64,000 bases of DNA from an uncultured Bradyrhizobium sp. (lineage in GTDB: Bacteria > Pseudomonadota > Alphaproteobacteria > Rhizobiales > Xanthobacteraceae): assembly GCF_947648125.1 (NCBI RefSeq), contig NZ_CANSMR010000003.1, forward strand, positions 248,001 through 312,000. The letters are read 5' to 3'. This document shows, one piece after another, positions 1-64,000 of this stretch. Numbering within the stretch: position 1 is the first letter of the stretch; each line of letters opens with the position of its first letter. The position numbers and the translations under genes were made by a program. The notes under the pieces are model-generated. The model was given only the letters and a program-made list of their open reading frames with translations, ran no database searches and was not told where the DNA came from.

Positions 1-231
1 ATTTTTCGGGCGGCATGCATCTCAAATGGTTCGACAAAACTGAACCGGGACGGGTGAAGAGCGACCAAGGTGATGCATATCACGTGGTCCAATCCGGAGT
101 GAATCTAGGCTTACAACCAGGCAGGGCCTGCCGGGACGGCACCCAGTGTCTGGCTTTCGCTGCGCGGTGAGCGCGCCAACCCATCTCGCGTCGGGCCGTT
201 CGTTCCGACAGGCAAAAATTGGAAATTCGCT
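1..231. other. Upstream region of dxs, no gene seen
   Basis: I see no convincing reading frame in the 231 bases before dxs. In many alphaproteobacteria xseB (exonuclease VII small subunit) or a farnesyl-diphosphate synthase gene lies just upstream of dxs; neither is recognisable here, so they may lie beyond the left edge. The dxs promoter presumably lies in this stretch, but I could not identify convincing -35/-10 elements. Confidence 0.5.
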
Positions 232-2160
232 GTGACCACATTTAGTAAAACGCCGCTTCTTGACACTATTCACACGCCGGATGACCTGCGCAAGCTGAAG
301 GTCGAGCAGGTGCGGCAGGTTGCCGACGAGCTCCGCCAGGAAACCATCGACGCCGTGTCGGTGACCGGCGGCCATTTCGGCGCCGGCCTCGGCGTGGTCG
401 AACTGACCACTGCCATCCACTACATCTTCGATACCCCGCGCGACCGCCTGATCTGGGACGTCGGCCACCAGGCCTATCCGCACAAGATCCTGACCGGTCG
501 CCGCGACCGCATCCGCACCCTGCGCACCGGCGGCGGCCTCTCCGGCTTCACCAAGCGCACCGAGAGCGACTACGATCCGTTCGGCGCCGCGCACTCCTCG
601 ACCTCGATCTCGGCCGGCCTCGGCATGGCCGTGGCGCGCGACCTCTCCGGCGGCAAGAACAACGTTATCGCCGTGATCGGTGACGGCGCGATGTCGGCGG
701 GCATGGCCTATGAGGCCATGAACAACGCCGGCGCGATGAACTCGCGCTTGATCGTAATCCTCAACGACAACGACATGTCGATCGCCCCGCCGGTCGGCGC
801 GATGAGCGCCTACCTGTCGCGCCTCTACTCCGGCAAGACCTACCGTTCGCTGCGCGAGGCGGCCAAGCAGATCAACAAGCGCCTGCCGAAGATCCTCGCC
901 AACCGCGCCAACCGCGTCGAGGAATATTCCCGCGGCTTCATGATGGACGGCGGCACGCTGTTCGAGGAGCTCGGCTTCTATTACGTCGGCCCGATCGACG
1001 GCCACAATCTCGACCATCTGCTGCCGGTGCTGAAGAACGTCCGCGACATGGAGACCGGGCCGATCCTGGTTCACGTCGTGACCCAGAAGGGCAAGGGCTA
1101 CGGCCCGGCCGAAGCCTCCGCCGACAAGTACCACGCCGTCGTCAAGTTCGACGTCGCGACCGGCACCCAGGCCAAGGCCAAGCCGAACGCGCCGGCCTAC
1201 CAGAACGTGTTCGGCCAGAGCCTCGTCAAGGAAGCCCAGAAGGACGACAAGATCGTCGCCATCACCGCGGCGATGCCGTCGGGCACCGGGGTCGACATCT
1301 TCAACAAGGCGTTCCCGGACCGCACCTTCGACGTCGGCATCGCCGAGCAGCATGCGGTGACGTTTGCAGCCGGCCTCGCCACCGAAGGCTACAAGCCGTT
1401 CTGCGCGATCTACTCGACCTTCCTGCAGCGCGGCTATGACCAGGTGGTCCATGACGTCGCGATCCAGAGCCTCCCGGTCCGCTTCGCGATCGACCGCGCC
1501 GGCCTGGTCGGCGCCGATGGCGCGACCCATGCAGGTTCGTTCGACAACGCCTATCTCGGCTGTCTGCCGAACATGGTGATCATGGCCGCCTCCGACGAGG
1601 CGGAAATGGTCCACATGGTGGCGACCCAGGTTGCGATCAACGATCGTCCGAGCGCGCTGCGCTATCCGCGCGGCGAAGGCCGCGGCGTCGAGATGCCGGA
1701 AGTCGGCATTCCCCTGCCGGTGGGCAAGGGCCGCATTGTCCGCGAGGGCAAGCAGGTGGCGCTGCTGTCGTTCGGCACCCGCCTCGCCGAGTGCGAGAAG
1801 GCCGCCGACGAGCTCGCGGCCCACGGCCTCTCCGCCACGATCGCCGATGCGCGCTTCATGAAGCCGCTCGACGAGGAGATGATCATGAAGCTCGCCCGCG
1901 ACCACGAGATCCTGATCACCATCGAGGAAGGCTCGATCGGCGGCTTCGGCTCGCATGTCATGCAGTTCCTGTCCGACAACGCCATGCTGGACAGCGGCAT
2001 GCTCAAGTTCCGCTCGATGATCCTGCCCGACGTGTTCCTCGACCACGACTCGCCGGCGGCGATGTATGCCCGCGCGGGTCTCGACGCCAAGAGCATCGTT
2101 GCCAAGGTGTTCGAAACCCTCGGCAAGGACTACAAGACCGAGACCGTCAAGCTCGCCTAG
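232..2160 (+). CDS. dxs: 1-deoxy-D-xylulose-5-phosphate synthase
   Basis: This enzyme makes 1-deoxy-D-xylulose 5-phosphate from pyruvate and glyceraldehyde 3-phosphate, with thiamine diphosphate. It is the first step of the MEP isoprenoid pathway and also feeds vitamin B1 and B6 synthesis. The 642-residue length is normal for Dxs. Visible marks are the GGHFGAGLG segment with His49, the TPP/Mg motif GDG at 150-152 with paired Asn at 164-165, and the transketolase-type [15 protein letters not shown] segment near residue 370 that carries the catalytic Glu. The start is GTG at 232, which gives the family's usual N-terminus ([13 protein letters not shown]). A strong hairpin plus T-rich tract follows the stop. 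Function is very likely. Confidence 0.97.
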
Positions 2161-2169
2161 AGCCCTTAT

Positions 2170-2210
2170 CCGTTCCGATTGAATCGGAACGGAGCTCTGG
2201 ATTTTTGTTT
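2170..2210 (+). terminator. Hairpin and T-rich tract after dxs
   Basis: Perfect 11-base arms CCGTTCCGATT (2170-2180) and AATCGGAACGG (2182-2192) are separated by one base. AGAGC and GCTCT just outside could extend the stem. A T-rich run follows at about 2201-2210. It sits 10 bases after the dxs stop and looks like an intrinsic terminator. The same core (GATT, short gap, AATC) recurs in hairpins at 61817-61847 and 40189-40229. Confidence 0.6.
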
Positions 2211-2211
2211 T

Positions 2212-2262
2212 GACGCGTTTTCTTCACGCGAAGCCGGTACCCACTTCGCTTGAAAACGCTCT
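2212..2262 (+). repeat. Dispersed palindromic element, copy 1
   Basis: A roughly 50-base element begins GACGCGTTTTCTTCACGCGA and ends CGCTTGAAAACGCTCT. Its ends (GCGTTTTC and GAAAACGC) are complementary and its interior folds imperfectly. Close copies are at 33045-33093, 48134-48183 and, inverted, 61756-61805. Confidence 0.8.
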
Positions 2263-2298
2263 CATTGCTCGGGCGGCGCCCCTGGTGCCGGCAAGTCC

Positions 2299-2862
2299 AT
2301 GAAAATCTATCTGGCAGGTCCTGACGTGTTCCTGCCGGATGCCGTGGAGATCGGCCGCCGCAAGGCGGAGGTTTGCGCCTATCACGGGCTGACCGGGCTC
2401 TATCCGCTCGACAACAGCATCAATCCCACGGCCACCAGCGCCTCGCTCACCATCTTCAAAAGCAACGAGGCGATGATGGAGTCTGCCGACGCCATCATCG
2501 CCAATTTGACGCCGTTTCGCGGCCCCAGTGCCGACGCAGGCACCGTCTACGAACTCGGCTACATGGCGGGACGCGGCAAGCTGTGCCTCGCTTATTCGAA
2601 CGATCCCACGTCCTACGCCAATCGCGTGGCGCGGCTGCAGCAGGTCGTGCCGGCATCCGACGGACGCCTGATCGACACCGAGGGGCTGACGGTGGAAGAG
2701 TTTGGGTTGCCGGACAATCTGATGATGATGCACGCGCTCGATCTGCACGGCAGTCCGCTGGTGACGCCGAGGGAGCCTGCGGCCGACCTCTGGCACGACC
2801 TCACCTCCTTCGAGACCTGCGTGCGGCTCGCCGCCGCGCAGCGCCGGCAGGGCGGCAAATGA
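2299..2862 (+). CDS. Nucleoside 2-deoxyribosyltransferase family protein
   Basis: 187 residues. Family members transfer or hydrolyse the N-glycosidic bond of deoxynucleosides and can act in purine/pyrimidine salvage or removal of odd nucleotides. The N-terminal IYLAGPDVF motif, the ANLTPFRGPSADAGT segment and the YELGYMAGRGK motif with the likely catalytic Glu85 are typical of this fold. The last base pair group ATGA is shared with tlyA, so the two genes are probably translationally coupled. Whether it acts as a transferase or as a nucleotide hydrolase (like DNPH1/Rcl) cannot be told from the sequence. The ATG start gives a complete N-terminal beta strand. Confidence 0.88.
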   Translation: MKIYLAGPDVFLPDAVEIGRRKAEVCAYHGLTGLYPLDNSINPTATSASLTIFKSNEAMMESADAIIANLTPFRGPSADAGTVYELGYMAGRGKLCLAYSNDPTSYANRVARLQQVVPASDGRLIDTEGLTVEEFGLPDNLMMMHALDLHGSPLVTPREPAADLWHDLTSFETCVRLAAAQRRQGGK

Positions 2863-3632
2863 CCAAGCAAGTGACCAAGCCGGGCGACAACGACAACAAC
2901 GCATCGACCGGCAAGCGCATCGACGTGCTGCTGGTCGAGCGCGGCCTGTTCGAAAGCCGGGCGCGGGCGCGCGCCGCAATCGACGCCGGCCTCGTCACCG
3001 CCGACGGCAAACCGATTGCGAAGGCATCCGAACTCGTCGCGCCCGGTGCCGAACTGACGGCCGAACCGGCGCATCCCTATGTCTCGCGCGGCGGCGTCAA
3101 GCTCGCCGGTGCGCTCGAGCACTATCCGATCGACGTTGAGGGCCATGTCTGCCTCGATGTCGGCGCCTCGACCGGCGGCTTCACCGAAGTGCTGCTCGCC
3201 AATGGTGCGAGCCTCGTCTTCGCCATCGACGTCGGCCACGGCCAGCTACATCCCTCGCTGCACGGGCATCCGAAGATCGTCTCGATGGAGGAGACCGACA
3301 TCAGGAATTATGAGGGCAAACGGCTGCCGGCGCGGCCCGATGTCGTCGTGATCGACGTCAGCTTCATCTCGCTGAAGCTGGTGCTGCCGGTGGCGCTGTC
3401 GCTGGCGGCGGCGCCGATGCATCTGTTGGCGCTGATCAAGCCGCAATTCGAGGCGGCGCGCAAGCACGCCAAGCGCGGCATTATCCGCAATGCGATGGTG
3501 CACCAGGAGATATGCGACGATATCGCTGCCTTTGCCGCCTCGCTCGGCTGCACCGACATTCAAGTGTTCCCGTCATCGATCACCGGCGGCGACGGTAATA
3601 TCGAATTCTTCCTCGGCGCGCGCCGTGGCTGA
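2859..3632 (+). CDS. tlyA: TlyA family rRNA (cytidine-2'-O)-methyltransferase
   Basis: 257 residues. TlyA proteins 2'-O-methylate cytidines of 16S and/or 23S rRNA; loss gives capreomycin resistance in mycobacteria. The order of domains is typical: an S4 RNA-binding domain at about residues 19-80 ([18 protein letters not shown]), then an FtsJ-like methyltransferase domain whose SAM motif is [11 protein letters not shown] at 100-110. Further on are the VIDVSFISL strand and the LIKPQFEA segment common to the family. The ATG overlaps the TGA of the upstream gene by four bases (ATGA), and the 3' end overlaps the next gene by eight. Older annotations call this family hemolysin A; rRNA methylation is the supported role. 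Confidence 0.93.
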
Positions 3633-4866
3633 GCTTCTCACCATCGACCATGTCGGCCATCGCGGCGACGGCGTCGCGATCGACGGCGCGCAGTCGATCT
3701 TCGTGCCCTACACGCTGGCCGGCGAAACCGTCGAGGTCGACAACGTCCCGGGCAATCATCCCGACCGGCGGCGGCTGGTGCGGGTAACGCAGGAAAGCCC
3801 CGAGCGGATCGCGCCGTTCTGCCCGCATTTCGGCGTCTGCGGCGGCTGCGCGATCCAGCACTGGAATGACGAAGGCTATCACGCCTGGAAACGCAACATC
3901 GTGGTCGAGACGCTGGCGCAGGCAAAGGTCGCGGCTGAAGTCGCGCCGCTGCTCGACGCCCATGGCGCGGGCCGCCGCCGCATCACGCTGCACGGACGCA
4001 TGGGCACCCATGAGGTCCTCAAGGTCGGATTCGCTGCTGCCGGTTCGCACGACATCATCCCGGTCGACCGCTGCCCGATCCTCGATCCGGCGCTCGACGG
4101 CGCGCTCGAGGCGGCCTGGGCCACAGCCGAGCCGCTGATCTCGATCGGCAAGCCGCTCGACATCCAGGTGACCGCGACCCTCAATGGTCTCGACATCGAC
4201 GTGCGCGGCTCCGGCGCGCTGCCGACCAGCTTGATCACCACTCTGTCGCGGGTCGCGGAGAAACACCGGCTGGCGCGGCTGACACGGCATGGCGAACTGG
4301 TGCTGCAGCGCAGCTCTCCGGAGGTTGCGATCGGAAAGGTGAAGGTCGTGCTGCCGCCGGGCTCGTTCCTGCAGGCGACCGTCAAGGGCGAGGAGACGCT
4401 GGCTGCGCTGGTTCGCGAGCATTGCGGACGCGCCAAGCACATCGCCGATCTGTTTTGCGGCGTCGGCCCGTTTGCGCTCCGCCTCGCCGAGAAGGCGCGC
4501 GTCACGGCCTTCGACAGCGACGCCGGCGCGGTCGCGGCGCTGCAAAAGGCTGCGCAATCGACACCGGGGCTGAAGCCGCTCAAGGCCGAGACGCGCGACC
4601 TGTTCCGCCGCCCGCTGATGCCGCAGGAATTGCGCGACTACGACGCCGTCGTGTTCGATCCGCCCCGGCAGGGCGCGCAGGCGCTGGTCACCCAGCTTGC
4701 GGCGAGCAAGGTGCCGACGGTCGTCGCGGTGTCCTGCAACGCCGCGACGTTTGCGCGCGACGCAAAAATCCTGATCGATGGTGGCTACAAGATCGCTGGC
4801 GTCACCCCGGTCGATCAGTTCCGCCACACCCCGCATGTCGAGCTGGTGGCGCGCTTCGCACGCTGA
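3625..4866 (+). CDS. Class I SAM-dependent RNA (uracil-5-)-methyltransferase, TrmA/RlmD type
   Basis: 413 residues from GTG 3625, overlapping tlyA by eight bases. The protein opens with a TRAM-like RNA-binding domain (residues 1-55). Four cysteines suited to a [4Fe-4S] cluster follow: C66, C72, C75 (C-x5-C-x2-C) and C150 (DRCPIL). The SAM motif is [11 protein letters not shown] and the catalytic nucleophile is Cys371 in [13 protein letters not shown]. This set matches the RumA/RlmCD-like family that makes 5-methyluridine in rRNA, though the exact uridine is unknown. The GTG is preferred because the upstream in-frame ATG lies inside tlyA in a shifted frame and would add 45 residues of nonsense. 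Confidence 0.92.
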
Positions 4867-4919
4867 GACTTCGCTGCGACTATCGCAGCAGGCGGCGGTC
4901 TCGCTATAATCCGCGTCGC

Positions 4920-5753
4920 ATGTCCCATGATCCGCTGCTCGCACGTATCATTCCCGTCCTTGCCGACGTGCCCGGCGTCGCCGCCATCGTGCTCGGTGGC
5001 TCGCGGGCCCGCGGCACAGCCCATGAAACCTCCGACACCGATCTCGGCCTCTACTATCGGGATGGCGCCGCGCTGGACGTCGATCGACTGCGCGCGGCCG
5101 TGACGGGCCTGGTCGATGATCCCACCGCTGCCCATGTGACGCCGGTCGGCGAATGGGGGCCGTGGATCGTCGGCGGCGCCTGGCTTACGATCGGAGGCCG
5201 AAAGGTCGATCTGCTCTACCGCAGTATCGATGAGGTCGCTGATGTCATCGACGCCTGCCGCAACGGCGAGATCAGCATGCACTACCAGCCGGGCCATCCG
5301 CACGGCTTCTGCTCGGCGATCTGGATGGGCGAGGTTGCGCTGTGCCGGATCCTGCACGATCCCGATGGCCTCGTCCCAGCGCTGAAGGCAAAGACCGCGC
5401 CCTACCCGCCCGGTCTGCGCGATGCGTTGGTGCGGCGCTTTCAATGGGAAATCCTGTTCGCGATCGAGAATGCCGAGCTTGCCGTGCCGCGCGGCGACGG
5501 CACGCATATCGCCGGCTGCGCCTATCGCGCGCTGGCGTGCATGGGTCAGGTGCTTTTTTCGCTGAACGGGCAGTATCTGATCAACGAAAAGGGCGCGCTG
5601 GCGCAAGCAGCGAAATTTCCGGTGACGGTTCGCGATCTCGCCGGGCGTGTCGCCGAGATGTGGCGGCAGATCGGCGCCGCCGAGCACGCCGCCGCGATGC
5701 AGACGCTGCGCGAACTCGATAGCGACGTTCGAGAGATTTGTGCGGCGGGTTAG
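4920..5753 (+). CDS. Nucleotidyltransferase-fold protein
   Basis: 277 residues. The N-terminal half carries a minimal nucleotidyltransferase signature, GGSRARGTAHETSDTDLGLY, with GGS at 26-28 and metal-binding acids Asp39 and Asp41; a third acid is probably in KVDLLYR. This is the pol-beta fold used by aminoglycoside-modifying and toxin-antitoxin nucleotidyltransferases. The C-terminal half is helical and resembles the DUF4037-like tails of such proteins. Substrate unknown. It starts 53 bases after the RNA methyltransferase on the same strand, so co-transcription is possible. I prefer the ATG at 4920 because it sits just before the fold begins. Confidence 0.8.
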   Translation: MSHDPLLARIIPVLADVPGVAAIVLGGSRARGTAHETSDTDLGLYYRDGAALDVDRLRAAVTGLVDDPTAAHVTPVGEWGPWIVGGAWLTIGGRKVDLLYRSIDEVADVIDACRNGEISMHYQPGHPHGFCSAIWMGEVALCRILHDPDGLVPALKAKTAPYPPGLRDALVRRFQWEILFAIENAELAVPRGDGTHIAGCAYRALACMGQVLFSLNGQYLINEKGALAQAAKFPVTVRDLAGRVAEMWRQIGAAEHAAAMQTLRELDSDVREICAAG

Positions 5754-5762
5754 CAAGGAATC

Positions 5763-5840
5763 GTAGGATGGGTAGAGCGCAGCGAAACCCATCGCGTCCA
5801 GCGGAATTGATGGGTTTCGCTTCGCTCTACCCATCCTACG
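5763..5840. repeat. Intergenic inverted repeat (GTAGGATGGGTAGAGCG type)
   Basis: The sequence GTAGGATGGGTAGAGCGCAG is repeated in reverse complement at the right end, with near-perfect arms of about 30 bases around a short centre. It fills the gap between the convergent nucleotidyltransferase and DUF1194 genes. This is a REP-like palindrome of the kind common in Bradyrhizobiaceae; it may also act as a bidirectional terminator. Confidence 0.85.
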
Positions 5841-5846
5841 CGAGCG

Positions 5847-6698
5847 CTACCGCCCCCAGCGATCCTGCCAGATCTTCTCACCGATCGTGCAACTGACCCG
5901 TGGCTCCTTCTCGGCGGTCCGCACGATCGGGCGCTCGGGGGTACGGCCGGCGACCTCGAGCAGCAGCTTGGTGCGGATCGCTTCCTTGAACTTCTCGCGA
6001 TCCTTGATCGACACCACGAAGGAGCCCGGCCCGCCGATCACGCAGTCCTCGTAGTACCAGTCGAGATTTTCGATATCCATCGTCGAGTAGGACGGCTCCT
6101 TCACCATGATCGGCAGGCCGTTGATGACGATGCCCTTGTCGAGCGCCGCATCACGCGCAGGCGTGATCGGCGTGCCGTTGTTGTTGGGGCCGTCGCCGGA
6201 AATATCGATCACGCGGCGCAGGCCACGATGCGGATTCTCGTCGAACATCGGGATCGCGAAATAGATCGCGCCCGAGATCGAGGTGCGCGAGGCGCGGCGC
6301 ACCGCCGTCTTCATGATCTCGGCGGAGACTGCATCGGCGGATTCAGGGCCGTCGATCACCCGCCAGGGAATGATGACCTTCTGGTCGTTGGAGGCGGCCC
6401 ATTCGAAATAGGTGATCGAGATCTTGCCGTTGGGGCCGGCCTTCAGCGCTTGCAGGAACTCCTTGGAAACGATCGCTTGCGCATAGCCCTCACGCTGGAT
6501 CGCGAGCTCGTCCATGTCCATCGAATAGGAGACGTCGACCGCGATGATCAACTCGATGTCGACGCTCGGCGTGGATTCCTTTTCGGTGATGCGCTGGCCG
6601 GGTTGAGTTCCCGGGCCGGGCGCGGCAACACCGGCCACATCGCCACTGGCCAACATGCCCGCGACAAGCACCACTCCGATCGAGACATACCAGCGCAT
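5847..6698 (-). CDS. DUF1194 secreted von Willebrand factor A-like protein
   Basis: 283 residues. An N-terminal hydrophobic segment (residues 4-19) acts as a signal peptide or anchor. The mature part starts a vWA-like fold with the MIDAS-type motif DVSYSMD beginning at Asp55, and later GDGPNNNG and PIMVKEP segments. DUF1194 proteins have this layout in rhizobia; function is unknown, probably protein-protein binding at the envelope. The start is ATG 6698 because GGGAGGG sits five bases before it; two in-frame ATGs farther upstream have no such site. Two cysteines in the C-terminal part could form a disulfide in the periplasm. Confidence 0.85.
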   Translation of the reverse strand: MRWYVSIGVVLVAGMLASGDVAGVAAPGPGTQPGQRITEKESTPSVDIELIIAVDVSYSMDMDELAIQREGYAQAIVSKEFLQALKAGPNGKISITYFEWAASNDQKVIIPWRVIDGPESADAVSAEIMKTAVRRASRTSISGAIYFAIPMFDENPHRGLRRVIDISGDGPNNNGTPITPARDAALDKGIVINGLPIMVKEPSYSTMDIENLDWYYEDCVIGGPGSFVVSIKDREKFKEAIRTKLLLEVAGRTPERPIVRTAEKEPRVSCTIGEKIWQDRWGR

Positions 6699-6779
6699 TG
6701 CGGCCCTCCCGTCGTGTCCTGTCATGGTGACACGCAAATCAGGCGGCGAAAAGCGCAGATATCATCTGTTCTTCACATT

Positions 6780-6854
6780 CAAGTTAGAGGCCTGCAAGTT
6801 AGAGGCCTGCAAGTTAGACGCCTGCGGGTTAGACGCTTGCAGGTTGGACATCAC
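6780..6854. repeat. 15-bp tandem repeat between divergent genes
   Basis: The unit CAAGTTAGAGGCCTG is present twice exactly (6780-6794, 6795-6809), then as CAAGTTAGACGCCTG (6810-6824), CGGGTTAGACGCTTG (6825-6839) and a degraded fifth copy (6840-6854). It lies between the DUF1194 gene and clpS, which diverge. The unit is a multiple of three, so both strands give repeated pentapeptides, but no ribosome-binding site precedes an open frame here. Confidence 0.9.
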
Positions 6855-6971
6855 TTGTCGCGAATGCGGCAACGCGCGCCGTGCCGTCGCCGCAATGACG
6901 CCGTGCAAATCGAACGGTTCCAACATGTGCGGGAAGACGGTATTCTTACGGAGCAATCGCGAGGGAGTGCG

Positions 6972-7277
6972 ATGCCCGATACCGTCGTCAAGCCGAAGAC
7001 TAGGACGAAGACCAAGGTCGAGCGGCCACGCCTGCACAAGGTGATCCTGGTCAACGACGACTATACGCCGCGCGAATTCGTCGTCACCGTGCTGAAGGGT
7101 GAATTCCGCATGACCGACGACCAGGCCTACAAGGTGATGCTGACCGCGCATCAGCGCGGCGTCTGCGTGGTCGCGGTGTTCACCAGGGATGTCGCCGAGA
7201 CCAAGGCGACGCGCGCCACCGATGCCGGCCGCGCCAAGGGCTATCCGCTGCTGTTCACCACCGAGCCCGAGGAGTAG
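6972..7277 (+). CDS. clpS: ATP-dependent Clp protease adaptor ClpS
   Basis: 101 residues. ClpS delivers N-degron substrates to ClpAP. The N-degron pocket residues are visible: NDDYTPREFVVTVL with Asn28-Asp29-Asp30, and MLTAHQRG with His60. The disordered, lysine-rich N-terminus (residues 1-18) is the part that enters ClpA. GAGGGAG lies about five bases before the ATG. clpA does not follow; the next gene is on the other strand. Alphaproteobacteria often carry two ClpS paralogs, and a stand-alone copy of this length could be the second (ClpS2), but I cannot decide from this window. Confidence 0.93.
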   Translation: MPDTVVKPKTRTKTKVERPRLHKVILVNDDYTPREFVVTVLKGEFRMTDDQAYKVMLTAHQRGVCVVAVFTRDVAETKATRATDAGRAKGYPLLFTTEPEE

Positions 7278-7283
7278 CGGCCA

Positions 7284-8171
7284 TCACCGCTCGGCTGGCC
7301 GCGTAAGCTGTGCGCGCTGACTCAGCGCAATGTCGGCGACGACCGCCCCCATCACCAGCGCGCCGCCGATCAGGGCACGCGGCGACGGCACCTCGGCAAA
7401 CGCCAGCCACACCCAGAACGGCATCAGCGGCGTTTCGAGAGTTGCGATCAACGAGGCCTGCGCGGACGGCAGCAACCTCGAGCCGACCGTGAACAGCGTG
7501 AGGCCGAGACCGACCTGGCATACGCCGAACATCGCGAGCACGCCGAGATCGGCGCCGGTGACCGCGCCGATGCCGAGCCCCAACGGCAAGCTCACGGCGC
7601 TGCCGAGAAAGTTCGAGAGCGCAGCGGCGGCGATCATCGGCGTACCCTTGTGCCGCCGGATCACCACCGTCATCAGAGAGATCGCCAGCACCATCACGCA
7701 GGCAAGGCCGATACCCCTGTAATCCGTGATACCGCCGGCGCCGCTGACGGTGATCGCCACACCCGCGAGCGCGACGAGGCTTGCCAGCAATGTGCCAGGC
7801 CGCGCCCGCTCACCGAGCCAAAGCCAGGCGATCGCGGCCGCCGCAAACGGCTGCATCGCGATGAGAATGGCGACATTGGCGACGCTGGTCAGTTGCAGCG
7901 CCGGAATGAACGTCACCATGCCGAAGGTCGAGAGGCCGGCCACCAGCCATCCGCTCGCGGGCATCACGACGAGATCGCGCGCGCCGCGCCAGCCCTGCGT
8001 GGCGACCAGGAACAGCGCGATCGCGCCGCCACCGAACAACCCGCGCCAGAACAGGATGGTCCAGGAATCGAAGTGCAGCAGCCGGGTGAAGAACGGCGCA
8101 GTGCTCCAGGCCGCGGCAGCCGCGACGACCAGCGCGATCCCGGTGCGATGCTGCGCGTCCTTGTCAGTCAC
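7284..8171 (-). CDS. EamA/DMT-family membrane transporter
   Basis: 295 residues with about ten hydrophobic segments arranged as two EamA repeats (residues about 10-140 and 150-285). The first repeat contains the typical F-W-R-G segment (ILFWRGLFGGG). Members export amino acids, nucleobases or other small metabolites; the substrate here is unknown. Its start is 12 bases after the stop of the cyclase gene on the same strand, so the two are probably co-transcribed. It converges with clpS with only a six-base gap. Confidence 0.88.
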   Translation of the reverse strand: MTDKDAQHRTGIALVVAAAAAWSTAPFFTRLLHFDSWTILFWRGLFGGGAIALFLVATQGWRGARDLVVMPASGWLVAGLSTFGMVTFIPALQLTSVANVAILIAMQPFAAAAIAWLWLGERARPGTLLASLVALAGVAITVSGAGGITDYRGIGLACVMVLAISLMTVVIRRHKGTPMIAAAALSNFLGSAVSLPLGLGIGAVTGADLGVLAMFGVCQVGLGLTLFTVGSRLLPSAQASLIATLETPLMPFWVWLAFAEVPSPRALIGGALVMGAVVADIALSQRAQLTRPAER

Positions 8172-8183
8172 CGTGCGCAGCCG

Positions 8184-9377
8184 CTAGCCGGCAGCCGCAA
8201 TCGGCGCCTCGTCGAACAGGCCGTAGACCCGTTCGGCCTTGGCAAATCCTGCGATCGGAAACTCGCCGAGATCGCTCCAGCCGCCGTCGTGAATGCCGGC
8301 GAAGCGCTCGGAAGCCACGACGGTGCGGCCAAGACGGCCGGCGATCCTCTCCAGCCGAGCGGCGAGATTGACCGCAGGGCCGATGCAGGTGAAGTCGAGC
8401 CGGTTGCCGCCGCCGATATTGCCGTAGAGCACGCGTCCGAGATGCAGCGCGACGCCGAAGCGGAAGCGCTCGACGGCATCGCCATTGGGGAATTCCAGCG
8501 CCTCGACCCCGGCACGGGACGCGCGCGCAGCCTCCAGCACCCGCGAGCAGACCTGCGCCTCGTCGCCGAGATATTCGTCGACCGGGAACACCGCGAGCAG
8601 GCCATCGCCCATGAATTTGAGCACCTCGCCGCCATGGTCACGGATCGCGGTGACCTGGCAATCGAAGTAGAGGTTGAGGATCTCGACGACGGTCTCGGCC
8701 GGCAAGCGGTCCGACAGCGCGGTGAAGCCGCGCAGGTCGGACAGCCAGATCGCGGCATCCATCGTGTCGGCGTGGCCACGCCGGATCTGGCCACCCATGA
8801 TGCGCTCGCCGGCCCGATTGCCGACATAGGTGTCGAGCAGCAGCGAGGCGGTACGGCGCAGCGTGACGATCTCGATGTAGCGCGACAGCGGGACGGTGAT
8901 CGAGCGGATTGCGTCGAGCTGCTCGTCGGTGAAGCCGCCCGGCTGCTTGGTGGTCCAGCTCGAGGCGTTGGGGGGGCCGGCGGTGTTGATCAGCGGCACC
9001 GCGATATAGTCGGTGACGCCCTCGGCCTGCAGGTCCACGACGATGGGAAAGCGTTTGCTGGCGGGGTCGTCGAGCCGCGCACGCACCTCGACGCCCTGCT
9101 TGAGGACGATCGCCAGCGGGCTGACGGCAAATTCCGGGGCGTCCAGGATGTTGTGATCAACGCTGCCGGTATCGACCTCGGCGCCCGGCTTCCAGATGAA
9201 ATGGCGGCCGTAGATCTCGGGATGCAGCGTGCGCACGAAGACGCCGACGCGCCACAACGGCAGGCCGGCCCGGACCAGCCGTTCGCAGCATTCCGCCATC
9301 ATCTGCGCCGGGGTCGGCGCCGATCGCGCGCCGCCGATCATCCATGCGATGATGTCCCGAAGCTCCGACGCGTTCAT
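8184..9377 (-). CDS. Class III adenylate/guanylate cyclase with N-terminal sensory region
   Basis: 397 residues from ATG 9377. Residues 1-185 form a GAF-like or similar alpha/beta region with no membrane segment. Residues 205-390 are the catalytic domain: Asp214 in LSDLRGFTAL and Asp258 in LKFMGDGLLAVFP match the two metal-binding aspartates of class III cyclases, and Lys254 lies in the substrate-specifying strand, favouring adenylate cyclase. It probably makes cAMP in the cytoplasm in response to an unknown cue. The reading frame stays open upstream into aroC but that part is meaningless. Rhizobia carry many such cyclases; this one is grouped with a DMT transporter. Confidence 0.9.
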   Translation of the reverse strand: MNASELRDIIAWMIGGARSAPTPAQMMAECCERLVRAGLPLWRVGVFVRTLHPEIYGRHFIWKPGAEVDTGSVDHNILDAPEFAVSPLAIVLKQGVEVRARLDDPASKRFPIVVDLQAEGVTDYIAVPLINTAGPPNASSWTTKQPGGFTDEQLDAIRSITVPLSRYIEIVTLRRTASLLLDTYVGNRAGERIMGGQIRRGHADTMDAAIWLSDLRGFTALSDRLPAETVVEILNLYFDCQVTAIRDHGGEVLKFMGDGLLAVFPVDEYLGDEAQVCSRVLEAARASRAGVEALEFPNGDAVERFRFGVALHLGRVLYGNIGGGNRLDFTCIGPAVNLAARLERIAGRLGRTVVASERFAGIHDGGWSDLGEFPIAGFAKAERVYGLFDEAPIAAAG

Positions 9378-9427
9378 GGCATTCCCCAAGCGAGCACCCG
9401 ATCCGGTGGCTAGCAGTATATAGGGGA

Positions 9428-10516
9428 TCAGCGCCCGGTCTGCCCGCGGTCGCGCAGAAAATGGTCGGCCAGAACGCAGGCCATCATGGCCTCCCCGACC
9501 GGCACCGCGCGGATGCCGACGCAGGGGTCGTGGCGGCCCTTGGTCAGGATGTCGGTGTCGGCGCCCTTGCGGTCCACGGTCCGGCGCGTGGTCAGGATCG
9601 AGGACGTCGGCTTGACCGCAAAGCGCACCACCACCGGCTGGCCCGTCGAGATGCCGCCGAGCACGCCGCCGGCATGGTTCGACAGGAAACGTGTTCCATT
9701 GTTGCCGGTCCGCATCTCGTCGGCGTTCTCTTCGCCTGACAGTTCGGCGGCGCCGAAGCCGGCGCCGATCTCGACGCCCTTGACGGCGTTGATGCTCATC
9801 ATCGCGGAAGCCAGATCGCTGTCGAGCTTGGCATAGATCGGCGCGCCGAGGCCGGCCGGCACGCCCTCGGCGACAACCTCGATGACGGCGCCGATCGAGG
9901 AGCCGCTCTTCCTGATGCCGTCGAGATAGCTTTCGAAGAACGCCGCCTTGTCCTTGTCGGGACAGAAGAACGGGTTGTTGGCGATCTCGTCCCAGTCCCA
10001 TTTCTCGCGATCGATCTTGTGCGGACCCATCTGCACCAGCGCGCCGCGCACCTTCACATCGGGCAGGACTTTTCGCGCGATCGCACCGGCCGCGACGCGG
10101 GTTGCGGTCTCGCGGGCGGAGGAGCGCCCACCGCCGCGATAGTCGCGCAGGCCGTATTTCGCCTCATAGGTGAAGTCGGCATGGCCAGGGCGGAACTTGT
10201 CCTTGATCTCGGAATAATCCTTCGAGCGCTGGTCGGTGTTCTCGATCAGGAGCGCGATCGGCGTGCCGGTCGTGACCTGCACGCCGCTCTCCGGATGCGC
10301 CATCACGCCGGACAGGATTTTCACCGCATCCGGCTCCTTGCGCTGGGTGGTGAAGCGCGACTGGCCGGGCCGTCGGCGGTCGAGGTCGTGCTGGATCTCC
10401 TCCACCGTCAGAGGGATCATCGGCGGACAGCCGTCCACCACGCAGCCGATCGCGACCCCATGGCTTTCGCCGAAGGTCGTGACGCGGAACATATGGCCGA
10501 AAGTATTGAAGGACAT
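9428..10516 (-). CDS. aroC: Chorismate synthase
   Basis: 362 residues, the normal bacterial length. It catalyses the last common step of aromatic biosynthesis, 5-enolpyruvylshikimate 3-phosphate to chorismate, using reduced FMN. Family motifs are in order: TTFGESHG near the N-terminus, [16 protein letters not shown] at about 48-63, the [17 protein letters not shown] segment at about 128-144, and [17 protein letters not shown] near 290. The ATG start at 10516 gives the usual [11 protein letters not shown]. The cyclase and transporter genes follow on the same strand after 50 bases; no functional link to them is evident. Confidence 0.97.
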
Positions 10517-10590
10517 GGCGTGTCGTAACGCGCAGGGTCGGCAGCGTCAAACGGGTTTCATGGCCCCAAGTACGCGGCTGACCGGCGCCC

Positions 10591-11190
10591 TTAACTATAC
10601 TTCTGCAGGCCCGCCGCGCTGAACACGTAGACCGCGCCCTGCTCGATTGCGAGGTCGGCGGCCGAGGCCGGGGTCTCGAAGCCGAGCGCCACCATCAGCG
10701 CCCGCGCCGTGCCGCCATGTGCGACGGCGACCGTGTCCGACGTCACCGAGCCGTACCATTCGGTCATCCGCGCCTGCACCCCGACATAGCTCTCGCCGCC
10801 CTCCGGCGACACCGTCCACTTCTCGGCGAGGCGGCGGGCATACACGGCTGGGTCGGCGGCCTGCGCCTGCGCCAATGTCGAGCCTTCCCACGTCCCGTAG
10901 GCGATCTCGCGCAGCCGCGCGTCGAGGGCGTAGTCGCCCAGCGGCAGGCCAAGCTCGGTGCGCACCAGCTCCATGGTCGCGCGCGCCCGGAGCAGCGGGC
11001 TTGCGACGAACGGCAGCGTCGTCTTGTCACGGCCGTCGCGCGCCAGCAGATCGGCGAGGATGCGGCCGGCATGCGCCGCCTGGGCGCGGCCGCGCTCGTT
11101 GAGAGCAATATCCTGCACGCCCTGAAGCCGGCCTTCGGCGTTCCATGAGGTCTCGCCGTGGCGGATGTAGTAGATCGTTGGCACCGGCAT
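10591..11190 (-). CDS. Histidine phosphatase family protein (phosphoglycerate mutase-like)
   Basis: 199 residues. The phosphohistidine motif YIRHGETSWN (RHG at 10-12) opens the protein, LQGVQDIALNERGRAQA follows, and the second catalytic His is in VAVAHGGTARAL near residue 160. This is the branch of small, cofactor-independent-looking phosphatases (CobC/PhoE-like), not a certain glycolytic mutase. Substrate cannot be assigned. It is divergent from the sigma-factor gene, with about 170 bases between them. Confidence 0.88.
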   Translation of the reverse strand: MPVPTIYYIRHGETSWNAEGRLQGVQDIALNERGRAQAAHAGRILADLLARDGRDKTTLPFVASPLLRARATMELVRTELGLPLGDYALDARLREIAYGTWEGSTLAQAQAADPAVYARRLAEKWTVSPEGGESYVGVQARMTEWYGSVTSDTVAVAHGGTARALMVALGFETPASAADLAIEQGAVYVFSAAGLQKYS

Positions 11191-11364
11191 TCGCTTCGCA
11201 TTTTTCCGGCTCGGAGGTACACCAGCACTTTGGCCGGCGACAAGCCCAAATCGGCCGCCGCCGAGGCGCTATGCGCGCAGCTCGGCGCAACCGGAATAGC
11301 GACGCCGATAGGGTGTTATGTTGAGCAAGGCGGCTATCGCCGCGACCATCGAAGGCTGGGATGC

Positions 11365-11853
11365 ATGACCGCGTTTCGTCAAAGTGTCGAGGCCATGATT
11401 CCAGCGCTCCGCCGCTATGCGCGCGCGCTGGTGCGTGACTCGGATATCGCCGATGATTTGGTGCAGGACACGCTGGTGCGCGCGCTGCGCTCGGAGCGGC
11501 TGTTTCTCGGCGGCGACGTCAGGAGCTGGCTGTACACGATCCTGACCAATCTGAACAAGAACCGCAGGCGCTCGCTGGCGCGGCGGCCGGCCTTCATGCC
11601 GCTGCTCGACAACAATGCCGACGCCAGCGGCACCGAGGCCGAGGGACGCGACATCGAGCGCGCGCTGTCGACGCTGGTCGAGGAGCAACGCTCAGTGCTG
11701 CTGCTGGTGATGCTGGAGGGCATGAGCTACCGGGAGGTCGCCGATATCCAGGGCGTGCCGATCGGCACGGTGATGTCCCGCCTCGCCCGCGCGCGCGCCC
11801 ATGTGCGGGCCTCGATCGAGGGCCAGCGCCCGGCGCTGAGGCGGGTGAAATGA
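11365..11853 (+). CDS. ECF-family RNA polymerase sigma factor
   Basis: 162 residues. Region 2 is at about residues 10-75 (ARALVRDSDIADDLVQDTLVRAL, then GGDVRSWLYTILTNLNKN), and region 4 is at about 105-155 with the helix-turn-helix VADIQGVPIGTVMSRLARAR. There is no region 1.1 or 3, as in ECF sigma factors. The ATG at 11365 is chosen because it begins just before region 2. The adjacent downstream membrane protein is its probable anti-sigma factor. The regulon is unknown. Confidence 0.93.
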   Translation: MTAFRQSVEAMIPALRRYARALVRDSDIADDLVQDTLVRALRSERLFLGGDVRSWLYTILTNLNKNRRRSLARRPAFMPLLDNNADASGTEAEGRDIERALSTLVEEQRSVLLLVMLEGMSYREVADIQGVPIGTVMSRLARARAHVRASIEGQRPALRRVK

Positions 11854-11920
11854 TAATGTGCGCGATGACAGGTGTTACGCATGAACGTTTTTCGAACAAG
11901 ATTTGGCAGAGACAATTGAT

Positions 11921-12685
11921 ATGACCAACCCGAATATCCCCGTCACCGAAGACGAGCTGCACGCCTACGTCGACAACGAGCTGCCGGCCGAACGCCGCGG
12001 CGATGTCGAGGCGTGGCTCGCCGCGCATCCCGACGATGCGGCGCGGGTGCAGTCATGGCGTGCGATGGCCGAGACATTGCATGCGCGCTACGACACGGTG
12101 CTGGACGAGGCGGTGCCGAAGCGGCTCGAGCTCGAGCGGCTGGTGCGCCAGCCGCGCCGCTGGGTCTATGGCGCGGTGGCGGCGACGCTGATGGCCTTCA
12201 TCGCCGGCGGCGGCGTCGGCTGGATCGCGCGCGGCGCCTCGGCAACGCCGTCGACCTTCCAGAGCTTCACGCTCGATGCGCTGGATGCGCACCGCCTCTA
12301 CGTGGTCGAGGTCCGTCACCCCGTCGAGGTGCCCGGCAGCGAGCGCGATCATCTGCAGCAATGGCTGACCAAGCGCTGCGGCTGGGACGTCCGCGCACCC
12401 GACCTCACCGGGCTGAAGCTGGTCGGCGGCCGCCTGCTGCCGGGGCCGAGCGGGCCGGCGTCGTTCCTGATGTATGAGAGCACGTCCGGCGAGCGCTTCA
12501 CGGTCTACACCGCCAAGGCGAAAACCGAGGCGACCCAGATGCGCTATGCCGTGCAGGGCAGCGACGGCGCGCTGTTCTGGGCCGATCGCGGCGTCGCCTA
12601 TGTCGTCAGCGGCGGCACCGACCGCACCCGCCTGACCCAGGTCGCGCAGGCCGTCTACGATCAGATGGAGAAGAACGGCGGCTGA
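11921..12685 (+). CDS. Probable transmembrane anti-sigma factor
   Basis: 254 residues. The N-terminal cytoplasmic part (DELHAYVDNELPAERRGDVEAWLAAHPDDAARV, here described by its first and last parts) looks like the anti-sigma binding helices seen in RskA-like and ChrR-like proteins. A single membrane helix is at about residues 84-105. The periplasmic C-terminal half may sense envelope stress. The HxxxCxxC zinc motif of ZAS anti-sigma factors is absent; only the His of ELHAYVD remains. It starts 67 bases after the sigma gene. An in-frame TTG at 11903 is possible, but ATG 11921 is preferred. Confidence 0.82.
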   Translation: MTNPNIPVTEDELHAYVDNELPAERRGDVEAWLAAHPDDAARVQSWRAMAETLHARYDTVLDEAVPKRLELERLVRQPRRWVYGAVAATLMAFIAGGGVGWIARGASATPSTFQSFTLDALDAHRLYVVEVRHPVEVPGSERDHLQQWLTKRCGWDVRAPDLTGLKLVGGRLLPGPSGPASFLMYESTSGERFTVYTAKAKTEATQMRYAVQGSDGALFWADRGVAYVVSGGTDRTRLTQVAQAVYDQMEKNGG

Positions 12686-13074
12686 CCTTCCGTAAATCTA
12701 CGGGAGATCAGCCGCCGACCTTGTGCCGTTTCGAGTAAGTGAATCCAGCCTCACTCGGCGTCCCAATTCCGACATTGAAAATTTCGATTCGCGTCATGGA
12801 CGCGTCTCATTGTCGTACCGGATGCTCACGCGAAGATGATCTGCGCCCGATCCGCCGATCGGCGCACGCGGCCTCGATTGGGGTTTTGTGTACCGCGCTG
12901 GTCCCCCTCTCGAGGCCGCACTCTTTTTCCGCAGTCCGATCTGCACGCCGCAGATTGAGACCTCGGACGGCCGGTCATCCTTTGACGCCCTCGCAATGCC
13001 GGCGTCTACCCCGATAGAGTCCGGGGTAGTGCAGTTTCGCGTCTTTTGCGTCTTTTGGGGCGCGTTCTCGGCGG
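12686..13074. other. Intergenic region without a recognisable gene
   Basis: 389 bases between the convergent anti-sigma and DnaJ-class genes. The only clear structure is an 8-base perfect stem CTACCCCG (13006-13013) / CGGGGTAG (13022-13029), followed by a directly repeated GCGTCTTTT at about 13037-13055. Open frames on both strands have no ribosome-binding site and low-complexity content. It could be a decayed gene or a repeat element, but I cannot support either. Confidence 0.5.
13006..13055 (+). terminator. Possible terminator downstream of the anti-sigma gene
   Basis: An 8-bp stem with an 8-base loop at 13006-13029 is followed by two T-rich GCGTCTTTT repeats. The hairpin lies far (about 320 bases) from the anti-sigma stop and close to the DnaJ-class stop, so its assignment is weak. 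Confidence 0.3.
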
Positions 13075-14040
13075 TCAGCCGAGATCGCTGCGCGGATTGT
13101 AGGGATTTCGCTCCCGCCACGTCTGCATCAATGCCTCAAGCTCGGCATCGTTCCCGTCGGGCAGGATGATGCGGGTCGTGACGTAGAGGTCGCCAACAGC
13201 CCCCGCCTTCGACAGCCCCTTGCCCTTGAGGCGGAAGGTACGGCCGCTGGAGGTGTTCTTCGGGATCGACAGTTCGACCGCGCTGCCGAGCGTCGGCACA
13301 CGGACCTTGCCGCCCAGCACCGCCTCGTAGAGGGTCACAGGCAGATCGATCCGGAGATCGTTGCCGTCGACCTTGAAGAACGGATGCGGCGCGATCGAGA
13401 TCGTGATCAGCAGGTCGCCGGGCGGATGGCCTTGCGCGGTGTCGCCCTGCCCCTTCAGCCGAATCTGCTGGCCCGCGGTGACGCCGGGCGGAATCTTGAC
13501 GTTGAGCTCACGGCCGGTCGGCAGGCGCACGCGCTTGTCGCCGCCCCCAGCCGATTCCTCCAGCGACACTGTCATGGCGACCGAAAGATCGAGGTCGACG
13601 CCGACCCCGCCGCCTTCAAATTCAAACGGGTTGGCCCGCCCCCCGCGCGCGCCACCGCCGCCACGCGCGGCGTTGCCGAACATGCTGTTGAGGATGTCCT
13701 CGAAGCTGCCACCGCCCATACCGCCGCCGGGGCCGGGGCCACTGCGGAAGCTGTACTCGAAGCCGCCGGGACCGGCACGGCCGCCGGCGCCGCCACCAGG
13801 GAAGCCCTGGAAGCGCGGCTTGCCGTCGGCATCGATCTCGCCGCGGTCGAACTGCTTGCGCTTGTCCTCGTCGCCGACGATCTCGTTGGCTGTGTTGATC
13901 TCCGCAAAGCGGGCGGCCGCCTTCGGGTCGTTCTTGTTGTTGTCAGGGTGATGCTTCTTGGCGAGCTTGCGATAGGCGCTCTTGATCGTCGCAGCGCTGG
14001 CGCTCCGCTGCACCCCCAAGACCTCATAGGGGTCGCGCAT
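13075..14040 (-). CDS. DnaJ C-terminal-domain chaperone, CbpA type
   Basis: 321 residues. An N-terminal J domain has HPD at 31-33 and the QFDRG segment, followed by a Gly/Phe-rich linker at about 75-125 and a two-part DnaJ C-terminal substrate-binding domain. The cysteine-rich zinc finger of DnaJ proper is missing (no CxxCxGxG), so it belongs to the type II/CbpA class. It would stimulate a DnaK-type ATPase. It stands alone; no dnaK or grpE is in the window. Confidence 0.93.
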   Translation of the reverse strand: MRDPYEVLGVQRSASAATIKSAYRKLAKKHHPDNNKNDPKAAARFAEINTANEIVGDEDKRKQFDRGEIDADGKPRFQGFPGGGAGGRAGPGGFEYSFRSGPGPGGGMGGGSFEDILNSMFGNAARGGGGARGGRANPFEFEGGGVGVDLDLSVAMTVSLEESAGGGDKRVRLPTGRELNVKIPPGVTAGQQIRLKGQGDTAQGHPPGDLLITISIAPHPFFKVDGNDLRIDLPVTLYEAVLGGKVRVPTLGSAVELSIPKNTSSGRTFRLKGKGLSKAGAVGDLYVTTRIILPDGNDAELEALMQTWRERNPYNPRSDLG

Positions 14041-14164
14041 CCGTCACGTCTCCTTCACGGGAAAATCAGTTTTGGCCGGGAACCCATCCGGGGCCACTTT
14101 GCCTTCATGTGGGGGCTCAGTGGCATTTTTGCAACTAGATCGGGACCGGGTATCAGCCGGAACT

Positions 14165-14707
14165 TCAGGACTTGCTCCAAGGCTTCAGGCTCTGGATCTG
14201 CCACCGCCCCTGTCCAGCCTTGCAAGCGGCGCCCTGGAGCCAAGTCTCGGTAGCTCTATTAACATAGCTGGCGAGAAAGTCCCGGCACGTCTTGCCGTCC
14301 TCGCCCGAATAGGCCTGGGCCAACGGCGTCACCGAGCCCCGCGCGCCGGTCTGGGGATTTTCCCAGGGCTGGCTGGAATCCTTGTCGCCCTTGGTCAGCA
14401 CGTCGGAGGCGGCGTTGCGGGCAAAGGCGAGATCGCTTTCGGTCGGCATCACCGCATTGACCTGGGTCGGGCTGATCGAGCCCGTCACATCCTTGTCGTC
14501 CATCTTGGCGAAAGCATCGGTGCGCGACAGGCTGCAGCCGCTTGCGCCGACGCCGATCAGGATCAAGGTCACCACCGCGCCCGCAGGGTGGATCGCCGAT
14601 AGGCCAACGCGCCCCCATGCCCTATATAGGGCTAGAAGCGCGCTCTCGGACGCGGGCGAATGCAAATCGGGACTCCTGACATGACCGACACGACCTCCAT
14701 CAAACAC
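14165..14707 (-). CDS. RT0821/Lpp0805-like surface lipoprotein
   Basis: Up to 180 residues. A hydrophobic stretch ending in a lipobox-like [10 protein letters not shown] indicates a lipoprotein; the mature part is short, with one later pair of cysteines, and ends in the conserved [19 protein letters not shown]. It resembles the RT0821/Lpp0805 surface-antigen family of rickettsiae and rhizobia. The start is uncertain: the most upstream candidate is GTG 14707, which would overlap the divergent pdxH gene by about 27 bases; TTG 14665 and GTG 14575 are alternatives. The C-terminal two-thirds is the securely identified part. Confidence 0.65.
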
Positions 14708-15322
14708 CCGGCACCGTTAACATCGGGTGATTTCACCGCAGCGGAGGAGCCCTTCGCCCTGTTCGGTGAATGGTTTGCGGAAGCGGTCAAGTCCGAGCCG
14801 AACGATCCGAACGCGATGGCGCTCGCAACTGTCGATGCCGACGGGCTGCCCGACGTGCGGATGGTGCTGATGAAGGGCTTCGATGCCGACGGCTTCGTGT
14901 TCTATAGCCACATTGCCAGCGCCAAGGGCCGCGAATTGGCCGCAAATCCTAAGGCCGCTTTACTGTTTCACTGGAAATCGCTGCGCCGCCAGGTGCGCAT
15001 CCGCGGGCCGGTGACGCCGGTGACGGATGCCGAGGCCGACGCCTATTTCGCCACGCGGCCGAAGCAGGCGCAGATCGGCGCCTGGGCCAGCAAGCAATCG
15101 CAGCCGCTGGAGAGCCGCTTCGCCTTCGAGCAGGCGATCGCCAAGGCCGGCGCGAAATACGTGATCGGCGAGGTACCGCGTCCGCCGGGCTGGAGCGGCT
15201 GGCGGATCACGCCGCAGCGCATCGAGTTCTGGCACGACCGCCCGTACCGCCTGCACGACCGCATCGAATTCCGCCGCGACGGCGCCGGCAGCGCATGGTC
15301 GAAGGTGCGGCTCTATCCGTGA
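14681..15322 (+). CDS. pdxH: Pyridoxamine 5'-phosphate oxidase
   Basis: 213 residues, the normal length. The FMN enzyme oxidises pyridoxine or pyridoxamine 5'-phosphate to pyridoxal 5'-phosphate in B6 synthesis and salvage. Motifs seen: [21 protein letters not shown] near 48-68, the [13 protein letters not shown] segment and [16 protein letters not shown] with FMN-phosphate-binding residues, and the C-terminal [19 protein letters not shown] 14681 is preferred over ATG 14660, which would only add seven residues. The window also has dxs, whose product feeds B6 synthesis, but the two genes are not linked. Confidence 0.95.
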
Positions 15323-15359
15323 TGACGACAGCTTAGAAGACGCCAACCTGAAAGACACC

Positions 15360-16112
15360 ATGTCCCCTCCTTCCAACGCGCCGCGCCGTACCCTGCTCCT
15401 GACCGGTGCCAGCCGCGGCATCGGTCACGCCACCGCGATCCGGTTTGCTTCCGCCGGCTGGCGCGTCATCACCTGCTCACGGCATGCATTTCCGGAAGTC
15501 TGCCCCTGGGGCGCTGGACCGGAAGATCACATCGAGGTCGATTTCGGCGATCATGACGACACGGTTCGCGCGATCAGCGAGATCCGCAAACGGTTGGTGA
15601 ACGACGAGTTGCACGCGCTCGTCAACAATGCCGCGATCTCGCCGAAGGGGGCGGGCGGCGCGCGGCTCGGGACCATGGACACCGATATCGAGACATGGCT
15701 GCACGTGTTCCGCGTCAACTTCTTCGCGCCCATCATGCTGGCCCGCGGGCTGATTGATGAACTCAAGCACGCCAGGGGCGCGGTGGTGAACGTCACCTCG
15801 ATCGCCGGCTCGCGCGTGCATCCGTTCGCCGGCGTTGCCTATGCGACCTCGAAAGCCGCGCTGGCATCGCTGACGCGGGAAATGGCATCCGACTTCGGCC
15901 GCGTCGGTGTCCGCGTCAACTCGATCGCACCGGGCGAGATCGACACTTCGATCCTGTCGCCGGGCACCGAGAAGATCGTCGATCAGCAAATCCCGATGCA
16001 TCGCCTCGGCACCCCGGACGAGGTCGCCAAGATCATTTACGTTCTCTGTACGGAGACCAGCTCTTACGTGAACGGTGCGGAAATCCACATTAACGGTGGC
16101 CAGCACGTCTGA
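15360..16112 (+). CDS. Short-chain dehydrogenase/reductase
   Basis: 250 residues. The Rossmann motif TGASRGIG is at residues 15-22, the NNAA motif near 89-92, and the catalytic triad Ser147, Tyr161 and Lys165 lies in VTSIAG and YATSK. The C-terminal NGAEIHINGG is typical. It is a classical SDR of unknown substrate. It follows pdxH by 37 bases on the same strand and may be co-transcribed. Asp61 region (EVDFGDHDD) is the cofactor-adjacent loop; NAD versus NADP preference is not clear. Confidence 0.9.
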   Translation: MSPPSNAPRRTLLLTGASRGIGHATAIRFASAGWRVITCSRHAFPEVCPWGAGPEDHIEVDFGDHDDTVRAISEIRKRLVNDELHALVNNAAISPKGAGGARLGTMDTDIETWLHVFRVNFFAPIMLARGLIDELKHARGAVVNVTSIAGSRVHPFAGVAYATSKAALASLTREMASDFGRVGVRVNSIAPGEIDTSILSPGTEKIVDQQIPMHRLGTPDEVAKIIYVLCTETSSYVNGAEIHINGGQHV

Positions 16113-16250
16113 GCTTTGGCTTGGATGGGAATCTAGGGGGAAAGAGGTTCGAGGCGATCCCGGCCGCCGCCGCGGCCGTACTCCAGGGATTGCTTCGATT
16201 GCAGGCGTAACGACGCAGACGAGGCTTCTGCCTCCAATAGGCCTCAGCCT

Positions 16251-16472
16251 CTAGTCGGCGTAGAACCGGCGAGACTTCTTCTCAAACGGCTGCAGCGCGA
16301 TGTCATTCAACGCGCTGGAGCATTCGTCTTCGTCCTCGCCATCCAACATCGCAGCGCCACAGTAACGGCAAAGTCTCGGCGAGATCGCCTGCACCTTGCC
16401 TGCTGCGCGGTCCTGTTGATAGCGCGCAAAGTCGATGACGTTACGCCGTGGCGTTATGATCTTCTCAACCAT
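16251..16472 (-). CDS. Small zinc-ribbon-like protein
   Basis: 73 residues. The only recognisable feature is CRYCGAAM at about 35-42 with one further cysteine (DECSS) about ten residues later, which resembles half or a degenerate zinc ribbon. The N-terminus is basic and the protein ends KKSRRFYAD. It looks like a true gene because GGAGGACAGCA sits directly before the ATG at 16472. Function unknown; a nucleic-acid or protein-binding adaptor is a guess. Confidence 0.7.
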   Translation of the reverse strand: MVEKIITPRRNVIDFARYQQDRAAGKVQAISPRLCRYCGAAMLDGEDEDECSSALNDIALQPFEKKSRRFYAD

Positions 16473-16603
16473 TGCTGTCCTCCGGCTTCGAGGCGGGCGT
16501 TATCGCAGACAAGTTTCGCCCAAACGTTCAGCGTAACGCTCAAATTTTAGCAGAGGAAATAAGGCAGAAAACGCGTCCCAAAACGCGACGTGTGGAACCA
16601 GTG

Positions 16604-17581
16604 CTACAGCCACTTTTTCCACTTGAAGATCCAGTACGGCACGACCGCCGCGATCAGCATCAGCACCAGTGCGTACGGATAGCCGTGCGCCCATTCGAGT
16701 TCCGGCATTGCCTTGAAATTCATGCCGTAGACCGAAGCAATCAGCGTCGGCGGCATCAGCACCACCGCCATCACCGAGAACAGCTTGATGATGTTGTTCT
16801 GTTCCAGATTGACCACGCCGAGCATGGCGTCGAGCACAAAGGTGATCTTGTTGGAGAGATAGGAAGCGTGGTCGGTCAGTGAGGCCACGTCGCGCTGCAT
16901 GGTCTTGAGTTGCTCGCGCATGTCCTTGGACCATTTCACGCCTTCTACGATCGCCGAAAGGAACGTGACGAGGCGGCCGATTGAGACCAGGCTTTCACGG
17001 ACTTTCGAGGTCAGGTCGCCCTTGCGGCCGATCGCGATCAGGATTTGCGAATATTGCTTGGCGTGGCCGTGGCGCTGGCTCTCCGGCTCGAAGATGTCGT
17101 GGGAGACCTGGTCGATGTCGGCGCCGCAGCGCTCCAGGAGGTCGGCGCAGCGGTCGATCACCGCATCCAGCAGTTCCATCAGCACCTGCTCGCCGGTGAG
17201 ACCGGGCGCACAGGAGCGCGCCAGCTTGTTCTCGACCAGCGCAAACGGCTTCGGCAGGTCGTAGCGCACCGTGACCAGCCGATGGCTGGTCAGAATGAAA
17301 GTGACCGCCGTGGTGCGCGGCATGTCCGTGTCAGACTGGCACATCAGCGTCGCGGTCATGTAGCGCGCGCTGTTCTCGATATAGAGCCGGCTGGAGATCT
17401 CGATCTCCTGCATGTCTTCCCGGGTCGGAACCGCGATCCCCGCGAGCTTCTCGACGGCCCGGTCCTCCTCGACGGTCGGGTTCACCAGATCGACCCAGAC
17501 CGCACCCTCCGGCAGCGCGCCGAGGTCGGTGACGGCAGCCTTCTTGAGGGAGAAATCGGAGGGAACGAACACCGACAGCAT
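16604..17581 (-). CDS. corA: CorA-type magnesium/divalent cation transporter
   Basis: 325 residues from ATG 17581 (GGAG six bases upstream; a GTG one codon earlier is less likely). The cytoplasmic alpha/beta funnel covers residues 1-260, then two membrane helices with the signature YGMNF at the periplasmic mouth of the first, and a second helix ending in the basic KWKKWL. CorA forms a pentameric Mg2+ channel in the inner membrane. No regulatory leader is visible. It is divergent from the L,D-transpeptidase gene over a 360-base gap. Confidence 0.94.
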   Translation of the reverse strand: MLSVFVPSDFSLKKAAVTDLGALPEGAVWVDLVNPTVEEDRAVEKLAGIAVPTREDMQEIEISSRLYIENSARYMTATLMCQSDTDMPRTTAVTFILTSHRLVTVRYDLPKPFALVENKLARSCAPGLTGEQVLMELLDAVIDRCADLLERCGADIDQVSHDIFEPESQRHGHAKQYSQILIAIGRKGDLTSKVRESLVSIGRLVTFLSAIVEGVKWSKDMREQLKTMQRDVASLTDHASYLSNKITFVLDAMLGVVNLEQNNIIKLFSVMAVVLMPPTLIASVYGMNFKAMPELEWAHGYPYALVLMLIAAVVPYWIFKWKKWL

Positions 17582-17943
17582 CACGAACTCCGAGACACAG
17601 GATTGGAAACAGGGCTGGCAGGACCCGTCGACTTAGCGCGATTCTGGCTGGCGCTTCATGACCGGGCGATTAACCGGACATCCACCTTTGTGGCGGCCAT
17701 GCGGCGGTGAATGTGACGTTGAAGCGGCTTCGATTGAACAACCGTTGCCTGTTTGCACAAAAACTGGCCCCACACCAGAAGACTTGCGGCAAAAAAGCCA
17801 CAGGCGACGTCCCGCGATGCGGGAAAGGCATCTAAAGTCTGGGAATAAAGGCACGTTTCGGCAATAATGCCGTTCATGGAATCGTGGCGTTTAGGGCGTA
17901 ATCGTGGCGCTTTGAGACGCGGATTTTCGATTGGAACTTAATC
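17582..17943. other. Divergent promoter region, corA / L,D-transpeptidase
   Basis: About 360 bases without a convincing gene. A 10-base direct repeat AATCGTGGCG occurs at 17880-17889 and 17900-17909 (20-base period, two helical turns), just upstream of the transpeptidase start. A small hairpin CGGCA-ATAA-TGCCG lies near 17860. These could be regulator-binding elements, but no known motif was recognised. Confidence 0.4.
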
Positions 17944-18621
17944 ATGTCGTCGTTCAAAGTTACCTTTGGGATCCTGGCCGCAGGCCTGATGTTGTCGGGT
18001 TGCATGCAGGCCACGACCTATGAGGCCACCAACACCGCCGCCTTCAAGCCGCATGACAAGGAACTGCTGGCCAAGACCACCTACGTCAAGACGCCGGTGG
18101 CCGAGCCGTTCCGCCGCGCCATCGTCGAATATCACCGCAAGGAAGCCCCCGGCTCCATCGTGGTCGATTCCGACAACCATTACCTCTACTACGTGATGAA
18201 CGACGGCAAGGCGATCCGCTACGGCATCACCGTTGGCGAAGAAGCCATGGCCTGGTCCGGCATTGCCAAGGTCGGCAGCATGACCGAATGGCCGGCCTGG
18301 CACCCCACCCCCGGCGAAATCTCGCGCCTCGGCGTTCCGACCTTCGTGGCACCCGGCCCGGACAATCCGATGGGCTCGCGCGCGATGTACCTCTACTCGG
18401 GCGGCAAGGACACGCTGTTCCGCATCCATGGCACCAACCAGCCGGAATACATCGGCTCGTCGATCTCCTCGGGCTGCATCCGCATGACCAATGAGGACGT
18501 CATCGACCTCTACAACCGCGTCAAGCTCGGCACCATCGTCGTGGTGCTGGAGCCGAAGCACGGCGACTCGCCCTACAAGCCGCAGATGGCGCTGCAGGGC
18601 GGCGGCAACGTCCCCTACTAA
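17944..18621 (+). CDS. L,D-transpeptidase (YkuD family) lipoprotein
   Basis: 225 residues. A short signal peptide ends in the lipobox LSGC with Cys20, so the enzyme is probably lipid-anchored. The YkuD catalytic domain runs from about 70 to 205 and shows HGTN (His162) and the catalytic SSGCIRM with Cys178. Such enzymes cross-link peptidoglycan stems or attach outer-membrane proteins to them; in rhizobia some L,D-transpeptidases attach beta-barrel proteins to peptidoglycan. The start is ATG 17944 with GGA upstream. A strong terminator follows 30 bases after the stop. Confidence 0.93.
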   Translation: MSSFKVTFGILAAGLMLSGCMQATTYEATNTAAFKPHDKELLAKTTYVKTPVAEPFRRAIVEYHRKEAPGSIVVDSDNHYLYYVMNDGKAIRYGITVGEEAMAWSGIAKVGSMTEWPAWHPTPGEISRLGVPTFVAPGPDNPMGSRAMYLYSGGKDTLFRIHGTNQPEYIGSSISSGCIRMTNEDVIDLYNRVKLGTIVVVLEPKHGDSPYKPQMALQGGGNVPY

Positions 18622-18644
18622 TCCCAATCACGTCGCAATCGCGA

Positions 18645-19814
18645 TCAAAGGCGCCGGCTTTGCCGGCGCTTTTTTGTTGGCTGCGGCTTGGTCTCGGCAG
18701 CGCTTTCGGGCGCGGCCGCATCAGTTGATTTCGCCGCATCCGGTTCGTCGGCCTTGCCGCGATCGGCTTCGGACGCGTCCGGCCTGGATGCGTCCGGCTT
18801 GGACGCGTCTGATTTTGCGGCGACCGCGCGCGGCGGCGCCGCTTCGGGGCGCTCGGCCGGCAACAGCGGCGCGACGCGCGGCAGCGGATCGTAAACGCTC
18901 CACTGGCAGATCCGGTAATTGCTGCGACGCTCCGTCAGGTCGAGGTGGATATGGTCCTCGTGGTACCAGTCCGAGCCCGGGCCGAGCACGGTGGAGAAGC
19001 GGGCGCAGACCGAATGCAGCACGGTCTCGCGCAGATCGCGCGGCACGCTGCGGTCGGTCAGCGAGATCGACTTGCCGTTGGTGAGACCGAAGGCGCGCAC
19101 GTCGAGCGCATTGGCGCGGCCATGTTCGGAGAGCTGCGCGCCGACGACGCGATTGCGGCCGCGGCACTCGAACGAGTCGAAATTGTCGAGATTGCTGATC
19201 CCGCCCCCGAGGCTCTGCGCCAGCGGCGCGATATCGGTGCGGACCCAGTCGGCGACCGCACTTGCCATCTTGCAGCGGAGGATCGCCGCGGGCTTGACCG
19301 CGACCTTGCGCTTGTCCGGCAGCACGATGGCCTCGAGCCGCACCAGATCCTCGCCGCCGCAGCCGCCGGCGCCATGAATATCCGGAATGCTCGGCGCGAT
19401 CGCGATCTCCTCGGTCAGTGCCTGCCGGCAGGCCGAAAGCTGCGGCCTGGGCGGCTCGGTCGGCTTGGCTGCTTCGGCTGGCTTGGCCGTCGCGCCGGAC
19501 CTGGCTGGCGGCGCGGGCTCGGCTGCTGCGGGCGCGTCAGCTGCTGCCGGCGCTTCGGTTGCTGCCGGCGCCTCCGCGGGGCGCGGCTTCGGCAGCGGCA
19601 CAGCTGAGCGCCGGACCGACTTGTGCGCCCTCTGCGGCCGGACACCGAACAGATCGTCCCAGGGAAAGCCAGGCGCGCCACGGGCGGCCTGCGCAGACCC
19701 TGCTTGCATGCCAAGGCAAAGCAGCGCGGCGGCAGCGGTAACCATTGCCGCGCCCCCGCGACGAAACGCGCCATCAGGCCATTTTCGGCTTGCTTTCTCC
19801 GCGGTACAGTTCAT
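18645..19814 (-). CDS. Extensin-like family protein, probably periplasmic
   Basis: 389 residues. An N-terminal hydrophobic stretch (about 25-43) is a signal peptide. Residues 65-125 are a Pro/Ala/Glu-rich low-complexity linker. The Extensin_2-type domain spans about 125-310, with SEHGRANALDVRAFG and SDWYHEDHIHLDL, which resemble metal-binding residues of D,D-/L,D-carboxypeptidases of the Hedgehog/VanY-like fold. Residues 310-389 form an Ala/Ser/Asp tail with several SDASKPDASRPDAS-type repeats. A peptidoglycan-active role is likely but unproven. The last nine residues (KKRRQSRRL) are encoded within the terminator of the convergent L,D-transpeptidase gene. Confidence 0.85.
   Translation of the reverse strand: MNCTAEKASRKWPDGAFRRGGAAMVTAAAALLCLGMQAGSAQAARGAPGFPWDDLFGVRPQRAHKSVRRSAVPLPKPRPAEAPAATEAPAAADAPAAAEPAPPARSGATAKPAEAAKPTEPPRPQLSACRQALTEEIAIAPSIPDIHGAGGCGGEDLVRLEAIVLPDKRKVAVKPAAILRCKMASAVADWVRTDIAPLAQSLGGGISNLDNFDSFECRGRNRVVGAQLSEHGRANALDVRAFGLTNGKSISLTDRSVPRDLRETVLHSVCARFSTVLGPGSDWYHEDHIHLDLTERRSNYRICQWSVYDPLPRVAPLLPAERPEAAPPRAVAAKSDASKPDASRPDASEADRGKADEPDAAKSTDAAAPESAAETKPQPTKKRRQSRRL
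18651..18676 (+). terminator. Rho-independent terminator of the L,D-transpeptidase gene
   Basis: GCGCCGGC (18651-18658), loop TTT, GCCGGCGC (18662-18669) and then TTTTTTG form a textbook intrinsic terminator 30 bases after the stop. It overlaps the 3' end of the convergent extensin-like gene, whose stop codon is at 18645-18647. Confidence 0.9.
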
Positions 19815-19890
19815 GTCAGTTCCATGATTTTACTGCCGGCCGTCCAAGATGCCGGCGGATCATGCGTGAGGATCGAGGAGGGATTTGCGT

Positions 19891-21519
19891 ATGCTTGGCT
19901 TGATGCAAGATTGGCCCTTGCTGTGTCACAAGATTATTGAGCACGCCGCCAAATATCACGGCACGCGGGAAGTCGTGACCCGGTCGGTCGAAGGCCCCAT
20001 TCATCGCACCAACTACGCCCAAATTCACGCCCGCGCGCTGAAGGTCTCGCAGAGCCTGGAACGCGACGGCATCAAGCTCGGCGACCGCGTCGCCACCATC
20101 GCCTGGAACACCTGGCGCCACCTCGAGGTCTGGTACGGCATCATGGGGATCGGCGCGATCTGCCACACGGTCAATCCACGACTGTTTCCGGAACAGATCG
20201 CCTGGATCGTCAACCACGCCCAGGACCGCATCGTTATCACCGACCTCACCTTCGTTCCGGTGCTGGAGAAGATCGCCAGCCAGCTGCCGAGCGTCGAGCG
20301 CTACGTGGTGCTGACCGACAAGGCGCACATGCCGCAGACCACGCTGAAGAACGCGGTCGTCTATGAAGACTGGATCGCGGCGTCCGATGGCAAATTCGAG
20401 TGGAAGACCTTCGACGAGAACACCGCCGCGGCGATGTGCTACACCTCCGGCACGACGGGCGATCCCAAGGGTGTCCTTTATTCGCACCGGTCCAACGTGT
20501 TGCACGCGCTGATGGCCAACTCGAAGGACGCGCTCGGTACCTCCGCCGCGGACACAATGCTTCCGGTGGTCCCCTTGTTCCATGCCAACAGCTGGGGCAT
20601 CGCGTTCTCCGCACCATCGATGGGCACCAAGCTCGTGATGCCAGGTCCGAAGCTCGACGGCGCCTCGGTGTACGAGCTGCTGTCCACCGAGAAGGTCACC
20701 CATACCGCGGGCGTCCCGACAGTGTGGCTGATGCTGCTGCAATACATGGCCGCCAACAACGTCAAGCTGCCGGATCTGCAGATGGTGATCTGCGGCGGCT
20801 CGGCGATGCCGCGCTCGATGATCAAGGCGTTCCTCGACATGGGCAGCCAGGTGCGCCACGCCTGGGGTATGACCGAGATGAGCCCGCTCGGCACGCTGGC
20901 CACGCTGAAGCCGCCGTTCACCGAACGGACCGGCGAGGAGCGGCTCGACATCCTGCAGACCCAGGGCTACCCGCCGTTCGGCGTCGAGATGAAGATCACC
21001 GACGACGCCGGCAAGGAGCTGCCGTGGGACGGCAAGACCTTCGGCCGTCTCAAGGTCTCCGGCCCCGCGATCGCCAAGGCCTATTTCCACGTCGACAGCA
21101 ACATCCTCGACGAGGAAGGCTATTTCGACACCGGCGACGTCTCGACCATGGACGAGCACGGCTACATGCGGATCACCGACCGCTCCAAGGACGTGATCAA
21201 GTCCGGCGGCGAATGGATCTCCTCGATCGATCTCGAGAACCTCGCGGTCGGCCATCCGGCGGTCGCGGAAGCCGCCGTGATCGGCGTCCATCACCCCAAA
21301 TGGGACGAGCGGCCGCTCCTGATCGTGCAGCTCAAGCAGGGCGAGAGCGCCACCCGCGAGGACATCCTGAAGTTCATGGACGGCAAGATCGCCAAATGGT
21401 GGATGCCCGACGACGTCGCCTTCGTCGACGGCATTCCCCACACCGCGACCGGCAAGATCCTGAAGACCGCGCTGCGCGACCAGTTCAAGGATTACACCTT
21501 CCCGACCGCCGCGGCGTGA
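19891..21519 (+). CDS. Fatty-acid/acyl-CoA ligase (AMP-dependent)
   Basis: 542 residues from ATG 19891, preceded by GGAGGGATTTGCGT. Adenylate-forming motifs: [12 protein letters not shown] starting at Tyr184, the [32 protein letters not shown] core near 410-440, and the C-terminal TGKILKT with the adenylation lysine. Its length and [11 protein letters not shown] segment suit the medium/long-chain fatty acyl-CoA ligase branch; a substrate cannot be fixed. It is probably used in beta-oxidation or in activation of aromatic/dicarboxylic acids. It is alone on its strand and followed by a palindromic repeat. Confidence 0.92.
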
Positions 21520-21533
21520 CGACCAAGGTCGAC

Positions 21534-21620
21534 GTCATGGCCGGGCTTGTCCCGGCCATCCACGTCTTGGCTAGGCGCGAATCTTAAGACGTGGATGCCC
21601 GGGACATGCCCGGGCATGAC
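21534..21620. repeat. Palindromic repeat, CGTCATGCCCGGGC type, copy 1
   Basis: Long imperfect palindrome with ends GTCATGGCCGGGCTTGTCCC and its complement, containing ACGTCTTGG... AAGACGTGGATG at the middle. A second copy is at 23667-23751. The same element translated gives the peptide pattern MPGTSPGMT that appears in false N-terminal extensions. Confidence 0.85.
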
Positions 21621-21742
21621 GGTCTATCCGGGATGTTTCGACGCCCAAATCCCTTGAATTCGCCGCAGGTCCGTGGTCTCACACGATCATTGGCGGCGGC
21701 TGAGGTCGCCCAAGGACATCTCAACCGGCAGATTATTCGACG

Positions 21743-22600
21743 ATGGCGCGCAGGTTTTCCGCTCCCTACCAGCAGGAGCCCGTGTCCGGTCTCGCCACCT
21801 GGTCGCGCAACCTCGCCATCTTCTCCGTCGTTGCGGTGGTGGTCTCGATCCTGATCGTCCGGTTCGGGTTCCTGGAGGTCAAACCGGCGCTGGCGACCTT
21901 CTTCGGCGCGCTGGGCCTGGCCGGCCTGTCGATCCTGCTCGGCCTCGCCGCCTTCGCCGCGATCTGGCAGAACGGCACCCGCGGCATGGGCCGGATCCTG
22001 CTCGCGTTCCTGATCGACGCCGCAATCCTCGCCTACCCGGCCTACCTGACCTATCAGTACCGCAAGCTGCCGCGGATCTACGACGTCACCACGGATGCGA
22101 TCGACCCACCGAAATTCGAGGCGCTGGCGCGGCTGCGCACCGGCGAAGGCACCAACCCGGCCGCCTATGCCGGCCTCTATTCGGCCGAGAAGCAGCGCGC
22201 CGCCTATCCCGATATCGAAACCGTCGAACTGGAAACCCCGGTCGACCGCGCCTATGAGATGACGCTGCGGCTGGTGAACCGCCGCAAATGGCTCGTCATC
22301 GACGCACGCGCGCCGCAGCCGCCGCGCCGGATCGGCCGCATCGAGGCGGTGGCACGTACGCCGATCATGGGTTTTCGCGAGGACGTCTCGATCCGGGTCA
22401 CGCCCGACGACGAGGATTCGCGCGTCGATATCCGCTCCGCCTCGCGTTATTTCGACACCGATCTCGGCAGCAACGCCGCGCGGGTCAAGAAGCTGATCGA
22501 GGACCTCAACACCGCCGCCGACAACGAAAACGCCAAGCCGGCGAAGAAGGCGGCGCCGGTCGCACCGAAGGCGCCGCCGGCGAAATCGGTGAAGAAATAG
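21743..22600 (+). CDS. DUF1499 membrane protein
   Basis: 285 residues. Three membrane helices occupy about 20-110, then a DUF1499 domain (VELETPVDRAYEMTLRL, GFREDVSIRVTP, DIRSASRYFDTDLGSNAARV) covers about 140-260, with a Lys/Pro/Ala-rich tail. DUF1499 proteins are widespread in proteobacteria; the domain seems soluble and its role is unknown. The start at ATG 21743 fits the positive N-terminus (MARRFS) before the first helix. A REP-like repeat follows. Confidence 0.85.
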   Translation: MARRFSAPYQQEPVSGLATWSRNLAIFSVVAVVVSILIVRFGFLEVKPALATFFGALGLAGLSILLGLAAFAAIWQNGTRGMGRILLAFLIDAAILAYPAYLTYQYRKLPRIYDVTTDAIDPPKFEALARLRTGEGTNPAAYAGLYSAEKQRAAYPDIETVELETPVDRAYEMTLRLVNRRKWLVIDARAPQPPRRIGRIEAVARTPIMGFREDVSIRVTPDDEDSRVDIRSASRYFDTDLGSNAARVKKLIEDLNTAADNENAKPAKKAAPVAPKAPPAKSVKK

Positions 22601-22606
22601 TCTTCC

Positions 22607-22709
22607 CGTCATTCCGGGGCGCGCTTAGCGCGAGCCCGGAATCCATCGGGCCGCAGGCTCCATGGTGAAATAGATTCCGGGTTCTCGCTTCGTGAGCCCC
22701 GGAATGACG
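22607..22709. repeat. Palindromic repeat, CGTCATTCCGGGGCG type, copy 1
   Basis: Starts CCGTCATTCCGGGGCGCGCT and ends with the complement CCCCGGAATGACG, about 100 bases long with a central GCTTAGCGCGAGCCCGG arm. A related copy is at 25068-25194. Lies between convergent DUF1499 and metallo-hydrolase genes. Confidence 0.85.
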
Positions 22710-22711
22710 AG

Positions 22712-23629
22712 TTAGGCCATCCTGTACGTGCCGCCGATCACGGGATCGCCATCCGTCGCGACGATGCCGCGCGCGACCAAATCCTCCAGATGCGCGAGCA
22801 CCGAATAGCCGGCGGCATTGGCGAGGCGCGGATCGAGCCCGATATAGATCGCCCGCACCATGGTCGGGATGTCGGCCTCGCCCTTGCCGAGGCGATGCAG
22901 GATCGACGCCTCGCGCGCCCGGCGATGCCGCGCCAAGAAGCGGACGTAGCGCGGGCCTTCCGGAATCTCCGGGCCATGGCCGGAGAGATAGAGCTGCTCG
23001 GGCCGCTGCTCCAGCCGCTCCAGCGAGGCCATGTAATCGATCATCGAACCGTCAGGCGGCGCCACGATCGAGGTCGACCAGCCCATCACATGGTCGCCGA
23101 CGAAATTGATGCTGCGCTCGGCCCACGCAAACGCCAGGTGGTTGGCGGTGTGGCCGGGGGTGGCGACCGCCTCCAGCGCGAAGCCCGTGCCCTCGATGAC
23201 GTCGCCGTGCTTGACCTCGATGTCGGGCCGGAAATCGCGGTCTGCGCCGGATTCCGGATTGTGCTTCTCGCTCTCGAAGCGCGGACGCGAGGCGCGGTGC
23301 GGCCCCTCGGCATAGACGGGCGCGCCGGTCGCGGCCTTGATCCGCGGCGTGTTCGGCGAATGGTCGCGATGGGTATGGGTGACCAGGATATGCGTCACGG
23401 TCTCGCCCTTGACCGCATCGAGCAGCGCCTTCGCATGCGCCTCGTCGTCGGGACCGGGATCGATGATCGCGACCTTACCCTGACCCACGATGTAGCTGAC
23501 CGTGCCGGTGAAGGTGAACGGACTCGGATTGTTGCAGAGGACGCGGCGCACGCCGGGCCGGACCTGCTCGACCACGCCGGGCTTCAGCGGAAAATCGCGG
23601 TTGAACGGGATGTCGTCGTTGTCGGCCAT
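22712..23629 (-). CDS. MBL-fold metallo-hydrolase (beta-lactamase-like)
   Basis: 305 residues from ATG 23629 (MADNDDIPFN). The motif THTHRDH puts His85, His87, Asp89 and His90 at the zinc site; TPGHTANH and the later GDHVMGW and SGHGPEI supply the rest. It resembles bacterial members of the LACTB2/RNase-like MBL family (a C-terminal winged-helix-like BLACT domain is present around 240-305). An upstream in-frame start would run through the REP-like repeat and is rejected. Substrate unknown; it is not a PhnP-type protein. Confidence 0.88.
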   Translation of the reverse strand: MADNDDIPFNRDFPLKPGVVEQVRPGVRRVLCNNPSPFTFTGTVSYIVGQGKVAIIDPGPDDEAHAKALLDAVKGETVTHILVTHTHRDHSPNTPRIKAATGAPVYAEGPHRASRPRFESEKHNPESGADRDFRPDIEVKHGDVIEGTGFALEAVATPGHTANHLAFAWAERSINFVGDHVMGWSTSIVAPPDGSMIDYMASLERLEQRPEQLYLSGHGPEIPEGPRYVRFLARHRRAREASILHRLGKGEADIPTMVRAIYIGLDPRLANAAGYSVLAHLEDLVARGIVATDGDPVIGGTYRMA

Positions 23630-23666
23630 GGCTATTGTCCGTGATGTCCGGCTTCTCTTTGACCTC

Positions 23667-23751
23667 GTCATGCCCGGGCTTGTCCCGGGCATCCACGTCT
23701 TCCTTTGCGAGCCCCAAGACGTGGATGGCCGCGACAAGCGCAGCCATGACG
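23667..23751. repeat. Palindromic repeat, CGTCATGCCCGGGC type, copy 2
   Basis: Contains CGTCATGCCCGGGCTTGTCC, CGGGCATCCACGTCTT and AAGACGTGGATG followed by the complement GCCATGACG. Same family as 21534-21620. It separates the metallo-hydrolase and glutaryl-CoA dehydrogenase genes. Confidence 0.85.
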
Positions 23752-23770
23752 ACGTCTGGGTGCGCGTCCT

Positions 23771-24985
23771 TTACGAGAACGCCTGGATGCCGGTGATGGC
23801 GCGGCCGAGGATCAGCGCGTGGACGTCGTGCGTGCCCTCATAGGTGTTGACCGTCTCGAGGTTCGCGGCGTGACGCATCACGTGATACTCGATCTGGATG
23901 CCGTTGCCGCCGTGCATGTCGCGCGCCATGCGGGCGATGTCGAGCGACTTGCCGCAATTGTTGCGCTTGACGATCGAGATCATCTCGGGCGCCATCTTGC
24001 CCTCGTCCATCAGGCGGCCGACACGCAGGCTCGCCTGCAAGCCGAGCGCGATCTCGGTCTCCATGTCGGCGAGCTTCTTCTGCACCAGCTGGGTGGCAGC
24101 GAGCGGGCGGCCAAACTGCTTGCGGTCGAGCGTGTACTGCCGCGCGCGGTGCATGCAGTCCTCGGCGGCGCCGAGCGCGCCCCAGGAGATGCCGTAGCGG
24201 GCGCGGTTGAGGCAGCCGAACGGGCCCTTGAGGCCGGAGACGTTGGGCAGCAGCGCGCTTTCCGGCACCACCACGTTGTCGAGCACGATCTCGCCGGTGA
24301 TCGAGGCGCGCAGCGACAGCTTGCCGCCGACCTTCGGCGCCGACAGGCCCTTCATGCCCTTCTCGAGGATGAAGCCGCGGATCTGGTTGTCATGGGCGGC
24401 CGACTTGGCCCACACCACGAATACGTCGGCGATCGGCGCATTCGAGATCCACATCTTGGCGCCGTTGAGCTTGTAGCCGTCGGCCACCTTCTCGGCGCGG
24501 GTCTTCATGCCGCCGGGATCGGAACCGGCATCCGGCTCGGTCAGGCCGAAGCAGCCGACCCATTCGCCGGTCGCGAGCTTGGGGAGATATTTCTTGCGCT
24601 GGTTCTCGTCGCCATAGGCGTAGATCGGATACATCACCAGCGACGACTGCACCGAGTTCATCGAGCGATAGCCCGAGTCGACGCGCTCGATCTCGCGCGC
24701 CACCAGGCCATAGGCCACGTAGCTCGCATTGGCGCAGCCATATTCCTCGGGCAGCGTCACGCCGATCAGGCCGAGCTCGCCCATCTCGTTAAAAATCTCG
24801 CGGTCGGTTTTCTCTTCCAGATAGGCCTTGGTGACCCGCGGCAAGAGCTTGTCCTGCGCATAGGCCCGCGCGGTGTCGCGGATCAGGCGCTCGTCTTCGG
24901 TGAGCTGGTCGTCGAGCAGGAACGGATCATCCCACTGGAAGCTGGCGGCAGCCGGCTTGTCCTTGGACTGGGGGCGCACGCTCAT
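23771..24985 (-). CDS. gcdH: Glutaryl-CoA dehydrogenase (acyl-CoA dehydrogenase family)
   Basis: 404 residues, the usual length. GCDH oxidises and decarboxylates glutaryl-CoA to crotonyl-CoA in lysine, tryptophan and aromatic-acid degradation. The [22 protein letters not shown] segment has the arginine used for binding the glutaryl carboxylate, [13 protein letters not shown] is the FAD-binding loop, and the catalytic Glu is in [10 protein letters not shown], near residue 383. The start at ATG 24985 has AAGGA upstream. It is not next to a CoA-transferase or a lysine regulon, so operon context gives no help. Confidence 0.93.
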
Positions 24986-25067
24986 GAAACATCCTTTCGC
25001 ATCGTCAGTCGGAAATTGGCGGATAAATTAAAGCGCTATGCTGCGAAGCGCAATTGAATTGGGTTAC

Positions 25068-25194
25068 CGTCATTCCGGGGCACGCGAGAGCGTGAACCTC
25101 AGGGGCGCCATTGCGCCCCGGGGAATCTCGAGATTCTCGGTGCGCAACCGCGCACCTGAGGGTTCGATGCTGACGCATCGCCCCGGAATGACGG
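25068..25194. repeat. Palindromic repeat, CGTCATTCCGGGGCG type, copy 2
   Basis: Begins CCGTCATTCCGGGGCACGCG and ends in CCCCGGAATGACGGG; the interior has a second palindrome around GGTGCGCAACCGCGCACC. It fills the space between gcdH and ribB, whose 3' end it abuts. Confidence 0.85.
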
Positions 25195-25197
25195 GTG

Positions 25198-26274
25198 CTA
25201 GCACTCCAGCCTCTCGTTCGACACGATCTCGATACCGAAACCGGACAAACCCTTGTAGTCGTGCACCGACGAAGTCAGGTGCCGGATCGAGGTGATGCCG
25301 AGATCGCGCAGGATCTGCGCGCCGACGCCGACTTCGCGCCACTGCTTGTTGCGATCGGCCTCCGCCGATTTCTGTTCGCTCACCGGCTGGACCGGAACAC
25401 CGGCGGCACCGTCGCGCAGATAGACCAGCACACCGCGGCCGGCAGCCTTGAAGTGCCGCAACACGGCTTCCATCCGCGCCGGCCCGGTGAAGAGGTCCGT
25501 CACGATATTGGGCTTGTGCAGCCGGGTCAGCACGTCCCGGCCATCGCCGATGCCGTTATAGACGAAGGCGGCGTGCATGATCTCGTCGAAGGGCGAGCGG
25601 TAGGCATAGCCCTGCAGCGGGCCGATCGGGCTTTCGATGGTGAAGGTCGCGACCCGCTCGATCAGCTTCTCGCGCGCCTGGCGATAGGCGATCATGTCCG
25701 CGATCGTGACATGCTTGAGCTTGTGGGCGGCGGCGAATTTCGCGACCTGCTCGCCCTTCATCACGGTTCCATCGTCGTTCATCAGCTCGCTGATGACGCC
25801 GACCGGCGGCAGGCCGGAGAGCCGGCACAGATCAACCGCGGCCTCGGTGTGGCCGGAACGCAGCAGCACGCCGCCATCGCGCGCGATCAGCGGGAAGATG
25901 TGGCCGGGGCGCGCGAAATCATTGGCGCCGGCATTGGGATTGGCGAGCGCGCGGCAGCAGGAGGCGCGTTCCTCGGCCGAGATGCCGGTGCCGCCGTCGG
26001 GCTTGTAATCGATCGAGACAGTGAAGGCGGTGGTGTGGTTGGACTCGTTGTGCGCCACCATCGGGTCGAGCCGCAGCCGGCGGGCGTCCTCGGTGGTGAT
26101 CGGCGCGCACACGATGCCGGAGGTGTGGCGGATGATGAAGGCCATCTTTTCCGCCGTACAGAACGACGCCGCGACGATCAAATCGCCCTCGCCTTCCCGA
26201 TCGTCATCATCGGTAACGACGACGAGTTCACCCTTCGCAAAGGCTTGCAGCACTTCCTGGATCGTATCGGCCAT
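25198..26274 (-). CDS. ribB: 3,4-dihydroxy-2-butanone 4-phosphate synthase, with degenerate GTP cyclohydrolase II-like domain
   Basis: 358 residues. Residues 1-205 are RibB: VVTDDDDREGEGDL holds the metal-binding acidic loop, GHIFPLIARDGGVL and HTEAAVDLCRL follow. RibB makes 3,4-dihydroxybutanone 4-phosphate from ribulose 5-phosphate for riboflavin. The C-terminal part (about 210-358) aligns with RibA by length, but the RibA zinc cysteines (the C-x10-C-x-C set) are not present in LHKPNIVTDLFTGPARMEAV. So the second domain is probably not an active GTP cyclohydrolase II, and a separate RibA would be needed. ATG 26274 has AGGA upstream. Confidence 0.92.
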   Translation of the reverse strand: MADTIQEVLQAFAKGELVVVTDDDDREGEGDLIVAASFCTAEKMAFIIRHTSGIVCAPITTEDARRLRLDPMVAHNESNHTTAFTVSIDYKPDGGTGISAEERASCCRALANPNAGANDFARPGHIFPLIARDGGVLLRSGHTEAAVDLCRLSGLPPVGVISELMNDDGTVMKGEQVAKFAAAHKLKHVTIADMIAYRQAREKLIERVATFTIESPIGPLQGYAYRSPFDEIMHAAFVYNGIGDGRDVLTRLHKPNIVTDLFTGPARMEAVLRHFKAAGRGVLVYLRDGAAGVPVQPVSEQKSAEADRNKQWREVGVGAQILRDLGITSIRHLTSSVHDYKGLSGFGIEIVSNERLEC

Positions 26275-26381
26275 TGTCCTGACATCTCGCTTTATGCAGG
26301 CAGTGGATTAGCCGGGTTCCGATGTCAGCGCCAGTATCATTATGCAACCCGCCATGCGTCCGGCAGGCATACCAGGAGCCC

Positions 26382-26465
26382 GTAGCCCGGATGGAGCGAA
26401 GCGCAATCCGGGACGTTTCCACGGGCAAAGTCCCCGGATTTCGCTTCGCTTCATCCGGGCTACGC
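26382..26465. repeat. Intergenic inverted repeat (GTAGCCCGGATGGAGCG type)
   Basis: GTAGCCCGGATGGAGCGAAGCG at the left is matched by CGCTTCGCTTCATCCGGGCTAC at the right, with a short centre. It resembles the 5763-5840 repeat but is a different sequence class. It sits between the ribB promoter side and the end of the antiporter gene. Confidence 0.85.
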
Positions 26466-26474
26466 AGCCGACTT

Positions 26475-28220
26475 CTACGGCAGCACCTCGCGCCGGTCGC
26501 TGAGCTGGGCGTCCAGCTCGGCGCGCTTGTCGTCGAGCAGGCCGGCGTCGGCGGCCTCGATCACCGAATAGAGCTCGCCGGCGTCGCTGAGCCGGGTCAC
26601 CGTCACGTAGTCGGCGCCGGCCGTGTAGAGGTCGTCGACACCGGTCAGCAGATCGGCGGTGGCAACAACCTTCGCGGTCGGGTTCAGAGCGCGGACGTGG
26701 CGTACCAGCTTCTCGTTGTCCGCGCCGACCAGGAGGAAATCCGGCACGCTCAGGATGATAATCTCGGCCTTGCCGATGCCGGCGTGAACCAGCGTATCGA
26801 CATTGCTGATGTCGCCATAGATCACGTGCATGCCGCGGTCGGTCAGCGTGCGGAACACCAGCGGGTTGAAGTCGATGACGCTGATCTGCTCGAGCAGCGA
26901 CTGGTTCTGCCGCTCGATCTGGCTGATCAGCGCGCTCGCGGCACGGAAAAAACCGAGGATGACGATGCGCCGGATTTCGCCATGTCCTTCCTCCTGGCCG
27001 CCCTCCTGCCCGGACTCGCCGCCGCCCTCGCGTCGATGGTCGAGATCACGCAGCCCGATCCGCTTCAACGGACCGATCAGGCCGCGCACGATCTGGTCGC
27101 TGCGGCCCATCGCGAAGGTCGAGAGTACGGCGAGCACCACGAAGGCGAACGATGCCGCATTCGCGGTTTCGGTCCCGATATGGTTGGCGGCAACGCCGGT
27201 CTGGATCACCACCAGCGAGAACTCTGATATCTGCGCCAGATTGATCGCCGGCAGCAGGCTGGCGCGCAGGCCCTGCTTCATCAGATAGAGCGGCGTGAAC
27301 GTCGTGACCAGGCGGCTCACCACCGTGAAGGCCGCGATGACAAGCGCAAGCCAGATCACCTGTAAGCCCGGGATCGGGATCGTCATGCCGAGCGCGACGA
27401 AGAACAGCGTGATGAAGAAATCCCGCAGCGTCGTAACCTTGGCGGTGACGTCGAGCGCGTAGGGAAAGGTCGAGATCGAGACGCCGGCGACCAGCGAACC
27501 CATCTCGCGCGACAGGTGCAGCCGCTCGGCGATCTCACCGATCAGGAAGCACCAGGCGAGCGCGCCGAGCAGCACGAGCTCGGGACGGCGCGCGATCTGG
27601 TGGAACAGCCGCGGCAGCACGTAGCGGCTGAGCACCAGCGCGGTCGCGACCAGCACCGCGACGCGGGCGATCGACAGCAGCACGACGCCGATCTGCAGAT
27701 TGTCCAGGCTCGGCTGCACCGCCAGGAACAGGATCGCGAAGATATCCTGCAGCACCAGCACGCCGAGCGTGATGCGGCCCGGCAGCGTGTCCAGCTCGCG
27801 CTTCTCGTAGAGCACCTTGACGATGATGACGGTCGAGGACAGCGCGCAGGCGACGCAGAGATAGACCGCATCGAACTTGCCGCCGCCGATCGCAAGGCCG
27901 ATACCGGCAAAGAACGCGACACCGATCAGGCAGCCGGCGATCAGCTCGCCGGCGCCGGCGAACAGGATGACCTTGCCGGCACGGATGATCTTCTTGAGGT
28001 CGATTTCCAGCCCGATCATGAACAGCATGAAGATCAGCCCGAGCTCGGAGATGACGCTGATCGACTCCTGGGACTTGACCCAGCCCATGCCGAATGGACC
28101 AATGAAAAAGCCGGCGATAAGGTAGGCGAGTATCAGCGGTTGCCGGGAGAAATGGGCCAGCAGCCCAATCCCCCAGGCAAACAGGATACAGAGCGTGATA
28201 TCGCGAATCAGTTCATGCAT
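26475..28220 (-). CDS. CPA2-family monovalent cation:proton antiporter (KefB/YbaL-like)
   Basis: 581 residues. Residues 1-385 have about 12 membrane helices with typical features (LAYLIAGFFIGPFG, FMIGLEIDLKK, LSSTVIIVKVL, VLVLQDIFAILF). Residues 420-545 form a TrkA-N/RCK-like NAD-binding domain, entered by VILGFFRAAS in place of the canonical GxGxxG, so nucleotide binding is uncertain. It probably exchanges K+ or Na+ for protons, possibly in response to electrophiles or pH. The TrkA-N segment carries Gly-rich low-complexity HRREGGGESGQEGGQEEG as linker. It is on the minus strand, divergent from the DUF3124 gene. Confidence 0.9.
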   Translation of the reverse strand: MHELIRDITLCILFAWGIGLLAHFSRQPLILAYLIAGFFIGPFGMGWVKSQESISVISELGLIFMLFMIGLEIDLKKIIRAGKVILFAGAGELIAGCLIGVAFFAGIGLAIGGGKFDAVYLCVACALSSTVIIVKVLYEKRELDTLPGRITLGVLVLQDIFAILFLAVQPSLDNLQIGVVLLSIARVAVLVATALVLSRYVLPRLFHQIARRPELVLLGALAWCFLIGEIAERLHLSREMGSLVAGVSISTFPYALDVTAKVTTLRDFFITLFFVALGMTIPIPGLQVIWLALVIAAFTVVSRLVTTFTPLYLMKQGLRASLLPAINLAQISEFSLVVIQTGVAANHIGTETANAASFAFVVLAVLSTFAMGRSDQIVRGLIGPLKRIGLRDLDHRREGGGESGQEGGQEEGHGEIRRIVILGFFRAASALISQIERQNQSLLEQISVIDFNPLVFRTLTDRGMHVIYGDISNVDTLVHAGIGKAEIIILSVPDFLLVGADNEKLVRHVRALNPTAKVVATADLLTGVDDLYTAGADYVTVTRLSDAGELYSVIEAADAGLLDDKRAELDAQLSDRREVLP

Positions 28221-28279
28221 GCGTCAAAGACTTCCTGTTGCCGCAACCTAGAGGGCCGGGCGTGAGGATCAACCGAGCA

Positions 28280-28822
28280 ATGTGTCACATCCGCGCAGGC
28301 GGCATTTTTCTGGCAGTTCTGCTCTGCCTGCTCACCGTGCGCATGACGGAGGCGCTAGCACAATCCTCCGGAAGTATTGAACAAAACTTTGCGAACTCGC
28401 TGACCGCGGTGCCAACGGAAGGCCTCACCGCATCCGGTGCATTCTACGTGCCGGTGTATTCCAGCGTGTCGATGAGCCAGGGCAAGCTCAGGGCCGATTT
28501 CTCGGTGACGCTCAGCGTGCACAACGCCTCCGAGACAAGGCTCCTGGTGCTGAAGCGGATCGCCTATTTCGACACATCAGGCAAGATGGTGGAGAGCTAC
28601 CTCAAATCGCCGATCGCGCTAAAACCGTTTGCGACCGTCGAGGTCTCGGTCGCCACCACCGATACCCGCGGCGGCACCGGCGCGAATTTCGTGGTCGATT
28701 GGGCGGCCGCCGGCGAGATCGCGGAACCGGCGGTCGAGGCGTTGATGGTCGGCAGCGTCGGCGCCGGGCACTATGCCTTCATCAGCCAGGGCCGCCCGAT
28801 CCGGCTGACCGGCAAGAACTGA
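28280..28822 (+). CDS. Secreted DUF3124-like protein
   Basis: 180 residues from ATG 28280; an in-frame GTG at 28262 with GAGGG before it is an alternative. A signal peptide (RAGGIFLAVLLCLLTVRM..EALAQ) is followed by a beta-rich domain with DFSVTLSVHNASETR and KLVLKRIAYFDTSGK-like patterns found in DUF3124. The mature protein is probably periplasmic and has no cysteines. It lies 62 bases before the aminotransferase gene, on the same strand, and divergent from the antiporter. Function unknown. Confidence 0.75.
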   Translation: MCHIRAGGIFLAVLLCLLTVRMTEALAQSSGSIEQNFANSLTAVPTEGLTASGAFYVPVYSSVSMSQGKLRADFSVTLSVHNASETRLLVLKRIAYFDTSGKMVESYLKSPIALKPFATVEVSVATTDTRGGTGANFVVDWAAAGEIAEPAVEALMVGSVGAGHYAFISQGRPIRLTGKN

Positions 28823-28883
28823 CTTCATGGAAGGCCGCTTCCCGCGGGCCTTCTCAACGACAACAACACGGAGCGAAACGTCC

Positions 28884-30122
28884 ATGTCCACCTCAGCCCA
28901 GTTCGACTTTGCACCGCTGCTTCCGGCCGGCCTGCCTGCGCCGGCCGCACGATGGACCGGGCTCGCGAAGTACAGCTTCGTCGGCGGCAACAACGATCCC
29001 GATCAGGTTCCGGTCGACGGGCTGCTGGAGGCGGTCAGCGCCGTGCTGAAGCGCGAGGGCAGGAATCTCGCGACCTACAACCTCGCGCACGGGCCGCAGG
29101 GCTACCTGCCGCTCCGCCAGTTCCTGACCGAGAAGCTGAAGCGCGATGCCGGGATTGCCTGCACGCCGGACGAGATCATGATCGTTTCCGGCTCGCTGCA
29201 GGCGCTTGACCTCGTCAATCACACCTTGCTCGCCAAGGGCGACACCGTGCTGATCGAGCAGGAAACCTATCAAGGCTCGCTGAACCGGCTGACCCGGCTC
29301 GGCGTCAACGCGGTCGGTATTCCCCTCGATGGCGACGGCATCCGGATTGATGCGCTGGCCGCAGCGCTGGCCGATCACAAGCGGCGCGGCATCACGCCGA
29401 AATACATCTACACCATCCCGACGGTGCAGAACCCGACCGGATCGATCCTCCCCGAGAGCCGCCGCGCCGAGATGCTGAAGCTGTCGAAAGAATACGGCGT
29501 GCCGATCTTCGAGGACGATTGCTATGCCGATCTGATCTGGAACGGCGAACGGCCCCCCGCGATCTATGCGATGAGCACGCATGGCGGCGTGATCCATATC
29601 GGCTCGTTCTCGAAGTCGATCGCGCCGGCGCTGCGGGTCGGCTTCATCGTCGCGCTCTGGGAGATCATGTCGCGGATGCTGCCGCTGAAGACCGACGCCG
29701 GCTCCGGCGCGCTGGAGCAGATGGTGCTGTCGGAATATTGCGCGCCGCATTTTGCGACCCACGTGCCGCGGCTGACCAAGGGTTTGCGCGCCAAGCTCGA
29801 CACGCTGATGGAGGCGCTGAACGAGCAGTTCGGCACCTCGGCCGAGTTCGAGGCGCCGAAGGGCGGCATCTTCCTCTGGGTCAAGCTGCCCGACAATGTC
29901 GACACCATGAAACTCTATCAGGCGGCGCTTACCGCCGGCGTCTCGATCAATCCGGGACCGGAATGGTCGACCAGCAAGGCGCATTCCGGCAGCCGGCTCC
30001 GCCTCTGCTTCGCGAGCCCCTCGCACGAGCAGATCCGCGAAGGCGTCGCGGTGCTGGCTGAAGTGTGCCGCAAGGAGTTCGGCGTGCCGGCGCGCAGCAG
30101 CAATGTGGAGAACCGCGGCTAG
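28884..30122 (+). CDS. PLP-dependent aminotransferase, class I/II (2-aminoadipate/valine-pyruvate type)
   Basis: 412 residues from ATG 28884 (ACGGAGCG eight bases upstream). The Schiff-base lysine is Lys244 in GSFSKSIAPALR; the YNLAHGPQGYLPLRQFL segment, VSGSLQALDLVNHTLL, and EDDCYADLIW with the PLP-pyridine Asp are in the standard order of fold-type I. The closest described group is the MocR-like/2-aminoadipate aminotransferase group without a DNA-binding domain. Substrate is not determined. It follows the DUF3124 gene. Confidence 0.9.
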   Translation: MSTSAQFDFAPLLPAGLPAPAARWTGLAKYSFVGGNNDPDQVPVDGLLEAVSAVLKREGRNLATYNLAHGPQGYLPLRQFLTEKLKRDAGIACTPDEIMIVSGSLQALDLVNHTLLAKGDTVLIEQETYQGSLNRLTRLGVNAVGIPLDGDGIRIDALAAALADHKRRGITPKYIYTIPTVQNPTGSILPESRRAEMLKLSKEYGVPIFEDDCYADLIWNGERPPAIYAMSTHGGVIHIGSFSKSIAPALRVGFIVALWEIMSRMLPLKTDAGSGALEQMVLSEYCAPHFATHVPRLTKGLRAKLDTLMEALNEQFGTSAEFEAPKGGIFLWVKLPDNVDTMKLYQAALTAGVSINPGPEWSTSKAHSGSRLRLCFASPSHEQIREGVAVLAEVCRKEFGVPARSSNVENRG

Positions 30123-30140
30123 CTGCCTGCCGTACAGCAA

Positions 30141-30224
30141 GATGGATTGCTTCGCTTCGCTCGCAATGACGACTGACCGGTCTTTGCCGTCATTGCGAGG
30201 AGCGCAAGCGACGAGCAATCCATC
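30141..30224. repeat. Palindromic repeat, CGTCATTGCGAGGAGCG type, copy 1
   Basis: GATGGATTGCTTCGCTTCGC-TCGCAATGACG on the left is the inverse of CGTCATTGCGAGGAGCGCAAGCGACGAGCAATCCATC on the right. Copies of the same type are at 34799-34885 and 47378-47463. It lies between convergent aminotransferase and amidohydrolase genes. Confidence 0.85.
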
Positions 30225-30237
30225 TCTCCACTCGCTC

Positions 30238-31518
30238 TCACCTCACCGAAAACGGCGCCTGATAGGGCCGGCCGAACGGCACGCCGTTGACCACGGTCTG
30301 CACCGGCTTCAGCTGCAGATTGCCGTCGCGTTTGTTGTTGCGGGTGTCGACGAAGGAGACCGGGCCTTCGATGAGGTCCATGATAGCGACATCGCCGGGC
30401 GCGCCACGCTGCAACGTGCCGATCTTCGGGGTGCGGTTGATGATCCGCGCCGGCACCGAGGTCGCCATCGCCACCACCTGATCCAGCGAGGAGCCCATCG
30501 CCAGGAACTTGCTCATCACGTTGGGCAGGAACGGGATGCCGGGCGAATTGCCGGAGAAGACGTGGATGTCGGACGAGATCGTATCCGGCGTGCAGCCGGC
30601 GGGGATCGCGATCTCGGCCACCGTGAAATCGAAGCTGCCGCCGCCATGGCCGACATCGAACAGGACGCCGCGCTGCTTGGCCGCGAGCGCCGCCGGCAGC
30701 AGCTTGCCGTCCTGCACGATGTTGGTGAAGGCGCCGGACATGTTCGGCGCGCCGGAATAGGCATGGGTGAGGATATCGCCCGGCCGCAGCAGATCGAGGA
30801 TGTCGGACATCAACTCCCTGGTCTCGACGCCGCCGATATGCACCATCATCCGCGCCGGCCAGCCGCACATCTCGCAGGCCTGGATGCCGCGCTTCAGCGG
30901 CTCGATGCCATGCTTGAAGATGACGTTCTCCGACATCCGTACCTTGACCCCGATCAGGAAGTCAGGGTTCTCGGCGAGCGCCATGGCGCAGGCTTCGACC
31001 TGCGCATTGTCGATGTTGTAGAGCTCGGCTACCGGGAAGGCCGACAGGCCGTTGTTGGCGATATGGAGGAAGGCGTAGATCCGCGTCCGCGACTGCGCCA
31101 CGATGAAGCGGCGCAGCGCCGCGAGATTGTTGACGCCGGCATCGCCGGCCGAGACCACGGTCGTGGTGCCCTGGAATTGCACCAGCTCGTCGGCGGCAAT
31201 GCCGATCGCCGAGCCGTAAGGATAGACGTGGCAGTGCAGATCGACGAGGCCCGGCATCACGAGCTTGCCCGATGCGTCGATGGTCTTGACGGCGCGCGCA
31301 GCCGGGATCTCGTCCTCGATCGCCTCGATCAGGCCCCAGCGGATGCCGATGTCGCGCTTGCCGCGCAGCGATTGGCTGGGATCGATCACGTCGCCGCTCT
31401 TGATGACGAGGTCGAACTTGTCGTCTGGCCCCATCGCCGCAGCCGCCGGCCCTGCGACCACAGCAGCCGCGGCCGATCCCGTACCTTTCAAAAAATCCCG
31501 GCGTGAAAATTCGCTCAC
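30238..31518 (-). CDS. Tat-exported amidohydrolase/deacetylase family metallohydrolase
   Basis: 426 residues from GTG 31518 (GGGGGGAC upstream). The N-terminus has a twin-arginine signal (SRRDFLKG then a hydrophobic, Ala-rich stretch), so the protein is probably exported folded to the periplasm. Metal ligands of a dihydroorotase/imidazolonepropionase-like TIM barrel are visible: HCHVYPYG (residues near 90-96), the carboxylated-Lys region GVKVRMSE, MVHIGG, THAYSG and SSDIHVFSG. It resembles deacetylases such as EF_0837-type, whose physiological substrate is unclear. A dihydroorotase function is not supported by context. Confidence 0.85.
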   Translation of the reverse strand: MSEFSRRDFLKGTGSAAAAVVAGPAAAAMGPDDKFDLVIKSGDVIDPSQSLRGKRDIGIRWGLIEAIEDEIPAARAVKTIDASGKLVMPGLVDLHCHVYPYGSAIGIAADELVQFQGTTTVVSAGDAGVNNLAALRRFIVAQSRTRIYAFLHIANNGLSAFPVAELYNIDNAQVEACAMALAENPDFLIGVKVRMSENVIFKHGIEPLKRGIQACEMCGWPARMMVHIGGVETRELMSDILDLLRPGDILTHAYSGAPNMSGAFTNIVQDGKLLPAALAAKQRGVLFDVGHGGGSFDFTVAEIAIPAGCTPDTISSDIHVFSGNSPGIPFLPNVMSKFLAMGSSLDQVVAMATSVPARIINRTPKIGTLQRGAPGDVAIMDLIEGPVSFVDTRNNKRDGNLQLKPVQTVVNGVPFGRPYQAPFSVR

Positions 31519-31695
31519 GGCAACGTCCCCCCGAACATTGATTTTTATGGCGCGATGATGCGTCGGACGCCGGGGTTAGGCAAGACCACCGAAAGAGGCT
31601 TAGCGCTCACGCGTCGATTGTGCAGCGAACGCGCGGCGAGCGTTGCGGTGGCACAGTTGCTGAACAGGCGTTCAGAAAACTCCCCTGGTTCCTGA

Positions 31696-31720
31696 GGAAC
31701 GTTTCGATGCCCGCACGGTT
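31696..31720 (+). promoter_or_regulatory. Possible EcfG-type general stress promoter
   Basis: GGAAC (31696-31700), a 16-base spacer and GGTT (31717-31720) resemble the alphaproteobacterial general stress (EcfG) consensus GGAAC-N16/17-CGTT, with one mismatch in the -10. It is about 30 bases before the start of the His-rich secreted protein. Inference only. Confidence 0.35.
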
Positions 31721-31749
31721 GCCTCCTCGCATCATTTGAGGAGGATGAG

Positions 31750-31968
31750 ATGAAAAAGATTGGCTTTGTACTTGCGGCGATTGGTACGCTTGCAGTGGCC
31801 GTTCCGTCGATCGCGAGCGCCGAGACCGTCGTAATCAAGCGCGGTGGCCATCACCACTGGGATCGTGGCTGGGGCGCGCGCGCCGAGATGCGCCATGACC
31901 GTGGCTGGCATCGCGGCTGGCACCATGACCATGACCGCGCGATGGTCATCAGGCGGGACCGCTACTAA
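31750..31968 (+). CDS. Small His/Arg-rich secreted protein
   Basis: 72 residues. A clean signal peptide ends at IASAETV, giving a mature peptide of about 45 residues with HHHW and HHDHD-like clusters and many Arg and Trp. Repeated Asp/Arg-Gly-Trp (DRGWGARAE, DRGWHRGWHHD) makes it low complexity. A metal-binding or envelope-stress function is possible. A strong ribosome-binding site (GAGGAGG) is five bases before the ATG and an intrinsic-terminator-like hairpin follows, so it is a one-gene transcription unit. Confidence 0.85.
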   Translation: MKKIGFVLAAIGTLAVAVPSIASAETVVIKRGGHHHWDRGWGARAEMRHDRGWHRGWHHDHDRAMVIRRDRY

Positions 31969-32000
31969 GTACCGGCCCCTACGAAAGACCGACACAACGG

Positions 32001-32026
32001 AAAATGGCTCCTCGGGGAGCCATTTT
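32001..32026 (+). terminator. Terminator-like hairpin after the His-rich gene
   Basis: Arms AAATGGCTCC and GGAGCCATTT surround CTCGG, followed by TCTCGTTCTC. The perfect 10-base arms and the short T-containing tail suggest a terminator or a convergent bidirectional stop with the aldo/keto reductase gene. Confidence 0.6.
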
Positions 32027-32061
32027 CTCGTTCTCCGTCCTTATCCAGATGCGCGCAGATC

Positions 32062-32880
32062 TCAATCCCACGCCGGAGCAAAACCCGGATTGACGCAGCG
32101 CATGTCCTTGCGTAGCGCAGCGATCGCCTTGCGATCGTCGTCGTCGAGCTCAACCTTCAGCGCATCGAGATTGGCCTGTTGGCTTTCGGCACGTGAGGCT
32201 TTCGGGATCGCGGCAACGCCGTCCTGATCGAGCAGCCATTTCAGTGCCACCTGCGCTGCGGTCGCATCATGCTTGCTGCCGATTTGCGCGAGCGTCTCGT
32301 CGGTCGCGAAGCGACCCTGCGCCAGCGGACAATAGGCCACCAGCGGGATCGATTTCGCGGCGAGATATTTCCGCACCGGCGCCTGGTCCAGCATCGCGTG
32401 ATATTCGATCTGGTTGCAGGCGATCGGCGCCTTGATGTCCTCGACCACGGTCTTGAGCAGCGCGGTGGTGAAATTGGCGACACCGATCGCGCGGGTGCGG
32501 CCCTCCTCCTTCAGCTGCATCAGCGTCTCGAAGACAGCCGGCAGCTTCATGCTCCGCGAGGGCCAGTGCACCAGATAGAGGTCGACGTGATCGAGCCGCA
32601 GCTTCTTCAGGCTGGTGTCGAACGCCTTCCGGATCGCATCCGGCGCCAAATTCTCGTGCCAGACCTTGGTGGTCACATGCAGGTCCTTGCGCGCGACCTT
32701 CGCGTCCGCGATCGCCGCCCCGATCGCTTCCTCATTGCCGTACATCTCGGCGGTGTCGATATGCCTGTAGCCGAGCCCGAGCGCGCTCTCGACCGCCGCG
32801 CGGCAGGCATCGCCCTGCATGCGGAAGGTGCCGAGCCCGAGCTGCGGCAGGCTGATGCCCTGTGTCTGCAGATTGTCCAT
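32062..32880 (-). CDS. Aldo/keto reductase (DkgB-like)
   Basis: 272 residues. The AKR catalytic tetrad is Asp42 and Tyr47 (HIDTAEMYGNE), Lys72 (TTKVWHEN) and His105 (YLVHWP). The C-terminal KWLLDQDGVAAIPKASRAESQQ holds the NADPH-binding loop. The length and GLGTFRMQGD start resemble 2,5-diketo-D-gluconate reductases, which also reduce methylglyoxal and small aldehydes; substrate is not decided. Upstream GGAGCTATCC precedes the ATG. Confidence 0.92.
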   Translation of the reverse strand: MDNLQTQGISLPQLGLGTFRMQGDACRAAVESALGLGYRHIDTAEMYGNEEAIGAAIADAKVARKDLHVTTKVWHENLAPDAIRKAFDTSLKKLRLDHVDLYLVHWPSRSMKLPAVFETLMQLKEEGRTRAIGVANFTTALLKTVVEDIKAPIACNQIEYHAMLDQAPVRKYLAAKSIPLVAYCPLAQGRFATDETLAQIGSKHDATAAQVALKWLLDQDGVAAIPKASRAESQQANLDALKVELDDDDRKAIAALRKDMRCVNPGFAPAWD

Positions 32881-33044
32881 GGATAGCTCCTGACGCGTGG
32901 GACGCCGATGTCATCGACGACGTCACGCCAGCAAATCGTCTGTAAGGAATGAAATTGGCAGGACTGCCAATACGGCAGTCTGCCCGCAAACCGGCCCTTC
33001 GGGCAAGGCGCCCGCAATCAAGATGTCGCGACGAGTCCTGGTTT

Positions 33045-33093
33045 GACGCGTTTTCTTCACGCGAACCGGGACTCCACTTCGCCCGAAAACGCT
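33045..33093 (+). repeat. Dispersed palindromic element, copy 2
   Basis: Same element as at 2212-2262: GACGCGTTTTCTTCACGCGA ... GCCCGAAAACGCT. It ends six bases before the stop codon of the PhoD-like gene on the minus strand. Confidence 0.85.
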
Positions 33094-33098
33094 ATGGG

Positions 33099-34679
33099 TT
33101 AGATATGCTGCGCCATGATCTGGCCGGGCCGCGCATCCGGCCGCGGCTCGATGTCGACCGACCAGAGGTCGTGGTTGTCGACGTCCTTCAGCGTCACTTT
33201 CATCACGCCGGTCTTGCCGTCGATGTCGACGCGGCCGAAGAACTGCAGGCCGAAGCACGGCGCGAGATTGTCGCCCTGCTCGGCCGAGCAGCCCTTCTGG
33301 TACATCGCCTTCGGGCCAAAGGTGTTGTCAAGCTCGCCCGGCGACCAGGTGCCGGCATGCAACGGACCGGAGACGAATTCCCAGAACGGCTCGAACTCCT
33401 GGAACACCGCGCGGTTCGGATCATAGTGATGTGCGGCGGTGTAGTGCATGTCGGCGGTGAGCCACACCGTGTTGCGGACACCGGCGCGCTTCATGAAGGA
33501 CAGCAAATCGGCGATCTCGCGCTCGCGCCGCTCGGGCGGGCCGTCGCCGAGCGCGACCGCATCCAGGCTGACGAGCCCGATCGGCAAATCCGCGGCGATC
33601 ACCTTCCAGACGGCATCCGATGCCACCAGCTCCCGCTTCAGCCACGCGAGCTGATCCTGCCCGAGGATGAACGCCTGATCCGGATCGCCCTGCTTGTTCC
33701 AGCTGGAATCGCGGTAGGAGCGCATGTCGATGATGAAGACGTCGAGCAGCGGCCCGTAGGCGATCTTGCGATAGACCCGGCCGTCGCGCTCCGGCATCAG
33801 CCGCATCGGCATGAATTCATGGAAGGCCCGCCGCGCCCGCGCCACCAGGCGCGAGGTGCCGTCGGTATCGTAGCCGGTCGCATCAGTGGTGCCGATTGGC
33901 GACCAGTCGTCGGCCACCTCGTGATCGTCCCACTGCGCGAAGACAGGCACCTCGGCGTGGAAGGCGCGGAAATTCTCGTCGAGCCAGTTGTATTTGTAGT
34001 TGCCGCGAAACTCTTCGAGGCTGTGCGCGACGACGGATTTTTCCTCGGTGACGACGTTGCGCCAGACCTCGCCGTTCGGCAGGGTCTGCTCCGACGGCAC
34101 CGTGCAATCCGCGTAGATGTGATCACCGGAGTGGATGAAGAAATCCGGGCGCTCGTTCAGCATGGTGCGGTAGCTGCGCAGGCCACCGCGCGCGGGGTCG
34201 ATGCCCCAGCCCTGCCCCACCACGTCGCCGGACCAGACGAACGAGACCGAGCGGCGGTCGACCGGCGCGGTGCGGAAATGCCCAATGCGGCTTTCGCCGG
34301 CGATGCCGTCGCGATCCTCGAAACGGATCCGGTAGAACAGGTCCTGTCCCGACGGCAGGCCATCGAGCAACAGTTTTGCGGTGAAGTCGCGCTCGGGCAG
34401 TGCATCGGCGGTTGCCGCGCGCAGGATGGAGGCGAAGCTCTCGACCGCGGCGCATTCGATGTGCATGCGCGCGGCGCGATCGGCGCGGGCCCAGATCACA
34501 GCGGAATCGCTTGCGACGTCGCCGGACTGGATGCCCGCGATCGCGGGCCGATCCGCGGCGCGGCTCAGATATGGCTTTGCCAGCGCGCCCAATCCTGCCA
34601 GCGCGGCCGTCGACGCCGAGCGCACCAGAAGCTGACGCCTTGTGAGGCCTCGCCCCCTCGCGGAGATCGCTGTCGGCAT
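33099..34679 (-). CDS. phoD: PhoD-like alkaline phosphatase
   Basis: 526 residues from ATG 34679. The N-terminus has a Tat-type signal (LTRRQLLVRSAS). PhoD metal ligands appear in GDHIYADCTVP, WDDHEVADDW and TADMHYTAAHHYD; the extended N-terminal beta domain is present. The enzyme releases phosphate from phosphodi- and monoesters at the periplasmic or extracellular side. Inverted repeats placed directly before the ATG could hide the ribosome-binding site (see the separate entry). A TTG 24 bases farther upstream is a weaker alternative. No Pho box was found in the 60 bases upstream. Confidence 0.9.
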   Translation of the reverse strand: MPTAISARGRGLTRRQLLVRSASTAALAGLGALAKPYLSRAADRPAIAGIQSGDVASDSAVIWARADRAARMHIECAAVESFASILRAATADALPERDFTAKLLLDGLPSGQDLFYRIRFEDRDGIAGESRIGHFRTAPVDRRSVSFVWSGDVVGQGWGIDPARGGLRSYRTMLNERPDFFIHSGDHIYADCTVPSEQTLPNGEVWRNVVTEEKSVVAHSLEEFRGNYKYNWLDENFRAFHAEVPVFAQWDDHEVADDWSPIGTTDATGYDTDGTSRLVARARRAFHEFMPMRLMPERDGRVYRKIAYGPLLDVFIIDMRSYRDSSWNKQGDPDQAFILGQDQLAWLKRELVASDAVWKVIAADLPIGLVSLDAVALGDGPPERREREIADLLSFMKRAGVRNTVWLTADMHYTAAHHYDPNRAVFQEFEPFWEFVSGPLHAGTWSPGELDNTFGPKAMYQKGCSAEQGDNLAPCFGLQFFGRVDIDGKTGVMKVTLKDVDNHDLWSVDIEPRPDARPGQIMAQHI

Positions 34680-34684
34680 CGAAT

Positions 34685-34711
34685 AACCTTCGTCGAATCG
34701 CAACGAAGGTT
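34685..34711 (-). promoter_or_regulatory. 5'-UTR inverted repeat overlapping the phoD ribosome-binding site
   Basis: AACCTTCGT (34685-34693) and ACGAAGGTT (34703-34711) are perfect 9-base arms with a 9-base loop. On the minus-strand mRNA the arm closest to the gene contains GAAGG, which is the best Shine-Dalgarno candidate, seven bases before the ATG at 34679. Folding would mask it. Confidence 0.5.
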
Positions 34712-34798
34712 TTGCCTGCGCTGTTTGACTCCGCCCTTACGGTTTCTTGACTCTGCGCCGACGGTTTTGCGACGGCGGGATGACTCGGGGGGGATTTC

Positions 34799-34885
34799 CG
34801 TCATTGCGAGAAGCGTTAGCGACGAAGCAATCCATCGCTCCGTGCGTGCTGGAGCATGGATTGCTTCGCTTCGCTCGCAATGACG
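34799..34885. repeat. Palindromic repeat, CGTCATTGCGAGGAGCG type, copy 2
   Basis: Begins CGTCATTGCGAGAAGCGTTAG and ends with the complement ATTGCTTCGCTTCGCTCGCAATGACG. It lies between phoD and the small secreted-protein gene, both on the minus strand. Confidence 0.85.
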
Positions 34886-34911
34886 TGACTAGAGTGCCGC
34901 GCGAACGCCCC

Positions 34912-35343
34912 TCACCGCTGCCAGTTGCAGATGCCGCCGGTGCGGCACGGCCAGGTCTGGATCCTGACGTCGCGAGCTTCCGCATCGAGCGGGTTCGAAT
35001 GGCGCCGCGCGAGCTTGGCGCGGGCGGGAACGCGCGCCACTGCGCGCCTGCGTTCATGCGGCGCCGTCACCCTGGCTGTTCGCACCGCCTTCTGAGGCTC
35101 GACTTTCGGCTGCTCCACTTTCGGCTCGACATTGGCGTGCTGATCCGGGCTGCGATCGGTCTTCGCCTCGACCGGAACCGGCTGGAACTGCGCCGGCGGG
35201 CCAAGCCGCTTTGGCGACAAGACCGCTTGGGAGAGATCGAGACTGAAGAACTCGCTGGGGCGATACTCGTCCGCAAACGCCACGCCACCCAACGCCAGAC
35301 AGGCGGTGCAAACAGTTGCAACAAAAGCGCTTTTCAGGACCAT
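34912..35343 (-). CDS. Secreted basic, proline-rich hypothetical protein
   Basis: 143 residues from ATG 35343, which has AGGAGG nine bases upstream. Signal peptide residues 1-24 (VLKSAFVATVCTACLALGGVAFA). The mature part has a Pro/Glu/Lys-rich stretch (residues 60-85, KVEQPKVEPQKAV) and a very basic Arg-rich stretch, then CRTGGICNWQR with two cysteines that could form a disulfide. I do not recognise a family. A peptidoglycan or outer-membrane association is possible because of its charge. Confidence 0.7.
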   Translation of the reverse strand: MVLKSAFVATVCTACLALGGVAFADEYRPSEFFSLDLSQAVLSPKRLGPPAQFQPVPVEAKTDRSPDQHANVEPKVEQPKVEPQKAVRTARVTAPHERRRAVARVPARAKLARRHSNPLDAEARDVRIQTWPCRTGGICNWQR

Positions 35344-35473
35344 CAAAGGGCCTCCTGAAATCACTCGAACAGAACAGCCATCATGTAGGAGCCCGGCCGC
35401 GCGAATCCAGCCGCGGCCGCGGGCAAAGTTACCGGTCAACCAAGGCGGCCGTGGAAAGTTCCCGCCGCCTGCC

Positions 35474-38400
35474 CTACTCGGCGGCCTGTGCCAGCGGCTG
35501 GCCGATCGCGCGTTCCAGTCGCGCGCATTCGGTGCGATAGCGAGCGACGTTGCCTTCCTTGATGTGGCCATAGCCGCGCACGAGGTCGGCGGCCTTCGCC
35601 AGCGCCACCAGGCGCGGCAAATCGAGCGGCTTCTTGCCGTCGAGGTGACGCAGGATCATCGCGGAATAATCCACCGGCAGCGCGCGCTCCATCTTGCGCT
35701 CGGCGGTGTAGCCGAAGATGTCGAACGCGGTGCCGCGCAGACCCTTCAGCCCCGCCAGCAGGCCGAACGCCTTGAAGATCCACGGCCCGAACTCGCGCTT
35801 CTGCAAACGCCCGGTGACGGGATCGCGCTGCGCCAGCAACGGCGGCGCCAGCAGGACCTTCAGACCGGAATTGCCCTCGAACTGCTCCCTCAAGGCCCTG
35901 CTGAACTCGCCGTCGGAATAGAGCCGCGCGACCTCGTATTCGTCCTTGTAGGCCATCAGCTTGAACAGGCCCTTGGCAAAGGCCTCGGTCAGGTCCTGCG
36001 AGCCCGATGCTGCCGCCGCTTCTGCTGAGCGGACGCGCGCGACGTCGTCGAGATAGCGCTTGGCATAGGCCGCGTCCTGATAGCCGGTGAGGAATTTGGC
36101 ACGGAACGCGATCGCCTCGTCGAGCGTCTTCTTTGCAGGTGCTGTGCCTGCGTTCTTGAAGCGCGCCGCGCTGACCACGCGCTGCAGATCGTGCGCGGCG
36201 AGCCGGCCCCACGAGAACGCGGTCTTGTTCATCTCGATCGCAGCGCCGTTGAGCTCGATCGCCTTCAGGATGGCCTCGAGCGACAGCGGGATCGCGCCGC
36301 GCTGGAAGGCAAAGCCGAGCATGAAGGCGTTGGTCGCGATGCTGTCGCCCATCAGCGCGGTTGCGAGTCCGGTGGCATCGAGGATGTCGAGATCATCCGG
36401 TCTCACCGCGCCGTTCAGCGCATCGCGCATCGAGCTGGCCTCGAAGTCGATGTCGGGATCAATCACGAAGCTCGCGGTCGGCAACAGGTCGGCGTTGACG
36501 ACGGCGCGGGTGACGCCGCGCTCGGCACGGCTCAGCGCCGGCACGCTGGTGGCGACGACGAGGTCGCAGCCGAGGATCAAATTGGCATTGCCCGGCGCGA
36601 TGCGGACCGTGGTCAGCATGTCGGCCGCGGGCGCGAGCCGGACATGGCTCATGACCGCGCCGTTCTTCTGCGACAGGCCGGTGAAGTCGAGCGTCGAGCA
36701 GGCGAGCCCCTCGACATGCGCGGCCATGCCGAGCAACGCGCCGATGGTGATGACGCCGGTGCCGCCGATGCCGGTGATCAGGATGTTGTAGGGGCTGCTC
36801 AATGCGGCCGCGGGCGGCGCCGGCAGGTCCGCGAACAGCGCCTTGGGATCGGCCGCGGTGCGGTCGGCCTTGCGCAGCTTGGGATCCTGCACCATCACGA
36901 AGCTCGGGCAGAAGCCCTCAATGCAGGAGAAATCCTTGTTACAGTTCGACTGGTCGATGCGGCGCTTGCGGCCGAGCTCGGTTTCCAGCGGCTGCACCGA
37001 GACGCAGTTCGACGCCACCGAGCAGTCGCCACAGCCTTCGCAGACGCGCTCATTGATGAAGACACGCTTGGCCGGATCGGGAAACAGCCCGCGCTTGCGG
37101 CGACGGCGCTTCTCGGCGGCGCAGGTCTGGTCGTAGATCAGGACGGTGAGGCCCTCGATCTCGCGCAACGTGCGCTGCACAGCGTCGAGCTCGCGGCGAT
37201 GATGAATGGTGGCGCCGGACGGGAAGTAATTGGCGGGATATTTGTCGGGATCGTCGGAGACGATTGCGAGTTTCTTGGTGCCCTCGGCCGCGACCTGGTG
37301 CGCGATCTGCGCCACCGTGAAGCCGCCTTCGGCCGGCTGGCCGCCGGTCATCGCGACCGCGTCGTTGTAGAGGATCTTGTAGGTGATGTTGACGCCGGCC
37401 GCGGCCGCCGCGCGCAGCGCCAGCAAGCCGGAATGCGTGTAGGTGCCGTCGCCGAGATTCTGGAACACGTGCTGTTCGCTGGTGAACGGCGCCTGCCCGA
37501 TCCAGCTCACGCCCTCGGCGCCCATATGCGAGATGGTCTGGGTGTTGCGGTTCGGCACCGACAGCGCCATGCCGTGACAGCCGATGCCGGCCATGGCGCG
37601 GCTGCCTTCCGGAATCTTGGTCGAGGAATTGTGCGGGCAACCCGAGCAGAAATACGGCGTGCGCTGCAGCTTCGCGGTGCCCGTGCCCTCGGCCGGGCGG
37701 TCAAACGCCTCGAGTTTTGCCAGACGCTGCTCCAGCAGCGGGCTGTGATGGCCGAGCCTGCGCAGACGCGCGACGACGGCGGCAGCCACCATGGTCGGCG
37801 TCAGCTCGCCCTCGCTCGGCAGCAGAGGCGCGCCGCTCTCGTCGCGCTTGCCGACCACCGACGGACGCTTCGATGCGTCCATGTTGTAGAGGATGCGGAC
37901 AAGCTGGTCTTCGATGAAGCCGCGCTTCTCCTCGACGACAAGCACGTCCTGCAAGCCTTCGGCGAAGTCCCGCGCGCCGCGCGCTTCCAGCGGCCAGGTC
38001 AGCGCCACCTTGTAGATGCGCAGGCCCAGCGCCTGCGCCTCGGCATCGGTGATGCCGAGATCGGCGAGCGCCTGGCGCAGATCGAGATAGGCCTTGCCGG
38101 TCGCCATGATGCCGAGCCGCGCCGACTTCGAATCCAGCACGATGCGGTCGAACCGGTTGGCGCGGGCGAAGGCCGCGACCGCCTCCATCTTGGGCCCGTG
38201 CAGCCTGCGCTCCGCCTCCAGCGGCGGATCCGGCCAGCGGATCGAGAGCCCGCCCGGCGGCATTTCGAAATCGTCGGGCATGATGATCTTGATGCGATCG
38301 GGATCGCTGACGATCGAGGCCGAGCTTTCGACCGTCTCCGAGATCGCCTTGAAGCCGACCCAGCAGCCGGAATAGCGCGACAGCGCGAAGCCGAGAATGC

Positions 38401-38947
38401 CAAGGTCGAGATAGTCCTGCAGCGTCGCCGGATTGACCACCGGCATCAGCGCCGAGGCGAACACCTGCTCGCTCTGATGCGCCAGAGTGGAGGACTGGCA
38501 GCCATGGTCATCGCCGGCGAGCGCGATCACGCCGCCATTCGGCGAGGTGCCGGCTGAATTGGCGTGTTTGAGTGCGTCGAGCGAGCGGTCGACGCCGGGG
38601 CCCTTGCCGTACCAGATGCCGAACACGCCATCGACCTTGGCGCCGGGGAACATGCCGACCTGCTGGCTGCCCCACACCGCGGTCGCCGCCAGATCCTCAT
38701 TGAGGCCCGGAACGAAGGCGATGTCGTGCTCTTTCAGGAACGATTTCGCCCGCCACAGCGCGTGGTCGTACATGCCGAGCGGCGAGCCGCGGTAACCGGA
38801 GATGAAACCCGCGGTGTTCAGCCCGTGCGCGCGGTCGCGTTCGCGCTGCAACATGGGCAATCGGACCAGAGCCTGGGTACCGGAGAGGAAGATTCGTTTC
38901 GTATCCAACCGGTATTTGTCGTCCAGTCCAACTTCCATCAACGCCAT
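35474..38947 (-). CDS. Fused indolepyruvate ferredoxin oxidoreductase family protein
   Basis: 1157 residues, alpha and gamma-type parts in one chain. Residues 1-420 hold the pyrimidine-binding transketolase-like and PP parts (LAGDDHGCQSSTLAHQSE). The TPP-binding segment with HGMALSVPNRNTQTISHMGAEG is near 460-480. A double ferredoxin-like iron-sulfur region lies at about 630-690 (CEGCGDCSVASNC and NCNKDFSCIEGFCPS). The C-terminal gamma domain starts ITGIGGTGVITIGALLGMAA near 720, followed by a DUF6537-like end. The enzyme would decarboxylate an aryl- or branched-chain 2-oxoacid to acyl-CoA, passing electrons to ferredoxin. The substrate is unknown. Start ATG 38947 has GGGAG upstream. Confidence 0.92.
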   Translation of the reverse strand: MALMEVGLDDKYRLDTKRIFLSGTQALVRLPMLQRERDRAHGLNTAGFISGYRGSPLGMYDHALWRAKSFLKEHDIAFVPGLNEDLAATAVWGSQQVGMFPGAKVDGVFGIWYGKGPGVDRSLDALKHANSAGTSPNGGVIALAGDDHGCQSSTLAHQSEQVFASALMPVVNPATLQDYLDLGILGFALSRYSGCWVGFKAISETVESSASIVSDPDRIKIIMPDDFEMPPGGLSIRWPDPPLEAERRLHGPKMEAVAAFARANRFDRIVLDSKSARLGIMATGKAYLDLRQALADLGITDAEAQALGLRIYKVALTWPLEARGARDFAEGLQDVLVVEEKRGFIEDQLVRILYNMDASKRPSVVGKRDESGAPLLPSEGELTPTMVAAAVVARLRRLGHHSPLLEQRLAKLEAFDRPAEGTGTAKLQRTPYFCSGCPHNSSTKIPEGSRAMAGIGCHGMALSVPNRNTQTISHMGAEGVSWIGQAPFTSEQHVFQNLGDGTYTHSGLLALRAAAAAGVNITYKILYNDAVAMTGGQPAEGGFTVAQIAHQVAAEGTKKLAIVSDDPDKYPANYFPSGATIHHRRELDAVQRTLREIEGLTVLIYDQTCAAEKRRRRKRGLFPDPAKRVFINERVCEGCGDCSVASNCVSVQPLETELGRKRRIDQSNCNKDFSCIEGFCPSFVMVQDPKLRKADRTAADPKALFADLPAPPAAALSSPYNILITGIGGTGVITIGALLGMAAHVEGLACSTLDFTGLSQKNGAVMSHVRLAPAADMLTTVRIAPGNANLILGCDLVVATSVPALSRAERGVTRAVVNADLLPTASFVIDPDIDFEASSMRDALNGAVRPDDLDILDATGLATALMGDSIATNAFMLGFAFQRGAIPLSLEAILKAIELNGAAIEMNKTAFSWGRLAAHDLQRVVSAARFKNAGTAPAKKTLDEAIAFRAKFLTGYQDAAYAKRYLDDVARVRSAEAAAASGSQDLTEAFAKGLFKLMAYKDEYEVARLYSDGEFSRALREQFEGNSGLKVLLAPPLLAQRDPVTGRLQKREFGPWIFKAFGLLAGLKGLRGTAFDIFGYTAERKMERALPVDYSAMILRHLDGKKPLDLPRLVALAKAADLVRGYGHIKEGNVARYRTECARLERAIGQPLAQAAE

Positions 38948-39169
38948 CAGATTCAGGCTCCCCGCCGATCAGGTCACGCCGGTCCGAACCGGTCTCATTG
39001 TCTTGCCCATGATCATGCATCAGCATGCACTGATTTTGTTATGCATGAACAGCCCCGTTCCATGGCCGCAGCACATATCTCGTGTTGCGCATGCGAGGCC
39101 ATGTTTGCTCTGCGAGGCTTGCCGAACCCCGGCATCTTTGAAACGGTGACGCGCAAAGGGAGACCAAGG

Positions 39170-40120
39170 ATGATTAGAGTCGAATCCGCATTCACGACGG
39201 AAATCGTGGAGAACGGCAATTTGCTGGTGGGTCCCTGGCGCAGCCCGAAGCAGATGCTTCAGGCCCAGACCTACGACTCCCACGCTTCGATCCACGACGA
39301 TGCAACCGCGCAGAAGCTCGGCTTCCGCGGCGGCACGATCGAGGGACCGACCCATTTCAGCCAGTTCGCGCCGCTGTGCGAGCGGATCTGGGGCCGCGCC
39401 TGGTTCATGACCGGGTGCCTGTCCGCGCATTACCGCAATCCGGTGTTCGAAGGCGAGGAGGTGCAGGCCCAGATCGAGAAGCCGAAGCCGGGCCAGACCG
39501 TTTGCGCGGTCGGGATGATCAAGCGCGACGGCACCGAGATCCTGCGCGGCACCGCCTCGATCGACGGCGACGGCACGGAGACCGCGCTTAGTCGCCGGCT
39601 TGGCGAATTGAAGCCGCTGACCGATCCCGTGATCCTCGCCGACATCAAGGTCGGCATGAAGACGCCCCGGCAGGCGATCAAGATGGATTTCGACCAGAAC
39701 ATGGGCGATCTCTATCCGTTCTCGCTGGCCGACAAGCTCAAGGTGATCACCGAGCCTTCGGACTATTATTCGCTGGAGTACAATCCCTGGGGCCGCGCCA
39801 TCATCCCGATGGAGATGCTGAGCGTGCTGTTCCAGTACCGCGCGCGCGAGGACCGGCTGCCGGTCCGTGGCCCGGCCGTCGGGCTGTTCGCCGATCAGGA
39901 GATCCGGCTGGTGCGCGGGCCGCTGTTCCCGGGCGAGACCTATTGGGTCGAGCGCGAGGTCGTCGCGTTGTCGGGCAGCAAGCGCACCGAGAGCATGTGG
40001 GTGCGCTCGACCGTGTTCGATGCCGATGGCGCCGTGGTCGCCACTATGTTGCTGAACGGCGCCAGCATGAAGGACTCCTACGCCAACTACGAGCAAGAGC
40101 ACAAAGCGCTCTACGGCTGA
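39170..40120 (+). CDS. Probable hot-dog-fold (MaoC/FAS1-like dehydratase) protein
   Basis: 316 residues from ATG 39170. The segment GFRGGTIEGPTHFSQFAPLCE looks like the first half of a MaoC/hot-dog domain; a second, similar half seems to span 180-300 with a GPAVGLFADQEIRLVRG strand. Such proteins act as hydratases or dehydratases on acyl-CoA or as thioesterases. I cannot identify catalytic residues safely, so the assignment is by resemblance only. It is the first gene of a plus-strand cluster with a CMD and an SDR gene and divergent from the oxidoreductase gene. Coding potential is strong and codon usage matches neighbours. Confidence 0.6.
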   Translation: MIRVESAFTTEIVENGNLLVGPWRSPKQMLQAQTYDSHASIHDDATAQKLGFRGGTIEGPTHFSQFAPLCERIWGRAWFMTGCLSAHYRNPVFEGEEVQAQIEKPKPGQTVCAVGMIKRDGTEILRGTASIDGDGTETALSRRLGELKPLTDPVILADIKVGMKTPRQAIKMDFDQNMGDLYPFSLADKLKVITEPSDYYSLEYNPWGRAIIPMEMLSVLFQYRAREDRLPVRGPAVGLFADQEIRLVRGPLFPGETYWVEREVVALSGSKRTESMWVRSTVFDADGAVVATMLLNGASMKDSYANYEQEHKALYG

Positions 40121-40129
40121 AGCGCCAAA

Positions 40130-40174
40130 GCATGATCCGGAAAAGTGCGAAGCGGTTTTCCGAAAAGATCATGC
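40130..40174. repeat. Palindromic element GCATGATCCGGAAAAGTG type
   Basis: GCATGATCCGGAAAAGTGCG at the left and its complement (CCGAAAAGATCATGC) at the right form an imperfect 45-base palindrome. It is followed by a separate hairpin at 40189-40229, giving the same composite layout seen after dxs and at 61756-61847. Confidence 0.8.
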
Positions 40175-40188
40175 TCAAACAATTGAAC

Positions 40189-40229
40189 TAAAGCGCGATG
40201 ACGATTCAACCCAATCTCATCGCGCTTTA
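40189..40229 (+). terminator. Hairpin TAAAGCGCGATGA / TCATCGCGCTTTA
   Basis: Perfect 13-base arms with a 15-base loop of which GATT-CAACCC-AATC is itself self-complementary. No T-run follows on the plus strand, so it may be a repeat or an RNA-processing structure rather than a terminator. It lies between the hot-dog gene and the CMD gene (spacing 40 bases). Confidence 0.5.
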
Positions 40230-40269
40230 GCCGCCTGTTCCGCAAGCCGCCGAACCAAGGACAACAACA

Positions 40270-40824
40270 ATGGCCCGCCTGCCCTATCTCGAAGCCGACC
40301 AGGTCGCGCCCGAATATCGCGACATGCTCAAGCGCAACACCAATTTGCACAAGCTGCTGGTCAACTCGCCGGACATGGCGCGCGCCTTCAACGGCATCGG
40401 CGGCTATATCCGCTTCAAGAGCAAGCTCGATCCGCGGCTGCGTGAGCTTGCGATCCTGCAGGTCGGCTGGCTCGAGAAGTCGGAATACGAGTTCACCCAT
40501 CATGTGAAGATCGGCAAGGAGTTCGGCGTCACCGACGAGGACATCAAGGGCCTGATCGCGGAGACCTCTGGCGAGCCGTCGAAGCTCGAGCCGCTGGCGA
40601 GAGCGATCCTCAGGGGCGCCCGCGAGATGGTGCGCGAGCTCGCGATGTCGGAGGCAACCTTCGCCGAGATCAAGCGAGAGCTGTCCGACGAGCACATGAC
40701 CGACCTGGTGCTGACGATCGCGTTCTACTGCGCCGTGGTGCGCGTGCTCGCCACCATGCAGATCGATAACGAACCGACCTACAAAGAGGTACTACAGCAG
40801 TACCCGATCCCGGGAGTGAAGTGA
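40270..40824 (+). CDS. Carboxymuconolactone decarboxylase family protein
   Basis: 184 residues. The all-helical CMD fold is visible: KLDPRLRELAILQVGWLEKSEYEF then THHVKIGKEFGV, with the Glu and His of the CMD helix pair. The AhpD CxxC thiol pair is absent, so a peroxidase-like role is unlikely; the family also includes true lactone decarboxylases and many enzymes of unknown activity. It ends one base before the SDR start, indicating tight operon coupling with that gene. Confidence 0.85.
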   Translation: MARLPYLEADQVAPEYRDMLKRNTNLHKLLVNSPDMARAFNGIGGYIRFKSKLDPRLRELAILQVGWLEKSEYEFTHHVKIGKEFGVTDEDIKGLIAETSGEPSKLEPLARAILRGAREMVRELAMSEATFAEIKRELSDEHMTDLVLTIAFYCAVVRVLATMQIDNEPTYKEVLQQYPIPGVK

Positions 40825-40825
40825 C

Positions 40826-41626
40826 ATGCGCCTGCAAGATCGCGTCGCCATCGTCGTCGGCGCCGGCCAGAGCCCCGGCGAGGGCATCGGCAACGGACGC
40901 GCCACCGCGCTGACCTTCGCCCGCGAAGGCGCCAGGGTGCTGTGCGTCGATCACAATCTGGCATCGGCGCAGGAAACCGTCGAAATGATCGCGGCCAAGG
41001 GCGGCATTGCGACCGCCTTCAAGGCGGACGTCACCAAGAATGCCGACATCAAGGCGATGGTGGCGGATGCGCATGGCCGCTGGGGCAGCGTCGATATCTT
41101 GCACAACAATGTCGGCGTCAGCCTCTCCGGCGGTGATGCCGAGCTGCTCGACATCACCGAGGAGGCATTCGACCGCTGCGTCGCGATCAATCTGAAGAGC
41201 TGCATCCTGGCCGCCAAGCATGTGATCCCGATCATGCGCAAGCAGCAGCGCGGCTCGATCATCAACATCTCGTCGATGGCCGCGATCACGACCTATCCTT
41301 ACGTCGCCTACAAGGCGACCAAATCGGCAATGATCGCGTTCACCGAACAGCTCGCCTACCAGAATGCGCAATATGGCATTCGCGCCAATGTGATCCTGCC
41401 GGGCTTGATGAACACACCGATGGCGGTGGACACGCGCGCCCGCGAATTCAAGAAGAGCCGCGCCGAGGTCGAGGCGGAACGCGACAGCAAGGTGCCGCTG
41501 CGTCACAAGATGGGCACCGGCTGGGATGTCGCCAACGCCGCGCTGTTCCTCGCGTCCGATGAGGCCAATTTCGTCACCGGTGTGACGTTGCCGGTCGATG
41601 GCGGTGCAAGTGTGCGGCGCGGTTAA
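40826..41626 (+). CDS. Short-chain dehydrogenase/reductase
   Basis: 266 residues. An unusual Rossmann start VGAGQSPGEGIGNGRAT replaces TGxxxGIG by inserting SPGE. LHNNVGVS supplies the NNxG motif, and the ISSMAAITTYPYVAYKATK segment has the Ser-Tyr-Lys triad. The C-terminal LPVDGGASVRRG is normal. Spacing to the CMD gene is one base, so the pair is cotranslated or at least cotranscribed. Together with the hot-dog protein this looks like a small degradation cluster. Substrate unknown. Confidence 0.9.
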   Translation: MRLQDRVAIVVGAGQSPGEGIGNGRATALTFAREGARVLCVDHNLASAQETVEMIAAKGGIATAFKADVTKNADIKAMVADAHGRWGSVDILHNNVGVSLSGGDAELLDITEEAFDRCVAINLKSCILAAKHVIPIMRKQQRGSIINISSMAAITTYPYVAYKATKSAMIAFTEQLAYQNAQYGIRANVILPGLMNTPMAVDTRAREFKKSRAEVEAERDSKVPLRHKMGTGWDVANAALFLASDEANFVTGVTLPVDGGASVRRG

Positions 41627-41864
41627 CCAGCCGCTTTAACCCGGTTAATCCTCGCGATTAACCTGTGTGACGGTGTGCGGTTAATCTCTGTGACAACATC
41701 ACGCGTTGTTGCGCCGCAATGATTCGAAAAAATTGAAGTATTCCAATGACACGGCGATGTGACGGCGTGTCCACATAAATCGAAATCCTGACTCGTTGTG
41801 GTCGCACGAAATTCATCTGCGCTCTGTATCTCGCACGCCAAGAACTTCTGGAGTGCCTGGACCA

Positions 41865-42083
41865 ATGAGCGAAGAATTCGAACTCAGACCCGATCAGTGG
41901 GATGCGCTGAAAGCGTTGCGGGCTCCCGCAGCAAACCCTTCACGGCTGAACCGGTTCGCCGTCGAGAGCCTGATCACGCTCGGCTATGTTGCGCTGCGAG
42001 GAGATTCGTTTGAACTGACGCCCGCGGGCCGCAAGGTGCTGGTCCGCGGTTCGTCACAATTGCTGCTCGATATCGCGGCCTGA
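41865..42083 (+). CDS. Small conserved-type protein, possible winged helix
   Basis: 72 residues. Its short helices and the ITLGYVALRGDSFELTPAGRKVL stretch look like a compact winged-helix (helix, helix, strand-wing-strand), which suggests DNA or protein binding. There is no recognisable domain or signal. A stable stop follows before the RND permease 3' end. Upstream, 238 bases lack a gene. The start at ATG 41865 is preferred to the upstream in-frame ATG at 41796. Confidence 0.6.
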   Translation: MSEEFELRPDQWDALKALRAPAANPSRLNRFAVESLITLGYVALRGDSFELTPAGRKVLVRGSSQLLLDIAA

Positions 42084-42120
42084 TCCCTTCGAAGCTGACA
42101 TCAAGCTTACACACGCGGCA

Positions 42121-45100
42121 TCATGCCGCGTGTGCTTTTCCGGGAATGGTCGCCTCGCCGTGCTGCGTCAGCGGCTTCATCCCGGTGACAGTGCGCAGCA
42201 GCACATAGAACACCGGCGTCAGGAACAGGCCGAACACCGTGACGCCGATCATGCCGGAGAACACCGCCACGCCCATCGCGCGCCGCATCTCCGAGCCCGC
42301 GCCAGTCGACAGCACCAGCGGCAGCACGCCCATGATGAACGCCATCGACGTCATCAGGATCGGCCGCAATCGCAGCCGGCTGGCCTCGATCGCGGCGCGG
42401 ATCGGCGAGCGCCCGGCGAATTCGAGCTCGCGCGCGAATTCGACGATCAGGATGGCGTTCTTGGCCGACAATCCGACCAGCACGATCAGGCCGATCTGGG
42501 TGAAGACGTTGTTGTCGCCCTTCGACAGCCAGACGCCGAACATTGCAGCCAAGAGGCCCATCGGCACGATCATGATGATCGAGAGCGGCAGCGCCAGGCT
42601 TTCATAGAGCGCGGCGAGCACTAGGAACACCAGCAGGATCGCGAGCGGAAACACCCAGAGCCCCGAATTGCCGGCGATGAATTCCTGATAGGTCAGGTCG
42701 GTCCATTCGAAGGCAAAGCCCGGCGGCAGCGTTTCGGCGGCGATCCGGGTCGCCGCCTCCTGCGCCTGGCCGGACGAAAAGCCCGGCGCCGCGGCGGCAT
42801 TGATGTCTGACGACAGGAAGCCGTTGTAGCGGATCGCGCGCTCCGGACCCGCGCTCTGCCGGACCTTGAGCAAGGCCGACAGCGGCACCATGTCGCCGGA
42901 CGACGAGCGTACCTTCAACTGCCTGATGTCGTCGGCGCGCGCGCGGAACGGCGCGTCCGCCTGCACATAGACCGAATAGGTTCGGCCGAATTTGTTGAAG
43001 TCGTTGACATAGTAGGAGCCGAGATAGATCTGCAGCGTGTTGAAGACCTCCGTGACCGGCACGCCGAGCTGCAACGCCTTGGTGCGGTCGATGTCGGCGA
43101 ACAGCTGCGGCACGTTAACCTGGAAGCTCGAGAACACGCCGGCGATCTCCGGTGCCTTCTGCATCGCCGTCATGAACGCCTTGGTCGCATCGTTCAGCGC
43201 CTCATAGCCAAGGCCGGCGCGGTCCTCAATCTGCAGCTTGAAGCCGCCGATGGTGCCGAGGCCGTTGACCGGCGGCGGCGGGAACATCGCGATGAAAGCA
43301 TCCTGGATGCCGGCATATTTCTTGTTGAGCGCTGCCGCGATCGCCGGGCCGCTCAGCGACGGATCCTTGCGCTCGTCGAACGGCTTCAGGGTCGAGAACA
43401 CGATGCCGGCGTTGGAGGAGTTGGTGAAGCCGGAGATCGACAGGCCGGGAAATGCCACCGAGCTCTCGACACCCGGCTGGGTCAGCGCGATGTCGCTCAT
43501 CTTGCGGATCACTTCCTCGGTCCGGTCGAGCGTGGCGCCGTCGGGCAGCCGGGCAAAGCCGACCAGATACTGCTTGTCCTGGCCCGGCACGAAGCCGCTC
43601 GGCACCTGCTTGAACAGCACGCCGGTCAGGCCGATCAAGAGCACATAGAGGCCGATCACCACGGCCTTGCCGTAGATCACCTTGGTGACGGTCCGGCCGT
43701 AGTTCTCGGACGACTTGGTGAAGACCTTGTTGAAGCCGCGGAAAAACCAGCCCAGCGACTTTTCCATGCCCCGCGTCAGCCAATCCTTCGGCTCGTCATG
43801 TCCCTTCAAGAGCAGCGCCGACAGCGCCGGCGACAGCGTCAGCGAGTTGATCGCCGAGATCACGGTCGAGATCGCAATCGTGAGCGCGAACTGCTTGTAG
43901 AACTGTCCGGTGAGGCCGGAGATGAAGGCGAGCGGCACGAACACCGCGATCAAGACCAGCGCAATCGCGATGATCGGGCCGGACACTTCGCGCATCGCCT
44001 GGTTGGTGGCATCGCGCGGCGACAGGCCGGATTCGATGTTGCGCTCGACGTTCTCGACCACGACGATGGCGTCGTCGACCACGATGCCGATCGCCAGCAC
44101 CAGGCCGAACAGGCTGAGCGCGTTGATCGAGAAGCCGAACACATGCATCACCGCGAAGGTGCCGACGATCGACACCGGCACCGCGATCAATGGGATGATC
44201 GAAGCGCGCCAGGTCTGCAGGAACAGGATCACCACCAGCACAACGAGCGCGATCGCCTCGAGCAGCGTGTGGATGACGGCTTCGATCGAGGAGCGCACGA
44301 ACTGGGTCGGATCGTAGACGATCTGGTACGACACGCCTTCCGGCATGTTCTTCTTGATCTCGGCCATGGTGGCGCGGACATGGTCGGAGATCTCCAGCGC
44401 GTTCGAACCCGGCGCCTGGAAGATCGGGATCGCGACCGCCTGCTTGTTGTCGAGCAGCGAGCGCAGGCCGTATTCGGAGGCGCCGAGCTCGATCCGGGCG
44501 ACGTCGCGCAGCCGCACCACCTCGCCGGCCGAACCGGTCTTCACCACGATGTCGCCGAACTGCTCCTCGGTCGACAGCCGCCCCTCGGCATTGACGGAAA
44601 GCTGGAGGTCGAGGCCCTTGACGCTGGGCGAGGAGCCGACCACGCCGGCCGCGGCCTCGACGTTCTGGGCCTGGATTGCGCGCACCACATCGCTGGCGGT
44701 CAGCGCATGCTCGGCGGCCTTCTGCGGATCGACCCAGACCCGCATCGAATAGTCGCCGGCGCCATAGAGCTGGACGTCGCCGACGCCGTCGATCCGCGCC
44801 AGCCGGTCCTTGACGTTGAGCACTGCGTAGTTGCGCAGATACGTCATGTCGTAGCGATTATTGGGCGACAGCAGATGCACGACCATGGTGAGGTCGGGCG
44901 AGCTCTTCTTGGTGATGATGCCGAGCTGGCGCACCACGGCCGGCAGGCGCGGTTCGGCCTGCTGCACGCGGTTCTGCACCAGCTGGGTCGCCTTGTCGGG
45001 GTCGGTGCCGAGCCGGAAGGTCACCGTCAGCGTCATCGCGCCGTCGGTGGTGGCCTGGCTCGACATATAGAGCATGCCCTCGACGCCGTTGATCTGCTCC

Positions 45101-45303
45101 TCGATCGGCGTTGCGACCGTCTCGGCGATCACCTTGGGATTGGCGCCGGGATAGGTCGCGCGCACCACGACCGACGGCGGCACCACATCGGGGTATTCCG
45201 AGATCGGCATCGCCAGCAGCGAGATCAGGCCGGCCAGGAAGATCAGGATCGATAACACGCCGGCGAAGATCGGCCGGTCGATGAAGAATTTTGAGAGATT
45301 CAT
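42121..45303 (-). CDS. RND efflux permease (AcrB/MexB-type)
   Basis: 1060 residues, typical of hydrophobe/amphiphile efflux RND pumps. Twelve membrane helices; the proton-relay Asp pair is in GIVVDDAIVVVENVER at about 406-407. The N-terminal MNLSKFFIDRPIFAGVLSIL and pore-domain segments are clear. It pumps dyes, detergents, antibiotics or plant compounds from the periplasm outward. Its adaptor gene is upstream on the same strand with a 24-base gap. An outer-membrane factor is not in the window, so it probably shares a TolC-like partner. Resembles the BepE/MexF-like group of rhizobia. Confidence 0.95.
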   Translation of the reverse strand: MNLSKFFIDRPIFAGVLSILIFLAGLISLLAMPISEYPDVVPPSVVVRATYPGANPKVIAETVATPIEEQINGVEGMLYMSSQATTDGAMTLTVTFRLGTDPDKATQLVQNRVQQAEPRLPAVVRQLGIITKKSSPDLTMVVHLLSPNNRYDMTYLRNYAVLNVKDRLARIDGVGDVQLYGAGDYSMRVWVDPQKAAEHALTASDVVRAIQAQNVEAAAGVVGSSPSVKGLDLQLSVNAEGRLSTEEQFGDIVVKTGSAGEVVRLRDVARIELGASEYGLRSLLDNKQAVAIPIFQAPGSNALEISDHVRATMAEIKKNMPEGVSYQIVYDPTQFVRSSIEAVIHTLLEAIALVVLVVILFLQTWRASIIPLIAVPVSIVGTFAVMHVFGFSINALSLFGLVLAIGIVVDDAIVVVENVERNIESGLSPRDATNQAMREVSGPIIAIALVLIAVFVPLAFISGLTGQFYKQFALTIAISTVISAINSLTLSPALSALLLKGHDEPKDWLTRGMEKSLGWFFRGFNKVFTKSSENYGRTVTKVIYGKAVVIGLYVLLIGLTGVLFKQVPSGFVPGQDKQYLVGFARLPDGATLDRTEEVIRKMSDIALTQPGVESSVAFPGLSISGFTNSSNAGIVFSTLKPFDERKDPSLSGPAIAAALNKKYAGIQDAFIAMFPPPPVNGLGTIGGFKLQIEDRAGLGYEALNDATKAFMTAMQKAPEIAGVFSSFQVNVPQLFADIDRTKALQLGVPVTEVFNTLQIYLGSYYVNDFNKFGRTYSVYVQADAPFRARADDIRQLKVRSSSGDMVPLSALLKVRQSAGPERAIRYNGFLSSDINAAAAPGFSSGQAQEAATRIAAETLPPGFAFEWTDLTYQEFIAGNSGLWVFPLAILLVFLVLAALYESLALPLSIIMIVPMGLLAAMFGVWLSKGDNNVFTQIGLIVLVGLSAKNAILIVEFARELEFAGRSPIRAAIEASRLRLRPILMTSMAFIMGVLPLVLSTGAGSEMRRAMGVAVFSGMIGVTVFGLFLTPVFYVLLRTVTGMKPLTQHGEATIPGKAHAA

Positions 45304-45327
45304 GGCTCCGCCCCCCGCGTGCAGCGC

Positions 45328-46569
45328 CTAGCGCTGCACGACGTGCTGGTTGGTTTCAGTGGATGCCTGTTGCATGCCGCGCGCGCCCATCTCGGCGACT
45401 TCCATCTTCAGAAGTGCGCCGGGACGCACGCGCTGCAGGCCGTTGACGACGATGCGGTCGCCAGACTTCAGGCCGGCGGTGACGATCCGCAGGCCATCGA
45501 CAGCGCCGCCAAGCGTAACGGAGCGATAGACGGCGCGGCTGTCGTCGCCGACCAGCATGACGAACTTCTTGTCCTGGTCGGTACCGACGGCGCGCTCGTC
45601 GATCAGCACCAGCGTCTGCTGCTTGGGCTGGCCCATGCGCACGCGGGCGAACTGTCCCGGGATCAACCGGCCGTCTTCGTTCTTGAACACGGCGCGGACG
45701 CGGATCGTGCCGCTCTGCCCGTTGACCTGGTTGTCGATCAGCTGGATGTGCCCCTTGGCGCTGAGGCCGCCCGACGTCACCATGTCGACCGGGATCTGAT
45801 CGAGGTTGCCGCGCTTGCCGGAGGCGTCCGCGATCGAATTCAGCGCGCGCAGCACGACCTCCTCATCGGCATCGAAGCTCGCATAGATCGGATTGATCGA
45901 GACCAGCGAAGTCAGGACCGGCGAGGATGTCCCTGCCGCGACGAGATTGCCGACGGTGACCTCGATCCGGCCGACCCGGCCGTCGACCGGTGCGCGGACC
46001 TCGGTGTAGTCGAGGTTGAGCTTTGCGGTCTGCAACGCGGCTTCGGCGGCCTTGACGTTGGCGATCGCCTCGCGATTGGCGTTGTCGCGCTGGTCGAAAT
46101 CGCGCTTGGTCACGATGTTGTTGCCGACCAGCTGGGCGCCGCGCTCGACTTCACTCGTGGTGAACACCACGCGAGCCTTGGCTGCCTCGAGCTGCGCCTG
46201 GGCCCGGTCGACCTCGGCCGCGTAAGGCGCGGGGTCGATCTTGAACAGGATGTCGCCGGACTTCACCAGCGCGCCCTCGGTGAAATTCGTCGCCAGGATC
46301 GCGCCCGCCACCCGCGGCCGCAGCTGGACGCGGTCGACGGCCTCGAGCCGGCCCGAGAAGTCATCGAACAAGGTGGTCGGCCGCGGCTGGATCACGGCGA
46401 CGGTCACCGGCACCGCCGGTTCAGGGGCGGCGGCCGCGGTCGCCTGCGCAGCGTGGAAATAGTGGCCGGTCGCGATCGAACCGGCCACCGCGACGGCGCC
46501 GAGGATCACGACGCCGCCGACGACGCGTCGGAAACGGCCGGAACGGGGATTTTGGGTTGACGAGGGCAT
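45328..46569 (-). CDS. RND efflux periplasmic adaptor subunit (membrane fusion protein)
   Basis: 413 residues. N-terminal membrane anchor (about 15-34), a lipoyl-like half (LRPRVAGAILATNFTEGALVKSGDILFKIDP), a long alpha-helical hairpin (100-175, AEVDRAQAQLEAAKARV..), a second lipoyl half (RAPVDGRVGRIEV) and beta-barrel domains. It bridges the RND permease and an outer-membrane channel. Its start is 15 bases from a 22-bp palindrome that is likely bound by the divergent TetR-type regulator. Same-strand operon with the permease. Confidence 0.95.
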   Translation of the reverse strand: MPSSTQNPRSGRFRRVVGGVVILGAVAVAGSIATGHYFHAAQATAAAAPEPAVPVTVAVIQPRPTTLFDDFSGRLEAVDRVQLRPRVAGAILATNFTEGALVKSGDILFKIDPAPYAAEVDRAQAQLEAAKARVVFTTSEVERGAQLVGNNIVTKRDFDQRDNANREAIANVKAAEAALQTAKLNLDYTEVRAPVDGRVGRIEVTVGNLVAAGTSSPVLTSLVSINPIYASFDADEEVVLRALNSIADASGKRGNLDQIPVDMVTSGGLSAKGHIQLIDNQVNGQSGTIRVRAVFKNEDGRLIPGQFARVRMGQPKQQTLVLIDERAVGTDQDKKFVMLVGDDSRAVYRSVTLGGAVDGLRIVTAGLKSGDRIVVNGLQRVRPGALLKMEVAEMGARGMQQASTETNQHVVQR

Positions 46570-46584
46570 TCACGCGCTCCAGAT

Positions 46585-46606
46585 ATCTGTAGTGTTCACT
46601 ACAGAT
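46585..46606. promoter_or_regulatory. Probable TetR-family operator (22-bp palindrome)
   Basis: ATCTGTAGTG-TT-CACTACAGAT: perfect 10-base arms around two bases. It lies 15 bases before the RND adaptor start and about 170 bases before the TetR gene, in the common intergenic region, so one site could control the efflux operon directly. A second, shorter palindrome GATAC-TTAT-GTATC is at 46631-46644. Confidence 0.75.
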
Positions 46607-46773
46607 GTGGAGCTGGACGCCGGTCCGCAAGATACTTATGTATCGAGCACTATGAATTTATTATCTCATTCGTGGGGAAATGGGAAGTCGCGGAAAAACA
46701 TCACGTGCAACAAGAGGATAAGCTAGGGACAATCCGTCAGAGAAACGGCACCCGGCTTACGGAGTAACGAAAA

Positions 46774-47373
46774 ATGGGAATGGGACGCCCCCGCGCCTTC
46801 GACGCGGACGCCGCTTTGGACCGGGCCATGGACGTGTTCTGGCGCCACGGTTACGAGGGCACGACGATCGCGCAGCTCACCGAGGCCATGAGCATCAATC
46901 CGCCCAGCCTCTACGCCGCCTTCGGCAGCAAGGAAGGCCTGCTGAAGGCCGCGCTCGACCGCTACACCGAAAGGCGCGACGCCTGGATGGAAAAGGTTGT
47001 GGGCGCCTCGACCGCGCGAGAGGTGGCCGAACGATTCCTGATGGAGCACGCGGACGCCCAGACCGATCCCGCCAACCCGCCCGGTTGCCTGCTGGTCCAG
47101 GGCGGCCTTGCCTGCGGCACCGGCTCGGAAAATGTTCCATTCGAACTGGCGGCGCGCCGCACCCGCACCGAAGACCAGTTGCGCGAACGCTTTGTCCGCG
47201 CCAAGGGCGAACGCGACCTGGGCGAAAATGCCGATCCGGCCATGCTTGCCCGCTATCTCTCTGCGGTCACGTCGGGCATGTGCGTGATGGCCTCCTCGGG
47301 CGCCGACCGCAACGCGCTGCGCGAGATCGCTGCGGTCTCGCTGAAGGCGTTCGATGAGCAGGCGAAGGCATAG
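46774..47373 (+). CDS. TetR/AcrR family transcriptional regulator
   Basis: 199 residues. The N-terminal helix-turn-helix (MGRPRAFDADAALDRAMDVFWRHGYEGTTIAQL then INPPSLYAAFGSKEGLL) is characteristic. The C-terminal ligand part is helical with GCLLVQGGLACGTGSEN near the middle. It diverges from the RND operon and most likely represses it, binding the 22-bp palindrome and releasing when a substrate binds. The C-terminal domain resembles the subgroup that controls efflux genes in rhizobia. Confidence 0.93.
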   Translation: MGMGRPRAFDADAALDRAMDVFWRHGYEGTTIAQLTEAMSINPPSLYAAFGSKEGLLKAALDRYTERRDAWMEKVVGASTAREVAERFLMEHADAQTDPANPPGCLLVQGGLACGTGSENVPFELAARRTRTEDQLRERFVRAKGERDLGENADPAMLARYLSAVTSGMCVMASSGADRNALREIAAVSLKAFDEQAKA

Positions 47374-47377
47374 CCCC

Positions 47378-47463
47378 GTCATTGCGAGGAGCGAAGCGAC
47401 GAAGCAATCCATGCCTCCGTTCGTGCGGTGATAGTGGATTGCTTCGCTTCGCTCGCAATGACG
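47378..47463. repeat. Palindromic repeat, CGTCATTGCGAGGAGCG type, copy 3
   Basis: CGTCATTGCGAGGAGCGAAG, then GCGACGAAGCAATCC, and the reverse complement after a 23-base centre, ending CGCAATGACG. It separates the convergent tetR and PNPOx-like genes. Confidence 0.85.
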
Positions 47464-47494
47464 GCGGCAAGGGCTCGACAATCGCCCGGCCGAA

Positions 47495-48106
47495 TCACCA
47501 CATCGTCTGGCGCGCGCGCTCCGGCCATTCGCGATCGTATTTCTCGCCGCCGACCGTGTGCTCACTCATCTCAGCGAGGATCTGGCCCGGCGTCGGCAAA
47601 GCTTTTGGATCCACCCGCTTGTCCGGGTTCCAGAGGTCGGAGCGCACGATCGCGCGGGCGCACTGGAAGTAGATCTCGTCCACATTCATCACGATCACCG
47701 TGCGCGGGGCCTTGCCTTCCATCTTGAAGGAGGCGAGCAGCTCCGGCTCGGCCGAGACATAGGCGCGGCCGTTGACGCGCAGCGTGCTTCCCGAGCCCGG
47801 GATCAGGAACAGCAGCCCGACGCGAGGATCGCGCACGATGTTGCGCAGCGAATCGCAGCGATTGTTGCCGCGGCGATCCGGCATCATCAGCGTTTTCGCA
47901 TCATGGATGCGCACGAAGCCCGGCAGGTCGCCGCGCGGCGAGCAATCGAGTCCCTCGGGCCCTGAGGTCGCAAGCGACACGAACGGCGACTTCTCGATGA
48001 GCACACGATAGAGCGGCGTCACGTGATCGGCGACCTTCACGGTCGACGCGTCGTTCGGAAAGCCGTAGATCGCCTCAAGCTGCTCGATCGTGGAAATCAC
48101 CGACAT
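47495..48106 (-). CDS. Pyridoxamine 5'-phosphate oxidase-related flavoprotein
   Basis: 203 residues. A split-barrel FMN-binding fold: SPFVSLATSGPEGLDCSPRGDLPGFV, LMMPDRRGNNRCDSLRNIV and LRVNGRAYVS. The family (MSMEG_1061-like) reduces or binds small molecules using FMN or F420; some act on heme or vitamins. It is not pdxH, which is elsewhere in the window. It is encoded next to the phn island but on the same strand, with a dispersed repeat between it and phnN. Confidence 0.85.
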   Translation of the reverse strand: MSVISTIEQLEAIYGFPNDASTVKVADHVTPLYRVLIEKSPFVSLATSGPEGLDCSPRGDLPGFVRIHDAKTLMMPDRRGNNRCDSLRNIVRDPRVGLLFLIPGSGSTLRVNGRAYVSAEPELLASFKMEGKAPRTVIVMNVDEIYFQCARAIVRSDLWNPDKRVDPKALPTPGQILAEMSEHTVGGEKYDREWPERARQTMW

Positions 48107-48133
48107 TCGTGCTGTTCTCCTCGCTTCTTTCTT

Positions 48134-48183
48134 GACGCGTTTTCTTCACGCGAACCGGTATCCACTTCGCTCGAAAACGCTCT
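48134..48183 (+). repeat. Dispersed palindromic element, copy 3
   Basis: GACGCGTTTTCTTCACGCGA ... GCTCGAAAACGCTCT. Its right end overlaps the phnN stop codon (TAG on the minus strand, 48182-48184), so the element is inserted exactly at the end of phnN. Confidence 0.85.
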
Positions 48184-48778
48184 AGTCGTCCCAGCGCTCG
48201 CCCTTGATGATGCGGACAAGCTGTCGCGCGTGATATTCGGCGGTGCCGGAATTGACGATGGTGAAATCGGGCGTCGACGTGCTTTCGTCGACGGTGCGGG
48301 CCAGCCGCTGCGCGAGCAGCCCGTCGCTGCTGCGTGCCCGCATCGCGAGCCGCGCTGCGAGCACATCCGGCGGCGCCGTAATCGAGACAACCACGGCATT
48401 GGCGTAGTTGCGGCGGGCGGCTGCGATCACCGTGCGGGAGACATTTGCGATCACGGTGCGCCCGGCACTGATTTCGTCGTTGATCGCCCGCGACAGCGCA
48501 TAACGATGGCCGTGAGCTTCCCAGTGCATGGCGTAGTCGCCGGCGGCGACCGCACGCTGGAAGGCGTCCGCGCTGACCTCCTCATTGTCCTCCGACGACG
48601 AGGCCTGGCGAGTGATCAGGCGACGGGGAAACACGATGCTATGATCGCCGGTGCAGGCCGCCTTCGCCAGCCCCAGCAGCGTGTCCTTGCCGGCGCCGCT
48701 CGGACCGACCACCAGGATCAACCGGCCGGGACCGATCGTGCTGGCGTGTTGCGCGGCGACGGCAGGGACTTCGCTCAT
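48182..48778 (-). CDS. phnN: Ribose 1,5-bisphosphokinase
   Basis: 198 residues. PhnN phosphorylates ribose 1,5-bisphosphate to PRPP, closing the C-P lyase pathway. The P-loop GPSGAGKDTL is at about 25-34, and the guanylate-kinase-like fold is apparent in RRLITR and the YAMHWEAHGHRYAL substrate segment. Overlaps the phnM stop by four bases (ATGA). Its presence implies that ribose 1,5-bisphosphate is produced in this cell, which normally needs a PhnP-type phosphodiesterase. Confidence 0.94.
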   Translation of the reverse strand: MSEVPAVAAQHASTIGPGRLILVVGPSGAGKDTLLGLAKAACTGDHSIVFPRRLITRQASSSEDNEEVSADAFQRAVAAGDYAMHWEAHGHRYALSRAINDEISAGRTVIANVSRTVIAAARRNYANAVVVSITAPPDVLAARLAMRARSSDGLLAQRLARTVDESTSTPDFTIVNSGTAEYHARQLVRIIKGERWDD

Positions 48779-49929
48779 GCGACCCTGGCTCCTTCGCGCC
48801 AGACGCTGCGCACCACAGGCAGATCGCGCGCGACATGCACGCGGATCAGATCCGCGCGCCTGCCGACCGCGATCTCGCCGCGATCGGTTAGCCCGACCGC
48901 CTCGGCCGGCGTCTTGGTCACTGTGCGCACGGCGGAGGCGAGATCGATTGCCGGCACATGCCGCGGCAGTTGCAGTGCCGCCATCAGCAGGCTGGAGGGG
49001 ATGTAGTCCGACGACAGGATATCGAGCATGCCCTCATTGGCGAGATCGACGGCGGCGATATTGCCAGAGTGCGAGCCGCCGCGCACCACGTTCGGCGCGC
49101 CCATCAGGATGTCGATGCCGGCGGCGTGCAGACCGCGCGCGGCTTCCATCGTGGTCGGAAATTCCGCGACCGCGACCTTGTCATTGACGGCGTCGAGCAC
49201 GTTCTCATCCGTGGTGTCGTCGTGGCTCGCCAGCGGTATCCTGTACTCATGCGCCAGCGCGACGATCGCGCGGGTGTTCGCCACCGCATATTCCTTCTGA
49301 TAGGCGAAACGCCGGGCGAACAGCACGTCGAGCTGGGCGTCGGTCATGCCGCCGCCCTTACCGCGGTAGTAATCGCGCAGCTTCACCTCGTCGCGGAACT
49401 GGCGCTGGCCCGGCGTATGATCCATCAGCGACATCAGCCGCACGTCCGGCCGGTCGATCAGCTCCTTGGCCTCTGCGACGACATCCGGCATCGGCACTTC
49501 GCAGCGCAGATGCAGGAAGTGATCGGCGCGCAGCAGATTCTCCTCGCGCGCGGCCGAGATCGCCGCCGCCAGCACGCCGGCACGGCCGTCGACGTCCTCG
49601 GCACCGTCCTCGCGCCAGACCCGCAGCGAATCCAGCACCGTGGTGATGCCCGAGGTCGCGAGCTGCCCGTCATAGGAGATCACGGCAGCGACCGGATTCC
49701 AGAACACCTTCGGCCGCGGCACGTAGTGCATCTCGAGATGGTCGGTGTGCAGCTCGATCAGGCCGGGCATCAACAGATCACCGCCGGCGTCCTCCGCCGC
49801 TTCGGGCGCCCTGCCCTCGCCGAACTCGGCGATCTTGCCATCAGCGATCGCGACCCAGCCCTGCTCGATCACGCGATCGGCGAGGACCAGCCGGGCGTTG
49901 CCGATGATGGTGTCTTGCTTCGCAGTCAT
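48775..49929 (-). CDS. phnM: Alpha-D-ribose 1-methylphosphonate 5-triphosphate diphosphatase (first copy)
   Basis: 384 residues. PhnM hydrolyses ribose-alkylphosphonate 5-triphosphate to 5-phosphate plus pyrophosphate. The amidohydrolase-like metal site is seen in LIELHTDHLEMH near residue 60 and in [25 protein letters not shown] and SSDYIPSSLL near 300 are the family marks. It is in the middle of the minus-strand phn operon, 13 bases after phnL. A second, divergent copy is present at 59876-61048. Confidence 0.94.
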   Translation of the reverse strand: MTAKQDTIIGNARLVLADRVIEQGWVAIADGKIAEFGEGRAPEAAEDAGGDLLMPGLIELHTDHLEMHYVPRPKVFWNPVAAVISYDGQLATSGITTVLDSLRVWREDGAEDVDGRAGVLAAAISAAREENLLRADHFLHLRCEVPMPDVVAEAKELIDRPDVRLMSLMDHTPGQRQFRDEVKLRDYYRGKGGGMTDAQLDVLFARRFAYQKEYAVANTRAIVALAHEYRIPLASHDDTTDENVLDAVNDKVAVAEFPTTMEAARGLHAAGIDILMGAPNVVRGGSHSGNIAAVDLANEGMLDILSSDYIPSSLLMAALQLPRHVPAIDLASAVRTVTKTPAEAVGLTDRGEIAVGRRADLIRVHVARDLPVVRSVWREGARVA

Positions 49930-49942
49930 TTCAAACAGTCCT

Positions 49943-50653
49943 TCAGGCAGCAGCCGCGAACGAAGTCACGTCCACGATACGGTCGGCAATCAGATGGCGG
50001 ATTTCGTCGTCATGGACAATCGCGACCATCGCGACGCCCTTGGTCTTTTTCTCCGCAATCAGTTCGACCACCACTGCGCGATTCGCCGCATCGAGCGAAG
50101 CGGTCGGCTCGTCCAGCAGCAGGATCGGCAGGTCCGAGATGAAGCCGCGCGCAATGTTGACGCGCTGCTGCTCGCCGCCGGAGAAGGTCGAGGGCGGCAA
50201 GGTCCACAGCCGCTCCGGGATGTTGAGTCGGCGCAACAGTCTCCCGGCGCGTTCGCGGGCTTCCTCGCGCGCCACGCCGTTGACGATCAACGGCTCGGCG
50301 ACGACGTCGATCGTCGCCACCCGCGGCACCGCGCGCAGGAACTGGCTGACATAGCCGATCGTCGAGCGGCGGATGCTCAGCACCTGGCGCGGCTCGGCGG
50401 TCGCGAGGTCAACAACCTTGCCGCGATGGCGGATTCCGATCCGGCCGCTGTCGCAGCGATAATTGCCGAAGATCATCTTCAGGATCGAGGATTTGCCGGC
50501 GCCCGACGGGCCCGACAGCACCACGCATTCGCCCGGATCGGCGTGGAACGAGACGCCGCGCACCACGGGCAGCTCGACGCCGCCTTGCAGATGCATGGTG
50601 AAGGTCTTCTCGGCGTTGGCAAGTTCGATCATCGCGGTCATTGGCAAGCTCAT
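49943..50653 (-). CDS. phnL: Phosphonate C-P lyase system ABC-type subunit PhnL
   Basis: 236 residues. ABC ATPase motifs: Walker A GPSGAGKSS, signature TFSGGEQQRVN, Walker B LLLDEPTASLD. PhnL is not a transporter partner; with PhnK it binds the C-P lyase core complex and couples ATP to it. A start codon is uncertain between ATG 50653 (overlapping phnK by four bases) and ATG 50632 (MIELANAEKTF), because MSLPMTA is not needed for the fold. Confidence 0.93.
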   Translation of the reverse strand: MSLPMTAMIELANAEKTFTMHLQGGVELPVVRGVSFHADPGECVVLSGPSGAGKSSILKMIFGNYRCDSGRIGIRHRGKVVDLATAEPRQVLSIRRSTIGYVSQFLRAVPRVATIDVVAEPLIVNGVAREEARERAGRLLRRLNIPERLWTLPPSTFSGGEQQRVNIARGFISDLPILLLDEPTASLDAANRAVVVELIAEKKTKGVAMVAIVHDDEIRHLIADRIVDVTSFAAAA

Positions 50654-51447
50654 GGCGGCAGTATCGAGGAAACGAGCAGCTGGGTATAGGGCTCGCGGGG
50701 ATCGTCGAGCACCTGGTCGGTAAGACCGGTCTCGATGACGCGGCCGCCCTTCATCACCATCACGCGATGCGACAGCAGGCGCGCGACCGCGAGATCGTGG
50801 GTCACGACGATGGCGGCAAGGCCGAGCTCGCTGACGAGGTTGCGCATCAGGTCGAGCAGGCGCGCCTGCACCGAGACGTCGAGGCCGCCGGTCGGCTCGT
50901 CCATGAACACCAGCCGCGGCTCGGTGACGAGGTTGCGCGCGATCTGCAGCCGCTGCCGCATGCCGCCGGAATAGGTCTTCGGCGCATCGTCGATGCGGCC
51001 GACATCGATCTCGACCCGATCGAGCCAGGTCGATGCGGTGTCGCGGATTCGGCCGTAGTGATTCCAGCCGACCGCCATCAGCCGCTCGCCGACATTGGCG
51101 CCGGCCGAGACGCCCATGCGCAATCCCTGCGCCGGGTCCTGATGCACAAAACCCCAGTCGGTGCGGAACAGGAAGCGACGCTCCGCTTCGCCGAGTTCGG
51201 CGAGATCGCGCAGCACGCCGTCGCGCATCCGGTAGGACACCCGTCCCGCGCTCGGCGCGAGCTGCGCGGAAAGCAGTTGCAGCAGCGTCGACTTGCCCGA
51301 CCCGGACTCGCCGACGATCGCCAGCACCTCACCGGGATAGAGCGCGAACGAGACGTCGCGGCAGGCCGGGAGCCGGCCGTAGTTCTTGGCAAGCCCCTCG
51401 GCCACCAGCAGCGGCTGATCGTTGTCGAGGCCGACGAGCTCAGACAT
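50650..51447 (-). CDS. phnK: Phosphonate C-P lyase system ABC-type subunit PhnK
   Basis: 265 residues. ABC motifs: Walker A GESGSGKST, signature YSGGMRQRLQ, Walker B LVFMDEPTGGLD. PhnK binds directly to PhnJ in the PhnGHIJ core and is needed for C-P cleavage. It overlaps phnJ by eight bases and phnL by four, indicating tight translational coupling. Confidence 0.95.
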   Translation of the reverse strand: MSELVGLDNDQPLLVAEGLAKNYGRLPACRDVSFALYPGEVLAIVGESGSGKSTLLQLLSAQLAPSAGRVSYRMRDGVLRDLAELGEAERRFLFRTDWGFVHQDPAQGLRMGVSAGANVGERLMAVGWNHYGRIRDTASTWLDRVEIDVGRIDDAPKTYSGGMRQRLQIARNLVTEPRLVFMDEPTGGLDVSVQARLLDLMRNLVSELGLAAIVVTHDLAVARLLSHRVMVMKGGRVIETGLTDQVLDDPREPYTQLLVSSILPP

Positions 51448-52324
51448 GCGCCTTCTCCTTGTGCGGCGCCGCGCTCTCGGTGCCGAAATAGCCGGCCGCC
51501 TGGCGCTGCTCGCAGAAGTCGGTATCGGAGCAGACGAACATCCGCCCGCCCTTGTCGTCGGTGACGATCTCGTCGAGATAGGAATTATCGGCGCCGCACA
51601 GCGCGCAGGGCGCGTCGAAGCGGTAGCGCGTGAACGGGTGATCCTCGAAATCCAGCGAGACCACGGTGGTGTAGGGCGGGATCGCGTAGATGCGCTTCTC
51701 GCGGCCGGCGCCGAACAGCTGCAGCGCCGCGCAATTGTCCATCTTCGGATTGTCGAATTTCGGGGTCGGCGACGGGTCCATCACGTAGCGCGCATTCACC
51801 TTCACCGGGTAGGCGTAGGCGGTCGCGATGTGGCCGAAGCGCGCGATATCCTCGTAGAGCTTGACGTGCATCAGCCCGTATTCGGCGAGCGCGTGCATGC
51901 GTCGCGTCTCGGTCTCGCGCGGCTCCAGGAAGCGCAGCGGTTCGGGGATCGGCACCTGATAGACCAGCACCTGCCCGGCGTGCAGCGACGCTTCGGGAAT
52001 GCGATGCCGGGTCTGGATCACGGTCGCGTCCGTGGTCGAGGTCGTGGTCGCGACCCCCGCGGTCTTGCCGAAGAATTTGCGGATCGAGATCGCGTTGGTG
52101 GTGTCGTCCGAACCCTGGTCGATCACCTTCAGCACGTCATCGGGCCCGAGGATCGCCGCCGTCACCTGCACGCCGCCAGTGCCCCAGCCATAGGGCATCG
52201 GCATCTCGCGACTGGCGAACGGCACCTGATAGCCGGGGATCGCAATCGCCTTCAGGATCGCGCGGCGGATCATCCGCTTGGTCTGCTCGTCGAGATAGGC
52301 GAAATTGTATGTCGGCGCGTTCAT
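51440..52324 (-). CDS. phnJ: C-P lyase catalytic subunit PhnJ
   Basis: 294 residues. PhnJ is a radical SAM enzyme that breaks the C-P bond of ribose alkylphosphonate, releasing alkane. The four conserved cysteines are C240, C243, C265 and C271, corresponding to C241/C244/C266/C272 in the E. coli protein; the radical-bearing glycine is Gly31 (Gly32 in E. coli) in AIPGYQVPFASRE. All required residues are present, so the enzyme should be active. The gene overlaps phnI by four bases and phnK by eight. Confidence 0.97.
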   Translation of the reverse strand: MNAPTYNFAYLDEQTKRMIRRAILKAIAIPGYQVPFASREMPMPYGWGTGGVQVTAAILGPDDVLKVIDQGSDDTTNAISIRKFFGKTAGVATTTSTTDATVIQTRHRIPEASLHAGQVLVYQVPIPEPLRFLEPRETETRRMHALAEYGLMHVKLYEDIARFGHIATAYAYPVKVNARYVMDPSPTPKFDNPKMDNCAALQLFGAGREKRIYAIPPYTTVVSLDFEDHPFTRYRFDAPCALCGADNSYLDEIVTDDKGGRMFVCSDTDFCEQRQAAGYFGTESAAPHKEKAHV

Positions 52325-53424
52325 TCCGCGGCCTCCTGCATTTCCACGGCCGCGTTGGCTTCCGCGAACTCCTGCCGCAGCTTGCGCAGCAGGCCGAGCT
52401 CGGACTGGAAGTCGACGTAGTGCGGCAGCTTGAGATGCTCGACGAAGCCGGTCGACTGCACATTGTCGGAGTGCGACATCACGAATTCCTCATCCTGCGC
52501 CGGCGCCCCCGCCTCCTCGCCGAGCTCGCGTGCGCGCAGCGCGCGATCGACCAGCGCCATCGACATGGTCTTGCGCTCGCTCTGGCCGAAGGCGAGGCCG
52601 TAGCCGCGGGTGAAGCACGGCGCCTCGGTCGTCGAGCCCTTGAACTGGTTGACCATCTGACACTCGGTCAGTTCGATCGAACCGAGCGGCACCGCGAAGC
52701 CGACGTCCTCGGCCGAGAATTCGACCTCGACCTCGCCGAAGCGGATCTCGCCGGCGAAGGGATGGTTGCGGCCGTAGCCGCGCTGCGTCGAATAGCCGAG
52801 TGCGAGCAGGAAGCCCTCGTCGCCGCGCGCCAGATTCTGCAGCCGCAGATCGCGATCGGCCGGGAAGCTCAGCGGCTCGCGCGTGAGGTCGCCGACCGCC
52901 GCGTCGCTATCGGCCTGCGGCGACGTTTCGATCAAGCCGTCGCGGCCAAGGATGTCGGTGACCCGCGGCGTTGACGCCTGCGAGGCTTCCGCGGTCATCG
53001 GCTGTTCCGGCACAAAGCCTTCAGCAAGCTGCGGGTCGAGCAGACGATGGGTGTAATCGAAGGTCGGCCCCAGGATCTGGCCGCCCGGAACGTCCTTGAA
53101 GGTCGAGGAGATGCGCCGCCGCACCTGCATCTCGCCGGTGTTGACCGGCTCGGTGGCGCCGAAACGCGGCAGCGTCGCGCGGAAGGCGCGAACCAGGAAG
53201 ATCGCCTCGATCATGTCGCCGCGCGCCTGCTTGATCGCGAGCGCCGCGAGCTCGCGGTCGTAGAGCGAGCCTTCGGTCATCACGCGGTCGACGCCGAGCG
53301 CGAGCTGCTCGGAGATCTGCGCCAGCGTCACCTCGGGCACATCGCGATCGCCGCGCCGCTCATGCGCCAGCAGCCGATGAGCGTTCTCGATGGCGCGCTC
53401 GCCTCCCTTGACGGCTACATACAT
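52321..53424 (-). CDS. phnI: C-P lyase complex subunit PhnI
   Basis: 367 residues. PhnI joins the phosphonate to the ribose of ATP, displacing adenine, as part of PhnGHIJ. The MYVAVKGGERAIENAHRLLA start and the GYGRNHPFAGEIRFGEVEVEF segment are conserved. It overlaps phnJ by four bases and follows phnH by three. Confidence 0.95.
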   Translation of the reverse strand: MYVAVKGGERAIENAHRLLAHERRGDRDVPEVTLAQISEQLALGVDRVMTEGSLYDRELAALAIKQARGDMIEAIFLVRAFRATLPRFGATEPVNTGEMQVRRRISSTFKDVPGGQILGPTFDYTHRLLDPQLAEGFVPEQPMTAEASQASTPRVTDILGRDGLIETSPQADSDAAVGDLTREPLSFPADRDLRLQNLARGDEGFLLALGYSTQRGYGRNHPFAGEIRFGEVEVEFSAEDVGFAVPLGSIELTECQMVNQFKGSTTEAPCFTRGYGLAFGQSERKTMSMALVDRALRARELGEEAGAPAQDEEFVMSHSDNVQSTGFVEHLKLPHYVDFQSELGLLRKLRQEFAEANAAVEMQEAAE

Positions 53425-53427
53425 CGC

Positions 53428-54036
53428 TCACACTCCGCTTGCCATCAGCCGCGTGGTGCGCGGGATCGCGACAATCTTGTCGTCATGGACCAGCACGACG
53501 TCGATGCCGCGCGGGAACAGCGCTTCATTGATCGACAGCCGCTGGAACAGGTCGCGCGGCTTGATCATCGCCTGCAACAGTGCGCTGCCGTCGATGCCGG
53601 GCCCCTTCAGCTCGAAGGCCGGTCCTTGCGTCAGGCTGTCGACCTGCAGGATCAGCGTGGTCGACCGGTCAGGATATTCGCTGCTGCCGAACGCGAAACG
53701 CTCGAGCGCCGGCAGGTTCGCCGCATCGCCGATCAGCGCGAAGCTTGCGATCGAGGAATCCGTAACCACCGGCGCGCTGGCGTGAAACTTCAGCCAGCGA
53801 GCGACATCCGGCGTCGCCGACATCGCGGCGTCGAGCCAGATCGGCGTGTCGTGATCGAACAGCGTCAGCGCGATCGCGGCCGAGCCGCGCATCATGCCGG
53901 CGGGCGTTCCGACATCAGCGGCGACGCGCTGCACGCTGCCCGGGCGCGCCATCGCATCCATCACGGAGCGGAACGTGGACTGCGCCGACAGCACCTTGTC
54001 GGCAAACCCTGCGGGCATTTCGGCAATCGTCGTCAT
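53428..54036 (-). CDS. phnH: C-P lyase complex subunit PhnH
   Basis: 202 residues from ATG 54036, four bases after the phnG stop. PhnH is a pyridoxal-kinase-like subunit of the C-P lyase core that helps bind the nucleotide substrate. Conserved pieces include FRSVMDAMARPG, LTLFDHDTPIWLD and the C-terminal FPRGIDVVLV. The upstream in-frame ATG at 54120 lies in phnG and is rejected. Confidence 0.95.
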   Translation of the reverse strand: MTTIAEMPAGFADKVLSAQSTFRSVMDAMARPGSVQRVAADVGTPAGMMRGSAAIALTLFDHDTPIWLDAAMSATPDVARWLKFHASAPVVTDSSIASFALIGDAANLPALERFAFGSSEYPDRSTTLILQVDSLTQGPAFELKGPGIDGSALLQAMIKPRDLFQRLSINEALFPRGIDVVLVHDDKIVAIPRTTRLMASGV

Positions 54037-54040
54037 TGCA

Positions 54041-54514
54041 TCATCCCTCACCGCGCACCATCGTGTAGAAATCAACCCGCGTTGCCGCGGTCTCCGCGGC
54101 CTTGCGGGCGCGTTCGGCATTCATCGCGACACGCAGCGGCGCGATCACCTTGGCCTCCACCTCGCCGGACAACTCCGCCGACTGCACCATGGCGTCGCAC
54201 AGCGCGATCATCTGCGCCTTGTGCGCATCGCGGCCGAGCGTGTAGCCGAAGCCGACCTCGCCGGTCGCAAGCCGCACCGCCGCGCGCGACACCGTCGCCT
54301 CGCCGAGATTGAACGGCGCACCGTCACCGCCGATCCGCCCGCGCATCATCACGAGGCCGTTCTCCGGCTCGCGCAGGTTCTCATGCGCGGGCACTGCGAT
54401 CGCGGCCAGCCGGCCTGCGATGTCGGCCGCGGCGGAGTGCGCCAGCACCGTCATCGCGGCCTTGCGCTGGCCCTGTTTGCTGTCTGGTCCGGTCGTACTG
54501 ATGGTCGAACTCAT
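54041..54514 (-). CDS. phnG: C-P lyase complex subunit PhnG
   Basis: 157 residues from ATG 54514, first gene of the minus-strand phn operon. It forms the PhnGHIJ core with an ATP-dependent phosphoribosyl-transfer step. Motifs: ENLREPENGLVMMRGRIGGDGAPFNLGEATVSR and VGFGYTLGRDAHKAQ. GCAAGG lies seven bases before this ATG. Two farther upstream ATGs would place the 5' end in the 32-bp operator, so they are not chosen. Confidence 0.93.
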   Translation of the reverse strand: MSSTISTTGPDSKQGQRKAAMTVLAHSAAADIAGRLAAIAVPAHENLREPENGLVMMRGRIGGDGAPFNLGEATVSRAAVRLATGEVGFGYTLGRDAHKAQMIALCDAMVQSAELSGEVEAKVIAPLRVAMNAERARKAAETAATRVDFYTMVRGEG

Positions 54515-54530
54515 GAGCAACCTTGCTTGC

Positions 54531-54562
54531 ATCAAGTTGTCTATGATAATAGACAACTTGAT
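54531..54562. promoter_or_regulatory. Probable PhnF operator (32-bp palindrome)
   Basis: ATCAAGTTGTCTAT-GATA-ATAGACAACTTGAT: perfect 14-base arms with a four-base spacer, in the gap between phnG and phnF, which diverge. The core TCTAT-N4-ATAGA resembles TATAGA-type sites bound by PhnF-like GntR/HutC regulators. Binding here would cover both promoters and give autoregulation. Confidence 0.8.
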
Positions 54563-54618
54563 AGCCGAGCGCCATGACTGTTTCGTGACAAACCGAAGAT
54601 TTCTGGTATCACCGCGCC

Positions 54619-55344
54619 ATGAGCATGCAGGAAAGTTCCGGCGTCGCCTTGTGGCGGCAGGTCGCTGACGGCATCGAGCGCGGCATCGCCGACGGCCGCT
54701 TCGCTGCAGGCGAAAAGCTGCCGGGCGAGATGGAGATCGCCGAGACTTACCGGGTCAACCGCCACACCGTGCGGCGGGCGCTCGCCGCACTCGCCGAGCG
54801 CGGCCTGGTGCGCGCCGAGCGCGGTAGCGGCACCTATGTCGAAGCCCAGCGCCTTGCCTATCCGCTGCGCTCACGCACGCGATTCTCCGAGATCGTCGGC
54901 GCCGGCGGCCATGAGCCGCGCGGCCAGCTGATCGATGCAGGCAGCGATGTTGCCAATCGCGAGATCGCGCGCGAGCTGGGTTTGAAGATTGGCGCGCCGC
55001 TGATCCGGATCGAAGCGGTGCGGCTCGCCGACCGGACGCCGATCTGCGTTTCGACCACCTGGCTGTCGGCCGAGCGGTTTCCCGATGCCGGCAGCGTGTT
55101 TGCCGACGTTCGTTCGATGACGAAGCTGCTCGGGCATTACGGCGTCAAGGATTACCGCCGCGCATCGACCCGGATCACCGCGGCGATCGCCGATGCGACC
55201 GACGCCGCACGGCTCGATCTGCCGCTGGGCCGGCCGGTGCTGGTGGTCGACGCGACCGACGTCGACATGCTGGACCGCCCGCTGGTGACCAAGCGCTCGC
55301 GCTTCGCCGCCGAGCGCGTGGAGTTTCTGGTCGAGAACGGCTGA
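54619..55344 (+). CDS. phnF: Phosphonate-utilisation GntR-family regulator PhnF
   Basis: 241 residues. Winged helix at 10-75 (GEKLPGEMEIAETYRVNRHTVRRALAALAERGLVRAERGSGTYV) and a HutC/UTRA-type ligand domain at about 90-235. It probably senses phosphonates or C-P lyase intermediates and represses the divergent phnGHIJKLMN genes by binding the 32-bp palindrome. It sits between the transporter and lyase operons, with phnE on its 3' side in opposite direction. Confidence 0.93.
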   Translation: MSMQESSGVALWRQVADGIERGIADGRFAAGEKLPGEMEIAETYRVNRHTVRRALAALAERGLVRAERGSGTYVEAQRLAYPLRSRTRFSEIVGAGGHEPRGQLIDAGSDVANREIARELGLKIGAPLIRIEAVRLADRTPICVSTTWLSAERFPDAGSVFADVRSMTKLLGHYGVKDYRRASTRITAAIADATDAARLDLPLGRPVLVVDATDVDMLDRPLVTKRSRFAAERVEFLVENG

Positions 55345-55350
55345 CTCTTC

Positions 55351-55382
55351 CTCCCCGCACGCGGGGAGAGGCGAAGAAAAAA
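55351..55382. terminator. Convergent hairpin between phnF and phnE
   Basis: CTCCCCGC-AC-GCGGGGAG (55351-55368) with flanking CTTC/GAAG pairs. An A-run follows on the plus strand, so the T-run for the minus strand would precede rather than follow the stem. It may be a structural stop for both convergent transcripts rather than a classic terminator. Confidence 0.45.
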
Positions 55383-56231
55383 CTACGCCACTGCCCTTTG
55401 CCCGATGATTGCAAAGCGGAGCTTGCTCGAGATGAAATCGATCGCGGCGACCGCGATCAGGATCATCAGGATCAGGAACGACACCTTCTGCCATTCCAGC
55501 ACACGGATCTGCTCGGCGAGCTGTAGCCCGATGCCGCCGGCGCCGACGATGCCGATGATGGTGGCCGAACGGGTGTTCGACTCGATGAAATAGAGCACCT
55601 GGCCGGCGATCACGGGCAAGACCTGCGGCAGCAGGCCGAAGCGGATTTCATGCAGCGCGTTGCCGCCGGAGGCGCGGATGCCCTCGACCTGCTTGCGATC
55701 CGCGGCCTCGATCGCCTCCGAGAACAGCTTTCCGAACGCGCCGAAGTCGGAGACCATGATCGCCAGCACGCCGGCGAATGGCCCGAGGCCGACGACATTG
55801 ATCCAGACCAGCGCCCAGATCAGCGTATCGACGCCGCGGATCGAATCCAGGAAGCGGCGCACCGGAAAGCGGATCAGGTTCGACGGGATGATGTTGCGCG
55901 CCGCCAGCAGGCTGACCGGCAGCGCCAGCAGCGCCGCAAGCGTGGTGCCGAGCAGCGCGATCGACAGCGTTTCGCCGAGCGCCTGCATGTAAAGCGGGAA
56001 CGACGAGCCGGGATTCGGCGGGATCATCATCATGGTGATCCAGCCGAGCTGGCTCATCCCTGAGATCAGCTTCGTCGGCGAGAAGTCGAGATCGACCAGG
56101 CCGTAGACGAAGATTGCAAGCGCCACAGCGATCATGGCCGGCAGCGCCAGCCGTGCCGACGCCGGGCGTTCGAACACGCCGGGGTACTTCGCACGCAGTT
56201 CCGCGGTATCCGGCTTCGGCAGCTGGCTCAT
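55383..56231 (-). CDS. phnE: Phosphonate ABC transporter permease PhnE (second copy)
   Basis: 282 residues, six membrane helices. The permease signature is EAIEAADRKQVEGIRASGGNALHEIRFG then LPQVLPVIAGQVLYF, the EAA-loop region that contacts PhnC. It overlaps the upstream phnE paralog by four bases, so the two form a heterodimeric channel. It ends about 40 bases from phnF. Confidence 0.95.
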   Translation of the reverse strand: MSQLPKPDTAELRAKYPGVFERPASARLALPAMIAVALAIFVYGLVDLDFSPTKLISGMSQLGWITMMMIPPNPGSSFPLYMQALGETLSIALLGTTLAALLALPVSLLAARNIIPSNLIRFPVRRFLDSIRGVDTLIWALVWINVVGLGPFAGVLAIMVSDFGAFGKLFSEAIEAADRKQVEGIRASGGNALHEIRFGLLPQVLPVIAGQVLYFIESNTRSATIIGIVGAGGIGLQLAEQIRVLEWQKVSFLILMILIAVAAIDFISSKLRFAIIGQRAVA

Positions 56232-57112
56232 CGCCGGGTCTCCTTGCCGAACAGCCGGGCGCGCAGCCAGCCGGTCGAGATGTCGATAATGAAGACGGTG
56301 ACGATGATTGTGACGAGGATGGCGCTGACGTCGGAATAGTAGAACTTGCGGATCGCGACCACGAGCTCCTGCCCGATGCCGCCGGCACCGACGAAGCCCA
56401 TTACCGAGGCCTCGCGGACATTGATCTCGAAGCGCAGCAGCGCGTAGCTGGCGTAGCCCGCCGAGACCTGCGGCAGGATGGCAAAGCGCATGCAGGACAG
56501 CCAACTCGCGCCGGTGGAGCGGATGCCCTCGACCGGCTTCATGTCGGCATTCTCGACGATCTCGGCGAACAGCTTGCCGAGCGCTCCGGTGGTGTGGATC
56601 GCGATCGCCAGCACACCGGCCATCGGCCCGAGGCCGAACGCGATCACGAAGATCAGCGCGAACACGATGCCCGGCACGGTGCGGGCGAATTCGAGCAGGC
56701 GACGGATGATGAAGCGCACCCACGGTCCCGGCGAGGTGTTCTGGGCGGCAAGGAAATTCAGTGCAAAGGCGAGCACAGCACCGGTCAGGGTGCCGACATA
56801 GCTGATCAGCAGGGTCTCACCGAGCAGCCGCAGCCATTTCTTCAGGCCCCAGAACCATTCCACCGGATCGGTCCAGACCCGCGCACCGGAATCCAACGTC
56901 AGGATGCGGTCGAAATAGCTGACGAAGTTGCCGAAATAGGTGAAGAACGTGTGCAGGTTCACATCGGCGCCGAGCGCCGCGATAAACAGCGCCGCGCAGA
57001 ATACCGCAGCCGCGACCGTCGCCTTCAGCCGCTTGCGCGCGACCGCCTTGCGATAGGCATCGTTCAGCGTCGCCAGTTGCTGCGCTGGAAGGATGGAAAT
57101 GGCGGTCGCCAT
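56228..57112 (-). CDS. phnE: Phosphonate ABC transporter permease PhnE (first copy)
   Basis: 294 residues. Six membrane helices, EAA-loop region EIVENADMKPVEGIRSTGASWLSCMRFAILPQVS. It is the first permease gene downstream of phnD and overlaps its partner by four bases. In the closely related rhizobial systems two PhnE proteins (sometimes called PhnE1 and PhnE2 or PhnT) make the channel. A hairpin between phnD and this gene may reduce its expression relative to phnD. Confidence 0.95.
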   Translation of the reverse strand: MATAISILPAQQLATLNDAYRKAVARKRLKATVAAAVFCAALFIAALGADVNLHTFFTYFGNFVSYFDRILTLDSGARVWTDPVEWFWGLKKWLRLLGETLLISYVGTLTGAVLAFALNFLAAQNTSPGPWVRFIIRRLLEFARTVPGIVFALIFVIAFGLGPMAGVLAIAIHTTGALGKLFAEIVENADMKPVEGIRSTGASWLSCMRFAILPQVSAGYASYALLRFEINVREASVMGFVGAGGIGQELVVAIRKFYYSDVSAILVTIIVTVFIIDISTGWLRARLFGKETRR

Positions 57113-57148
57113 CGATGCGGGCCAGTCTGCTCGAGGGATGAACGAAAA

Positions 57149-57173
57149 GGGCCGGGTTGTCGAAACCCGGCCC
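57149..57173 (-). terminator. Attenuator/terminator hairpin between phnD and phnE
   Basis: GGGCCGGGTT (57149-57158) and AACCCGGCCC (57164-57173), perfect 10-base arms. In the minus-strand transcript the stem is followed by CTTTTCG, so it can terminate part of the transcripts after phnD. Confidence 0.65.
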
Positions 57174-57193
57174 GATTCAGCGGCGATGTGCGA

Positions 57194-58123
57194 TCAGGAC
57201 GCCTTCTTGCGCAGGGCGTCGACGAACTTGATCAACTCGATGGTCTTGTCGTAGTCGGCGTTGGTGACCGGCTGCCACGGCAGGTTCTTGCCGTCGGACA
57301 GCTTCTTGAAGGCTTCCGGATCCTTCTTCGGCATGTCGAGGAAGGCCTGCTTGATCTTCGCCTTCATGTCGTCGGGAAGGCTCTCGAGATAGGCGTAGGG
57401 CGAGTTGATGATCAGGTCGGACTTCACGATGATGCGGAAGTCCTCCTTCTTCAGCGGCGTGCCGTCGCTCGACTTCACCATGTTCTTGGCGAGCATGCGG
57501 GTCAGGTTGGAATCGTCGTCGGCATTCCACCAGTTGGCGGCGACATCGACGGTGCCCTGCGCCAGCGCCAGCACGGCGTTCTCGTGGCTGCCGGTGAAGA
57601 CCACCTTGGAGAAATAGGTCTCCGGATCGATCCCCATCTGGTTCAGCTTGAAGCGCGGCATGTTGTTGCCGGAGGTCGAGTTGGGATCGACCAGGCCGAT
57701 ATTCTTGCCCTTGAGGTCTTCGACCTTCTGGTACGGGCTCTTGGCGAGCACGTAGAACACCGAATAGTAGCCCTTCGAACCGTCGGCATTGACGTCGATC
57801 ACGAACGCGTCGGTCTTGACGCCGGTGAGACGGGCGCGGGCGAACGACGCCGGGCCGTAGTAGCCGATGTGGATGTTACCGGCGCGCTGGCCCTCGATGA
57901 CGGCCGCGTAGTCGTTGGCAACGCGTAGGGTCACCTTGATGCCGAGTTCTTTGGACAGATACTCGGTGAGCGGACCGTAGCGCTCGGTGACGCCGGAGCC
58001 GTTTTCGGCGGGGATCACCGCGAAGGTGATTTCCGGATACTTGGCCTTCCAGTCCTCGGCCGAAGCCGATCCTGCGAACGCCAGCGCGGCGGCGCCGGCC
58101 AGAATGATGCGACGAGTGATCAT
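57194..58123 (-). CDS. phnD: Phosphonate ABC transporter substrate-binding protein PhnD
   Basis: 309 residues. Signal peptide of about 22 residues (MITRRIILAGAAALAFAGSASA). The mature domain has the phosphonate-binding family features: IPAENGSGVTERYGPL, IGYYGPASFARARL, NIGLVDPNSTSGNNMPRFKL. It is a periplasmic phosphonate receptor, the second gene of a minus-strand phnC-phnD-phnE-phnE operon. Hairpins flank the gene on both sides. Confidence 0.96.
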   Translation of the reverse strand: MITRRIILAGAAALAFAGSASAEDWKAKYPEITFAVIPAENGSGVTERYGPLTEYLSKELGIKVTLRVANDYAAVIEGQRAGNIHIGYYGPASFARARLTGVKTDAFVIDVNADGSKGYYSVFYVLAKSPYQKVEDLKGKNIGLVDPNSTSGNNMPRFKLNQMGIDPETYFSKVVFTGSHENAVLALAQGTVDVAANWWNADDDSNLTRMLAKNMVKSSDGTPLKKEDFRIIVKSDLIINSPYAYLESLPDDMKAKIKQAFLDMPKKDPEAFKKLSDGKNLPWQPVTNADYDKTIELIKFVDALRKKAS

Positions 58124-58154
58124 GTTACCCCTCTTTGGTAGTTACGCCTGTTGG

Positions 58155-58171
58155 CCGGGCGAAATGCCCGG
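58155..58171. other. Hairpin between phnC and phnD
   Basis: CCGGGC-GAAAT-GCCCGG with perfect 6-base arms, in the 75-base gap between phnC and phnD. There is no T-run on the minus strand, so it may stabilise the 5' end of a processed phnD transcript rather than terminate transcription. Confidence 0.45.
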
Positions 58172-58198
58172 TTGCCCTGTTTTTCGAAAATGCGCCGC

Positions 58199-59014
58199 TC
58201 AGGCCGCGGCAGCGGTGCCGAGCGCCGGAGCAGCTGCGCCATCGGGAACGGGCAGCGGTGCCGCGCCCATGACGTCATTGGCCTCGAGGTCATAGAGCTC
58301 GCGGGCAATATGGTCGGTCAGCGCCGCCGGGGCGCCGTCGAACACCACGCGGCCCGCAGCCATGCCGACCAGGCGATCGCAATATGTTCGCGCGAGGTCG
58401 AGGGAGTGCAGGTTGCAGAGCACCGTGATGCCGAAATGCTTGTTGATGCGCAGCAGCGCATCCATCACGATCTTGGTGTTGCGCGGATCAAGCGAGGCGA
58501 TCGGCTCGTCGGCAAGAATGATGTCGGGCTCCTGCACCAGCGCGCGGGCAATCGCGACCCGCTGCTGCTGGCCGCCGGAGAGCTGGTCGGCGCGCTGCGC
58601 CGCGAGCTGGGCGATGTCGAACTGCTCGAGCGCCGACAGCGCGAGCGCCCTGTCCTGCTCCGGCCAGACCTGCGCCAGCGAGCGCCATGACGGGATCTGC
58701 GCCAGCCGGCCCATCAGCACGTTGGTCAGCACATCGAGACGGCCGACCAGATTGAATTGCTGGAAGATCATTGCCGAGCGCGCCCGCCACTGCCGCAGCG
58801 CCTTGCCGCGCAGCGCGGTCACATCGGTCCCTTCAAACAGGATACGGCCGGAGGTCGGATCGGCGAGACGGTTGATCATCCGCAGCAAGGTCGACTTGCC
58901 GGCACCGGAGCGGCCGATCACGCCGACAAAGCTGCCCGGCGCGATCGAAAAGGATGCATTGTCGACTGCGGCTTTTGTGCCGAACCGGCACGTCAAACCT
59001 TCCACCACCAGCAT
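58199..59014 (-). CDS. phnC: Phosphonate ABC transporter ATPase PhnC
   Basis: 271 residues from ATG 59014 (GGAGCATTAC upstream). ABC motifs: Walker [10 protein letters not shown], signature [10 protein letters not shown], Walker B IILADEP. Q-loop at [10 protein letters not shown]. The Ala/Pro-rich C-terminal tail ([16 protein letters not shown]) is extra compared with E. coli. First gene of the minus-strand transport operon, divergent from the acetyltransferase-phnM2 operon with Pho-box-like sites between. Confidence 0.95.
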
Positions 59015-59126
59015 GTAATGCTCCAACCGCGTCGCGTTGAGCCATCGCTATCCCCGGTGTTTAACAGTTATGTGACGTGACGTTGCAGTGCGGCGATCGT
59101 CCACACTGTCCCTTGCCGTTCCCTTG

Positions 59127-59155
59127 CCGTCATCGCAGCGTCATGATGTTGTCAT
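59127..59155 (+). promoter_or_regulatory. Triple Pho-box-like sites
   Basis: Three 7-mers at an exact 11-base period: CCGTCAT (59127-59133), GCGTCAT (59138-59144) and TTGTCAT (59149-59155). Each fits the alphaproteobacterial PhoB half-site CTGTCAT with N4 spacers at two of seven positions or fewer. They lie 59 bases before the acetyltransferase start and 113 bases before phnC, in the right place for phosphate control of one or both divergent operons. Confidence 0.65.
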
Positions 59156-59213
59156 CAAGCGTCCCGATGACGAGCGCGCATCCCCCGGAAGCCAAAGATT
59201 TGCGGAGGCCCCG

Positions 59214-59879
59214 ATGGCCGGAAAAACACTCTCGGTTGTGCCGACGATCGACCCGACTGCGTCGGTGCGCGAGAGCAAGCTCGGCAAATATACCGAGGTC
59301 GGCGCGCGCACGATCCTGCTTGAAGTCAGCATGGATGACTATTCCTATGTCGTGAACGACAGCCAGATCACCTACACCTCGATCGGCAAGTTCTGCTCGA
59401 TCGCGGCGATGACCCGCATCAATCCCGGCAACCACCCGATGCATCGCGCGACGCAGGCGCATTTCACCTACCGCGCCAGCGCCTATTTTCCCGGCGAGAG
59501 CGACGACACCGACTTCTTCAACTGGCGACGTGCGCATCACGTGCATATCGGCCATGACGTCTGGATCGGTCATGGTGCGATCCTGCTGCCGGGCCGGAAC
59601 ATCGGAACCGGCGCCGTCGTCGCCGCCGGCGCGATCGTGACCAAGGATGTGCCCGCCTACACCATCGTTGCCGGTAATCCGGCGCGGCCGGTGAAGCGGC
59701 GCTTCTCCGAGACAACAGCGGATCGCCTCACATCGCTCGCGTGGTGGGACTGGGATCACGAAACACTTCGTCGTGTGCTACCCGACTTCCGTAAGCTCGC
59801 GGTCGAGGAATTTCTCGACAAGTATGAGGCCGAGGCCGTATCCCAATCACAGAACAAGCAACGGAGCGCGGCATCGTGA
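59214..59879 (+). CDS. Left-handed beta-helix acetyltransferase, phosphonate-associated (DapH/CatB-like)
   Basis: 221 residues from ATG 59214 with GGAGG upstream. Hexapeptide repeats ([56 protein letters not shown]) make a left-handed beta-helix. A chloramphenicol-acetyltransferase-like [12 protein letters not shown] loop follows. Proteins of this branch are often found in phn clusters and may acetylate aminoalkylphosphonates, the role PhnO (GNAT fold) has in E. coli. Its 3' end overlaps phnM2 by four bases. Confidence 0.85.
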
Positions 59880-61048
59880 CGGACATTTTCATCGAGGGCG
59901 GACGCACGCTGGCTGACGGTGCACTGATCGAGACCTCGCTGCGGACCTCAGGCCGCGACATTGGTGCAGTCGACGCCGAACAGGGCCGCGCCGCGCTCCA
60001 CATCAATGCCTGCGGCCTGCTGGTGCTGCCCGGCATCATCGATCTGCACGGCGATGCGTTCGAGCGGCAGATGATGCCGCGCCCCGGCGTCGATTTCCCG
60101 ACCGACGTGGCGCTGATCGACAGCGACCGGCAGGCGATCGCCAACGGCATCACCACCGTGTTCCATGGGACGACCTGGTCGTGGGAGCCTGGTCTGCGCA
60201 GCGCGGAGAATGCCCGCAAGCTGCTCGATGCGATCGAGGCGCTGCGGCCGCAGCTCGCCGCCGATACGCGCTTCCACCTGCGTCACGAGACCCACAATCT
60301 CGAGGCCGAGGCCGAAATCATTCAATGGCTCACGGAAGGCCGCATCGACCTGTTCGCCTTCAACGACCACAGCAACGTCAAGCCGAAGAAGCGCAACCAG
60401 CTGGCCGAACGCACCGGGCTGTCGCTCGAGGCCGTCAACGACATGCTCGATCGGATCGTGGCGCGCCGTCCCGAGGTGCCGGCGTCGATCGCGCGGCTGG
60501 CTGCCGCTGCACGTGCGGCAAACATTCGGATGCTCTCGCATGACGACAACAGCCCGGCGATGCGCCAGGAGTTTCGCGCGCTTGGTGCCACGATTGCAGA
60601 ATTCCCGGTCAATGAAGAGACCGCGCGCGATGCCGCTGCCGCCGGCGACTTCATCGTGTTCGGCGCGCCCAACGTGGTGCGCGGCGGCAGCCACACCGGC
60701 TGGACCAAGGCATCCGACATGATCGCACAGGGCCTCTGCTCGGTGCTGGCGTCGGACTACTATTATCCGGCGCAACTGCTCGCGGCATTCCGCCTCGCCG
60801 CCGATGGGATCCTGCCGCTCACCAAAGCCTGGGATCTGATCTCGTCGGCGCCGGCACGCGCGGCAGGGCTTGCCGATCGCGGCATGATCGCCGCGGGCCG
60901 CCGCGCCGACATCATTGTCGTCGACGACAAGGTGCCGCTGCGGCCGCGCATCGTCGCCGTGATATCAGCCGGACGGCTGGTGCATCTGGCGGACGCGAGC
61001 TGCCTCGTTCATTCGCTCGCACCGCGCAAGACGGTTGCGGCAGCATAG
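59876..61048 (+). CDS. phnM: Alpha-D-ribose 1-methylphosphonate 5-triphosphate diphosphatase (second copy)
   Basis: 390 residues from GTG 59876 (four-base overlap GTGA with the upstream gene). Metal-site segments [11 protein letters not shown] near 55-60 and SHDDNSPAM, plus [15 protein letters not shown] and [13 protein letters not shown]. It differs clearly from the first copy at 48775-49929, so both are likely functional paralogs rather than recent duplicates. It lies in an operon with the acetyltransferase and the DUF1045 gene. Confidence 0.92.
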
Positions 61049-61068
61049 TCAGGACCTGTTCTGCTGCC

Positions 61069-61812
61069 ATGGCCAACACTCCACGCTACGCAATCTATTA
61101 TGCGCCGTCACCCGACAGCGTCCTGCACCACTTCGGTTCGACACTGCTCGGCTACGATGCCGTGTCGGGCGACGATCTGCCGTTTCCCGGTGGCGTTGCG
61201 CCCGACTGGCGCGAGGTGACGGAGGATCCGCGCAAATACGGCTTTCACGCCACGCTGAAGGCGCCGACCGCGCTCGCCAATGGCAGGAGCGAGTCCGAGC
61301 TGCTCGACGCCTGCGCTGCCTTCGCCGGCCGCGCGCGGCGCATTCCGGTGATCGAACCTGTCGTCGATTCCATCAGCGGCTTCATCGCCGTAATCCCGGC
61401 CAGCCGCTCGGATGATCTGCAACAGCTCGCCGCCGACTGCGTCACCGCGTTCGACACGTTCCGTGCGCCGCTGACGCCGCAAGATCGCGCGCGGCGCAAA
61501 CCCGAACAGCTCACGGAGCGGCAGCGCGACTATCTCGACCGCTGGGGCTACCCTTACGTCATGGAGGAATTCCGCTTCCACATGACGCTGACCGGGCGAT
61601 TGAGCGACGAGCGGCGCGGCCCGATCATGGCGCGGCTGCGCGAGCGGTTCGCGGCGATCGAGCTTGCGCGGCTGGCGATCGACCGCATCGCGCTGTTCAA
61701 GCAAGCCGACAGCGCATCCCGCTTCCGTATCATCGGCAGCTGGCCGTTGCGAGCGAGAGCGTTTTCGAGCGAAGTGGACACCGGTTCGCGTGAAGAAAAC
61801 GCGTCAAAATAA
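61069..61812 (+). CDS. DUF1045 phosphonate-metabolism protein, 2H-phosphoesterase-like
   Basis: 247 residues. Two His-x-Thr motifs (FHATLKAPT with His60, and FHMTLTG near residue 166) are the catalytic signatures of the 2H phosphoesterase superfamily, whose members open cyclic phosphates. The family is known to occur near phn genes. Its place in the operon behind phnM suggests a role on the cyclic phosphate that arises after C-P cleavage. The last 20 or so residues (RARAFSSEVDTGSREENASK) are translated from a dispersed palindromic repeat, which also gives the stop codon. Confidence 0.85.
   Translation: MANTPRYAIYYAPSPDSVLHHFGSTLLGYDAVSGDDLPFPGGVAPDWREVTEDPRKYGFHATLKAPTALANGRSESELLDACAAFAGRARRIPVIEPVVDSISGFIAVIPASRSDDLQQLAADCVTAFDTFRAPLTPQDRARRKPEQLTERQRDYLDRWGYPYVMEEFRFHMTLTGRLSDERRGPIMARLRERFAAIELARLAIDRIALFKQADSASRFRIIGSWPLRARAFSSEVDTGSREENASK
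61756..61805 (-). repeat. Dispersed palindromic element, copy 4 (inverted), inside the DUF1045 gene
   Basis: AGAGCGTTTTCGAGCGAAGTGG... GCGTGAAGAAAACGCGTC, reverse of the copy after dxs. It lies within the last codons of the DUF1045 gene (stop TAA at 61810-61812). Confidence 0.9.
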
Positions 61813-61816
61813 GGGA

Positions 61817-61847
61817 GCTTCGGTACTGATTGAATCAGAACCGAAGC
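61817..61847. terminator. Convergent hairpin between DUF1045 and lysR
   Basis: GCTTCGGTACTGATT-G-AATCAGAACCGAAGC: 15-base arms with one mismatch. It sits between convergent genes and touches the lysR stop (61849). The GATT...AATC core matches that of the hairpin after dxs. Confidence 0.65.
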
Positions 61848-61848
61848 G

Positions 61849-62799
61849 CTAATCGGGTCTCGCGAGCTCGCCCAACAGCCACTTCTTGAATGTCTGCAGT
61901 GCGCGATTGCGCTGCGCGCCCGGCGGATGAACCAGCCAGTAGCTGCCGGTGACGTGGCCGACCGGCAATAGCCGGCGAATCGTGCCGCGCCGCTCACTCT
62001 CCCCGATGAAGGGCTCGAGCGCGAGCGCGACGCCGGCACCGCGTTCGGCGGCCTGCAGCGCGGCCACAAAGCTGTCGACCGAGATCGCGCGCGTCGCGGG
62101 CGGCACAGGCTCACCGGCATGCCTGAACCAGAGCGGCCAGGCTGCGGGGAATGTCGTCACATGGATCAGGGCGGCGCGGCCGAGGTCGGCTGTGGTGCGC
62201 AGCTTCAACCGCCGCGCCAGCGCCGGCGCACCGACCGGGACAGTCCTCACATCCATCAGGCGATTTGCGACGACGCCTTCGGGCTTGTCGGGGCCGAAGC
62301 TGATGCCGGCATCGAATGTCTCGGTGTCGAAATCGACGTTGCGGTTCGAGGTCTCGATCGCGAGATCGATCCCGGAATGCTGGGTGAGGAACGAGGACAG
62401 CCGCGGGATCAACCAGGCCGACGCGAATTGCGGCAGCACCTTCAGCCGCAGCCGGTGCTGGCCAGCAGCCCCGACTGCCGACTCCGCCTGCGCCAGCAGC
62501 GCGAAGGCGCGACCGGTCGCAGCAGCCAGCCTCTCGCCGGCGTGGGTGGGCCGAACAACGCGATGGGCGCGATGAAACAGCGCGACACCGAGATGGACTT
62601 CGAGATTGCGGATGCGATGGCTGATCGCCGAGGCGCTGACATTCAGCACATCCGCAGTCTCCTTGAAGCTGCCGAGCCTGACCGCGACATCGAACGCCTG
62701 CAGTGCCAGCAGGTGCGCCGGCCGGAGGCTTGCAGCGGCGAGGTCGTCCCTCCCCTGCAATGGTCGCCGCCGCCCCGGCTTCGGGTTGTTCCTGCTCAT
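61849..62799 (-). CDS. LysR-type transcriptional regulator
   Basis: 316 residues. The helix-turn-helix is at about 35-65 (AFDVAVRLGSFKETADVLNVSASAISHRIRNLEVHLG), followed by a LysR substrate-binding domain from 110. The PAxxRP-like region of GcvA-type regulators is present (GVALFHRAHRVVRPTHAG). It diverges from the Rieske oxygenase gene and probably controls it through the 29-bp palindrome between them. The effector is unknown. Confidence 0.92.
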   Translation of the reverse strand: MSRNNPKPGRRRPLQGRDDLAAASLRPAHLLALQAFDVAVRLGSFKETADVLNVSASAISHRIRNLEVHLGVALFHRAHRVVRPTHAGERLAAATGRAFALLAQAESAVGAAGQHRLRLKVLPQFASAWLIPRLSSFLTQHSGIDLAIETSNRNVDFDTETFDAGISFGPDKPEGVVANRLMDVRTVPVGAPALARRLKLRTTADLGRAALIHVTTFPAAWPLWFRHAGEPVPPATRAISVDSFVAALQAAERGAGVALALEPFIGESERRGTIRRLLPVGHVTGSYWLVHPPGAQRNRALQTFKKWLLGELARPD

Positions 62800-62845
62800 C
62801 AGCCGATCCTAACGGCCGGCCGCTGTCGATGTCGCGCGAAAAATA

Positions 62846-62874
62846 GGTTCGGATGAATGTCATTCATCCGAACC
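62846..62874. promoter_or_regulatory. 29-bp palindrome, probable operator
   Basis: GGTTCGGATGAATG-T-CATTCATCCGAACC: perfect 14-base arms around one base. It lies 47 bases before the lysR start and 96 bases before the oxygenase start. LysR sites are usually imperfect T-N11-A motifs; the perfect symmetry suggests a strong operator or an element used by another dimeric regulator. Confidence 0.7.
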
Positions 62875-62969
62875 CGGCTCGTTTCGCTTGTCGCATGAGG
62901 CGCAATACGAAATCCTGTCGCCCGAAGCGGACCGGCGGCAAGCCCGGCCAACCGAGCGGGAGGACGGCG

Positions 62970-64000
62970 ATGAAAGCACAGCTCGCGGACGAAGCATCCA
63001 TCGTCGACCGCATCCTCCGGCATATCGACGCCAAATCGACCGATCTCAGCGACGGCGTCTGGCATGAACCCGTCGCGCATTATCTGTCGCAGGATCGCTT
63101 CGCGGCCGAGATCGAACATGTGTTCCGCCGCACGCTGACCCCGTTCTGCCCGTCCGCCGCACTCGCCGAGATCGGCGCCTATGTCGCGCGCGACGCGGCG
63201 CTGACGCCTGTTGTCGCGATCCGCGGCGCTGACGGCATCGCACGCGCCTTCCGCAATGCATGCCGCCATCGCGGCGTTCAGTTGGTCGACGGCGCCGGCT
63301 GCCGGACGGCGCTGACCTGCCGCTATCACGGCTGGACCTACGGCCTCGACGGCCGGCTCCGGGGCATCCCCGACGACTACGGCTTTCCGGGCCTCGACAA
63401 GAGCACGCATGGCCTCGTGCCGCTCACCTGCATCGAGCGCGACGGCCTGGTGTTCGTCTCGCAGGACGCTCCCCCCGCAACGTCAGACGCCGGCGACATG
63501 CCGACGCTGTTCGGCGACGACTGGAAGCTCTACGCGACCACGACGCAGGAGGTCGAGGCCAACTGGAAGATCGTCGCTGAAGGCTTCCTCGAAGGCTATC
63601 ACATCCGATCGACGCATCAGGATACGTTCTATCCGCTGCAATACGACAATCTCAACGTGATCGAATCATTCGGCCGCAACAGCCGGATCAGCTTTCCCTA
63701 TCGGCGCATCGAGAAGCTGCGCAACGTGCCGCCGGGTGAGCGCAGCACGAGCGGTATGTTGACGCACGTCTATCACCTGTTTCCGAACGTGATGCTGTCG
63801 ACCTTCCCGACCAATCGGCTGATGACGGTGCTCGAGCCGCTCGCCACGGACGGCACCCGGCTCGTCACCTACACGCTGTCGAACCAGATCGCCGCGGAAG
63901 ACGGCCGCGCCGCGGTCGCCCAGGGACGCGACTTCGTCACCGCAGGCGCGGCCGAGGATCGCGAGATGGCCTGCGCCGCGCAGCGCGGGCTCGCGACCCG
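62970..64000 (+). CDS. Rieske-type aromatic-ring hydroxylating oxygenase, alpha subunit (3' truncated by window)
   Basis: First 343 residues only; the gene continues past the right edge. The Rieske [2Fe-2S] ligands are C98, H100, C117 and H120 (C-x-H-x16-C-x2-H). The mononuclear iron site starts at EGFLEGYHIRSTHQDTF with His211 and His216. ATG 62970 is preceded by GGGAGGACGGCG. It would hydroxylate or demethylate an aromatic or quaternary-amine compound using electrons from a reductase, possibly encoded downstream. Substrate is unknown; a divergent LysR gene is the likely regulator. Confidence 0.9.
   Translation, partial: MKAQLADEASIVDRILRHIDAKSTDLSDGVWHEPVAHYLSQDRFAAEIEHVFRRTLTPFCPSAALAEIGAYVARDAALTPVVAIRGADGIARAFRNACRHRGVQLVDGAGCRTALTCRYHGWTYGLDGRLRGIPDDYGFPGLDKSTHGLVPLTCIERDGLVFVSQDAPPATSDAGDMPTLFGDDWKLYATTTQEVEANWKIVAEGFLEGYHIRSTHQDTFYPLQYDNLNVIESFGRNSRISFPYRRIEKLRNVPPGERSTSGMLTHVYHLFPNVMLSTFPTNRLMTVLEPLATDGTRLVTYTLSNQIAAEDGRAAVAQGRDFVTAGAAEDREMACAAQRGLAT

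Follow-up and report, generated by a model that had tools for sequence, protein, structure and literature searches.

A DUF1045 protein of the 2H type as the probable substitute for PhnP in a phosphonate island of Bradyrhizobium

The DUF1045 gene of the Bradyrhizobium phosphonate island studied here (positions 61069-61812, forward strand) encodes a 247-amino-acid protein of the 2H type (TIGR03223) which, judged by profiles and motifs, probably serves as a 5-phosphoribosyl 1,2-cyclic phosphate diesterase. We propose that it is a metal-independent two-histidine phosphodiesterase that opens the cyclic product of PhnJ and thereby replaces PhnP, a reading to which we assign a probability of about 0.8. 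The original prediction had suggested this replacement, and comparative sequence data support it: the source genome holds no over-cut-off PhnP, and DUF1045 and PhnP do not co-occur in any of 103 genomes with PhnJ. The substitution is very probably right, but the idea as such is already published.

Within the window, the whole stretch of 64,000 nucleotides that was analysed, the DUF1045 gene lies among C-P lyase genes. It is the last of a three-gene set on the forward strand that begins with a gene for a phosphonate-associated hexapeptide-repeat transferase (TIGR03308; 59088-59879) and continues with phnM2, a second phnM-like gene coding for an amidohydrolase (59876-61048; 673 bits against NF011985); this set adjoins phnCDE1E2, phnF and phnGHIJKLMN. 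As phnM2 ends a mere 20 bases upstream of the DUF1045 gene on the same strand, the two are likely to be co-transcribed. The GntR-type regulator gene phnF (54619-55344) is also on the forward strand, while the reverse strand carries phnC (58199-59026), phnD (57194-58123), a first phnE copy (56228-57112) and a second one (55383-56273), whose start at 56273 is an estimate; its open reading frame extends to 56723, and only residues 191-439 of 446 match PhnE. On the same strand follow phnG (54041-54556), phnH (53428-54120), phnI (52321-53424), phnJ for the C-P bond-cleaving subunit that produces the cyclic phosphate (51440-52324), phnK (50650-51447), phnL (49943-50653), phnM1 (48775-49929) and phnN for the ribose 1,5-bisphosphokinase (48182-48778), which would use the expected DUF1045 product. 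The presence of a phnGHIJKLMN island, as initially claimed, was thereby confirmed, with G, H, K, L, M and N identified by NCBIfam profiles, and I and J by Pfam (PF05861, 547.2 bits; PF06007, 492.2 bits; no NCBIfam match at E 1e-10 for either). The island thus contains two phnM-like genes, and the trio of transferase, phnM2 and DUF1045 recurs in Bradyrhizobium.

The original prediction further held that no phnP-like gene is present, and this holds true beyond the island. In the entire source genome (8.57 Mb, 71 contigs, listed as 100% complete), a profile search yielded no PhnP over the cut-off of 272.25 bits, only three weak matches scoring 36.3, 26 and 23.2 bits. We rejected the idea of a PhnP hidden among these, since they correspond to an RNase Z-like protein, a housekeeping-type metallo-beta-lactamase resembling NF038231, and PqqB; the first two score below the NCBIfam cut-offs of the families they resemble, and PqqB scores above its own. 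PhnPP, a member of the PHP family, was likewise rejected as the missing enzyme, as the two PHP-domain proteins of the genome are the alpha subunit of DNA polymerase III and an error-prone polymerase. As far as profiles show, neither of the known enzymes for the cyclic phosphate is encoded.

The DUF1045 protein is a full-length member of the curated family TIGR03223, titled "putative phosphonate metabolism protein" in NCBIfam (E 6.3e-83, 277.9 bits at a cut-off of 248.95, residues 6-228), and it matches the Pfam model PF06299 just as clearly (E 2.1e-58, 197.3 bits, threshold 24.3). Its nearest named matches are from Bradyrhizobium (B. tropiciagri, 90% identity). It contains H-x-[TS] motifs at two places only, HAT at residue 60 and HMT at residue 171, so that the claimed position of the first His-x-Thr motif (H60) was borne out, whereas the second begins at H171 and not at about H166 as had been stated. 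These two motifs, together with a match to the LigT_PEase model PF02834 above its gathering score (25.5 versus 23.3 bits), point to membership in the 2H superfamily; the score against PF13563 (23.7) stayed under 27. When its profile was compared directly with that of E. coli ThpR, only a chance-like match of 32 columns (probability 1.5) resulted, and a profile search of the PDB returned 2d4g (E 0.089) and 2fyh (E 0.35), both of which we take to be 2H proteins, without significance. Pfam scans found neither a lactamase-fold domain nor a PHP domain, and no TIGR03307 match appeared up to E 1.

Both motifs are highly conserved. Among 54 DUF1045 loci that had been fetched regardless of motif, 52 retain the HxT/S pair, and H60, T62 and H171 are invariant in an alignment of 50 sequences from which the two motif-broken proteins (L038, L082) and three near-copies (L076, L077, L085) were omitted. 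Further conserved residues in this alignment are Y10, K64, R132, R143 and Y161. The pair is also found in 86 of 86 DUF1045 proteins of a further set, a figure that for the first motif holds mostly by construction, because the search pattern by which 80 of the named loci were found contained the first HxT.

From these features a straightforward scheme can be drawn up. Cleavage of the C-P bond by PhnJ yields 5-phosphoribosyl 1,2-cyclic phosphate. DUF1045 would open this ring at the 2-oxygen, and the resulting ribose 1,5-bisphosphate, the established substrate of PhnN, would then be converted by it into PRPP. Acid-base catalysis would fall to the two histidines and binding of the phosphate to the threonines, and Y10, K64, R132, R143 and Y161 may bind the 5-phosphate. 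The proposed substrate and product are those of PhnP (TIGR03307), the metallo-beta-lactamase phosphoribosyl cyclic phosphodiesterase of E. coli-type clusters, but the fold families differ, with metal ligands in PhnP and two HxT motifs in DUF1045. The phosphoribosyl 1,2-cyclic phosphate diphosphodiesterase PhnPP would share its substrate with DUF1045 but gives ribofuranose 5-phosphate (PMC8774927), unlike the product proposed here. With the 2H enzymes, DUF1045 has the two HxT/S motifs in common, and ribose 1,2-cyclic phosphate chemistry is known for this group (PMC5283653).

The distribution of the two enzymes provides the main comparative evidence. A survey of 397 genomes from one phylum, all searched for PhnJ, DUF1045 and PhnP, found PhnJ over cut-off in 103 genomes, strong DUF1045 matches in 87 and PhnP over cut-off in 25, with at most 6 or 7 first-look candidates per genome scored for DUF1045 and PhnP. 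The DUF1045 matches exceed the TIGR03223 cut-off in 52 of the 87 genomes and lie below 248.95 in the other 35 (lowest score 196.9 bits). Dropped before counting were a genome with a below-cut-off PhnJ fragment (G040), three with DUF1045 scores of 21-33 bits (G180, G234, G349), and one with a below-cut-off PhnP of 108 bits and no PhnJ (G296). The 103 PhnJ genomes comprise 76 with DUF1045 only, 25 with PhnP only, none with both and two with neither; a co-occurrence of DUF1045 and PhnP in most clusters, which would have spoken against a replacement, was therefore not seen. Every one of the 25 PhnP genomes has PhnJ. Both states are met inside a single family (f46), with DUF1045 in G204 and G394 and PhnP in G312. 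A second draw of 377 genomes from the class of G394 contained ten PhnJ genomes, eight of them new; five of these have DUF1045 and three an over-cut-off PhnP, and only one (G454) has DUF1045 along with a PhnP homologue, which scores below cut-off and lacks the metal site.

The Fisher values for this exclusion are very small. On a tree of 81 PhnJ proteins, whose bootstrap is not fully settled, just two changes between the DUF1045 and the PhnP state are required, and the raw P values consequently overstate the exclusion. The tree omits L074, whose stretch has no phnJ, and the truncated L090; two rows with both enzymes were scored as DUF1045, two rows with neither were left uncounted, and the number of changes stays at two when the long branches L083, L084 and L192 are removed. 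The exclusion is thus a clean pattern that stems from few independent events. In G320 and G323, the two PhnJ genomes without either enzyme, a renewed PhnP search that scored all candidates found nothing over 30.5 bits, and no phosphodiesterase family was detected among the flanking genes scanned (six open reading frames of L055, phnN included, and one of L056). The loci concerned, L055 and L056, carry a full phnG-N set, and a genome with the genus code of G323 (G161) has PhnP.

Among the alternatives, it is conceivable, though in our estimation improbable, that a housekeeping metallo-beta-lactamase opens the cyclic phosphate and that DUF1045 performs another task in the pathway. Proteins of the PhnP superfamily do occur in the genome, for instance one at L002 with an N-terminal PhnP match of 42.8 bits, located beside what we read as a TatD-type gene from the neighbouring open reading frame, and the phnP genes assigned via KEGG in all seven Marivita genomes compared (PMC8774927), which run against the exclusion pattern, might be of this kind. 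The L002 protein lies far below the PhnP cut-off, and even its best fit, NF038231, is below cut-off (235.6 versus 360). Moreover, weak PhnP matches of this sort are found in 11 of 14 control genomes as well, so that such proteins would not account for the lack of over-cut-off PhnP in precisely those genomes that carry DUF1045.

A replacement of PhnP by DUF1045 predicts that PhnP may decay next to an intact DUF1045, and this is what we find in one genus. In G454, an intact DUF1045 (294.5 bits) shares its operon with a full-length PhnP homologue that scores 139.6 bits, half the cut-off, and the gene order phnJKLM-DUF1045-phnN-phnP is the same in its congener G744 (87% complete). Both decayed genes (L189:8268-9002 and L203:4942-5676, each on the reverse strand) have kept an open frame while their products have lost the metal site. 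Of the seven conserved metal-site residues, six are gone from the G454 protein, as is the otherwise conserved RNH histidine, but its structural site still has all three cysteines and its histidine; G744 shows the same loss of six of seven and likewise retains the structural cysteines. The roles of these residues are presumed ones, taken from the PhnP literature. Our alignment combined the decayed proteins with 14 of the 28 over-cut-off PhnP proteins and two other metallo-beta-lactamases. All seven metal-site residues are present in 13 of these 14 PhnP proteins, the remaining one having a single D to E exchange, and the HxHx[DE]H motif, missing from both decayed proteins, is present in the other 16 rows. 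The structural-site histidine is also missing from one over-cut-off PhnP (L186).

Between G454 and G744, the dN/dS value of PhnP (0.485) exceeds those of the seven other genes compared, among them phnN (0.409), DUF1045 (0.352) and phnJ (0.124); the decayed PhnP has thus kept its frame under weak constraint. Since two genomes of one genus are involved, it counts as one event. We tentatively suggest, at somewhat less than even odds, that DUF1045 took over the PhnP step in this genus, and that the dead yet constrained PhnP might either persist as a pseudoenzyme that has gained a new role in C-P lyase, one without catalysis, or mark a replacement caught half-way. In the excerpts available from the papers proposing a substitution by RcsF or DUF1045, a dead PhnP beside DUF1045 is not mentioned.

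The decayed PhnP also bears on a second alternative, which we hold to be about as improbable as the first, namely that DUF1045 yields ribose 2,5-bisphosphate by opening the other bond, or has a side product as its substrate, and would thus be a detoxifying or salvage enzyme and no true substitute for PhnP. Many 2H enzymes convert 2',3'-cyclic phosphates into 2'-phosphates (PMC5283653), and among 84 short stretches with DUF1045 and phnJ only 53 showed PhnN, a count of stretches that does not amount to absence from the genomes. With ribose 1,2-cyclic phosphate, 2H enzymes leave the 1-phosphate according to the same paper, and the exclusion of PhnP together with its decay points to DUF1045 and PhnP sharing one step.

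Genetic linkage ties DUF1045 to the phn genes in most genomes. In 59 of the 76 genomes, no more than 15 kb separate the gene from phnJ; in 15 it is on another contig and in two far off on the same contig. For PhnP, the distance to phnJ is at most 4.6 kb in all 25 genomes of the first draw. The 80 DUF1045 stretches from named organisms include phnM in 73 cases, at least one of phnG, phnH, phnI and phnJ in 58, and phnP in none. Among 140 DUF1045 loci, none showed a fusion of DUF1045 with PhnN, which was sought as a phnN on the same strand, at most 600 bases away and joined to DUF1045 by a continuous open frame. DUF1045 relatives were also observed in 145 of 72,556 records of a plasmid collection, 82 of them from Sinorhizobium, and several of those from Paracoccus adjoin an annotated phnN. 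Four genomes have an additional phn cluster (L250:10035, L251:9969, L252:9777, L253:10870) with a PhnJ that retains just one of the four C-terminal cysteines, residues that we presume to hold the Fe-S cluster; near these clusters, DUF1045 was not found in two cases, broken in one and intact in one. All four cysteines are present in the PhnJ of the window.

PhnJ was not found in 11 of the 87 DUF1045 genomes. In four genomes without a detected PhnJ (L035, L037, L043, L045), phnM, with or without phnN, adjoins DUF1045. The 14 DUF1045 copies without phn neighbours do not form one group on the DUF1045 tree (nine changes; starred branches force two), and they are more clustered than under shuffled labels (mean 12.7 changes; 4 of 500 shuffles as low). 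No common partner gene emerged for the copies away from phn genes; only L038, L051 and L082 share neighbours. L038:8001-8705 (forward strand) and L082:7974-8681 (reverse strand) are second DUF1045 copies beside a gene for an FAD-dependent oxidoreductase and have lost HxT residues, which their relative L051 retains. The copies without phn neighbours could be relics or serve a small side function. That DUF1045 is a general nucleotide or RNA cyclic phosphodiesterase, found in phn clusters by chance or co-regulation, is hardly probable: the 11 PhnJ-less genomes with their varied neighbours and the clustering of the phn-less copies favour it, but DUF1045 occurs in 76 of 103 PhnJ genomes versus 11 of 294 without PhnJ, the phn-less copies do not fall into a single group on the tree, and both motif-broken proteins are among them, as expected of relics.

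Against the replacement of PhnP by DUF1045, which we consider the best explanation, we count that two changes suffice on the PhnJ tree, the DUF1045 genomes without PhnJ, the 17 of 76 genomes in which DUF1045 is more than 15 kb from phnJ or on another contig, the two PhnJ genomes with neither enzyme, the Marivita phnP, the chance-like ThpR match and the weak PDB matches, the lack of a DUF1045-PhnN fusion, and the restriction of the dead PhnP to a single genus.

The replacement idea appeared in print in 2013, 2021 and 2023, under the name of either rcsF or DUF1045. A substitution of PhnP was proposed for rcsF (PMC3840354), and the same hypothesis was put forward for DUF1045 with reference to Hove-Jensen 2014 (PMC8235418). 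Of the 54 operons in a SEED survey that cites Podzelinska 2009, 27 had PhnP, and 16 that lack phnP had rcsF (PMC10574752). Since the gene order phnM, rcsF, phnN, phnL given in PMC5649143 equals the order phnM, DUF1045, phnN, phnL that we find in four loci (L065, L091, L092, L191), we infer that the published RcsF is DUF1045. Clusters with RcsF/DUF1045 resemble the window in the curated family, in the company of phnM and phnN and in having no phnP; they differ in that DUF1045 lies inside phnL-M-N, whereas it closes the transferase-phnM2-DUF1045 set in Bradyrhizobium. Indirect experimental support comes from a phnP-less fosmid with rcsF (inserts average 40 kb) that allowed growth on methylphosphonate of an E. 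coli strain deleted for phnHIJKLMNOP (PMC3840354), because this deletion includes phnP. In Phaeobacter, a DUF1045 protein is listed as raised under phosphate limitation along with PhnI, J, L and M (PMC10132767). Within the open-licence PMC literature, we found no assay of any DUF1045 protein.

If our reading is correct, DUF1045 would serve most of the C-P lyase genomes sampled (76 of 103, from one phylum) at the step that passes phosphonate phosphorus on to central metabolism. The family still bears the name "unknown function" in Pfam, and its Pfam and NCBI names could then be corrected. Where phosphonate use in soil and sea has been counted by phnP, the figures would need correction as well, and DUF1045 and PhnP would exemplify the replacement of an enzyme by a non-homologous one, with a genus that represents the intermediate stage.
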